This document shows positions 1-36,128 of a stretch of DNA of 36,128 nucleotides, in pieces (position 1 is the first letter of the stretch; each line of letters begins with the position of its first letter). The notes beneath the pieces were generated by a model. It saw only the letters and a program-made list of their open reading frames with translations. It ran no database searches and was not told the DNA's origin. The DNA comes from a virus. Location of the stretch: IMG/VR virus record IMGVR_UViG_3300031772_000132, positions 1 through 36,128 of that record; one strand, written 5' to 3'. The position numbers and the translations under genes were made by a program.

Positions 1-126
1 TATCCAATAGGTCAAAATCCTTACATGATAAACTCGGGGACGCTCTTGGCATTGACGATTGCTACTTTGTTAGTTGTCCTATGGAAAAAATTATAGCCGA
101 TGTTTGTAATGAGCAGGTCATAGTCT
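1..126. repeat. Terminal direct repeat, left copy (circular assembly overlap)
   Basis: These 126 bases are identical to 35978-36103. The identity stops at base 127 (G here, A at 36104). Because the RusA-like reading frame runs through the joined ends, I read this as overlap from assembling a circular or circularly permuted molecule rather than a duplicated biological terminus. True short terminal repeats of a linear phage cannot be excluded from sequence alone. Confidence 0.85.
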
Positions 127-251
127 GTATTAGGCCGATGATTATGCGTTCTATTTCAGAGATTGATTTGTTTCAAAAAGATCTGGGATCAAAAGATATA
201 GAAAAACTAGAATCAAACCCCCGAGAACGAGAGCGATTGCCCAAATCATAA
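1..251 (+). CDS. RusA-like Holliday junction resolvase, 3' part (gene cut by contig end)
   Basis: This is the C-terminal portion of a gene whose 5' part lies at 35689-36103. Joining 35977 to base 1 keeps the frame and gives a 179-residue protein ending at the TAA at 249-251. RusA-family enzymes are dimeric metal-dependent nucleases that resolve branched DNA during phage recombination and packaging. The first residues here fall within the RusA active-site motif: with the other part, D96, N99, K102, D106, D110 and the pair D115-D116 are visible. Residues past about 140 form a charged tail longer than in the roughly 120-residue Escherichia coli enzyme. The stop overlaps the end of the convergent annealing-protein gene by six bases, so the two recombination genes sit tail to tail. 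Confidence 0.75.
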   Translation, partial: SNRSKSLHDKLGDALGIDDCYFVSCPMEKIIADVCNEQVIVCIRPMIMRSISEIDLFQKDLGSKDIEKLESNPRERERLPKS

Positions 252-872
252 GAACGGCCTCGTGATTTTACAGGTCTTACAATATTCTTGAGGCTCTCCG
301 GTTACCTTGTTTGGGAACTTCGATTTAAGCCACTCATGCTCGCAGGTGCCCTTAGACATATCTTTAGGCAGAGGCGGGGGAGTTCGCTTAACTGGGGCCT
401 TTGCAGGCTCTTTAGCGCCGCTCTCAATAGCCCCTACCATTTGTAATTTAGCCGCTTTTGTTGGCAGGGTAGCCCGATCTGTAGGTTCCGGCTTTTCAAG
501 AGGTGTATCTGCTAGTGCCTCTGGAGGAGTGTCACCGCTCTCCTCTAGCTCTTGAGCATGAGCGGTGCCGTATCCTAGAAAAGCTAGAGCTCTGCCGATG
601 GCTCCAGACTCACATTTTTCTAGGTAGGCGCCTGGGAAAAGCTTAGCTGCCTGGGTCTTGTGGGCACTGGCTAAGACTCTGCCTGTTTGGTCCATGATCT
701 CAGCCTTAAATACGGCAATGTCGTTATTAAAAGTTATGATAGTTGGCTCGATATTCCAGTCGGGATGCTCCTCCCTAAACCAGACGATACGATGGGCTAC
801 TTGTAGGTAGTCCTTACCTTTGAGCTTTAGAAATGGAAGGACCGTTCCTTTGGGTGTTGTGAATGTACTCAT
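246..872 (-). CDS. Putative DdrA/Rad52-like single-strand annealing protein
   Basis: The 208-residue protein has an N-terminal alpha/beta domain (about residues 1-105) with a conserved stretch ESGAIGRALAFLGYGT at 88-103. This resembles the Rad52/Sak/DdrA group of phage annealing proteins, which coat single-stranded DNA and pair complementary strands. A low-complexity Pro/Lys/Glu linker (110-172) follows. The tail carries C177, H179, C198 and C201, a likely zinc-binding site. The start is well supported: AAGGAG lies five bases before the ATG. A promoter-like pair sits upstream at 890-917. It converges on the RusA-like gene, which fits a two-gene recombination module. The family call is by motif memory and gene context; it could instead be a related uncharacterised ssDNA-binding family. 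Confidence 0.6.
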   Translation of the reverse strand: MSTFTTPKGTVLPFLKLKGKDYLQVAHRIVWFREEHPDWNIEPTIITFNNDIAVFKAEIMDQTGRVLASAHKTQAAKLFPGAYLEKCESGAIGRALAFLGYGTAHAQELEESGDTPPEALADTPLEKPEPTDRATLPTKAAKLQMVGAIESGAKEPAKAPVKRTPPPLPKDMSKGTCEHEWLKSKFPNKVTGEPQEYCKTCKITRPFL

Positions 873-889
873 AGTTACTCCTTATGGTC

Positions 890-917
890 TGCATAGCAAG
901 ATGGATATTTTGGTCAA
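890..917 (-). promoter_or_regulatory. Candidate sigma-70-type promoter for the annealing-protein gene
   Basis: Read on the minus strand, a -35 element TTGACC (912-917) is followed after 16 bases by TATGCA (890-895). A TGC directly before it makes an extended -10 element. The -35 abuts the T-run of the terminator at 922-958, so transcription appears to end and restart here. The -10 itself is weak (three of six consensus bases). Confidence 0.45.
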
Positions 918-958
918 TAAAAAACCCTCTACCGAGTCTCACAACCAGTAGAGGGTTT
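917..958 (-). terminator. Rho-independent terminator, minus strand
   Basis: An 11-bp perfect stem is formed by 948-958 and 922-932 (AAACCCTCTAC pairing with GTAGAGGGTTT) around a 15-base loop. On the minus strand it is followed by a run of T. It lies 40 bases past the stop of the gene at 998-1381 and before the next minus-strand gene. Confidence 0.85.
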
Positions 959-997
959 AAGGAGCAACCGTGAAGAACAACTTTTGGAGATGAGCTT

Positions 998-1381
998 TCA
1001 GGTTACGGATTCTTCAATACTAGATTTATCACGAGGGTCAATACCTGTTTGAGCCATCTGATCAGCTTGTTCGTAGGTTAGGTTGTTCCACTTGAGAAAG
1101 GCACGATAGGCATCTCCCGTTGGATCGGTAGCTTTGTAGTGTTTTATTCGCTCTATGCGGCTCAAGTAGGTTCTTTGGGGTATCTCGTGGCTTTTGGATT
1201 TATCGTAAAGTGTAGGGGCTTTATACGTGGCTAGCTCAGCCCTAAGGCCCTCGCAGCGTTCAACGGCTTGCATAGCTAGCTTATAGAGGCCTCTAGCCTT
1301 TTCCTTAACTTCTTTGGGTTGGTATTTGAATTCTTCGCCTGCCTTTGTGAGGGCGGCTCTGAGGTCTTTCTCTTTTTGCAT
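998..1381 (-). CDS. Hypothetical protein, charged and helical
   Basis: I do not recognise this 127-residue protein. From residue 1 (MQKEKDLRAALTKAG) it is rich in Lys, Glu and Ala and predicted mostly helical to about residue 50. A more mixed region follows with a YLSRIERIKHY stretch and an acidic end. I chose the ATG at 1379-1381, which has AAAGG eleven bases upstream. A GTG at 1433-1435 would add 18 residues but lies in the loop of a strong hairpin (1411-1444). Its position next to the annealing protein suggests an early DNA-metabolism or accessory role, but nothing in the sequence proves that. It ends before the terminator at 922-958. Confidence 0.6.
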   Translation of the reverse strand: MQKEKDLRAALTKAGEEFKYQPKEVKEKARGLYKLAMQAVERCEGLRAELATYKAPTLYDKSKSHEIPQRTYLSRIERIKHYKATDPTGDAYRAFLKWNNLTYEQADQMAQTGIDPRDKSSIEESVT

Positions 1382-1410
1382 GGTGTCTGTAACCTTTGTA
1401 AAAATAATTT

Positions 1411-1444
1411 GGGGAGAGGGGCTTGTGAAAACCACGCTCTCCCC
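1411..1444 (-). promoter_or_regulatory. Leader hairpin upstream of the 998-1381 gene (possible attenuator)
   Basis: GGGGAGAG at 1411-1418 and CTCTCCCC at 1437-1444 form a perfect 8-bp stem with an 18-base loop. On the minus strand the stem is followed by the U-rich tract AAATTATTTTT, so it looks like an intrinsic terminator. It sits inside the leader, between the promoter at 1479-1506 and the start codon at 1381. The 5' arm also contains an SD-like GGGGAG just before a GTG in the loop, so it could alternatively hide a second start. Confidence 0.5.
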
Positions 1445-1452
1445 ATAAAACC

Positions 1453-1552
1453 GTCATTGCTTAAAACGACTGTCTAGGATTTTACAACAAAATCAAAAAC
1501 AGTCAAATGGAGATTTCGTGACTTTGGTCAGGGTTTCTTCATAAGCAATGAC
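1453..1552. repeat. 11-bp perfect inverted repeat bracketing a promoter (operator candidate)
   Basis: GTCATTGCTTA at 1453-1463 is the exact reverse complement of TAAGCAATGAC at 1542-1552. A related copy, TTCATAAGCA, occurs at both 1538-1547 and 1563-1572. One arm is just past the predicted transcription start and the other is upstream of the -35, an arrangement often used by looping repressors. No regulator is assigned; the RHH protein at 2508-2681 is one candidate (inference). Confidence 0.5.
1479..1506 (-). promoter_or_regulatory. Minus-strand sigma-70-type promoter
   Basis: On the minus strand TTGACT (1501-1506) and TAAAAT (1479-1484) are separated by 16 bases, each matching five of six consensus positions. 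Transcription would start near 1471 and run into the hairpin leader and the gene at 998-1381. Confidence 0.65.
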
Positions 1553-1651
1553 TAGTAGGGGTTTCATAAGCACCTGTCCCAAGTCTAAAAAGAATGGGCC
1601 AATCAGATTATGCCGATGATCGACTGACGGGATAGACCGGGTAGATTTGGA

Positions 1652-1740
1652 GGACCGAGGATAGACGACACCTACAGAGAGGGTCCGTATTCCTTGCGAG
1701 GGCAGTGCCGTAACTCTCCCTATGAGAGGTAGCCTCGGAC
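1652..1740. ncRNA. Candidate structured RNA element
   Basis: The segment is locally GC-rich and folds in several ways. CCGAGG (1655-1660) pairs with CCTCGG (1733-1738), extended by CTAC (1672-1675) with GTAG (1729-1732). Small hairpins lie inside: CTCTC/GAGAG at 1714-1728, CCT/AGG around 1692-1701 and GGC/GCC around 1701-1709. An alternative pairs GTCCG (1683-1687) with CGGAC (1736-1740). It does not match a tRNA: there is no T-arm and no CCA-type end. Strand is uncertain; flanking genes are transcribed leftward. It may only be a structured untranslated region. Confidence 0.25.
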
Positions 1741-1765
1741 AAGCAAAAAAAACTGCATTGCTATA

Positions 1766-2056
1766 TTAGTTCTTTCCGACTCTCTCCCTCTGGGATTCAC
1801 GGGGTTTAGAAAGTGTACGAGAGGTTTTCTTCTCGAGCCTTACGAGAGTACCAATAAATATGTAAGTACAGCGAGCGATCTTACGAAGGTGCTTACGTTC
1901 GTTAGCTCCAGAGGAGTTAAGAATCTCCTCTAGCTGTTCCTTAGTAGGGGAAAAGTTAAAACAAACTGTACGAATGTAATCCGTAGCTGCGCTTGATTCA
2001 GAGGTAATCTTCCAGCCAGTGTCTTTGACGATTTTAACCTTGTAAATTACGCTCAT
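1766..2056 (-). CDS. Hypothetical protein
   Basis: A 96-residue protein with no family I recognise. Residues 1-15 (MSVIYKVKIVKDTGW) look like a beta strand. Residues 35-60 look helical. The last 30 residues are very basic (many Lys and Arg), which would suit nucleic-acid binding, though that is only composition. Its ATG overlaps the stop of the upstream lipoprotein gene in an ATGA arrangement at 2053-2056, so the two genes are probably translated together. Downstream of its stop the minus strand has an eight-base T-run but only a weak stem. Confidence 0.55.
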   Translation of the reverse strand: MSVIYKVKIVKDTGWKITSESSAATDYIRTVCFNFSPTKEQLEEILNSSGANERKHLRKIARCTYIFIGTLVRLEKKTSRTLSKPRESQRERVGKN

Positions 2057-2448
2057 TCCTTAAATCCTCGGTAATCCCAGTCACGGCAATCAACAATCAA
2101 CTCATCATTGATGTATTGAGCCCAACAATCATCTTGATCCGAGTCTGAAAACCAATTGCCCCAAAGTAACTGACGATTAAAGAAGTCAGCATCATTTGTG
2201 TAGGCGTCCGAAACTACAAAGGTGTCATCGCCTGTAATAAGCCGGCAATCAGCTGTAAACTCTACCCCGTCCTCGTACTTACCAACGATATCCCAAAGAG
2301 CGCAGGCTCCGCTATGCGACTCCTTATCGTCATTGCTGTACTCATTGCCCCCGTTGTTTACGTCACCCGTGCCAGTGAACGCCACGTTGCATCCAGTTAA
2401 GAACATCAAAATCATCATACATACTGCTTTTGTTGTTGTGTTGGTCAT
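2053..2448 (-). CDS. Predicted phage-encoded lipoprotein
   Basis: The 131-residue protein begins with a short signal peptide. After a polar N-terminus, a hydrophobic stretch (about residues 9-18) leads to the lipobox LTGC, with lipid attachment expected at C20. The mature part is strongly acidic (many Asp and Glu) with several Trp and Cys residues, suggesting a small exported domain attached to an envelope membrane. Phage lipoproteins often act in superinfection exclusion or lysis. Here it is in the leftward early-type cluster and away from the lysis genes, so exclusion is the better guess, but only a guess. No good ribosome-binding site precedes the ATG. It diverges from the RHH gene at 2508. 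Confidence 0.65.
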   Translation of the reverse strand: MTNTTTKAVCMMILMFLTGCNVAFTGTGDVNNGGNEYSNDDKESHSGACALWDIVGKYEDGVEFTADCRLITGDDTFVVSDAYTNDADFFNRQLLWGNWFSDSDQDDCWAQYINDELIVDCRDWDYRGFKE

Positions 2449-2458
2449 GTTTTATAAT
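2430..2458 (+). promoter_or_regulatory. Plus-strand promoter for the RHH unit
   Basis: A perfect -10 TATAAT (2453-2458) is preceded by TTGTTG (2430-2435) at 17 bases. The -35 matches only the TTG core. Transcription would start near 2465, 43 bases before the RHH start codon. The short repeat TAGTGCGTAGTG (2471-2482) lies just past the start point and could be an operator. Confidence 0.5.
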
Positions 2459-2507
2459 GTATCACATTTGTAGTGCGTAGTGTTGGAAAAAGGATTAAGA
2501 TATAAAT

Positions 2508-2681
2508 ATGGCTAGTATTAAACCAACTCCGTTTAAGGCAATTAAGAAAGATTCAACACTTAGCTTTAGAATCAGTAAAGATTTGATTAAGAAAGCTCGG
2601 GCTCTAAAAATTGATGTATCTCAAGTCTGTAGGGACGCCTTACAAGAGGCGGTTAACAAAGTAGAAAAGGGGGCTGCATGA
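2508..2681 (+). CDS. Ribbon-helix-helix (Arc/CopG/CcdA-like) DNA-binding protein
   Basis: This 57-residue protein fits the RHH fold. A short strand (STLSFRI, residues 16-22) should insert into the major groove of operator DNA. Helix A spans about 24-33 and helix B about 37-52, with VSQVCRDALQEAV resembling the second helix of CcdA-type proteins. Such proteins dimerise and repress their own promoter. A basic N-terminal tail (KPTPFKAIKK) could add DNA contacts. It is the first gene of a short unit with its own promoter (2430-2458) and terminator (2837-2859). It may be the phage's transcriptional regulator or an orphan antitoxin-like protein. No toxin partner of normal size follows. Confidence 0.7.
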   Translation: MASIKPTPFKAIKKDSTLSFRISKDLIKKARALKIDVSQVCRDALQEAVNKVEKGAA

Positions 2682-2788
2682 TTTCTCTAATACTCTCGTT
2701 ATTTAGGAGGCCCAAAATCATTCAGGTCCTTGGTCTTAAAAAGGACGCGTCTCTCCGCGTTCTAGAGAGGGGTTACCATGGCAGCTAA
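2678..2788 (+). CDS. Small ORF coupled to the RHH gene
   Basis: A 36-codon ORF overlaps the RHH stop as ATGA (2678-2681). The peptide begins MISLILSLFRRP, a short hydrophobic stretch followed by basic residues, and ends near the next ORF start. I do not recognise it. Translational coupling supports expression. The small size and lack of a family leave open that it is chance. If real, it is a membrane-active or leader-type peptide (inference). Confidence 0.3.
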   Translation: MISLILSLFRRPKIIQVLGLKKDASLRVLERGYHGS

Positions 2789-2831
2789 GAAGAAAAAAGC
2801 AAAAGCTAAAGTTAAGAAAAAGTGTAAATAA
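2778..2831 (+). CDS. Very short lysine-rich peptide
   Basis: This 17-residue ORF reads MAAKKKKAKAKVKKKCK, with ten Lys. A GAGAGG motif lies a few bases before its ATG, and the stop is five bases before the terminator stem. Such composition would bind DNA or RNA non-specifically. It is within one transcription unit with the RHH gene. Tiny basic peptides occur in phages, but no specific family can be claimed. Ribosome profiling or peptide detection would be needed to prove it is made. Confidence 0.35.
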   Translation: MAAKKKKAKAKVKKKCK

Positions 2832-2836
2832 TAAGA

Positions 2837-2859
2837 TGGGGCGGCAACGCCCCACTTTT
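2837..2859 (+). terminator. Intrinsic terminator with GCAA tetraloop
   Basis: TGGGGCG (2837-2843) and CGCCCCA (2848-2854) form a 7-bp stem closed by the stable tetraloop GCAA, followed by CTTTT. The U-tract is short, so read-through into the ParB-like gene thirteen bases further is plausible. Confidence 0.75.
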
Positions 2860-2871
2860 AGGAGCAGCTAA

Positions 2872-3333
2872 GTGGAACAATTATTAGAAGTTAAGTGGGT
2901 TGAGCTCTCAGCTATTAAGCCAAATCCAAACAACCGAAACAAACATAAAAAATCACAGATTGATGAGCTTATTGAGCAGATTAAGTTCCAGGGTTGGCGG
3001 CACCCGCTAATCGTATCAAACCAATCTGGTTTACTTGTTGTTGGACACGGTAGGCTTATGGCCGCTCGTAAAATGAAACTTGAGAAAGTCCCGGTTAGCT
3101 ATCAAGACTTTGACTCATTTGAAAAAGAATACGCCTTTGCTGTTGCCGATAACGCAGTCGCCTCATGGTCTGAGCTAGATCTTACGGGTATTCATATGGA
3201 CTTACCTAAGCTCGAGCCCTTTGAAATCAAGAGACTTGGTATTGAGGATTTCCAGTTTGAACCTAAGGCCGGCGATGAACGAGGTAATAGAACGGTTATA
3301 TGCCCAGATTGCGGCCTGGAAATACCCTTATGA
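2872..3333 (+). CDS. ParB/sulfiredoxin-fold nuclease-like protein with zinc-finger-type tail
   Basis: The 153-residue protein has a ParB N-terminal-like domain. It opens with the typical substrate strand (KWVELSAIKPNPNNRN, residues 8-23), then a helix, then the signature VVGHGRLMAARKM (56-68), where GHGR stands in place of the ParB GERR-type motif. Such domains bind nucleotide (CTP in true ParB) and occur in phages as DNA-binding, nuclease or methyltransferase partner proteins. No HTH domain of a true ParB follows. The C-terminus has CPDC (144-147), half of a zinc ribbon. It starts with GTG after AGGAG. It heads a chain of four genes joined by ATGA overlaps. The exact role is not known. Confidence 0.75.
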   Translation: MEQLLEVKWVELSAIKPNPNNRNKHKKSQIDELIEQIKFQGWRHPLIVSNQSGLLVVGHGRLMAARKMKLEKVPVSYQDFDSFEKEYAFAVADNAVASWSELDLTGIHMDLPKLEPFEIKRLGIEDFQFEPKAGDERGNRTVICPDCGLEIPL

Positions 3334-3413
3334 AATGGGAGTGTAAGAAATGCCACTGCTTAAACGATAGATTCGTTTATGAGTGCCAAAATTGCGGGGA
3401 GAAAAGACCATGA
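3330..3413 (+). CDS. Mini zinc-ribbon protein
   Basis: A 27-residue ORF contains two CxxC knuckles (C5/C8 and C19/C22, plus C10), enough for one complete zinc ribbon. Its ATG overlaps the stop of the ParB-like gene and its own stop overlaps the next ATG, so it is tightly coupled on both sides. It might bind nucleic acid or the ParB-like protein, whose own tail has a single CxxC. No slippery heptamer is visible that would fuse the two by frameshift. Confidence 0.5.
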   Translation: MKWECKKCHCLNDRFVYECQNCGEKRP

Positions 3414-3628
3414 GTTGGCAAGAGGACCACGATAAACAATGGGAGCGGGAAGATAAGAGAGCCGCTCAAGAAAAGCATGAGGAAAAATACTGGAGCGAAA
3501 TAGAGGACGGCATATGCCCCCCTACTCCAGTTACCGCAAAGCCCGAGGGTAAGGGCGAGCCTCCAACATGGGCCAATGACCTTCAAAAGCTCCTAGAGGA
3601 TTTTAGAAAGAAGGGATGGGTTAAATGA
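3410..3628 (+). CDS. Hypothetical small charged protein
   Basis: A 72-residue, very hydrophilic protein (many Glu, Asp, Lys and Trp) starting MSWQEDHDKQWERED. I chose the ATG at 3410, which overlaps the preceding stop as ATGA and has GGGGAGA upstream, rather than a GTG at 3383. The first half is probably a single helix. A Pro/Gly-rich stretch follows, then a second amphipathic helix near the C-terminus. No family is recognised. It is the third gene of the coupled chain that starts with the ParB-like gene. Confidence 0.6.
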   Translation: MSWQEDHDKQWEREDKRAAQEKHEEKYWSEIEDGICPPTPVTAKPEGKGEPPTWANDLQKLLEDFRKKGWVK

Positions 3629-4005
3629 CCAGCGATGAAGCGATGGATAAAGCTCGGGAGATTGTCTACGGCATTCGCTGGACTGACGACCGCACTCTTC
3701 TAGATAGAATCGCACAAGCCCTTATGGACGCACAGCCACGAACTGTGATTCCTAGCGAAGAACAAATGACAAAACCCGCAATGGACTTGGTTCGTGAGGC
3801 GCTTGAATACATAGCCGAGCTTGATAAACCTATTGAGGGAGCAAGTGAATGTTTTAGACCATACATGGAGCGAGCCCGAGAAGCCCTATCAAAGCTGCCG
3901 AAGGTGCCATCAAAAGATGACTTTGAAGTTTGGTGTAACAAAAACGGCATCGTCGTTGGATCTCTTGATATCCCGTTAATCTACGGCTTCTTGGTTGGTG
4001 ACTAG
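3625..4005 (+). CDS. Hypothetical protein
   Basis: A 126-residue soluble protein without a family I can name. It is predicted mostly helical from residue 1 to about 100, including MDLVREALEYIAELDKP (about 51-67) and a second similar helix ending in AREALSKLPK. The pattern of two helices with a REAL(E/S) element is common in small phage proteins of unknown function. It ends with a strand-rich segment. The start overlaps the previous gene as ATGA. This is the last member of the stop/start-coupled chain. Confidence 0.6.
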   Translation: MTSDEAMDKAREIVYGIRWTDDRTLLDRIAQALMDAQPRTVIPSEEQMTKPAMDLVREALEYIAELDKPIEGASECFRPYMERAREALSKLPKVPSKDDFEVWCNKNGIVVGSLDIPLIYGFLVGD

Positions 4006-4036
4006 AATTCTTTCCAAAAGCTGAGACAATAGTCTT

Positions 4037-4279
4037 ATGTACCTCTGGGACGACTCTCCCCTAAATAACAGGGAGTTTAGTGAGTGGCTCGATGAACTTG
4101 ACGAGTTTAACGTCAAATCAGGCCCCAACGTCTCAAAAGCTTATTACACGATAATCCTAGACGATGCCGTTATACTATTTGAAAAGGATGACTGGGACCG
4201 TGCCCAAAAAAGACGCGCTGAGATACAAAACGAACAGTCAAATTTACAGAGGTCCATTAGCCTTGATTGGAACTTATGA
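4037..4279 (+). CDS. Hypothetical protein
   Basis: An 80-residue acidic protein starting MYLWDDSPLNNREFSEWLDEL. It alternates helix and strand (a strand at YYTIILDDAVILFE, about residues 36-49), which suggests a small folded domain rather than noise. The downstream end is helical and charged. It follows the previous stop by 31 bases, and a ribosome-binding site is not obvious. I do not recognise a family; role unknown. Confidence 0.5.
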   Translation: MYLWDDSPLNNREFSEWLDELDEFNVKSGPNVSKAYYTIILDDAVILFEKDDWDRAQKRRAEIQNEQSNLQRSISLDWNL

Positions 4280-4299
4280 TATTCCCAGGGACAGGCACC

Positions 4300-4392
4300 A
4301 TGGAACTTATTCCCATTAAACTAAAACAGCTTTCCATGAGTCCTTACGCCCTCCCGATGAGAGGCTCGAGCAGTCAACAGGGCCAACTATGA
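4300..4392 (+). CDS. Small ORF with N-terminus like the gene at 6310
   Basis: A 30-codon ORF begins with ATGGAACTTATTC, the same first 13 bases as the gene at 6310-6522 (MELIPIK here, MELIHIK there). Its stop overlaps the next ATG as ATGA (4389-4392). It may be a remnant of a duplicated gene start that now serves as a leader for the membrane protein downstream. It could also be chance. Confidence 0.3.
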   Translation: MELIPIKLKQLSMSPYALPMRGSSSQQGQL

Positions 4393-4538
4393 AATACGTA
4401 CTAGCCACTATTGCCGTCCTTTTCCTCGCCTACATAGGCTTTAAAGCCCATTTCTCTGTCATGCGTTACCAATGCGAGCAGGTCATAGAGGAAAAGATCT
4501 CTAAATCAGCCCTTAAATGCTTCAATGAAGGGTGCTAA
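4389..4538 (+). CDS. Small membrane or exported protein
   Basis: A 49-residue protein begins MKYVLATIAVLFLAYIGFKA, a single hydrophobic segment that can serve as a membrane anchor or signal peptide, followed by a short polar tail with three Cys residues. It directly precedes a small lipoprotein gene. An inner-membrane protein followed by a small lipoprotein resembles spanin pairs that disrupt the outer membrane at lysis. However, this protein lacks the long periplasmic coiled coil of typical inner-membrane spanins, so that reading is weak. Confidence 0.5.
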   Translation: MKYVLATIAVLFLAYIGFKAHFSVMRYQCEQVIEEKISKSALKCFNEGC

Positions 4539-4540
4539 AA

Positions 4541-4750
4541 ATGTATAAATCACTGCATAAAACTAAAAATATGCAAAATGCCTTTATAAGGTTCCTCTTT
4601 ATACTCTTAGCTATTTGGGCCTCCCTTTCCCTCCTAAGCTGCTCAACTCCGAAACAAGAGAAACAAAGCATAGACCTCAATGATATGTGTAATGTTGATC
4701 ATTGGAAATGTGAGGCCACTACTCGTGTCATCCCATCCAAAGCCAAGTAG
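4541..4750 (+). CDS. Small predicted lipoprotein
   Basis: A 69-residue protein has a basic N-terminus, a long hydrophobic segment (about residues 15-32) and a lipobox LLSC with lipid attachment predicted at C34. The mature part is only about 36 residues and contains two more Cys residues. I used the ATG at 4541; a GTG nine bases upstream is also open. It follows the small membrane protein by two bases. Outer-membrane spanin is possible from size and lipobox, but there is no Pro-rich segment typical of Rz1. Confidence 0.55.
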   Translation: MYKSLHKTKNMQNAFIRFLFILLAIWASLSLLSCSTPKQEKQSIDLNDMCNVDHWKCEATTRVIPSKAK

Positions 4751-5024
4751 AGACGTAGATGAGAAGTTCCTCAAACAAATGCGTAAACTCAAATGCCTTT
4801 GTTGTGGCTACCCAGGTCCCTCAGACGCCCATCACATAAAGTCCAAAGGCTCAGGAGGCGGTGACGATGCCTGGAACGTCATCCCCCTTTGTAGAGGCTG
4901 TCATCAAGAGATACACCGTGTAGGCTTTGAATCATTCCTCGATAAATACCCCCACGTCCTTGAGCACCTTGAAAAACTAGGCTGGCAATATGTAGGGGAT
5001 AGGTTGAGGCCGCCTTTACTTTAA
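4725..5024 (+). CDS. HNH endonuclease
   Basis: The protein (99 residues from the GTG at 4725) has the layout of a zinc-bound HNH nuclease. A knuckle CLCC lies at 24-27, the catalytic DAHHIKSKG at 34-42, then N51, then CRGCH at 56-60 and H64. HNH enzymes cut DNA with a beta-beta-alpha metal site. In phages they are often found near terminase genes and help cut packaging substrates; others are free-standing or DNA-repair nucleases. The start is uncertain. GAGG nine bases before the GTG at 4725 supports it, while ATGs at 4680 and 4692 would extend the protein into the preceding lipoprotein gene. It overlaps the end of the minus-strand gene by nine bases. Confidence 0.8.
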   Translation: MSSHPKPSRDVDEKFLKQMRKLKCLCCGYPGPSDAHHIKSKGSGGGDDAWNVIPLCRGCHQEIHRVGFESFLDKYPHVLEHLEKLGWQYVGDRLRPPLL

Positions 5025-5225
5025 GATCGAGGCGACTTTGTTGCTCAACCGAACCACCGAATCAGTGATCATCGCGTATTCATGTAAAACGTTGGTATTT
5101 TTAGTGGCTTTAAAAAGCTCTGACTGAGATAAAACCAGGCGCTCTCTAAGCATGTCAATCTCGCCGTAAAGCTTCATAAGCCGTTGCTTGGTAGATACTC
5201 TTGTTTTCGCTGTTTTCTTACTCAT
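5016..5225 (-). CDS. Small helical protein, antisense gene with its own strong promoter
   Basis: A 69-residue protein starts MSKKTAKTRVSTKQRL and continues as a probable amphipathic coiled coil (about residues 15-65) with a basic N-terminus. It is unrelated to any family I know. I chose the ATG at 5223-5225 because the upstream in-frame ATG at 5273 lies inside the promoter (5232-5260). The predicted transcription start falls on or next to the chosen ATG, so the mRNA may be leaderless. It is the only minus-strand gene between 2448 and the right end and is convergent with the HNH gene. A small regulator is a reasonable guess, unproven. Confidence 0.55.
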   Translation of the reverse strand: MSKKTAKTRVSTKQRLMKLYGEIDMLRERLVLSQSELFKATKNTNVLHEYAMITDSVVRLSNKVASILK

Positions 5226-5231
5226 AGGCCT

Positions 5232-5260
5232 AATATATCTTATAAGGCTTGTAAGGTCAA
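5232..5260 (-). promoter_or_regulatory. Strong minus-strand promoter, possibly leaderless
   Basis: On the minus strand TTGACC (5255-5260) and TATATT (5232-5237) are spaced by 17 bases, five of six consensus matches each. Only six bases separate the -10 from the ATG at 5225, placing the first transcribed base at about the start codon. Confidence 0.65.
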
Positions 5261-5390
5261 TAGTATATTTCACGCCCTTCCAAGCAGTTAGGCATCTTCA
5301 CGCAAGATTATTACTGGCAATATCTCAGACCCCCTCTCCCATCCTCTTAAAATATGTAGTACAAATGTATTAAAGAGGGGATAATCAGAA

Positions 5391-5633
5391 ATGAATCCTA
5401 ATTTCCAAAAGACCAATTCACTCCATTCAAACGCCATTAGAGCCCTGGAACAAGAAAACCAGTACCTACGAGCTCAGGCCCAGGCCATGAGCCAAACCAC
5501 TAAACTCATCGAATCCGCAGTCACCGGCCTCTGCACCAAATACACAGACCCCAAAGAGATTGCTCAAAAAGCCATCCAAATTGCCGGCGCTGTTATTATG
5601 GAACTCGAAGCCCTCGGTAAAACCGAAGAGTAA
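5391..5633 (+). CDS. Hypothetical coiled-coil protein preceding the terminase
   Basis: An 80-residue protein with a clear heptad-rich helix (about residues 15-42, including RALEQENQYLRAQAQAM), followed by a second helical region. No family is recognised. AGAGGGG lies ten bases before the ATG. Its stop shares one base with the small terminase start (TAATG), so the two are translated together. It may be a packaging accessory protein, based only on position. Confidence 0.6.
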   Translation: MNPNFQKTNSLHSNAIRALEQENQYLRAQAQAMSQTTKLIESAVTGLCTKYTDPKEIAQKAIQIAGAVIMELEALGKTEE

Positions 5634-6064
5634 TGGCCGCTAAGCCTAAGTACGAACGGGCTGGCCAACCAACTAAGTACAAAAAAGAATACTGCGCCAT
5701 GCTAGTTGACCATATGAGTCAAGGATTCTCATTCTTTACCTTTGCAGCTGTTATCGAAGTTAATCCCGACACGATAGCCGAATGGTGCCACGTCCATAAA
5801 GAATTTTCCGAAGCCAAACAGAGAGGTCTCGCCGCCTCGGTTAAGTGGTGGGAGACAGTTTTGCAAGCTGGAGCAACGGGTAGAATTAAAGACTACAACG
5901 CTGCCTCAGCAATCTTTGCGCTTAAGAATAAAGCTCCCGCTGTTTGGAGAGACAGACAGGAGTTAATCACTACAGTAAACGTAAATCTCCCAATGACCGC
6001 AAGAGAGGTGAGAGAGGTTGTTAGCAAAGACCCATTTCTCATAGAGGACGATACATATGAGTAA
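5633..6064 (+). CDS. terS: Small terminase subunit
   Basis: The 143-residue protein starts with the family-typical segment GQPTKYKKEYCAMLVDHMSQG (split here as residues 11-20 and 21-31) and an HTH-like region (about 34-56, FFTFAAVIEVNPDTIAEW). TerS recognises the packaging site and forms a ring that regulates the motor. The region at 66-85 (SVKWWETVLQAGATGRIKDY) is also typical of this family. It lies two small genes before the large terminase, overlaps the upstream gene by one base and the downstream gene by eight. Confidence comes from sequence resemblance and gene order together. Confidence 0.8.
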   Translation: MAAKPKYERAGQPTKYKKEYCAMLVDHMSQGFSFFTFAAVIEVNPDTIAEWCHVHKEFSEAKQRGLAASVKWWETVLQAGATGRIKDYNAASAIFALKNKAPAVWRDRQELITTVNVNLPMTAREVREVVSKDPFLIEDDTYE

Positions 6065-6359
6065 ATTAAATCAGTTGAGAGCAGAGTTGGCTGAGGCAAT
6101 AGAAAAGGATTTATCTATAGTGTCAGTGGGAGCTCTCAGTAGTGCTCTTGATGAGATTGAGAGACTAGACAAGTTGTTGGATGAGGTTAGAGCTCACCTT
6201 AAAGAGTTTCAAGACAACTACTACGCACTCATGTCAGATGCTAAGAAGCTAGAACTTGAACGAGATACGATTGTAGAACTACACAAGCAAGTTATCAGGG
6301 AGGTACTAAATGGAACTTATTCACATAAAGAAACGCAAGATCCAAGCTCGGCAGTTTAG
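6057..6359 (+). CDS. Hypothetical coiled-coil protein
   Basis: A 100-residue protein that is helical almost throughout, with heptad repeats (ALDEIERLDKLLDEVRAHL, residues 30-48) and a second charged helix to about residue 88. It overlaps the terS stop by eight bases and the following gene by 50 bases. No family is recognised. Its position between the two terminase genes suggests a packaging-associated role, but such inserted genes vary among phages. Confidence 0.6.
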   Translation: MSKLNQLRAELAEAIEKDLSIVSVGALSSALDEIERLDKLLDEVRAHLKEFQDNYYALMSDAKKLELERDTIVELHKQVIREVLNGTYSHKETQDPSSAV

Positions 6360-6522
6360 TCAGGCAGATGAGGGCAAAGTCTACTGGGAAACTAAGAACG
6401 GCCACGAGCGAGCTCAAGACGGTGACTGGCTCATTCCAAACGGTGACAACACTTACACAATCATCAACAAAGATGCCATGGAGTTTCTAACTACTAAAGA
6501 TGAAGATCGATCCGAGACTTGA
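6310..6522 (+). CDS. PGDYG-like small protein
   Basis: A 70-residue protein with the pattern QARQF...GKVYWETKNG...DGDWLIPNGDNTYTIINKDAMEF. It resembles the PGDYG-type domain seen in many small phage proteins (a beta-rich fold of unknown function) with DGDWLI in the motif position. Its start overlaps the previous gene by 50 bases and its end overlaps the large terminase by 23 bases. The first 13 bases are shared with the small ORF at 4300. Confidence 0.55.
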   Translation: MELIHIKKRKIQARQFSQADEGKVYWETKNGHERAQDGDWLIPNGDNTYTIINKDAMEFLTTKDEDRSET

Positions 6523-7867
6523 GCTTTACGCCCGGATCATCAAAGGGCTACACGCCTCATTCACTCCTCATAAAGGCCAAATTAAAGTAGGCCAGGCGCT
6601 CTTTAGAGACGAGTGCCGAGATATCTTTGTAGAGGCAGGCCGTAACTGGGGTAAAACTCATTTAATGTCCTATTGCCTTTGGCGTTGGGCAGCGCTTAAT
6701 CCAGGCTCAGAGAACTATTACTTTGCCCCCTACATGAAACAGGCCCGAGAAATCATTTGGGCTCCTCGTATCCTACAAAACTTTGGACCTAAAGACTGGG
6801 TAGACGAGCCCAACAATACTGAGATGCGTATCCCATTTAAGAACGGCTCATTCATTAAAGCCGATGGCTCAGATAACGTAAACGCCTATCGAGGGGTAAA
6901 GCCCAGGGGCCTAATCATATTCGACGAGTTTAAAGACTTTCGAGAGGAGTTCTATGACGCTTTTGACCCTAACCGTGCGGCTCATGATGCGCCTCTTATT
7001 ATTATTGGCACTCCTCCCGATAGGGATTGCCAGTTTTCTAGGGTTCGGGATGCTTACAAAAAAGACGATGCGAAGAAATACTTCCATGGCCCAACAAGCG
7101 AGAACCCCCATATCTCATCTGACTGGCTCAAGGCCAAAGAGAAAGAGCTTATAGACCGAGGCGAGTCTGATGTTTGGCAGCGTGAATACCTAGCTCTACA
7201 AATTGCCGGCGGCTCCTCAAAGATATTCCCCATGGTGTCTCGCTCGATTCTTGTTTCACATGAAACAATGATGCACCGTATCTCAAGAGACCGTAAAAGA
7301 TTAGAATGGATTTGGTTTAGCGATCCAGCCGCGGCCTCTACATTTGCCGTACTGTTTGCGGCCTACAATCCTTACACCAAAGAAGTGTTCTTACTCGACG
7401 AGATCTACGAGCAAGAACAAGCAAAGATGACGGTTAAGGTAATGGGTACCGAGATCATTAAAAAGCGTGACGAGATTTACAGTAAGACCGAATGGCGGCA
7501 GGGCTACGATGAGGCCGCTACTTGGTTTCAAAACGAAATGCTCGACAACTTCTCAGAGCATCTAGAGCCATCACAAAAAGCATCAAATGATAAAGAATCA
7601 GGGCTAAGTCTTATCAAAGATATGTTGCTACAGGGCAAGCTAATCATTTCGGATCGGTGTATAAAAACATTCTGGGAAATGGACAATTACTACAAAGATA
7701 AGCAAGGCAATATCCCTAAGAAGGATGACCATTTGGTAGACTGTCTACGCTACGCTTTAGCGGCGCTTTACTACTCTCTACCAGAGCAGTCGCCTCCCGA
7801 AGATCCGCAGGTTCATAATAGAACCCGGATCTATGAGGATTTCCCAAAACTAAGAGGAGCAATGTAA
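6500..7867 (+). CDS. terL: Large terminase subunit
   Basis: The 455-residue protein is the DNA-packaging ATPase and nuclease. The ATPase domain has a Walker A variant GRNWGKT at residues 47-53, Walker B LIIFDE at 138-143 and the coupling motif IIIGTPP at 167-173. The C-terminal RNase H-like nuclease domain shows the expected acidic residues: D275 in FSDPAA, D337 in GYDEAA and D410/D414 in DDHLVDCLRYAL. It docks on the portal, pumps DNA into the procapsid and cuts it. Length is normal for the family. It is followed by a one-base overlap with a small membrane-protein gene and then the portal. Confidence 0.93.
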   Translation: MKIDPRLELYARIIKGLHASFTPHKGQIKVGQALFRDECRDIFVEAGRNWGKTHLMSYCLWRWAALNPGSENYYFAPYMKQAREIIWAPRILQNFGPKDWVDEPNNTEMRIPFKNGSFIKADGSDNVNAYRGVKPRGLIIFDEFKDFREEFYDAFDPNRAAHDAPLIIIGTPPDRDCQFSRVRDAYKKDDAKKYFHGPTSENPHISSDWLKAKEKELIDRGESDVWQREYLALQIAGGSSKIFPMVSRSILVSHETMMHRISRDRKRLEWIWFSDPAAASTFAVLFAAYNPYTKEVFLLDEIYEQEQAKMTVKVMGTEIIKKRDEIYSKTEWRQGYDEAATWFQNEMLDNFSEHLEPSQKASNDKESGLSLIKDMLLQGKLIISDRCIKTFWEMDNYYKDKQGNIPKKDDHLVDCLRYALAALYYSLPEQSPPEDPQVHNRTRIYEDFPKLRGAM

Positions 7868-8055
7868 TGGAATACGTGACAGCAATTTTCTCTGTGAGTG
7901 CTTTCTTGTTTGCGACATTCGCACTTATTGAAGTGAGAGCTATGCAGCGCTCTACTCACAAGGTTACTTTCTACAATCCTGCAGACCAACAATTTACAGA
8001 GCTCAGTGAGAAACAGAAATTAGATTTGACCAAAGATACGTTCGACAACATTTGA
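7867..8055 (+). CDS. Small single-span membrane protein
   Basis: A 62-residue protein has one hydrophobic segment (about residues 4-24, TAIFSVSAFLFATFALIEV) and a polar C-terminal tail. It starts at the terminase stop (TAATG overlap) and is 15 bases before the portal gene. Membrane topology and size would fit many small phage proteins; no lysis function can be assigned from this location. Confidence 0.55.
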   Translation: MEYVTAIFSVSAFLFATFALIEVRAMQRSTHKVTFYNPADQQFTELSEKQKLDLTKDTFDNI

Positions 8056-8070
8056 ACGTAAGGGGGATAT

Positions 8071-10299
8071 ATGGCAACAAACTATGATGCGTTTGATTCG
8101 GAAGAGAATACGTACACAAATAAGCCTGATAAAGATATATGGGAGCTTGGTGATATTTATGATGAGAAAACCTGGCCAGAGCTCGCCAAGTGGCTCATCG
8201 GAGAAAAGAACTGGCTCGCATCTGAGTCTCGAGACCGATTCAAAAAGATTGAGAACAACCTAGCCATTTACAAAGGTGTTCAATATCAATCCCAGTCCAT
8301 TAAAGAAGATACGCGAAACCAGGGCATTGACCGTTCAACCTCTATTACAAAGATTGTTGCCAACCATATATATGACCTTACTCAAAACAAAGTAAGCCGA
8401 CTTATTAAATACCGTCCAGGTATCACGGCACTACCAACCTCTAACGAGTTAGCAGACCGAGTAGGCGCTAAGATGAGTGAGAGTCTCATCCGCCATATCT
8501 GGTATATGCAAGACTTCGAGGGCGAAATTCAAAACGAGTTTGTAAAGCTAGTTCATTTAATGGGTGAGTCATATCTAGCAACATTGTGGGACCCTGAGGC
8601 CGGCGATATCGCTGAGGACTTCAAAGAGTACGCAAAGGATATTAACGACAAGGGTGAGGTCCTTTTAAAGGATGACAATGGCCAACCTTACATGGATGAG
8701 GATGGCAAAGAAGTAAAACTAACTAAGGCTGTTAAATACGGAGATACTGTTTACGAGATTTGGTTCACTCTAGATTGCTTAGTAGATCGAGCTCCTCAAT
8801 ATAAGAACGCTCGCTATATGTTTCATCGTAAGATCAAGAACACCTCGAGCCTTAAGAAGAAATGGCCTCAGCTTGGTGATGTAGCCGGCAACGATGCAGA
8901 TGCGTCTATGTACGACTATGAAAAGATGCAGGTTAAGAAACTCAAGGGCCAATCGGCTGAGTGGACTTTCTTCTATAAGAAGTGCGAGGACCTACCCAAG
9001 GGAGCAGAGATTGTTTTCGTTGGCGATAAGGTCTTGTCTGTTAAGCCTCTCATGTATCAAGACGGTGATTTCCCAGTGTCTCGATTGACTGATATTGATT
9101 TGGCCGGTGAGACTCATGGCGAATCTTATATATCAATGGTTAAGGGACTCACTGGAACCTACAACAACTTGACTAACATGATCTTGAGAAACCAGGTCAT
9201 GGTGTCGCATCCTAAGTGGGTTTTCCCAGCTGGGTCTGTACGGAAGGAATCCTTAGGCAATGATATTACTCTCGTTGAGTATAAGGGGCCTCAGCCTCCT
9301 ATGCTTATTCAACAAAACCCCACTCCCGCCGAAGTGTTTCAATTTCGAGGAGAGCTTAAGCAGGAGTTTCAACAAATCTCTGGAATATTCGGAGTCTCAA
9401 GAGGCGAGCCCCCTCCTGGGATTAAAGCTGGAGTGGCGCTTCAATTTCTAGCTGAGCAAGAGAACGAGCGCTTTAATGAAATGGTTCTTAAATACAATGA
9501 GTGGATTCGTCAGGCAGCTATCAAGACTCTTGCTCGTTGTGGTGAGAACTACAAGCCTGATGACAAGCGAATGATCATGGTCATTGGCCGTCAGAATAAA
9601 TGGATGAGCACGTTCTTTGATGTAAAATACCTAGCTCTCAAATATGACGTTCGAGTTCAAAACGCATCGGCACTACCGCAATCTAAGGCGGCTCGTACTC
9701 AATACTTGCTGGACTTGAATGAGCAGTTTCCAAATCAGGTACCGCCTGAAATGGTAATGGATATGCTCGATATCTCTCAACCAGAGAAGTTTATCGACTA
9801 CAAGACTGCATCGGTAAGAGCAGCTGAGGCTGAGAACGAATCGATTATGCAATCTGTTGGGGAACTAAATGACCCGAAGGAATACGAAGATAGTATTCTG
9901 CACTGGCAGATTCACGTTAAGCAAATGCGAGAATGGTCTTACAAAAACCAAACTCCTCCAGAGATTCAAAAGCAAATGGCCGATCATGTTATGGCCCATG
10001 AAATGCTGATGATTAAACGAGCTCGAGAGAACCCGATGTACCTAGAGCAGTGCGGAACCTTGCCAGGCTGGCCGATCTTCTTTGATACGATAGATGCGAT
10101 GCCTCCGCCGCCTCCAATGCCGCCGGAACTACCGCCTGAAATGCCGCCCGAGATTCCCCCTCCAGGAGGTCCGATGACCCCTGAGGAGCAATTAAAAGTT
10201 ACTGAGCAAGTTCCAAGTGAGATTGCTCAGCAACAAGCCATGAATGAAGTGAATCAAGAGCCGCAAGCCGGGGCAATAGAACCCAGCACGGCAATTTAG
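8071..10299 (+). CDS. Portal protein (P22-like type)
   Basis: At 742 residues this is a large portal like those of P22-related short-tailed phages. The N-terminal half carries a recognisable portal core, with conserved features such as SYLATLWDPEAGD (about 172-184) and the region QISGIFGVSRGEPPPG (about 437-452) followed by long helices (VALQFLAEQENERFNEMVL). The C-terminus has a Pro-rich run of PP(E/P) repeats (about residues 675-695). The portal forms the dodecameric channel for DNA entry and exit at one capsid vertex. The start has AAGGGGGAT before the ATG. Gene order terminase-portal-scaffold-capsid supports the call. Confidence 0.9.
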   Translation: MATNYDAFDSEENTYTNKPDKDIWELGDIYDEKTWPELAKWLIGEKNWLASESRDRFKKIENNLAIYKGVQYQSQSIKEDTRNQGIDRSTSITKIVANHIYDLTQNKVSRLIKYRPGITALPTSNELADRVGAKMSESLIRHIWYMQDFEGEIQNEFVKLVHLMGESYLATLWDPEAGDIAEDFKEYAKDINDKGEVLLKDDNGQPYMDEDGKEVKLTKAVKYGDTVYEIWFTLDCLVDRAPQYKNARYMFHRKIKNTSSLKKKWPQLGDVAGNDADASMYDYEKMQVKKLKGQSAEWTFFYKKCEDLPKGAEIVFVGDKVLSVKPLMYQDGDFPVSRLTDIDLAGETHGESYISMVKGLTGTYNNLTNMILRNQVMVSHPKWVFPAGSVRKESLGNDITLVEYKGPQPPMLIQQNPTPAEVFQFRGELKQEFQQISGIFGVSRGEPPPGIKAGVALQFLAEQENERFNEMVLKYNEWIRQAAIKTLARCGENYKPDDKRMIMVIGRQNKWMSTFFDVKYLALKYDVRVQNASALPQSKAARTQYLLDLNEQFPNQVPPEMVMDMLDISQPEKFIDYKTASVRAAEAENESIMQSVGELNDPKEYEDSILHWQIHVKQMREWSYKNQTPPEIQKQMADHVMAHEMLMIKRARENPMYLEQCGTLPGWPIFFDTIDAMPPPPPMPPELPPEMPPEIPPPGGPMTPEEQLKVTEQVPSEIAQQQAMNEVNQEPQAGAIEPSTAI

Positions 10300-10307
10300 G
10301 AGGGTTA

Positions 10308-11441
10308 ATGGAAAATATTTCTTTTGATACAATGACTGATACTAGTGGAACGCCTGAGCCTGTTGTTAAGCAGGGGGGCTCAACCGAGATCTCAGACGAT
10401 GAGGTAGCTACGCTATCCGGGGATGAGACAACTCCAAAAGAAAAGGCGAAAAAGGAACTAGCCGGTAAGGTTGATAAGAAAGAGCGTCAAGAAAAAGACG
10501 ATAAGTCTGAGGCTAAGACCGCGACTAAAGAAGTTGAGGCGGAGCAGCAAGCTTTAAAAGTTAAGACTCTAAAGCTTAAGAACGGGGACTCCGATGTTGA
10601 AATCAATGAGGATGCCATCGTTCCGGTTAAGGTTAATGGCGAATTAGTGAACGTCCCGGTTAAGGACTTGCTTGCGAACTATAGCGGCAAGACTGATTGG
10701 ACAAGAAAATATCAGGACCTTCACAACGAGAAGACTGAGTTCTATACTGAGAGAGATACAATTAATGGACGTATCAACGAATTCTATCGTTTGGCTGTGG
10801 ATGAAAAGAACCCCAGAATTGCGATAGATTTTTTAGCTGAGTCTATGGGAGCCGATCCTCAAGAGGTATGGGCTAACCTGATGAACCCGGTTAAAGAGGC
10901 TTATAAAAATGCTCCCAACCTTTCCCCCGAAGAAATCGCGGCAAAGGAAAAGGATGAGGAGTTGAACTATTACAAGCGCCGAGAAGAACTGCGCAAGTCC
11001 GAGTCCCAGAAAGCCACTGAAAAGCAAGGCTTAACCAAGCGGATCGAGGAAACGCAAACGAAGTACGGCATGGCTCCTGAGCAGTTTAAGCAAGCGTATC
11101 AAGACCTAGTGCAAGAGGCTAAGCGTTTGAACTTTGATGTAAATGAACTAACCCCGGAAATGGTTGGCGAATTTTACGCAGTGTCAGACAGGCAGTCTAA
11201 GGTTACAGCCTTTGTAGCTGAGACTTGGAAAGATTCGGAGAAAGCGCCGGAGATTGAAAAGCAACTCTACGATACATGGAAACGTAACCCTGAGTTCTCA
11301 ATGGATGATTTAAAAGATATCGCCATTGAAGTATTCGGAGCTCCTAAGTCTAAGGCTTCAAAGATTGCTGAGAAAGTCAAAACAACAACAAACAAAAGGG
11401 TCATGCCGCAACACGAGCCACTGACCTGGGACGAATTATAA
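10308..11441 (+). CDS. Capsid scaffolding protein
   Basis: A 377-residue, highly charged protein lies between the portal and the major capsid genes. The first 90 residues are disordered and rich in Lys, Glu, Asp and Thr; helices dominate from about 120 to 330. Scaffolds of this type guide procapsid assembly and leave before DNA fills the head. Sequence conservation among scaffolds is low, so the call rests on composition and position. The C-terminus ends PLTWDEL, which resembles the twice-repeated LSWDEIPPQPGDLE in the 1458-residue protein at 30714. AGGAGG precedes the start. Confidence 0.8.
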   Translation: MENISFDTMTDTSGTPEPVVKQGGSTEISDDEVATLSGDETTPKEKAKKELAGKVDKKERQEKDDKSEAKTATKEVEAEQQALKVKTLKLKNGDSDVEINEDAIVPVKVNGELVNVPVKDLLANYSGKTDWTRKYQDLHNEKTEFYTERDTINGRINEFYRLAVDEKNPRIAIDFLAESMGADPQEVWANLMNPVKEAYKNAPNLSPEEIAAKEKDEELNYYKRREELRKSESQKATEKQGLTKRIEETQTKYGMAPEQFKQAYQDLVQEAKRLNFDVNELTPEMVGEFYAVSDRQSKVTAFVAETWKDSEKAPEIEKQLYDTWKRNPEFSMDDLKDIAIEVFGAPKSKASKIAEKVKTTTNKRVMPQHEPLTWDEL

Positions 11442-11458
11442 TAATAGGGGGGCCTTAA

Positions 11459-12652
11459 ATGGCTAATTTCAATTTAACAAGTGCAACAAACTTATTCAAA
11501 ATCAAGTACGGTAAGCTCTCTGAGAATACCTACAACAGCGCAAACGTTCTTTTGGGACGAGTAAAAAAAGAATACGCATTTACCGGTAAGCGAATGGACG
11601 TAGCAGTTCCTACTAGCTTTTCGGGCGGTGTAGGTTCCGGCGTATTGCCGACTGCAAACAGCGCTGCTTACCAAGACGCGCAAATCTCTGCAAAGAAAGT
11701 CTACTCGGTCATCGAAGTTGAGCGCGAAGCTATTGCGGCATCTGAGAATGACGAGGGTGCTTTCGTCCGTATGACTAAAGAAGTTGTTAAAAAGGGTGTT
11801 GAATCCTTTAACCGCAACATGAGCCGTATCTTGTTCAACGATGGAACTGGAGCTCTTGGAACTATCCAAGCTAACGCCTCTGGAACTGCCGCTGCACCGG
11901 TTATCATCATTACCGCGGCTAGCTGGAAAGAAGCTAACTTTGAAGAAAAGGACTACGTAAACTGCTCTACTGACTCGTCAGTATTTGAAGTTATCAGCGT
12001 AGCTCCTGCTACTCGCACTGTAACCTTGAGCCGATTGAGCGGATCTTTGGATTTGACCTCTTCTGGTTCGGGCCTGATTGTTTATATGCAAAACTCCAAA
12101 GACAAGGACCCTCAAGGTCTTAAAGGCGCGTTGGACGCTACTTCTGGTTCGTTGTACGGCGTTACTGTTGGCCGACGATGGCAAGCTTTCCAAAAAGCTG
12201 CAGGCGGATCTGGTCTTACTACCGATGCAATGAACGAAGTTATGTTAGGCGTTGAGCGTCAGTGCGGTAAGGTGCCGAACCTTATCATCACTAGCTACGT
12301 TCAATACCGCAAGCTTTTGAACCAATTGGAAGATCAAAAGCAATACATTGTTGAACCGCGTAGCCCTGAGCTCAAAGGAAAGGTTTCTTTCCGAGGTATT
12401 GAGTTCATGAGTAACGCTGGCCCTGTCGGTGTATTCGTAGACCGCTTCGTTGAGGATGACCGTATGTATTTCCTCAATGATAACTATTTCACCATTCATC
12501 ACCGTCCGGGTTCGCCTGGTTGGGCTGATGACGATGGCACTGTATTCTTGCGTAAAGCAAGCGCTGACGATTACGAAGCTCGCTACGTATCGTACTGCGA
12601 AGCATACATTCCGCCCTCGTTCCATGGCGTTATGTCAGGTCTTGCTACTTAA
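11459..12652 (+). CDS. Major capsid protein
   Basis: A 397-residue protein forms the head shell, most likely with the HK97 fold. Evidence: it directly follows the scaffold. It has the typical N-terminal segment of this coat group and the central helix with FNRNMSRILFNDGTGALGT (about 118-136). It is about the usual length, with a later segment on binding and neighbouring strands (FVDRFVEDDRMYFLN). GGGGGG lies seven bases before the ATG. Codon use is regular, as expected for a highly expressed gene. A strong terminator follows at 12672, giving the capsid gene the end of the head transcript. Confidence 0.85.
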   Translation: MANFNLTSATNLFKIKYGKLSENTYNSANVLLGRVKKEYAFTGKRMDVAVPTSFSGGVGSGVLPTANSAAYQDAQISAKKVYSVIEVEREAIAASENDEGAFVRMTKEVVKKGVESFNRNMSRILFNDGTGALGTIQANASGTAAAPVIIITAASWKEANFEEKDYVNCSTDSSVFEVISVAPATRTVTLSRLSGSLDLTSSGSGLIVYMQNSKDKDPQGLKGALDATSGSLYGVTVGRRWQAFQKAAGGSGLTTDAMNEVMLGVERQCGKVPNLIITSYVQYRKLLNQLEDQKQYIVEPRSPELKGKVSFRGIEFMSNAGPVGVFVDRFVEDDRMYFLNDNYFTIHHRPGSPGWADDDGTVFLRKASADDYEARYVSYCEAYIPPSFHGVMSGLAT

Positions 12653-12671
12653 TAGTTTTAATCTAAAATTG

Positions 12672-12702
12672 GGGGCAGCTTAGAAATAGGCTGCCCCATT
12701 TT
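12672..12702 (+). terminator. Intrinsic terminator after the capsid gene
   Basis: GGGGCAGC (12672-12679) and GCTGCCCC (12690-12697) form a perfect 8-bp GC-rich stem with a ten-base loop, followed by ATTTT. It separates the head transcript from the structural genes downstream, and allows different levels of capsid protein. Confidence 0.85.
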
Positions 12703-12723
12703 AACAACCTAACAGGAGGTTTT

Positions 12724-13053
12724 ATGTTACGAGATATTAAAGGTTCACAACGATTGCCACGATTGCTTGCTTTGCGAGTTGACGGTACTGGTACCGCTTC
12801 GATTCTCGAAGGTAAGTTTGATGCTACTTTGGTTGATAACGGAACGGGTGATTACACTCTTACCTTTGCTAAACCATACCTACGAGTTCCCGTATGTATT
12901 GGTAGCGTAGTTGGTGCTACTGCCGCGATTGTAAATATCGCAGCGGTAAGTGCTACAGCAGTTCAAATCAATATTTTTGATGCAGCTGGCTCTGCAGCTG
13001 ATGCTGACTTTCACTTGAGCGTTCTTGGCTGGGATAGTGCGGATCAAACCTAA
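12724..13053 (+). CDS. Small beta-rich virion protein (capsid decoration candidate)
   Basis: The 109-residue protein is rich in Ala, Val, Thr and Gly and alternates strands, for example YTLTFAKPYLRVPVCIGSVV and VNIAAVSATAVQINIFDAAG. The end ADFHLSVLGWDS resembles a jelly-roll-like module common in phage fibres and decoration proteins. It follows the capsid gene and terminator and has an ideal AGGAGG seven bases before its ATG, suggesting high expression. Capsid decoration or head-fibre base are equally possible. Confidence 0.55.
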   Translation: MLRDIKGSQRLPRLLALRVDGTGTASILEGKFDATLVDNGTGDYTLTFAKPYLRVPVCIGSVVGATAAIVNIAAVSATAVQINIFDAAGSAADADFHLSVLGWDSADQT

Positions 13054-13412
13054 TGGCTTCGACACAGCGATTTGCATTAGTTGATGCAACCGCTTTGGCA
13101 GCTGCTAGTACGGACGGGGAGCGTTTATCGCTCCCTACTCGTGCTAGAACACCAATCGGTTATCTGGTTGTAAAAAACGCCAACGGCGCTACAACCGTAA
13201 CAGCAAAAATCCAGCACTCGCCTGACGGGGTTTTGGGTTGGACTGATTTGATCTCATTCACGGCAACAAGTGCAGGAGCAGCGGCCAATGAGGTTAAAGT
13301 CCCAACGGCTGGATCACTACTACCATACGTAAGAGCCCAAGTTGTTTTGGGAGGTGCTACAAAGCTAGCAGATGTTCTTGTTGCCTTGTATGTTGAAAAC
13401 CATGCGGGGTAA
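13053..13412 (+). CDS. Small beta-rich virion protein
   Basis: The 119-residue protein shares one base with the previous stop (TAATG). The segment KIQHSPDGVLGWTDLISFT (about residues 51-69) resembles a beta-sandwich element repeated in phage head-fibre and decoration proteins. The protein ends with a strand ALYVENHAG. It probably coats the capsid or joins the fibre base. No enzymatic motif is seen. Confidence 0.55.
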   Translation: MASTQRFALVDATALAAASTDGERLSLPTRARTPIGYLVVKNANGATTVTAKIQHSPDGVLGWTDLISFTATSAGAAANEVKVPTAGSLLPYVRAQVVLGGATKLADVLVALYVENHAG

Positions 13413-13414
13413 AA

Positions 13415-14266
13415 ATGACAACAAGAATAAAGGACGGCCTCTCGAAGTTTGAGGCTGAGAAAGAATTCCTCTCTACGGGGGATATCGGAGTATCAGCTTC
13501 TCAACCTTGGAAAGTCGGGGCAGAGAATCAGCTACGCGTTGTAATTGAGAATGTAGGCGGAAGTAGCGAGGTCACGTGTCGCGGTAGAATTAGAAACCAA
13601 ACTGCGTTTCTAGATTTACTCACGATTACAGGACCAACTACGGGTACCACGATAGATATCTCGTTAATTGACGAGGTATATTTCACTTGTGGTGTTTACT
13701 CTGCAAGCGGAGGAACGCCTAAACTCGTTGTATCCGGTTTTTTTAAGAAAGCCAGTAGTGGCAATACTACAGCGTCCAATCTCGGCGCTACTGGCGAGGG
13801 CGTATTTGCCCAAGAGGTTGGGGACGATTTACAATTTAAAAAGATTGCAGCTGGCAGTGGGATTTCTGTTACTGCAAATGCGACAACGATAACGATTTCA
13901 GCCGGAGATCCGGTAGAGGTATGCAGTCTTGTTGAACTTGCAACGAGCTCAGCATCGTTTGAAACTATTCATAGCGTTGTAGTCCCGACAGATAAAACCT
14001 ATAGAATTCGTTTACACGTTGTATCAAGAAAAGCTGATGGCACGGCTCACGCAACATTCCAAAGGACTGGACTTTATTGGAATGAGTCTGGAACTTTAAG
14101 CACTCTCAATGCGCTTCATTCAGACTTAACATTAAAGACAAATAATCTCTTTGATGTACGCTATCAGACCTCTGGAACTACAGTTAATATTCAGGTGAGA
14201 TCAATAAACTCCGATACGGGATATTGGATGGGGCAGGTATGTCTCCTCGAAGTATCAACCGTGTAA
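13415..14266 (+). CDS. Virion fibre-type protein
   Basis: A 283-residue protein with a beta-rich N-terminal half and a central linker (SGNTTASNLGATGEG, about residues 114-128). A segment on phage fibres follows (GISVTANATTITIS). The C-terminal half (about 165-283) has the same design as the C-terminus of the next gene, ending in strands with WMGQVCLLEVS. Both are probable receptor-contacting or capsid-surface proteins. Confidence 0.6.
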   Translation: MTTRIKDGLSKFEAEKEFLSTGDIGVSASQPWKVGAENQLRVVIENVGGSSEVTCRGRIRNQTAFLDLLTITGPTTGTTIDISLIDEVYFTCGVYSASGGTPKLVVSGFFKKASSGNTTASNLGATGEGVFAQEVGDDLQFKKIAAGSGISVTANATTITISAGDPVEVCSLVELATSSASFETIHSVVVPTDKTYRIRLHVVSRKADGTAHATFQRTGLYWNESGTLSTLNALHSDLTLKTNNLFDVRYQTSGTTVNIQVRSINSDTGYWMGQVCLLEVSTV

Positions 14267-14280
14267 CGAAAGGAAATTGA

Positions 14281-15081
14281 ATGGCAAACATCACAGGATT
14301 AATAACCGTAAATTCAAAGCAGATTCTTGAAGTAGACGCAGACCCAAGTTCTGGGGGCGGTACCGCTGCTCCAATCGGTTCACTTGCGATGTATGACTCT
14401 GGATCTTTGGGAGAGCTCTATATTAAAACAGGAGCAGCTGACACTGCCTGGACCAAGGTAGAAATCCCTGATCAATCGGATTGGAACCTTGGCGGTAACA
14501 CTCTTGGAGCCAATCAGTTTATTGGTTCTCTTGACGACTTCGATATGTTTTTTAAACGAAACAACGTTGAGGTTATGAGAATGTTTGGATCATCTGCAGC
14601 GGCCAACGGTCTTTTAATTGGTCTTAACTCCTCAATCGGCGGTAAATTACAATTGTCTCCTAATGCTGCCGGTGATGATATCTTGAAACAAGCCTTTAAC
14701 GTTGGGGCATCGGAAGTGATTCACGTTACGCGTATGGCACGGCTAACAACTACTGGAGCCGCATCTGCAAACTTTGATTTTGCTATTCCGTCTGATTATA
14801 ACTGCAAGATTCAAGTTGATGTTGTTGCAAAACAAACTGGGGGCTCGGCAGGTTCGGTAAGTGACGGCGCTAGCTATCAGCGAACTACCCACGCTCGAAA
14901 CATCGGCGGAACTGTTGCTTTGCTCGGAGGTATTCAGTCTGACTACACATATGAAGTCGCAGGGGCTCTTAATTTCACTATGACCGCATCAAGTGGAAAT
15001 GTTAGAGGAACAGTAACCGGCGCGACAAACCGAAACATTTCTTGGGGCTTACATAGCTCCTTATTGTTGATTGCAGGTTAA
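14281..15081 (+). CDS. Virion fibre-type protein
   Basis: The 266-residue protein has an N-terminal module (residues 1-62: ILEVDADPSSGG, APIGSLAMYD, LYIKTGAADTAWTKV) also found in the genes at 15088 and, more distantly, at 19504. A middle part and a C-terminal beta domain (about 145-266) resembling the end of the previous protein follow. AAAGGAAAT precedes the ATG. The shared modules suggest the two fibre genes arose by duplication and recombination. It is likely a structural component of head fibres or tail. Confidence 0.6.
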   Translation: MANITGLITVNSKQILEVDADPSSGGGTAAPIGSLAMYDSGSLGELYIKTGAADTAWTKVEIPDQSDWNLGGNTLGANQFIGSLDDFDMFFKRNNVEVMRMFGSSAAANGLLIGLNSSIGGKLQLSPNAAGDDILKQAFNVGASEVIHVTRMARLTTTGAASANFDFAIPSDYNCKIQVDVVAKQTGGSAGSVSDGASYQRTTHARNIGGTVALLGGIQSDYTYEVAGALNFTMTASSGNVRGTVTGATNRNISWGLHSSLLLIAG

Positions 15082-15087
15082 TTTTAG

Positions 15088-15402
15088 ATGGCGACAATTC
15101 TAGGGCAGATTACTTTAAATGAGATCTTGGTTCTTGAGATTGACGGTGACCCGTCATCTGGGATTGTCGCGCCTATAGGTAGCTTTGGTACCGACATTAA
15201 TACTGGAATACTTTACACAAAAACAGGGCCAGCCGATACCGTTTGGGTAGCGGTTGGCTCAACCTCATCTACGAGAAACTTCTCTTATCAAAAGATTGAG
15301 ACTGCCTTGGCTTTGGAAATAGCAGTCAATCAGTCTATGATCACAACGTTTCTTGAGCTTGATGGGTTTCTTGATCTCAGCGGAGGCTTGGTATTTTTAT
15401 GA
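15088..15402 (+). CDS. Short virion protein with shared fibre module
   Basis: A 104-residue protein repeats the N-terminal module of the previous gene: LEIDGDPSSGIVAPIGSF and LYTKTGPADTVWVAV. It ends with MITTFLELDGFLDLSGGLVF (about 84-103), a repeat-like strand pattern common at the ends of phage fibre pieces. It overlaps the next gene as ATGA (15399-15402). It may be a base or adaptor part of the long fibre that follows. Confidence 0.55.
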   Translation: MATILGQITLNEILVLEIDGDPSSGIVAPIGSFGTDINTGILYTKTGPADTVWVAVGSTSSTRNFSYQKIETALALEIAVNQSMITTFLELDGFLDLSGGLVFL

Positions 15403-16976
15403 GCGCAGCAATCAATAGAGCAATTCTTTTAAAAACAAGAACAGGTCCGACTGAGACTGTTTCAAGTGGCGAGGCATACTTCTGGCTCGAGGGCTCGTCT
15501 TTAAAATACAAGGACGACACTCAAACAACCTATACTTTATCTAGTGGTGTAACCGCCGAAGAAGTTCAAGACATTGTTGGCGCTTTCATTAGTGCAGGAT
15601 CTTCTAAGGTTGTTGTCACGTATAGCGACGTTGGGAATACTCTAACGATTGACCTTGCTCAAAGTAACATAGATCACGATGCTCTTTTAAATTTCGTTGC
15701 AAACGAACACATAGACCATACTTCGGTTTCGATTTCTGCTGGCACATCCCTAAATGGGGGCGGGACAATCGCTGCAAGCCGTACAATTAATCACAATACT
15801 TTTGGAACTGCGTCTACCTATGGGAGCGCAACAGAAGTACCTGTATTCACGACTGAATCAACGGGTCACGTATCATCTGTTACAAATACAGCAATAGCTA
15901 TCCCATCAACTCAAATCACTGACTTCACCGAGTCCGCTCAAGATGCTGTCGGAGGAGCACTAACTGATTCAGCGTCAATTGATTTTACATACACTGACGG
16001 ATCAAACCAAATCACAGCCGCAGTCATTCCCGGCGGAGTAAACCATAATAATTTACTTAACGGCGGTGGAACTACACACGTTGACCACTCCACGGTTTCG
16101 ATCACGGCGGGTGCTGGACTCACTGGAGGCGGTGATATCACTGCGTCGAGAAGTATCGCTATCGCCACAACCGGAGTGACTGCAAGCTCTTATGGATCAG
16201 CTTCTAGTGTAGCGACTTTCACAGTTAACGCTCTTGGGCAGCTGACAGCAGCGGCCTCAACTGCTATATCGATTCTGTCGGCAGCGGTTACTGACTTTGC
16301 AGCAACGGTTCGATCAACTGTGTTAACGGGATTCACAGTCGGAGCAAACTCAACAATTCTTGCTACTGATACGGTTCTTTCAGCTTTTGGAAAAGTCCAA
16401 GGACAAATCAATGCGCTGACTTCAAACGTATTATCAACACTACTCACAGGGATTTCATTTACCGATCAAACGGGAGTCGCTGCTACTGATACTCTTTTGC
16501 AAGGCATGGGTAAACTCCAAGGACAAATCAACGTATGGGATGAGTTGATTGTAACTGCGGCACTCAATAACTCGTCAAACACTACGCTCACCAACATAAC
16601 AGAGCTAACAACAACGGTTGTGACGGGGAAAAAATATCGAATTGAGGGGATGATTTTATTTAGGTCTGCAGCGTTAACGACAGGGATAACTTTTACAATG
16701 AGCAATGCTACGGCGGTTGGAACGTTATCACTTGTGGCTGATATTCTTTTTGCTGTAGACGGTACTGGAGCAACATTTACCGGTGCTGTTACTTCATTCG
16801 GTGACGTAGTTACCTCTACTGCGATACCTGTTATCAACACTGATTATATTATTCGTTTTTCAGGTATTTTTGTTTGTACTACAGGCGGAACTATTTTCCC
16901 TCAATTTAGATCAGAAGTGAACGGATCACAGGTGACTGTCGGTATTGGTTCAAACATGATCGTTCGGGAGTTTTAA
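15399..16976 (+). CDS. Tail fibre or spike protein
   Basis: The 525-residue protein contains repeated fibre elements. The block HIDHTSVSISAGTSLNGGGT (about residues 106-125) recurs as HVDHSTVSITAGAGLTGGGD (about 227-246). Each is followed by AS(Y/T)RS(I/T), typical of fibres that attach trimerically. A second repeat, GKVQGQINAL versus GKLQGQINVW (about 333 and 372), is a coiled or helical element. The C-terminal domain (about 380-525) is beta-rich and a good candidate for receptor binding. It starts inside the previous gene's stop. Confidence 0.75.
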   Translation: MSAAINRAILLKTRTGPTETVSSGEAYFWLEGSSLKYKDDTQTTYTLSSGVTAEEVQDIVGAFISAGSSKVVVTYSDVGNTLTIDLAQSNIDHDALLNFVANEHIDHTSVSISAGTSLNGGGTIAASRTINHNTFGTASTYGSATEVPVFTTESTGHVSSVTNTAIAIPSTQITDFTESAQDAVGGALTDSASIDFTYTDGSNQITAAVIPGGVNHNNLLNGGGTTHVDHSTVSITAGAGLTGGGDITASRSIAIATTGVTASSYGSASSVATFTVNALGQLTAAASTAISILSAAVTDFAATVRSTVLTGFTVGANSTILATDTVLSAFGKVQGQINALTSNVLSTLLTGISFTDQTGVAATDTLLQGMGKLQGQINVWDELIVTAALNNSSNTTLTNITELTTTVVTGKKYRIEGMILFRSAALTTGITFTMSNATAVGTLSLVADILFAVDGTGATFTGAVTSFGDVVTSTAIPVINTDYIIRFSGIFVCTTGGTIFPQFRSEVNGSQVTVGIGSNMIVREF

Positions 16977-16977
16977 G

Positions 16978-17598
16978 ATGATAGCTTTCAAAACATGGAA
17001 CCAAGCCCCATCAAACCCTAAGTCGGTGCCTAGTGAATGGCCTTGGATTCAAGAGATAATTACTAATGAGGAAATCGTTGGTAAACTTGAGGCAGGATAT
17101 CAGGTACTTTCTGATGAGGCTTTTGCTGCGTACTTAGACGCTCGTCAAGAAGCTTATGATGTTTGGTTGGCCGCTAATCCAAACGAAAATGATTTCATTA
17201 TCAATCGAATGATTTTAACACCTGAGCAGTTAACTCAGCTTTCAGCCGATGAGGCTCAAAGAAAATTTGCCTCAACCCTAATGTCCGTTTTGAAGGTTCT
17301 CAATAAGGGATCAAACATAAGCCTTACTCAAAGCCTTTGGGCGCATCACAGACTTAGAGCTTTAGAAATTGTTGTTACCTCGGAACTTGCTACAGCCATG
17401 GCAGTATTTACCCCGCTTGTTGGGGTCACCGTTACCATAGACCTTTTGAATTTGGTGATTTCAGGAGATCTTGAGACTGCATATTTTACGATTGCCGCGG
17501 CCACTCCTGACGATATGACAGAGGATTATCACGCCTTGAGCCCTGAGCTTTTGGGATTCATGAAACATCAAATCGGCGTTTACATGGGATGGGAATGA
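16978..17598 (+). CDS. Hypothetical protein following the fibre gene
   Basis: A 206-residue protein, mostly helical, with no recognised family. It begins one base after the fibre stop, so it is likely in the same translation unit. Its place just after a fibre gene is where fibre-assembly chaperones are often encoded, and its acidic N-terminal region would allow that. There is no motif that confirms it. A hydrophobic stretch near residues 125-160 may be a buried helix. Confidence 0.55.
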   Translation: MIAFKTWNQAPSNPKSVPSEWPWIQEIITNEEIVGKLEAGYQVLSDEAFAAYLDARQEAYDVWLAANPNENDFIINRMILTPEQLTQLSADEAQRKFASTLMSVLKVLNKGSNISLTQSLWAHHRLRALEIVVTSELATAMAVFTPLVGVTVTIDLLNLVISGDLETAYFTIAAATPDDMTEDYHALSPELLGFMKHQIGVYMGWE

Positions 17599-17798
17599 GA
17601 AAAGTCACCATAAACATACTTGGGATAATTATTATCATAATGATTGTATGGGATGTTGTGGCCTACATTTACGGGGTCAATTCTACATTTTCAGTGGTGA
17701 TAACTGATTGGAGTTTCTATACTCCCTGGGTTCCGTTTGCTTTTGGAGTTTTAATGGGGCACTGGTTTTTCCCTCCGAAAAGATCAATAGACAAGTAG
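17595..17798 (+). CDS. Two-helix membrane protein (holin candidate)
   Basis: From the ATG at 17595, which overlaps the upstream stop as ATGA, the protein is 67 residues. It has one long hydrophobic helix (about residues 6-25) and another at about 43-60, ending FALGVLMGHWFFPP-like (FAFGVLMGHWFFPP here), with a positive C-terminus. Small two-span proteins like this occur in many phages, and holins that make lesions in the inner membrane have this shape. The endolysin gene is about 5 kb further on, so assignment as holin is uncertain. An alternative start at 17589 adds two residues. Confidence 0.55.
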   Translation: MRKVTINILGIIIIIMIVWDVVAYIYGVNSTFSVVITDWSFYTPWVPFAFGVLMGHWFFPPKRSIDK

Positions 17799-17813
17799 CG
17801 TCATATAAGTTTT

Positions 17814-17841
17814 TTGGCTCCCGCTATACGCTAACTATAAA
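17814..17841 (+). promoter_or_regulatory. Candidate plus-strand promoter before the repeat-protein gene
   Basis: TTGGCT (17814-17819) and TATAAA (17836-17841) are separated by 16 bases. The interval between 17798 and 17903 is one of the few gaps in the late region, so an internal late promoter here is plausible. Confidence 0.4.
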
Positions 17842-17902
17842 ATATCCGATAATACATACAGGCCGCTGAGATCTTACAGCAAGTAAAGGGAGGGCCTAAC
17901 AA

Positions 17903-19477
17903 ATGTCCAAAGGATATTCATCGCAAACTAAACTAGATCGATTGACCGCTGAGTTCACAACTAACGAGCCAGTACGTAGAGAGCAAAACGGATCTTCTGT
18001 TGTTGCTCACCAATACGTTTACATTGTTGGAACTGATGCGGTTGAGGCCGGATCTACCGTTGAGGAAGTTGTAGCAACGGCTCACGCCGCTAAAAAAGGT
18101 GACGTCATTCGTTTCACTTCGGGAGCCCTAGACGGGACCGAAGTTAAAGTCTGGGAAACCTCGACTAACGCAATCATTTTTGCGGAAGATCTCGAGAGTG
18201 CTCCAGCGGCGGCAGTTACCTTTCAAATTCTAAGACACAAATATCCAGTCGTAGGTTCGGACGGTAAGACTGTAGTTACTGCTACTCAAGGTCCAGTTAT
18301 TTTCACGCTCAATGGTGTTGACCAAGAGGTAACGGAAGATACGGTTACTCCTGCTAACAATGCTCCATTGCCGGTTAAGCTCACAAGCGTAACTGGAGAT
18401 ATCAACATTACTGCCGGTGATTTGAACGTTAATATGTCGGCCTTTGGGGCCACTTACGATTCATGCAGAATTGGCGACGGCACCAACCTTTTAGGGATTA
18501 CCGCTGCAGGCGAAGCTAAAGTTTCTTTAACTACGGCACTCCCTGCCGGAACCAATAACATTGGGGATGTAGATGTTCTATCACTCCCAAGTATTCCTGC
18601 CGGTACAAACAATATTGGAGACGTAGATGTTCTTAGTTTGCCTGCTATCACTGCAGTTGATCTCGATATTCGGGATTTATCTAGCGCTCAAGATTCAGTG
18701 GCGGCAGTCCAATCAGGAACTTGGAACGTCACTAATATCTCTGGAACTGTATCTCTGCCGACTGGGGCAGCAACGTCTGCCGCCCAAACTACAGGTAACG
18801 CTTCGTTGTCCTCGATTGATGGAAAGCTTAATTCTCTGGGCCAAAAGGCTATGGCGGCCTCGGTTCCAGTTGTTCTAGCTTCTGATCAATCAGCTATTCC
18901 CGTTAGTGCTACGAATTTAGATATCAGAGATTTAACTAGTGCCTCGGATTCTGTGGCCGCCGTGCAGTCTGGCACTTGGAATATAAACAACATTGCTGGT
19001 ACAGTTTCTCTCCCAACGGGAGCCGCTACTGAATCAACTCTATCGACTTTGAACGGTAAGATCCCATCTGGTTTAACTGTTACCTCGACTCGTCTTCTCG
19101 TTGATGGATCAGGTGTTATTCAGCCCGTATCTGGAACGGTATCGGTAAATCAAAACTATTTAGACGTAGTGGACTTCTTAGACACTCCGCTACTCGTAGC
19201 TAGCTCTACGAATATCCCTGCCTCGGCCTCTACTCCTTTGACTGTGGTCGCGTCTTTGGCGGCAGCGGTTAAAAAGGTGCAGTTTCTCGACACGACTGGA
19301 TCATTCATAGGGCTTTACTCCGATCCCGCTGGGACTCCTGTACTTCAGGCAATCTTTGGTCCTGGCTCGGATCAAACAATTGAGTTGGCTTTGCCAGCTG
19401 CAACGGTATTGGGACTTAGAAATATGGAAAACTCCGCGATATCAGCGGGAAATGTAAGCATCAACTTTATCGGTTAA
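17903..19477 (+). CDS. Repeat-containing virion structural protein
   Basis: The 524-residue protein has repeats characteristic of a widely distributed phage structural family: SSIDGKLNSLGQKAMAASVP and VQSGTWN segments. An 18-residue unit PAGTNNIGDVDVLSLP(S/A)I occurs twice in tandem (18542-18649). A longer 85-residue unit starting LDIRDL(S/T)SA occurs at 18662 and 18917. GGGAGGG lies eight bases before the ATG. It is probably a head- or tail-fibre shaft. The end (residues about 430-524) is a different, beta-rich domain (VVASLAAAVKKVQFLDTTG) likely to be the tip. Confidence 0.65.
   Translation: MSKGYSSQTKLDRLTAEFTTNEPVRREQNGSSVVAHQYVYIVGTDAVEAGSTVEEVVATAHAAKKGDVIRFTSGALDGTEVKVWETSTNAIIFAEDLESAPAAAVTFQILRHKYPVVGSDGKTVVTATQGPVIFTLNGVDQEVTEDTVTPANNAPLPVKLTSVTGDINITAGDLNVNMSAFGATYDSCRIGDGTNLLGITAAGEAKVSLTTALPAGTNNIGDVDVLSLPSIPAGTNNIGDVDVLSLPAITAVDLDIRDLSSAQDSVAAVQSGTWNVTNISGTVSLPTGAATSAAQTTGNASLSSIDGKLNSLGQKAMAASVPVVLASDQSAIPVSATNLDIRDLTSASDSVAAVQSGTWNINNIAGTVSLPTGAATESTLSTLNGKIPSGLTVTSTRLLVDGSGVIQPVSGTVSVNQNYLDVVDFLDTPLLVASSTNIPASASTPLTVVASLAAAVKKVQFLDTTGSFIGLYSDPAGTPVLQAIFGPGSDQTIELALPAATVLGLRNMENSAISAGNVSINFIG
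18542..18649 (+). repeat. Two 54-bp tandem repeats encoding an 18-residue unit
   Basis: The units at 18542-18595 and 18596-18649 encode nearly the same peptide but differ at many third codon positions, so selection keeps the protein repeat while the DNA diverges. It lies inside the repeat protein gene. Confidence 0.75.
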
Positions 19478-19503
19478 CGATAAACTAGTCTGGAGGACTA
19501 CTT

Positions 19504-21519
19504 ATGCCATCAACGATTTTTTCTGGAACAAAAGTTAAAGCACTAAAAAAGATTTTGGATCTCAACGGAGGGATTCAAATTCATTCATCTACTGTTGACC
19601 CTACCTCATCGGCAACGGACGCAACGATTGGAACGCTTCTAATCAATGAGACGACTGGGAATATTTATAAGAAACTAGACTCGGGCTCGTCCACTAACTG
19701 GGAGCTTTTGGAGTTTGGCGCTGGGGGCATTAACTACGCTGACGGATCGTCCTCAGGCTTTGAGGCAACGGTTGGATCATGGCTGGCTTATGCAGATGCG
19801 GCAGCTTCTAGCCCTGTTGATGGAACTGGAGGCAGTCCTACAGTCACGATTACCCGAACTACGTCTAGCCCACTTCGAGGAATAGCTTCTGGATTAATTA
19901 CGAAAGACGCAGCTAACCGTCAGGGAGAGGGAGCTTCTCTAGCCTTTTCGATTGATTCGGCTGACAAGGCAAAAGTTGTTCGGGTGTCGGCTGACTATGA
20001 GGTAGCAAGCGGAACCTTTAGTTATGGAGATGGAACCGTTGCGACTCCATCTGATATCCGCGTCTTTATTTACGATGTAACCAATGCTGTCATCATTGAA
20101 CCTAGTCAAACTCTACTCAATGGCTCAGGTAAAATCGTTACCGAGTTCCAAGCTAGTTCAAACTCAACTTCTTATCGTTTAATTCTGCACGTTGCTACGG
20201 TATCGGCGAGCGCGTGGACTTTCAAGTTTGATAACGTTCAAGTTGGTCCTCGTGAGATTGCTCGTGGTCCTATCGTGACTGACTGGGTAGCGTATACCCC
20301 CTCTACAAACGGATTCGGAACTATTTCAGCACTCACTGCTTTATGGCGACGTGTAGGGGATTCGTTAGAAATTAAAGCTACGTTTACCTCTGGTACAACT
20401 ACTGCAGCTGCAGCAAGAATTAATTTGCCTACTGGTTTAACAATTTCCTCATCGCTAAGTACAAATGGTGCAATTGTTGGTGGGTGGGTTTCTCAAAAAT
20501 CTACAACAAACGCAAACCGAAACTCTGCATCAGCTTTTGTAAAAGCATCAAATGGAAATTTTATCAGTGCTTCTAACGTTGGGGACGGGGCGAGTGCTGC
20601 TAACTTAACTGAAATTTTAGCCAATGCTGTTTTTACTTCTACCACGGTACAGTCGGTTCACGTAACTGGTATTCCAATCCAAGGCTGGGCTTCAAACGTA
20701 GTTACTAGTTCTGATTCAGGCACTCGTCTTGTCGCTACAACTCTAAAGCTATCGGGAAATCAATCGGTCGCATCGGCTTCCGAGACTACGATTTCATTTG
20801 ATACCGTTGTATTTGATAAGACTGGGATCTTTAGTCTGGCAAACAACGGGGTGATTATTGGTGAAAGTGGCGTCTGTGACGTAACTATTCAAACCTATGT
20901 TACGTCATTAACCGCGCTAGACAATACAGCTTTGAATATCAAAGTTAACGGAACGATTGTTAGACAGCTTTTTTACCCACTAGCCTCTACAATCGGAAGT
21001 TTTGCGATGACAGCTGACATAGACGTAAAAGCTGGGGACATTGTAACGACCTCAATTGACAGCGCGGCTGACACTGCTTTTACACTAGACGGGGATGGGG
21101 CTCGGACGTTTCTTAGTGTTGCAAAGAGACAATCTCCTCAAACAATCGGCATGGCCGATAAGGTTGTGGTTAGGGCTAGCGGGAATCCGGCCTCCGCTAC
21201 TTCTGGCAACATTATTATTTTCCCTACTGTGGATTATGACACGACTGGAAGCTATAGCTCGTCTACGGGTAGATTCACTTCTCCGATAAACGGATTTTGT
21301 AGAGTTCATGGGGCTATTGGCTCAGCAAATGCGGCGGTTGATGTTAATATTTTTGTGAACGCTTCATCCGTTATTCTGGCCGGATCAACCAACTCGGCGG
21401 GAGAAGGTACATACAGCGGAACGGTTAAAGTTAACGCTGGGGACTTAGTAGATCTAAGACCAAACGGATCGACTCTAGATGTGGCTAGTGGATCAACTAT
21501 CCACTTTGAAATGATTTAG
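19504..21519 (+). CDS. Large tail fibre with C-terminal C1q-like domains
   Basis: The 671-residue protein begins with an N-terminal module related to those at 14281 and 15088 (ATIGTLLINETTGNIYKKL). A carbohydrate-binding-like beta-sandwich follows (about 85-250). From about 415 to the end there are two related beta domains. The last contains VDYDTTGSYSSSTGRFTSPI, the signature of a C1q/TNF-like fold. Such tips bind host surface sugars or proteins. GGAGG lies seven bases before the ATG. Codon use is like neighbouring genes. Confidence 0.75.
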   Translation: MPSTIFSGTKVKALKKILDLNGGIQIHSSTVDPTSSATDATIGTLLINETTGNIYKKLDSGSSTNWELLEFGAGGINYADGSSSGFEATVGSWLAYADAAASSPVDGTGGSPTVTITRTTSSPLRGIASGLITKDAANRQGEGASLAFSIDSADKAKVVRVSADYEVASGTFSYGDGTVATPSDIRVFIYDVTNAVIIEPSQTLLNGSGKIVTEFQASSNSTSYRLILHVATVSASAWTFKFDNVQVGPREIARGPIVTDWVAYTPSTNGFGTISALTALWRRVGDSLEIKATFTSGTTTAAAARINLPTGLTISSSLSTNGAIVGGWVSQKSTTNANRNSASAFVKASNGNFISASNVGDGASAANLTEILANAVFTSTTVQSVHVTGIPIQGWASNVVTSSDSGTRLVATTLKLSGNQSVASASETTISFDTVVFDKTGIFSLANNGVIIGESGVCDVTIQTYVTSLTALDNTALNIKVNGTIVRQLFYPLASTIGSFAMTADIDVKAGDIVTTSIDSAADTAFTLDGDGARTFLSVAKRQSPQTIGMADKVVVRASGNPASATSGNIIIFPTVDYDTTGSYSSSTGRFTSPINGFCRVHGAIGSANAAVDVNIFVNASSVILAGSTNSAGEGTYSGTVKVNAGDLVDLRPNGSTLDVASGSTIHFEMI

Positions 21520-21527
21520 GAGATGAT

Positions 21528-22625
21528 TTGAATTTACTGCGCTGGATTTGGTTTATAACATTCTCAAGGGCGATTGATGGCTTTGTAGTCCTCGTCGCTC
21601 TCTTGTTTTTGCCAATATTCAAACGAAAGTACATGGGAAAATACGGAACGTTAGCTGATGCCCATCCAAGAATTTCCGAGACTGAGCTAATTTCAAAAGG
21701 TCCATTTGATCCGATCCGAGACAGGATGTTTTCTGATAACTCAGATAACCACAATCTTATGTGTCAGGTTGGGCATGGGTACTTTCATAAAGAAATTGCC
21801 GACATGATTTTAGATAAGGCCGTGACTCCTGTAGGCTCACTTTATCGAAAAGTTCCTCATCTAGAGAAATGGGGATTGGACCCATCACTTGATTGCCTGG
21901 CAGCGTTTTGCTATTTCTACGTAGTAGCTGATTGTAAGAAAAAAAACGTTCTTTCTCGACTTGCAAATCACCATTGGCAGACTTGTTTTAATCTCGCCAA
22001 TCATGATGGAACGATGAGCGGAAGATGCGCCAACGGGGGCCTAACTCTTGTTGGCGGGAACGCATGGCCAAAAGGTAAAAAGATTCTCGGGATAACAATC
22101 CCTTTTGGATTTACTAAACCAATTATCGGGCAATCATATCTAACTACTGCAGCGCTCTTAGCTCTTGCGGCTCACGAGCTCGGCGGTAAGTGGGTATGGC
22201 GCTATAAATTTTGGCGCTTTATGGCCTTTGGTTGGTTTTGGGAAAAGAACCCATGGCTACCTATGAGTAAGTACGTATTTACTTACGTTGGCCATGTAAC
22301 TCAAATGGCACTCTACGTTATCCATAAGTGCGGTCACGATATGACTAAAGGACTGCGCTGGAACGCAATCGACAATGCACCGCTTGGAGCTAAAGGTTTT
22401 CAGTACCAACCTTTTATTGCCGGCATGGCAGCTGATTGTGGAGTTTTAAACCATGAGGAAAAGAACGCGGCTCTAATTTGGTTAAGATCTAGGGCTGATG
22501 CATGGCCTCAAGTCGGGGTTGGTAGAGGCTATGCTCACTGGGATGATAATGGCCCAGAAGGGAAACAGCTTTGGTCTATGATGGCCCATTGCTGCGTACA
22601 ATTGACCGGGGTAAAAAATGAATAA
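21528..22625 (+). CDS. Uncharacterised 365-residue protein, possibly membrane-anchored enzyme
   Basis: I do not recognise this protein. The start is TTG at 21528, with AGGAG about five bases upstream. The N-terminus has one hydrophobic segment (about residues 8-30) and a basic patch (FKRKYMGKYG), fitting a membrane anchor. The rest is rich in Trp, His, Cys, Tyr and Gly. It shows repeated helix-forming segments (LDCLAAFCYFYVVADC and LTTAALLALAAHELGG), reminiscent of alpha/alpha barrel glycosidases or lyases. Its location between the fibre and the lysis genes would fit polysaccharide or envelope processing. That function is inference only. Confidence 0.6.
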   Translation: MNLLRWIWFITFSRAIDGFVVLVALLFLPIFKRKYMGKYGTLADAHPRISETELISKGPFDPIRDRMFSDNSDNHNLMCQVGHGYFHKEIADMILDKAVTPVGSLYRKVPHLEKWGLDPSLDCLAAFCYFYVVADCKKKNVLSRLANHHWQTCFNLANHDGTMSGRCANGGLTLVGGNAWPKGKKILGITIPFGFTKPIIGQSYLTTAALLALAAHELGGKWVWRYKFWRFMAFGWFWEKNPWLPMSKYVFTYVGHVTQMALYVIHKCGHDMTKGLRWNAIDNAPLGAKGFQYQPFIAGMAADCGVLNHEEKNAALIWLRSRADAWPQVGVGRGYAHWDDNGPEGKQLWSMMAHCCVQLTGVKNE

Positions 22626-22911
22626 TGATTTAATTCTCGGAGCAATTGGATTTGTTGCTGCCTTTGTAGTTAACGCTGCATGGAGTTGGATCAGTTCAAA
22701 AAGCAAAGATCAAGAGGCTGAGTTTCGCACTGAGCTAAAGGAAAACACAAGAGCCGTTAATCAGCTAACGCTTGTTCTTCAAAGAACCGAAATTGAATTA
22801 AAGCATCTTGCTGATAAGGTAATTGCCATACCTGAGATTGAGAAAGATTTGAACAAGCTAGGCGCAAAGGTAAGGCAAATGGAGGGGAAAAATGGATTGG
22901 GCGACACTTAA
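22618..22911 (+). CDS. Membrane-anchored coiled-coil protein (lysis-associated)
   Basis: The 97-residue protein has an N-terminal transmembrane segment (about residues 5-24, ILGAIGFVAAFVVNAAW) and then a continuous coiled coil to about residue 90. It overlaps the previous gene by eight bases and the M15 peptidase by 20. The build matches either an XhlA-type hemolysin or the inner-membrane spanin, both lysis helpers. Its coupling to the endolysin gene is the main evidence for a lysis role. Confidence 0.65.
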   Translation: MNNDLILGAIGFVAAFVVNAAWSWISSKSKDQEAEFRTELKENTRAVNQLTLVLQRTEIELKHLADKVIAIPEIEKDLNKLGAKVRQMEGKNGLGDT

Positions 22912-23380
22912 ATATTTCAAGGCTACCTCCATTACTGACAAGTGGGGAGATCCAACAAAAATGGACCCCTTTTTGATGAAATACCTAGATGAGTTTAGAG
23001 ACTGTGTTGGCACTCCTCTTGTGGTGACTAGTGCTTACCGTAAGGGGGACCCGGGCCAACATGGGTTAGGGAAGGCGGTAGACGTTATAGCACCACAATG
23101 GGGGGGCTCTTTATTTGACCTCTACTTATTGGCGGAGAGATTTGGATTTACTGGTATCGGAATCTACCGAGACTGGCTCTATAATGGTAAAAGATTAGGG
23201 GGCCTACACTTGGACACTCGAATCATAGTTGGGTCTTATAACCCGGCTTTAAAGGGAGCGCGTTGGTCTTGTGTTAGGCCAGGTTCGCAAAAGCTACAGA
23301 CTGAGCAAGAGATTTTAAAAATCAAGCAGGTTTATCTACCTCTTGATTTAAAGACTCTTAAGGACGAGGGTTTTATCTAA
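22892..23380 (+). CDS. M15-family peptidase, endolysin
   Basis: The 162-residue protein has the zinc-peptidase motif of the M15 (D-Ala-D-Ala carboxypeptidase/VanY-like) family: SAYRKGDPGQHGLGKAVDV at residues 47-65 with H57 and D64, then GLHLD at 104-108 with H106 as the third metal ligand. Such enzymes cut the peptide cross-links of peptidoglycan. No signal peptide is seen, so export through a holin lesion is expected. It follows the membrane/coiled-coil gene with overlap, and its stop shares one base with the next ATG. It is the best marker of the lysis region. Confidence 0.85.
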   Translation: MDWATLKYFKATSITDKWGDPTKMDPFLMKYLDEFRDCVGTPLVVTSAYRKGDPGQHGLGKAVDVIAPQWGGSLFDLYLLAERFGFTGIGIYRDWLYNGKRLGGLHLDTRIIVGSYNPALKGARWSCVRPGSQKLQTEQEILKIKQVYLPLDLKTLKDEGFI

Positions 23381-23904
23381 TGGCATTTACAACACTTTCT
23401 CTAGGGCTGACGCTTACAGTCCCAACCAACGGAACCCGAAACTGGGGTACAACGTTAAAAAATACTACTTGGACCAAGATTTCTAGTCATGACCATTCTG
23501 GTAGCGGGAACGGTACTCAGATTTCTGCAGCTGGACTTGCTCCCGGATCAGTAACTTCTGTCAAACTTGCTAACAACATTGCTTTAAAACAATACGCTTC
23601 TACTCTTGCTCCAGCCGGAACTAGCCAAACAGTGGACTTTGACAACGGCAATACTCAAAAGCTTTCACTAGCATCTGCTAGCGGTAACGTGACTCTAACA
23701 TTTTCAAATCCTCAGACCGGCGCTTTGTATCGAGTTTTTGTAATTCAAGGCGCTACTCCTAGGAGTTTAGTATTCCCCGCATCTGTAAAATGGCCTCAGG
23801 GACAGGCCCCGATTCTTTCAACCGCAAACGGATCAATTGATATTCTAGAATTTTATTATGATGGGACAAACTACTTTGCTGATTGGCAAGTAGATTACCA
23901 ATAG
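23380..23904 (+). CDS. Small fibre-type virion protein
   Basis: A 174-residue beta-rich protein with NWGTTLKNTTWTKISSHDHSG at the N-terminus (residues 21-41). The HDHSG motif is common in phage tail-spike and fibre proteins. The remaining part is strand-rich with a C-terminal TNYFADWQVDYQ. It may be a tail spike or base component. It begins at the endolysin stop (TAATG), so it is in the same operon. Confidence 0.6.
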   Translation: MAFTTLSLGLTLTVPTNGTRNWGTTLKNTTWTKISSHDHSGSGNGTQISAAGLAPGSVTSVKLANNIALKQYASTLAPAGTSQTVDFDNGNTQKLSLASASGNVTLTFSNPQTGALYRVFVIQGATPRSLVFPASVKWPQGQAPILSTANGSIDILEFYYDGTNYFADWQVDYQ

Positions 23905-23913
23905 GGAGAGACT

Positions 23914-24138
23914 ATGCCATTTCCAATTATCGCAGCGGCAATAGCAGCAACAGCAAGCTTAGCCTCAGGTCTTATGGGCGCTAAATCTGCTTCTAAGAAT
24001 AAAGAGCGCGAAATGCTCATGCAGGGGCTTAAAGATCAAACTGATTCACAAAAACTTGCAGCGCAACAACTTGCGCAAGGTTCTCAAAATTCGTTTGGAC
24101 AAATTATGCAGTCCTATGGCGGGATTATAGGTAAATAA
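23914..24138 (+). CDS. Small Ala-rich protein, paralogue 1
   Basis: The 74-residue protein starts with a hydrophobic Ala/Ile helix (IIAAAIAATASLASGLMGAK, residues 5-24). It continues with KNKEREMLMQGLKDQ, and ends with QIMQSYGG. Nearly the same pattern occurs in the next gene, so these are tandem paralogues. Both likely insert into membrane or join an ejected core, since the layout fits small virion proteins of short-tailed phages. GGGAGAG precedes the ATG. Confidence 0.6.
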   Translation: MPFPIIAAAIAATASLASGLMGAKSASKNKEREMLMQGLKDQTDSQKLAAQQLAQGSQNSFGQIMQSYGGIIGK

Positions 24139-24139
24139 T

Positions 24140-24475
24140 ATGAGTTTTTTAGAAGAGTTATTTGGATCAAAAGAAACATCAAAAGCTGCCCCTGTTGATT
24201 TGAAAAAATTACCCGGTAAAAAGGTCCCAGCCGGCGCGGAAAAAGACAGTGCTCTATCCGGTGCCGGCGCTGCCGGTATTCAGGCCGCTGCAAGTTTAGC
24301 AGGCGGTCTTATGGCCGCAAAAGCTGCCGCTAAAAACAAAGAGCGTGAAATGCTTATGCAGGGAAACCAAGCTCAGGCTCAGGCCGGGCGGGACGCTGCA
24401 GGACAATTATCACAAGGGACTAACAACGCTTTTGCTCAAATGATGCAATTTTATGGCGGATTAAGAAGGGGTTAA
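24140..24475 (+). CDS. Small Ala-rich protein, paralogue 2
   Basis: A 111-residue protein with an additional N-terminal 45 residues (basic, Lys/Pro-rich) in front of the shared part: AAASLAGGLMAAKAAAKNKEREMLMQG and a Q-rich helix ending QMMQFYGG. It begins one base after the stop of paralogue 1. Duplication of an Ala-rich membrane-active segment in internal virion proteins is known in other short-tailed phages. Function not proven. Confidence 0.6.
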   Translation: MSFLEELFGSKETSKAAPVDLKKLPGKKVPAGAEKDSALSGAGAAGIQAAASLAGGLMAAKAAAKNKEREMLMQGNQAQAQAGRDAAGQLSQGTNNAFAQMMQFYGGLRRG

Positions 24476-24476
24476 T

Positions 24477-24758
24477 ATGGAAGAAATGATGGATATGATG
24501 GATAAAGAACCAAAGGGCGGCGATAAACTAAAAGAGGTAGCGGCTCATATCAAATCCGTTGCTAAAGAAATGGGAATTGCCCCAGAGGCTCTTCTTGAAA
24601 AGCTCGAGCCACTTTGCGCTAGCGAATCAGGCGAGCCAAAACTAGAAATTGAAATCGGATCAGAAGATGAATCCGAAGAGCCTAAAGAAGATGTATCAGG
24701 CAAAAAAGCTCTTGTTATTGCAATGATGAAAAAGAAGAACGGGAAAATGGATGCGTAG
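24477..24758 (+). CDS. Small acidic protein
   Basis: A 93-residue acidic protein (MEEMMDMMDKEPK...) with a helical core (about residues 18-47) and a Glu/Ser-rich disordered stretch (about 52-75), followed by a basic Lys/Met C-terminus. No family known. It overlaps the connector gene by eight bases. It might be a minor virion or assembly factor. Confidence 0.5.
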   Translation: MEEMMDMMDKEPKGGDKLKEVAAHIKSVAKEMGIAPEALLEKLEPLCASESGEPKLEIEIGSEDESEEPKEDVSGKKALVIAMMKKKNGKMDA

Positions 24759-25686
24759 AATCGACTTGCTCATTGATGAGGCCAGACACGAAACGGATAA
24801 CACTCAGTTCACTGATGAGACTGGTATTCAGACGTCTGAGTTCTTACGATGGGCAAACTCGGCTCAGACCCGCATCCTGTCTCTGATTCAACAGGCTCAT
24901 CCTGATTTATTTCAACGCTCTAGCGAAATCGCTGTAGTGCAAAATCAGGAAGAATATTCAATACCATCTAAGACATTCTTAGGTACCAGAGTACAAATGG
25001 TTGAGTATTCAAAATCAGGGCAGACAAGAGATTACTACCCATTAAAAAAGGGTAACCTTCATGAGAGAGTGAATGGACCGGCGGGAGATCCCGCTTTTTA
25101 CATTCGCTTTTCTAAAAAGGTTCTTATTCAACCGGCTCCTCAAAATACCGGCAAGCTAAGACTTATTACCCAGCTTGCATTGCCACGGCTTGATACTCGG
25201 CGAGCAACAGTTTTATCATCCGCTCTAACATCCGATACAATTACCTCTTTAAATTTTGACCCCTCTCTAAATATCGATCAAGAGGAGATTCAAAACGAAG
25301 GGTACATTTGCATTGTAGATAAAGACGGTAACATTCTTATGGAAGCTATCCCCGTAGAATCAATTGATATGACTACTGGTTTAGTAACCGTTTATTCAGG
25401 GTTCACTTTTCAATCTGGAGAAACTATTCCAGTCGGATCTTTTGCAGTTCTCGGCAGTTACTCATCTACTCATTCGGACCTGCCTGACGTTGCTGAAAGA
25501 TACGTAGTAGATTTTATGTGTTGGAAATTAGAAAAGCGTGACGCCAACTCTGCATCGCAAGAAATTAGCCAAGAATTAAAAGACCAAGAGGATGATATCG
25601 TAAGTAGTTTTGGAATACCTGACGACGATGTTTCTTACGTAACCGTTCTTGATTGTCAGTATTTAGATTACGACGAAAATTACTAA
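24751..25686 (+). CDS. Head-tail connector / adaptor protein
   Basis: A 311-residue protein with an N-terminal helical part (RIDLLIDEARHETDNT, about residues 3-18) and EFLRWANSAQTRILSLIQ (30-47), typical of connector proteins that sit below the portal in short-tailed phages (T7 gp11-like or P22 gp4-like). The middle is beta-rich. The C-terminal helix ends with the acidic LDYDENY. It precedes the nozzle-like gene with a one-base overlap. The call is by gene order and overall shape. Confidence 0.65.
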   Translation: MRRIDLLIDEARHETDNTQFTDETGIQTSEFLRWANSAQTRILSLIQQAHPDLFQRSSEIAVVQNQEEYSIPSKTFLGTRVQMVEYSKSGQTRDYYPLKKGNLHERVNGPAGDPAFYIRFSKKVLIQPAPQNTGKLRLITQLALPRLDTRRATVLSSALTSDTITSLNFDPSLNIDQEEIQNEGYICIVDKDGNILMEAIPVESIDMTTGLVTVYSGFTFQSGETIPVGSFAVLGSYSSTHSDLPDVAERYVVDFMCWKLEKRDANSASQEISQELKDQEDDIVSSFGIPDDDVSYVTVLDCQYLDYDENY

Positions 25687-28193
25687 TGGAACTTATAAAA
25701 AGATTCTTAAATCATAAGGGTGTCGACTTAAAAAGCTCGGACCTTTTGCGCTCTCCTGATTACGCATCAGACATGAGAAATGCTCAGTACTCTGATGGGG
25801 GAGCTCTTGAAAAGCGTAGAGGATACCAGGCTTGCGGCTCTAGTTGTGGCGGCTATGGCTTATTCACTTATAGAAGAGTTGACCCAACGAGCGGAGTAGC
25901 AGACCCACAAGTATTAACGATTGATAACAATCTATGGAAAAAAAACACCTCTAGTTTCACGGTGTCTTATTCTGGCTCAGATAATACTTGCGTTCTTAGT
26001 TTCTTTTTAGATTCAGATACGCTTACTTATAAACTGCAGGTCTTGGTTGGAACCTCTCTAGTTATCGATGAGGATGTTGGGGTTGGTTTTGATGAGGTGT
26101 CGGTTGTAACTCTTGCAGATTTTAAAACTGTTGTAGATGCGGTTACAGATTTCAGCGCCACAATTGTAGGGGACGTAAACGTCCCAGCTTCTTTCTTAAA
26201 GATTATTAGAGAGCAGGATTTAAACGTTGCTGACTGGGCGTCCTATGCTCAGTACTGGACGATGGCTAACACTCCATTGTCTAACCCGCTTCAAAGCTAT
26301 CTAGATAATCAGTACCAAGATGATCATGAGAACGTTTCATCTATTCAAATTAATAACGCCATTTACTTCGGGACTGGTTACAACGAGCTCTATAAATACG
26401 ATGGGCAGACTTTCTTTCGAGCGGGTATGCCAACTCCCGGGGCTTTAGCTGTTTCGGTTTCGGCTGGAGCGGTTACCGGGTCTAATTACATACACAAGAT
26501 TCAATACGCTCAATATGATGCGGCTGGGAATATTGTAGAGGGAAACCTAAAGAGTTCATCGGCTGTTACTGTTGCAGCAAAGCAATTTGATTTAACCGTT
26601 CCTCAAATTGAATATACTACTGGATTTAATACAAATTGCGCGATAGTCGCGGGAGCTCAGGTAAGTGTTACAACAATTACGGTCGATAATGGCTCAGGCG
26701 GTGCGAATACTTTTAACGTGGGTGATACCGCTTATTTTTTTGATTCTATTTCTGGAGCTTATGTGTCGAGAAAGATCACGGCCAGAACGAATCTCGCGAT
26801 CACTATTGAGGGTGCCGCGGTAACCATCTCCGACAACGCAGTGATTTCAAACAATCTAAGAATTTTAATCTGGAGATCCAAAGACTCTGGGTCTACTCCT
26901 AGTCTTTTTTATTTAGTAGATGAGATCCCAAATAACTCATTTGTTTCATCAGTTGCATATGCCGACAATAAGCTAGATTCTGCGCTTGGAGAATTGCTGC
27001 TTAACCCAGGGTCAGACAGAAGCCTGCCTCCTAAGGGTAAGTATGTTTCTCAGTGGAACGGCCAATTATTTATTGGCGGAAAAATTGATGATCCAACAAT
27101 TCTGGCATGGTCTGATATTGATGGGCCTGAATATTTTCCAATAGCTACAAACCAAATCTACGTAGAGCCAGGTAATGGAGATATTATTACGGGGATTGCG
27201 CCAAACAACGAAGTTTTTACAGTACATGGAGACGCTTCTTTCACTGTAATTTCTGGTGATATTGGATCGGGGCAGATTCGCGTTGAGACAAGAGCTCGTG
27301 ATATTGGGTGCGCGGCTCATGCAACGATTCAAGACTTAGACGGTATTTTAGTTTGGCTTTCTCCTCGTGGTCCAGTGCAGAGCTCGGGAGGCCAAATCCC
27401 TTTGCCACTAGGAGCAGCTATTGACCCATCAGAATCAAACCAAGCATCGAGAATAGACCCAGAATTTGATAATGACGGGAAAGTAGAAAACGAGAGACTC
27501 AGATTAAAGAGGTCTGTTGGTTATAATGACACCTCATCTGATAAATACATTTTGTTTGTACCTGCGGAAGATGGGGACGATTCTTTAAGATACCCAAATC
27601 AAAATTCTCTATGTTTTGTTTACGACAGAGTTCGAGACGCATGGCTCATTTGGGATAACTGGAATATGGCCGGCGGCATGACTGAATTTGAAAATGAGCT
27701 CTATTTCTCGGAGAGAAGATATTCTAACTTTGAGGGAGAAGTTCAATCTATTCTTTATAGAAAACACAACCTGATTGATGCCTTTGATTACGCTGACAAC
27801 AATGCGGCAGTTGATTTTGATTACTCTCCTCAGTGGGAGTTTTTAGGCGAGCCGTCAGTATTGAAAGATCCAATTGCAATCAAGATTTATTCTCTTGAGA
27901 CAGTGGCAAACAACGAATTTAGTTTAACTGTTGAGCAAGAGGTAAATTTTCAGTCTGATTCTGCTACCGCTACTTTTGTTATGGACATTGCCGGCGGCGG
28001 ATATGGATATTCAGCTTATGGAGAGGACCCTTATTCGGACCCGTCTCAAGATTCTTATACTCATCCTCTAGCAAGAGCTCGTCAGAGAAGCGTTAGACCT
28101 AGGTTTAAAAATAGCGTGATTCATGAGGCTGTGTTGATTACCGGTTGGGAGATTGAGTTCTCAGTTCCGTATCGTCCAGAATTTAAGCCATGA
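25686..28193 (+). CDS. Tail nozzle / tubular protein B-like
   Basis: From the ATG at 25686 (sharing one base with the previous stop) the protein is 835 residues, a large beta-rich protein. Its first 50 residues (NHKGVDLKSSDLLRSPDYAS and EKRRGYQ) resemble the start of T7 gp12-like nozzle proteins, where the N-terminus has ...PDILRYPEQ...KRP. Such proteins form the hexameric nozzle through which DNA leaves. The rest is beta-propeller-like, with motifs such as DDPTILAWSDIDGPEYFPIA (about 471-490) and DRVRDAWLIWDNW. It is followed by ATGA overlap. Confidence 0.7.
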   Translation: MELIKRFLNHKGVDLKSSDLLRSPDYASDMRNAQYSDGGALEKRRGYQACGSSCGGYGLFTYRRVDPTSGVADPQVLTIDNNLWKKNTSSFTVSYSGSDNTCVLSFFLDSDTLTYKLQVLVGTSLVIDEDVGVGFDEVSVVTLADFKTVVDAVTDFSATIVGDVNVPASFLKIIREQDLNVADWASYAQYWTMANTPLSNPLQSYLDNQYQDDHENVSSIQINNAIYFGTGYNELYKYDGQTFFRAGMPTPGALAVSVSAGAVTGSNYIHKIQYAQYDAAGNIVEGNLKSSSAVTVAAKQFDLTVPQIEYTTGFNTNCAIVAGAQVSVTTITVDNGSGGANTFNVGDTAYFFDSISGAYVSRKITARTNLAITIEGAAVTISDNAVISNNLRILIWRSKDSGSTPSLFYLVDEIPNNSFVSSVAYADNKLDSALGELLLNPGSDRSLPPKGKYVSQWNGQLFIGGKIDDPTILAWSDIDGPEYFPIATNQIYVEPGNGDIITGIAPNNEVFTVHGDASFTVISGDIGSGQIRVETRARDIGCAAHATIQDLDGILVWLSPRGPVQSSGGQIPLPLGAAIDPSESNQASRIDPEFDNDGKVENERLRLKRSVGYNDTSSDKYILFVPAEDGDDSLRYPNQNSLCFVYDRVRDAWLIWDNWNMAGGMTEFENELYFSERRYSNFEGEVQSILYRKHNLIDAFDYADNNAAVDFDYSPQWEFLGEPSVLKDPIAIKIYSLETVANNEFSLTVEQEVNFQSDSATATFVMDIAGGGYGYSAYGEDPYSDPSQDSYTHPLARARQRSVRPRFKNSVIHEAVLITGWEIEFSVPYRPEFKP

Positions 28194-28546
28194 ACTTTGG
28201 AGCTCTTAAAGAATTTCGCAAGAACCCGTCTAGCGATATTAGGCAGGTCATTGATTATCTATCAAATGAGCTTGCGGCTACGATTAGAGAACTTCGGGTA
28301 GGGCTTCAAAAGCTCACTTTTAAGGATAATTTCGACTCTTTTGAAGAGGTCCTAACTATCCCGGCTAATACTCAGGTTGAAATTACAAATAGGCTCCCAA
28401 CTATACCTAGCTATTTTCTTATACTAAGAAAAGACAAGGGCGGGTTATCAGTTAGCGAGGGAGATGTATGGACTCTGGAGAGAGTATACCTAAAGAACCA
28501 ATCAGCAACGGACCCGGCTCAGATAACAGTCCGATTCTTCAAATAA
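28190..28546 (+). CDS. Hypothetical virion-associated protein
   Basis: The 118-residue protein has an N-terminal helix (DIRQVIDYLSNELAATIRELRVGL, about residues 16-39) followed by beta strands (VLTIPANTQVEITN and YFLILRKDKGGLSV). It overlaps the nozzle gene as ATGA, so it is probably co-translated. The helix-then-strand layout suits a small trimer that sits below the nozzle or on the fibre attachment. The function is not established. Confidence 0.55.
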   Translation: MNFGALKEFRKNPSSDIRQVIDYLSNELAATIRELRVGLQKLTFKDNFDSFEEVLTIPANTQVEITNRLPTIPSYFLILRKDKGGLSVSEGDVWTLERVYLKNQSATDPAQITVRFFK

Positions 28547-29007
28547 TTGATTTCGATTTAATAAGAGACACCAATAAATTTCTGCCTGTTTTTTGGCAGG
28601 CGTGGCTATTCATCTTCGGAGAGGACCGCTCTGCTATGCAGCGCATAACGATTGCCGGCGAAGAACGTCAGGCAACGGAGATTGAAGGGCTACTCTATTG
28701 GTATCTTTTTGACCAAAGCTCTAAGATTAGAATCGCATTGTACGATAATGAAATAGTGGGTTTTGTGATTTACAATGAAGTCTTAGAGACTGTTCTCGCA
28801 ATCCGTATCTTGTATGCCCTTCCGGGCTTAGTCGGAACGAAAACAGGTTACAGGTTGATCGACTCACTACCTGGGATCAAAACTGTAATTTTTCAAACAG
28901 TAAGAGAAATAGAACCCGAACAAATGTTTTCAATTACTAGGGGTCGACAAGTAAAGCTAAATGAAACGCCTGAAATGATAACTTGGGCAATGAATTGGGA
29001 GAAATAA
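28468..29007 (+). CDS. GNAT-like acyltransferase-type protein
   Basis: The 179-residue protein overlaps the previous gene by 79 bases, with no other ATG, GTG or TTG in the early part of the frame, so I keep this start. The central region IRIALYDNEIVGFVIYN (about 90-106) has the arrangement of the GNAT core strands. It is followed by VLAIRILYALPG and GYRLIDSLPG, where a GNAT has the CoA-binding loop and helix. A catalytic assignment cannot be made. Phages often carry such genes in the tail cluster, for unknown reasons. Confidence 0.45.
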   Translation: MDSGESIPKEPISNGPGSDNSPILQIIDFDLIRDTNKFLPVFWQAWLFIFGEDRSAMQRITIAGEERQATEIEGLLYWYLFDQSSKIRIALYDNEIVGFVIYNEVLETVLAIRILYALPGLVGTKTGYRLIDSLPGIKTVIFQTVREIEPEQMFSITRGRQVKLNETPEMITWAMNWEK

Positions 29008-29008
29008 A

Positions 29009-29683
29009 ATGGCACGATACCAACCTTTAAATCAACAGCCTCCTACTGGTAAGGGAGGTCCTCAACGTACAGACCCAATGTTTAACGAGTCGAAAACAAA
29101 TCGAAATAATCGTTTAGCAAAAGAGGATATGGAAAAGCTGCTTAAAAACGAAAAGCAGTGGACTGGGGTTGAGCAGCGTAGAGCCTCCTCTTATGCTGAT
29201 GCTAGGCAAAAGGACCTGGCTACTGGGAAAGCTCGAGGCGAAGAGATTTTTGGTAATCAAGCTTTAGGTAGAATCTCGGAAGGATTCTCTCCCCAAGAGC
29301 AGCAATCAATGCGAGAACAAAACATGAAAGCGATTACTCAGTCGCAAATGGCTGGGGCTCGTGATTTAGCACGTTCTCAGGCTCGCTCTGGAGTTCGGGG
29401 GCCTTTAGCCTCGGCGCAAGCGGCTCAGCAAAATTTGGCTGGGCAGGGACAACTTGCTGATCAAGAGCGCCAATTGTTTCTAGAAAACATTGCTAATAAA
29501 AGATCAGGCCAGCAATTCAACTTAGGACAAGCTGAGAAAGAATTGATGGGTAAACAAGCCACTGAATTGGGGTACGGATCATTGGGAGCCGGCGAGCGAG
29601 CAGCTGCCATGCAGTCTGTTATTGGAGATAAGGCTTTGCTTGGTTCTAAGGATGTAGCTCGAATTTCAAAGGGTAAAAAATGA
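29009..29683 (+). CDS. Putative internal virion (ejection) protein
   Basis: A 224-residue, hydrophilic, Gln/Ala/Arg-rich protein with long helices (RISEGFSPQEQQSMREQ, then MAGARDLARSQARSGVRGP, about 95-130) and Ala-rich segments. This composition matches the core proteins of short-tailed phages that leave the head with the DNA. It lies with two other large helical genes between the tail genes and the end of the operon. No specific homolog is named. Confidence 0.55.
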   Translation: MARYQPLNQQPPTGKGGPQRTDPMFNESKTNRNNRLAKEDMEKLLKNEKQWTGVEQRRASSYADARQKDLATGKARGEEIFGNQALGRISEGFSPQEQQSMREQNMKAITQSQMAGARDLARSQARSGVRGPLASAQAAQQNLAGQGQLADQERQLFLENIANKRSGQQFNLGQAEKELMGKQATELGYGSLGAGERAAAMQSVIGDKALLGSKDVARISKGKK

Positions 29684-30717
29684 GACCCGGGACAATATCA
29701 ATCGGTGACGTTGCCGGAAGGATGAAAAAGAAAGACATCCAATCTGGAATGGCTGATGCTTTATCAGAGGCTACACAGACAGTTATTCCTGCAAGGGACC
29801 TTACTCCTGCCAAACTAAAAAAAGCCGAAGAATTCGCCAAAGGTATAGCGGCCTCTCCAGACCCCGAGGCTGGTATGGATGAGGTCATTAATAAGGAAAA
29901 GAAATCAAATAACGATAAAATTTATTTAGCTCTAGCAGCTACTATGCCTACAATTTTAGGCGCGGCCTTTGGCGGATCAGAGGGCGGGGCAATTGGAGCT
30001 AATGTGACCGGTAAGTTTTTTGGAGATCTTTCAAAAGACGCAAAGGACGACGAGGACAAAAGGCAGGCGGCTCAAGATAAACTAGATTTAGTTAAGGCCC
30101 AAGCTTCTGAGAGAGAGATTGCTCGTCAAGAGGCTCAAAAGGATAGAGAATCACAGGCTCAAATGAGCAGAGAATTTACAGCTGGGCAGAGAGATATATC
30201 TCGTCAAGAATCAAGATTAGATAAGCAAACTGCAATCGAAGAAGTTAAAAAGAAATCTCTTCTAGAAGTTGAGGACCGATACAACACTATCGAGCAAAAC
30301 TTAACTGAATTGCAGAAAATGGTTAAAGAAACCGGCGGATTTGATTTCACTGGCCCTCAAAACAAGCAAATGGAACAGCTGATTGATTCAATCGCTGTGG
30401 ATATGGCGAAGTTACAAGATCCAAGCTCAGTAGCTCGTGAGTCTGAGGTAGCGCAAGCTAAGAAATTATTGTTTGAGCCTGGATTTTTCCAGCGTCAGGG
30501 TAATATTGAAAAAGTTCTAAATAGTTTCAAAGAAATTGCCCAGCGTAAAAAGTCTACGGCTTATAAGGTCCGAGGTCTTGAGGCCCCGGCTGATATTTCT
30601 AGTCAAGAGGCTCCTCAGTTTGAGCCCGATGTTTTGAACTATGCAAAAACTCATGGGATTACTCCTGAGCAAGCGCAGATTATGAAAGAAAAGAATATGA
30701 GGCGCTTGGGACAATGA
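29680..30717 (+). CDS. Putative internal virion (ejection) protein, coiled coil
   Basis: The 345-residue protein overlaps the previous stop as ATGA. It has a Gly/Ala-rich hydrophobic segment (about residues 83-110, IYLALAATMPTILGAAFGGS), then a long charged coiled coil (about 120-240). The C-terminal part is helical with a FFQRQGNIEKVLNSF stretch. Membrane-interacting segment plus coiled coil is typical for proteins that form the channel through the host envelope during DNA injection. Confidence 0.6.
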   Translation: MRPGTISIGDVAGRMKKKDIQSGMADALSEATQTVIPARDLTPAKLKKAEEFAKGIAASPDPEAGMDEVINKEKKSNNDKIYLALAATMPTILGAAFGGSEGGAIGANVTGKFFGDLSKDAKDDEDKRQAAQDKLDLVKAQASEREIARQEAQKDRESQAQMSREFTAGQRDISRQESRLDKQTAIEEVKKKSLLEVEDRYNTIEQNLTELQKMVKETGGFDFTGPQNKQMEQLIDSIAVDMAKLQDPSSVARESEVAQAKKLLFEPGFFQRQGNIEKVLNSFKEIAQRKKSTAYKVRGLEAPADISSQEAPQFEPDVLNYAKTHGITPEQAQIMKEKNMRRLGQ

Positions 30718-33700
30718 GCGAGGCAACAAACGCTTTAAAATCAGCCGCTAAAATAGCGGAAGAGATTTTGAAAAAAAGTAAACGGCTGGCTCCAGAGGCT
30801 AAAGCTATTGAAGAAATTGCTAAAGCTCCATCATTAAAGGGAGCTGCTGAAGCCTTTGAGTTGGCTACAAAACGGCCAGACTTCGGGACCTATTCAAAGC
30901 TAGAAGAAATCATTCAACAAAAGATGCCTAACAAGGCTAGCCCTGAGCAGATTAGGGCAATCATTAAAGATGCTAAGCCGGATGAGGTAGCCTTTACTGG
31001 ATTAGAGGATTTGTTGAGCGGTAAAGCTCTAGATGACTCTGCCAAAAGTTCGCAAAAAAAAGCATTTGAGGAATGGCAGGATAAGGGCGCAAAGGCTTGG
31101 GAGACATTCTCAGATAATGGGGATGAATCAGCTTTTAAAACAGCTGTAGAAAAGCATAAATTAGAAAGACCGTCTCTAGCAGTCCCAGAGAAAAAATCCT
31201 CTTTAACAAAAGACGAGGTTTTAAAACAGGTTAGAGAGAATCAACCTAAGTTAAATGAAATTACTTTAGGCTCAGTTAAGGCTGATCAACAGTTGATGAT
31301 GGGCATGGAGGACAATCTAGACAAACTTCAAAAAATCAGAGATTTGGCCTCGGAAAAGTTGAATTCGTCCTCGGAAAATCTGGTATCAAAGCTAGTTAAG
31401 GAACACGGGTTTTCTGAAAAAAGAGCTAAGGATTTAGTTTCTCAAAGCAAGTGGGCAAAAGATGACCAAATGGTTCGAGGCGGGGATATTTATACATTAT
31501 ATAGAACCGCTTTGCCCGAAGGCTCCAGCCTCAATATCGATGACTTTGTAGAGTTGTTAAAGCAAGATCGAAAGGCTGGCAGAGAATTGACCTCTGCAGT
31601 TAGAGAATACAATACAAAAAGTACTGAGGCAGCAAGAGGAACTAATACAAAATATCAAAAATACTCTTTAGAGGGCGGAAAGAACTACAAAGAGACACTG
31701 ATTCAAAATCCTGATCCTGGTTTTACTCGTAGACAATACAAATCAGGGCATTGGGATAAGCCTGACGTATTGGCTCACGTTCGATCTCAAGAGTTTACTG
31801 ACACTCAGGGTAAGAAACTTTTCAACATTGAAGAAATTCAGTCTGATTGGCATCAACAAGGGCGGAAAAGCGGTTACTCCTCAAAAGATACCCAGAAAAA
31901 TCTTTTAGCTAAAGATAAAGAAGTAAGCGATTTTGGCAAAGAGACGACTGCAATGACTAAAAAGTTTGAAGCCCAACAGGGTAAAATACTTAAATTGATC
32001 GGCCAGTCTGACTCATTAACTGGAAATAAAAGAGCAAACATTTACCAGATTATAACCGACCCAGATTTTAAGCTAAATGACTTGGGTAAAGTAGGGACTC
32101 AGGGAGGACGGGAGGCTATAGACATTGTGAAAAGTGAAGAAATGGCAAAAGAGCTTTCTGCTTTTCAAAAATTGAGTGCCGAAAAGGAAGCCGTTTTTAG
32201 TAAATGGGGGCAGATCAGGAGTGAACAAGACGCATTGCTGAGAGCGTCTGAAACTCCAGATGCTCCGTTCAAGAAAACATGGCACGAGCTAGCTCTAAAG
32301 AAATCATTGAAAGACGCCGTTGATTCTGGCGCGGATAGAATGAGTTGGACTCCTGGGGCAGAGCAAGCGGATAGATACTCTTTAGCCAAAACGATAAATA
32401 CCATAACCTATCAGCCATCTGAGGGAAGACTAATAGCCGTTTCAACCGATGGTAAAAGGGTTCTTGACCAAAAGGGCATACCTGTTGAAAAGTTAGAAGA
32501 ATATATCGGGAAAGACCCAGCTAGAAAAATAGCAGAGGGAAAACCTAACTCTGAAGGATTTATTGATTTAGAAAACGCTGATTTAAAAATGGGCGGCGAG
32601 GGGATGAAAGGTTTCTATGACCAAATTATTCCCTCATATCTCAAGAAATTATCTAAGCAGTTTGATGCTCCCATGGGAGAGACAATCATCAATACAGGCG
32701 GCAGAGAGCTTAAAGTCCCCTATATCGAGCTTAGCGAAAAGCTAAAGACACAAATTAAAACTAAGGGGATGCCGCTGTTTGCAACGGCAGCGGCAATTGG
32801 TTTTGGAACGTCTAGCAATGAGGCGAGTGCGTCTGAGGGTAATATGGGACAAAAGAAAAAAGCATTATCATGGGATGAAATACCTCCTCAGCCAGGTGAC
32901 CTAGAGCCACAAGAACAACAGGCTCAAGGGGCAATGTCTTGGGACGAGATACCGCCACAACCAGGAGATTTAGAAGAAGAACCAAGTGCTTTGAAACAAT
33001 TTGGGGCTAAGGCTCTTGGTAAGGTAGCAGAGGCCGCTGAGTGGTTTGATGCTCGTACAGGTGCGCCGTCTCGTAAGGCCATTGGAGTATTGCAAGAGGA
33101 CTTTACTGACGTACCAGGGGCATGGGAGGCGGCTAAGCAGCAATACGGAGCTCCGACTCAACTAGCGCCTACTGGTAAACAATTATCTATTAGGGCAGGA
33201 GTTCCGACAACTTCATTATCAGAAGTAGCTCCAGGAATGTTTTCGGATACAGGTGAAGAGTGGCTTAAATTTCGTAAGGGCGGGTTTGCTGATGTGAGCC
33301 CTGCCGGCGTTACTGGGCTTGTAACTGATATCACCGCCGATCCAACAAATCTTATCCCTGTTGGGAAATTATTAAAGGGAGGTAAGGCCGCTACTCAAGA
33401 GCTTGTAGGTTTCATTAGAGGAGTCGGGAAAGAACTACCAGAGGCGGCTCGAGTCGCAAAGGTAGCCTCTCAAATGGCCTCAGAGCCCGGCGTTTACCAA
33501 ACAGTTAAAAATGCAGTTCAAGACACCGCTAAATCTGTAGAGAAATTAGTTAAGCCTGGTATCTCGCCAACATGGGAGCACTACCGAGGAGTAGCAGTTA
33601 AGCACGGTATTGATCCGGCCATTCTACAGGGCGGAGCACTTGAGCATGGTGCGAATACTCTCATCACTCGAAGTCGGCAAAAGCTTGCTCAAGGTATTGG

Positions 33701-35090
33701 CGGTGAGACCTTTAGAAATAAATATATGCAAGGTCTCTCGTCGATTTATGATGCTACGAAAAAAGTAGTGAATAAAATTGGTGACGGTGCTGAGCCTTTA
33801 GCAAGAACGGACGCTGGGGAAGTCATTGCTCAGGAGTTTAAAAACACTCAAAAGAATTTCTTCCAGAAAATGGATATTACCTACAACACGGTTTTATCTC
33901 AATTGCCTCCTAACGCTCCAATCCCAACAATGGCATTGAAAGCGTATAAACAATCGATTGATCCAGTTGTTACTCAATTAATCGAACGTTCAAAAAACAA
34001 GTTTTTAAATCCAACAGTAAGAGCTCAGGCTAAGGCTCTGGCAGCTGATTTAAAAGCTGCCGGCAAAGCTAATGGAACCATGCAAGAGCTTCGAGAGGGA
34101 ATGACTCAATTAAAAGATGCTTTTGAAAACTCTTATCTAGCAAAAGATATGCCCTTAGAAATCCGTACTATGCGGGAGCTTTATAAGAAGAGCTCTGAGG
34201 CGTTCATTGATGGCACTGAGGACTACTTGGGTAAAGAAGTTTCATCGGCTCTAAGAGACAACAATAAGGCAATGACTGAATGGTTTAGAAAAACTGAGCG
34301 ACTGGATGATATTCTCTCAGGCGGGAAGTCAGGCGAAGAGGTCTTTAGAAAAACTATTGAAAACGCTGACTCAAATATGCTTCGGGATATGCGAGTTATT
34401 TTTGATCAAAATCCCGGTGTTTTGAAGAGAGCAAAAGCGGCGTTTATTGATGGGCTCATGAAAGTTGACGAGGATGGGATGTTTTCATTCGCTCGTTTTA
34501 ACAACAAGATCCGGGACCCAAAATCTAAGATGATCTTAAAAGAGCTCTTTACTCCGGAAGAGGTTACAGAGCTCTTGGAACTTACAAAGATGGGTGAGGA
34601 AATGGGTCCTCAGATTTTAAACCCATCAAGAACAGCTGAGTTTTTGGGACTTGAGTTAAGCCCTAAAAACATTGCTGGAGAAGCGGCGCAAAGATCCATT
34701 ATTGATATTCTAGAAAAGCAAGCTAGGTCCAGAGGAGTGGGGAAAGCTGCAGAGGTCATCCCTGAGGCGGTTCAAGAGCCGGGACTTGTGAAAGAGTTTG
34801 GAAATCAGCTTAAGTATGGCGGAGCTTTTGCGGCAGGGGCAGAGGGGCTTGGAGAAATGTTACAAGATCCGAAAACAATAGCAGCAAAAGAAATAATGCG
34901 TCAGTCAGGACGTATGCAAGAACAGCCTCAAGATATGGACGTTCCGCTCGACTATATGCCTCAGTTAGAAAAAGACATTATGAGTCGCGGCAAAATGAGT
35001 AACACTGAAAAGGCTCAGTTACTCTATCGCGCTAAAAAAGAGGGTAAGATAAACTTAGACGCTTTAAATAGGATTCAAGAGGGGAGATAA
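30714..35090 (+). CDS. Giant multidomain internal virion protein (polyvalent-type)
   Basis: The 1458-residue protein is the largest in the genome. Its N-terminal region (to about 330) is helical. A conserved module runs from about 335 to 690, with GHWDKPDVLAHVRSQ (about 344-358), IEEIQSDWHQQGRKSGY (about 371-387) and PFKKTWHELALKKSL (about 517-531), ending GFYDQIIPSYLKKL and KGMPLFATAAA. I know this module from large phage proteins. Its activity is not settled. A linker carries two copies of (L/M)SWDEIPPQPGDLE (717 and 740). The second half (about 760-1458) is mainly helical, like an ejected core protein. It overlaps the upstream gene as ATGA. Confidence 0.7.
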   Translation: MSEATNALKSAAKIAEEILKKSKRLAPEAKAIEEIAKAPSLKGAAEAFELATKRPDFGTYSKLEEIIQQKMPNKASPEQIRAIIKDAKPDEVAFTGLEDLLSGKALDDSAKSSQKKAFEEWQDKGAKAWETFSDNGDESAFKTAVEKHKLERPSLAVPEKKSSLTKDEVLKQVRENQPKLNEITLGSVKADQQLMMGMEDNLDKLQKIRDLASEKLNSSSENLVSKLVKEHGFSEKRAKDLVSQSKWAKDDQMVRGGDIYTLYRTALPEGSSLNIDDFVELLKQDRKAGRELTSAVREYNTKSTEAARGTNTKYQKYSLEGGKNYKETLIQNPDPGFTRRQYKSGHWDKPDVLAHVRSQEFTDTQGKKLFNIEEIQSDWHQQGRKSGYSSKDTQKNLLAKDKEVSDFGKETTAMTKKFEAQQGKILKLIGQSDSLTGNKRANIYQIITDPDFKLNDLGKVGTQGGREAIDIVKSEEMAKELSAFQKLSAEKEAVFSKWGQIRSEQDALLRASETPDAPFKKTWHELALKKSLKDAVDSGADRMSWTPGAEQADRYSLAKTINTITYQPSEGRLIAVSTDGKRVLDQKGIPVEKLEEYIGKDPARKIAEGKPNSEGFIDLENADLKMGGEGMKGFYDQIIPSYLKKLSKQFDAPMGETIINTGGRELKVPYIELSEKLKTQIKTKGMPLFATAAAIGFGTSSNEASASEGNMGQKKKALSWDEIPPQPGDLEPQEQQAQGAMSWDEIPPQPGDLEEEPSALKQFGAKALGKVAEAAEWFDARTGAPSRKAIGVLQEDFTDVPGAWEAAKQQYGAPTQLAPTGKQLSIRAGVPTTSLSEVAPGMFSDTGEEWLKFRKGGFADVSPAGVTGLVTDITADPTNLIPVGKLLKGGKAATQELVGFIRGVGKELPEAARVAKVASQMASEPGVYQTVKNAVQDTAKSVEKLVKPGISPTWEHYRGVAVKHGIDPAILQGGALEHGANTLITRSRQKLAQGIGGETFRNKYMQGLSSIYDATKKVVNKIGDGAEPLARTDAGEVIAQEFKNTQKNFFQKMDITYNTVLSQLPPNAPIPTMALKAYKQSIDPVVTQLIERSKNKFLNPTVRAQAKALAADLKAAGKANGTMQELREGMTQLKDAFENSYLAKDMPLEIRTMRELYKKSSEAFIDGTEDYLGKEVSSALRDNNKAMTEWFRKTERLDDILSGGKSGEEVFRKTIENADSNMLRDMRVIFDQNPGVLKRAKAAFIDGLMKVDEDGMFSFARFNNKIRDPKSKMILKELFTPEEVTELLELTKMGEEMGPQILNPSRTAEFLGLELSPKNIAGEAAQRSIIDILEKQARSRGVGKAAEVIPEAVQEPGLVKEFGNQLKYGGAFAAGAEGLGEMLQDPKTIAAKEIMRQSGRMQEQPQDMDVPLDYMPQLEKDIMSRGKMSNTEKAQLLYRAKKEGKINLDALNRIQEGR

Positions 35091-35091
35091 T

Positions 35092-35304
35092 ATGGAAATC
35101 ATTCAAAGTTGGCCGATTGTAGCTCAGGTTCTAGCGTGTATTTTGGCTCTAAACGTAGCATTGTCGGGGCTCAAGGCGGGTCTAGATATCATTAAGGACA
35201 AGACCGCAAGTCAGGTTGATAATAAGATGGCTGATGCGCTTGGTAAGGCAGCTGCCTTGCTTGGTAAGATTCTGGATATGGTTGGTTACAATCCTAAGCA
35301 CTAA
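35092..35304 (+). CDS. Small membrane protein
   Basis: The 70-residue protein has one hydrophobic segment (about residues 8-28, PIVAQVLACILALNVALSGL) and an amphipathic helix (about 46-66). It lies directly before two further small genes, the last of which encodes a lipoprotein. A holin-like or pinholin-like role is possible from size and topology, unproven. Confidence 0.55.
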   Translation: MEIIQSWPIVAQVLACILALNVALSGLKAGLDIIKDKTASQVDNKMADALGKAAALLGKILDMVGYNPKH

Positions 35305-35538
35305 ATGAGTTTTGTTTTATTTATTGAGATTTTAAAATCTCTACCTTTATTGATTAAGACAGTGGCAGAGATTTGGTCATGGCTTGTTCGTACAAGTCAC
35401 GGTCATCCTGAGATGTTGTTAATGGAGATTCATGCAATTACAAAACAAATCAATGAAAACGATACTGCAGAAAGCCGGCAGGATGCTGCTCGTAGGTTGT
35501 CTCTTTTATGGGCAGGGATGCCAAACAACAAAACCTAA
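35305..35538 (+). CDS. Small membrane-associated protein, possible inner spanin-like
   Basis: The 77-residue protein has an N-terminal hydrophobic stretch (residues 3-28, FVLFIEILKSLPLLIKTVAEIWSWL, given here only by its ends FVLF and IWSWL) followed by an amphipathic helix with charged residues. The lipoprotein gene starts inside it in another frame. This nested layout is seen for Rz/Rz1 spanins. The short length is a problem for that assignment. Confidence 0.5.
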   Translation: MSFVLFIEILKSLPLLIKTVAEIWSWLVRTSHGHPEMLLMEIHAITKQINENDTAESRQDAARRLSLLWAGMPNNKT

Positions 35539-35704
35539 AGCGGTTGAGAATGTTACGGTCTGCATATACTCGGCTCAAAGGGTTGTCTTTGATTGTTCGG
35601 ATAATGCAGGTCATTGGCAGGTCCAGCCAAAACTTGCAGATGGCTACGTGGCGTATCCTCAGCAAAGCCATGATAAGATTCTATCGTCATGCCTGAAACA
35701 ATAG
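35432..35704 (+). CDS. Small lipoprotein, nested gene (possible outer-membrane spanin)
   Basis: The 90-residue protein begins within the previous gene in another frame, with GGAG five bases before the ATG. A basic N-terminus is followed by a hydrophobic stretch (about residues 18-27) with two candidate lipid cysteines: LVGC at C23, and QGC at C31. Its mature part contains three Cys (TVCIYSAQRVVFDCSD and ILSSCLKQ). The nested layout resembles the Rz1-type lipoprotein of spanin pairs. It overlaps the RusA-like gene start by 16 bases. It lacks a Pro-rich segment, so it is a weak spanin candidate. Confidence 0.55.
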   Translation: MQLQNKSMKTILQKAGRMLLVGCLFYGQGCQTTKPKAVENVTVCIYSAQRVVFDCSDNAGHWQVQPKLADGYVAYPQQSHDKILSSCLKQ

Positions 35705-36128
35705 ACGGGATTTACTTTTTTAACATTCCAATCCCGCCAAGTGCTAACGCGATGTACGCCACGTTTACGAAGCATGGAAAGACTCGTAGAATCCCTTCAA
35801 AGGAACTTAGGGAATACGCGAAGGTATTTGAAATTTGGGTATTGCAGAATAAGGCGTCACTTAATGAGGCTCGAAAGACAATCATCGAGTGGAATATGCC
35901 TTTAGAGGTTAGTTTTTTTCTCGTCTTAAAGCGGGATAAGTTACTTACGAAAGATGGAAGGATGAAAAAACTAGATGTATCCAATAGGTCAAAATCCTTA
36001 CATGATAAACTCGGGGACGCTCTTGGCATTGACGATTGCTACTTTGTTAGTTGTCCTATGGAAAAAATTATAGCCGATGTTTGTAATGAGCAGGTCATAG
36101 TCTATAATTTTTTCCATAGGACAACTAA
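35689..36128 (+). CDS. RusA-like Holliday junction resolvase, 5' part (gene runs into contig end)
   Basis: The ATG at 35689 begins 15 bases before the end of the upstream lipoprotein gene. The frame stays open to the contig end but only 35689-36103 is genomic, since 36104-36128 is fold-back sequence. It continues at base 127 in the left part, giving 179 residues in all. Visible here are the N-terminal FNIPIPPSANAMY segment (residues 11-23) and the active-site stretch LDVSNRSKSLHDKLGDALG (95-113) followed by IDD (114-116). In E. coli RusA the corresponding motif is D-x-D-N, while here the second Asp is Ser98, a variant I recall in other phage RusA-like proteins. Confidence 0.75.
   Translation, partial: MPETIDGIYFFNIPIPPSANAMYATFTKHGKTRRIPSKELREYAKVFEIWVLQNKASLNEARKTIIEWNMPLEVSFFLVLKRDKLLTKDGRMKKLDVSNRSKSLHDKLGDALGIDDCYFVSCPMEKIIADVCNEQVIVYNFFHRTT
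35978..36103. repeat. Terminal direct repeat, right copy
   Basis: The 126 bases are identical to 1-126, giving a circular length of 35,977 bp. It lies inside the RusA-like gene. Confidence 0.85.
36102..36128. repeat. Fold-back inverted copy at contig end
   Basis: These 27 bases are the exact reverse complement of 70-96 (equal to 36047-36073). They come right at the end of the contig, do not continue the sequence seen after base 126, and would change the last codons of the RusA-like protein. I read this as an artefact of amplification or assembly. Confidence 0.8.

Follow-up and report, generated by a model that had tools for sequence, protein, structure and literature searches.

A predicted GNAT-fold phage module fused to the third ejection protein of a podovirus lineage

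Here, we show that a single gene of the virus record IMGVR_UViG_3300031772_000132, which is complete in the analysed window (the whole stretch of 36,128 bases), joins two proteins in one polypeptide. The gene (30714..35090, + strand) encodes 1458 aa, in which a polyvalent module with a predicted GNAT fold (residues 1-710) precedes the third ejection protein of a podovirus (residues 711-1458). That two virion-associated genes, once separate, have fused here is well supported. Whether the product acts as an acyltransferase-like effector of GNAT fold, carried in the virion through its fusion to an ejection protein, we judge to be an even call, and this reading draws on the ORF, the fusion, the syntenic third slot, the polyvalent context, the predicted fold and an invariant tyrosine. 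Polyvalent proteins and swappable ejection-protein domains are already known; as far as the papers and libraries consulted show, what appears to be new is that a common module is assigned a GNAT fold and is fused directly to an ejection protein.

The ORF is uninterrupted and ATG-initiated, and its 1458 codons agree in borders and strand with those given by an earlier sequence-only reading of this DNA. Genes for terminase, portal, a scaffold-like protein, major head protein, fibres and an M15-type endolysin (a separate gene, 22892-23380) lie 5' of it. They are accompanied by an SU10-type head-tail adaptor (24751..25686, + strand; Pfam SU10_adaptor E 4e-8, above the cut-off) and a tail hub/nozzle-like protein (25653..28193, + strand; phrog_8040, head closure Hc3). 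Based on position and on homologues in syntenic relatives, the two genes directly upstream encode the first (224 aa, 29009..29683, + strand) and second (345 aa, 29680..30717, + strand) ejection proteins of an apparent triad, of which the target looks like the third gene. It is also the last gene of the tail/ejection cluster, and such a setting among virion and packaging genes, the criterion used for polyvalent proteins, is consistent with injection. Between the tail hub and the ejection proteins sits a small stand-alone GNAT (28468-29007; Pfam Acetyltransf_1 just under the cut-off), which is retained in at least five relatives (L165, L171, L172, L175 and L195); gp37 of Pelagibacter phage HTVC028P, annotated as an acetyltransferase, occupies the equivalent position. 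Further upstream, a 365-aa protein between the fibre and endolysin genes (21528-22625) had no match in Pfam or PHROG.

On profile-level similarity and synteny, residues 711-1458 (748 aa, 32844..35090, + strand) are the third ejection protein of this podovirus lineage, in a slot like that of T7 gp16. Using the tail hub as bait, we collected 44 loci of the same lineage, 21 of them with a readable third slot. That slot was filled in 21/21 relatives, usually by a protein of 624-1087 aa (1590 aa in L165), and the N-terminal module was absent from all 21 loci. Residues 701-1458 aligned end to end with a profile of the 21 third-slot proteins (hhalign 69.5%, E 5.4e-6, 648 columns), while the controls, namely the N-terminal half, the reversed C-terminal half and eight shuffles, all stayed below 0.3%. 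HMMER gave the C-terminal half 14.7 bits against the third-slot profile, compared with 6.4 bits for the best of 200 shuffles. This homology is visible only via a profile of many relatives: direct homologue searches with the C-terminal half returned no match. A pairwise alignment with the L165 protein was dropped as proof of homology because composition alone gives z ~3. The expectation that the protein is likely ejected gains further support from this third position in 21 syntenic relatives, one of which (L171) matches phrog_342 (E 3.9e-8), annotated as internal virion protein with endolysin domain. A 700-residue helical half had also been described, and it corresponds to the C-terminal half; the first reading did not recognise it as a separate ejection-protein domain, nor did it see the two-gene fusion or the GNAT-like fold of the module. 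In the closest long relative (L165:15167-19939) it is the C-terminus that bears the 700 additional residues (P0002), with no Pfam hit, whereas those of the target are at the N-terminus, suggesting that the slot may accept cargo at either end.

The junction retains traces of this history. Just after M711, the motif SWDEIPPQPGDLE is present twice (residues 719-731 and 742-754; 32868..32975, + strand). These copies had been taken for a linker with a repeated motif; the repeat is real, but the supposed linker is the native start of the ejection protein, i.e., the former N-terminus of the second gene. Of all windows along the protein, the one spanning the first 60 residues is the most self-repetitive in 13 of the 21 relatives, and M711-770 holds this rank in the target. 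N-terminal tandem doublets occur in L171, L174, L178, L180, L190, L198, L202 and others, with a motif sequence that differs per lineage; perhaps they serve third ejection proteins as a packaging or docking tag. Counted from M711, the protein has 748 aa, and its relatives often have 716-767. The simplest history is that a module gene lay upstream of the ejection-protein gene and the stop separating the two was lost. We infer that translation may also begin at the in-frame internal ATG of M711 and yield the core by itself; this ATG is preceded at 5 nt by GAGG (32835..32838, + strand). As a ribosome-binding site this GAGG is suggestive only, with an equally good match at 15% of internal ATGs.

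The N-terminal module is widespread. We found it encoded in 136 stretches of viral DNA and in another 130 from bacterial and archaeal genomes, many bacterial MAGs among them. It occurs alone or within large polyvalent proteins, and its carriers range in length from about 250 to more than 5000 aa. Its partners in 26 full-length carriers include ART-PolyVal (8), LPD38 (3), ddrB-ParB (3), LPD3 (3) and InPase (2), along with PBECR1/2, kinase and transglycosylase domains, which substantiates the label "polyvalent-type" for the module. In 38 complete ORFs the module stands at the very C-terminus, and many of these have 670-780 aa, the size of residues 1-710 of the target. No Pfam (58 members scanned) or NCBIfam model covers the module, the PDB held no match to the protein by sequence, and no mention of the motifs was found in the papers and family libraries searched. 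GH46 and DUF2383 were both below the cut-off and were rejected as identities; phrog_7348 "endolysin" was rejected as well, being a giant mixed profile that includes the module.

The module has several conserved segments. A conserved upstream block (residues 60-104 and 160-190, separated by a lineage-specific insert; 30891..31283, + strand) was recovered by carrier-profile match. It is followed by the EEIQSD motif (373-378; 31830..31847, + strand) on or after predicted strand beta4, by PFKKTWHEL (518-526; 32265..32291, + strand) where alpha3 begins, the site that the pyrophosphate loop occupies in GNATs, and by GGEGMKGFYD (627-636; 32592..32621, + strand) at the start of alpha4. Y635 in the last of these is invariant (153/153 distinct sequences), and at least 93% conservation across about 150 distinct homologues was seen at R357, E374, Q376, S377, P518, W523, A535, G548 and R554, as well as at G627/G628/G630/M631/F634/D636. 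The motifs HWD, EEIQSDWHQ and PFKKTWHEL had been called strict, and the module is indeed conserved across the viral and cellular stretches, but HWD is near-strict only at H346 (consensus SSHxDxPN). Similarly, a hydrophobic segment does exist at residues 681-699, the C-terminal end of the module, but with a mean Kyte-Doolittle value of 0.78 across 19 residues it is weak and makes no convincing membrane helix, leaving a transmembrane role unsupported.

Structure prediction places a GNAT-fold domain at residues about 310-690 (31641..32783, + strand; AlphaFold2 models with VIA-align against the PDB), interrupted by a coiled-coil insert between beta4 and alpha3 (residues about 391-512; 31884..32249, + strand) that is absent from the compact relatives L073 and L136. 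A first AlphaFold2 model, of target residues 300-705 with an alignment of 58 sequences, reached pLDDT 85, and its fold matches were dominated by the insert. We set aside SMC, LSD1 and IpaB as common-arrangement matches to the coiled coil; the matches that spanned the whole domain were the C-domain of Rv1916 (ICL2-type) and NatD, both GNAT folds, although the GNAT signal was weaker with this coil-bearing model. A second model, in which the insert-free relative L073 was folded with 78 homologues, reached pLDDT 87.9 and pTM 0.82. Against the PDB, all of the best 50 VIA matches listed for it were GNAT folds (Z 7.0-8.7, 98-137 residues), with AtaT at 8.7, KacT at 8.6, TacT3 at 8.5, the ICL2 C-domain at 8.3, GCN5 at 8.1 and NatD at 8.0; TacT, Naa10, SSAT and Eis were also among the matches listed. 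AtaT, KacT and TacT are tRNA-acetylating toxins. The scores are modest (Foldseek E about 0.02, and a VIA Z of 7-8.7 is in the middling range), comparison of the module with GNAT profiles was not significant (hhalign, 0.8%), and Pfam GNAT hits were absent in 58 members. Therefore, we describe the core of the module as a predicted, strongly derived GNAT fold outside the canonical family, an assignment that is well supported. Folding this region was the check proposed by the sequence-only reading, and it returned a GNAT fold with the conserved segments predicted, by topology, to surround the cleft.

Canonical GNAT enzymes bind the acyl-CoA pyrophosphate through an R/Q-x-x-G-x-G/A loop between beta4 and alpha3 and keep a general-acid tyrosine at the start of alpha4. 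That loop is missing in the module, where PDAPFKKTW stands at its position, and for this reason the module is not filed as a canonical GNAT. The hhalign alignment to GNATs, though not significant, likewise puts VPDAPFKKNW on the pyrophosphate loop. Y635, the 7th residue of alpha4 in the L073-based model, probably occupies the general-acid position; topology, rather than residue-level superposition, points to this equivalence, and by the same reasoning the tyrosines mutated in the PDB entries titled AtaT Y144F and KacT Y145F would be its counterparts. In the models, E373/E374 (beta4), the PFKKTW loop (alpha3 start), TxGxxQAxR (after beta5) and Y635 (alpha4) are predicted from topology to line a GNAT-type cleft. 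Catalysis by the module is no more than likely, since a GNAT fold can also be regulatory: the ICL2 C-domain serves as an acetyl-CoA-binding regulatory domain (PMC6788997).

The pairing of the module with an ejectosome is not confined to this lineage. In a second podovirus lineage, comprising L005, L014, L013, L020, L032, L049 and the isolate HTVC028P, a gene of its own encodes the module directly 5' of an internal virion protein. These virion proteins are mutually homologous, have 951-992 aa where complete, and match phrog_6651 in L005. The two genes overlap by one base in most contigs. In L005, L014, L013, L020 and L049, the final base of the module gene's stop codon also opens the start codon that follows, which hints at coupled translation. 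Since these pelagiphage-type proteins are not detectably homologous to the core of the target, module and ejectosome have been joined in two settings, adjacent and fused. HTVC028P gp34 and its IMG/VR counterparts in L005, L014, L013, L020 and L049 carry the same module, at the C-terminus of the protein, and are encoded among the ejection proteins, directly 5' of the internal virion protein. They differ from the target in being separate genes rather than part of a fusion, and in HTVC028P the MKGF that precedes the conserved Tyr has been lost. Stand-alone copies also occur beside packaging and head genes, right after portal in L026 and ahead of terminase in L023.

Polyvalent proteins of phages and conjugative elements have been proposed to be injected with DNA (Iyer et al. 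2017, PMC5512222). Such proteins contain the module alongside ART-PolyVal, LPD1/3/5/14/23/38, ddrB-ParB, InPase, PBECR1/2 and Kinase-PolyVal. Many other carriers show several disparate activities per polypeptide, whereas the target has just one recognisable effector-like module joined to an ejection protein, with no second enzyme in Pfam. The same study described 40 LPDs and two polyvalent GNAT families, both RimI-like and phyletically narrow, being found in gammaproteobacterial phages or conjugative elements (PMC5512222). Compared by description, our module is phyletically broad and not RimI-like by Pfam, but it may overlap one of the families or LPDs of that study that never entered Pfam. 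With GNAT enzymes (AtaT/KacT/TacT, GCN5, NatD and SSAT) and the ICL2 C-domain it shares the predicted beta4-alpha3-beta5-alpha4-beta6-beta7 topology, the Tyr at the start of alpha4 and the Glu on beta4; it departs from GNATs in having DAPFKxxW for the CoA loop, extra beta-hairpins between beta5 and alpha4, and a coiled coil after beta4. Among ejection proteins, T7 gp16 carries a transglycosylase N-terminal to the part that serves the membrane and DNA translocation, domains of this kind are exchanged among ejection proteins, and gp16-like proteins vary in domain content and in size from 609 to 1337 aa (PMC8954989). Like T7 gp16 and P22 gp16, the target is the third and largest of a triad 3' of the tail hub, with a helical core. 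The enzymatic domain of T7 gp16 is likewise on the N-terminal side, but it is a transglycosylase there and GNAT-fold here, and with 1458 aa the target exceeds both the gp16-like range and the usual length of its lineage relatives, which are without the N-terminal module. Phage SU10 was shown by proteomics to expel the ejection proteins gp20-24 from its head (PMC9509320). Its adaptor family is common to the phage studied here, which is known from metagenomic sequence alone.

We propose that the C-terminal 748 residues would be packaged in the head, leave before the DNA and form part of the envelope-crossing channel. In the most likely scenario, the module, being N-terminal in the ejection protein, would ride into the cell with the DNA and then acylate a host protein or RNA early in infection. 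Acyl-CoA is cytoplasmic, and acetyl-CoA is not expected in the periplasm. Topology is thus the main difficulty for acylation, since the N-terminal part of T7 gp16 remains in the periplasm (PMC8954989), and the earlier suggestion of an effector acting on the host at entry stays conditional. The module would need release, cytoplasmic entry, another donor, or action before ejection. A bolder form of the proposal, which we regard as rather unlikely, is that the widespread but unnamed EExQSDW...PFKxxW...GMKGFYD domain constitutes a new class of GNAT-fold enzymes whose cofactor loop is non-canonical, sent into the host by fusion, and that the M711 start still yields the unfused ejection protein, in which case the enzyme would be present on just a fraction of the channel subunits.

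Three other readings were weighed against this effector proposal. The module could be a non-catalytic GNAT-fold domain, acting as a ligand sensor or as a structural or chaperone part of the ejectosome. The missing canonical CoA loop, the lack of sequence similarity to GNAT enzymes and a long coiled-coil insert of very variable length, which suggests a protein-protein role, all fit such a domain, as does the ICL2 C-domain, which is regulatory upon acetyl-CoA binding (PMC6788997) and is among the best structural matches. However, about 150 very diverse proteins share an invariant Tyr together with Glu, Arg, Gln and Trp residues that hardly vary, a pattern resembling a catalytic site. The module also accompanies known effector enzymes, ART-PolyVal for example, and 21 relatives do without it; we consider a non-catalytic role unlikely. 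Catalysis in the producing cell instead, on virion or host proteins during late infection or head assembly, with packaging merely through fusion, seems improbable to us. It would agree with the stand-alone copies among packaging and head genes (L026, L023), for which late expression is expected, but the recurrent adjacency or fusion to the last ejection protein in two podovirus lineages fits delivery better, and carriers pair the module with effector domains thought to be injected (PMC5512222).

We give little credence to action in the periplasm, on peptidoglycan or another envelope component at entry. The cytoplasmic location of acyl-CoA counts against it, no hydrolase fold or motif was found in the module, the phage has its separate M15-like endolysin, and polyvalent proteins of 1000-5000 aa that contain the module have activities of a cytoplasmic type. 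The layout of T7 gp16, with an enzymatic N-terminal part ahead of the membrane/channel part, is nevertheless shared by the target, and the gp16-like enzymatic domain is phage-specific and swaps between ejection proteins (PMC8954989).

The module is present in more than a hundred viral and bacterial-genome loci across many phyla and has been without a family model, and a GNAT-fold label would give many unnamed giant phage proteins a testable function. The fusion ties "polyvalent" effector modules directly to the DNA-ejection machinery, a connection hitherto mostly inferred from gene context, and names Y635, E373/E374, R554 and K520 as residues with which enzyme delivery at entry could be tested. 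This phage may bring an enzyme into the cell together with its DNA.
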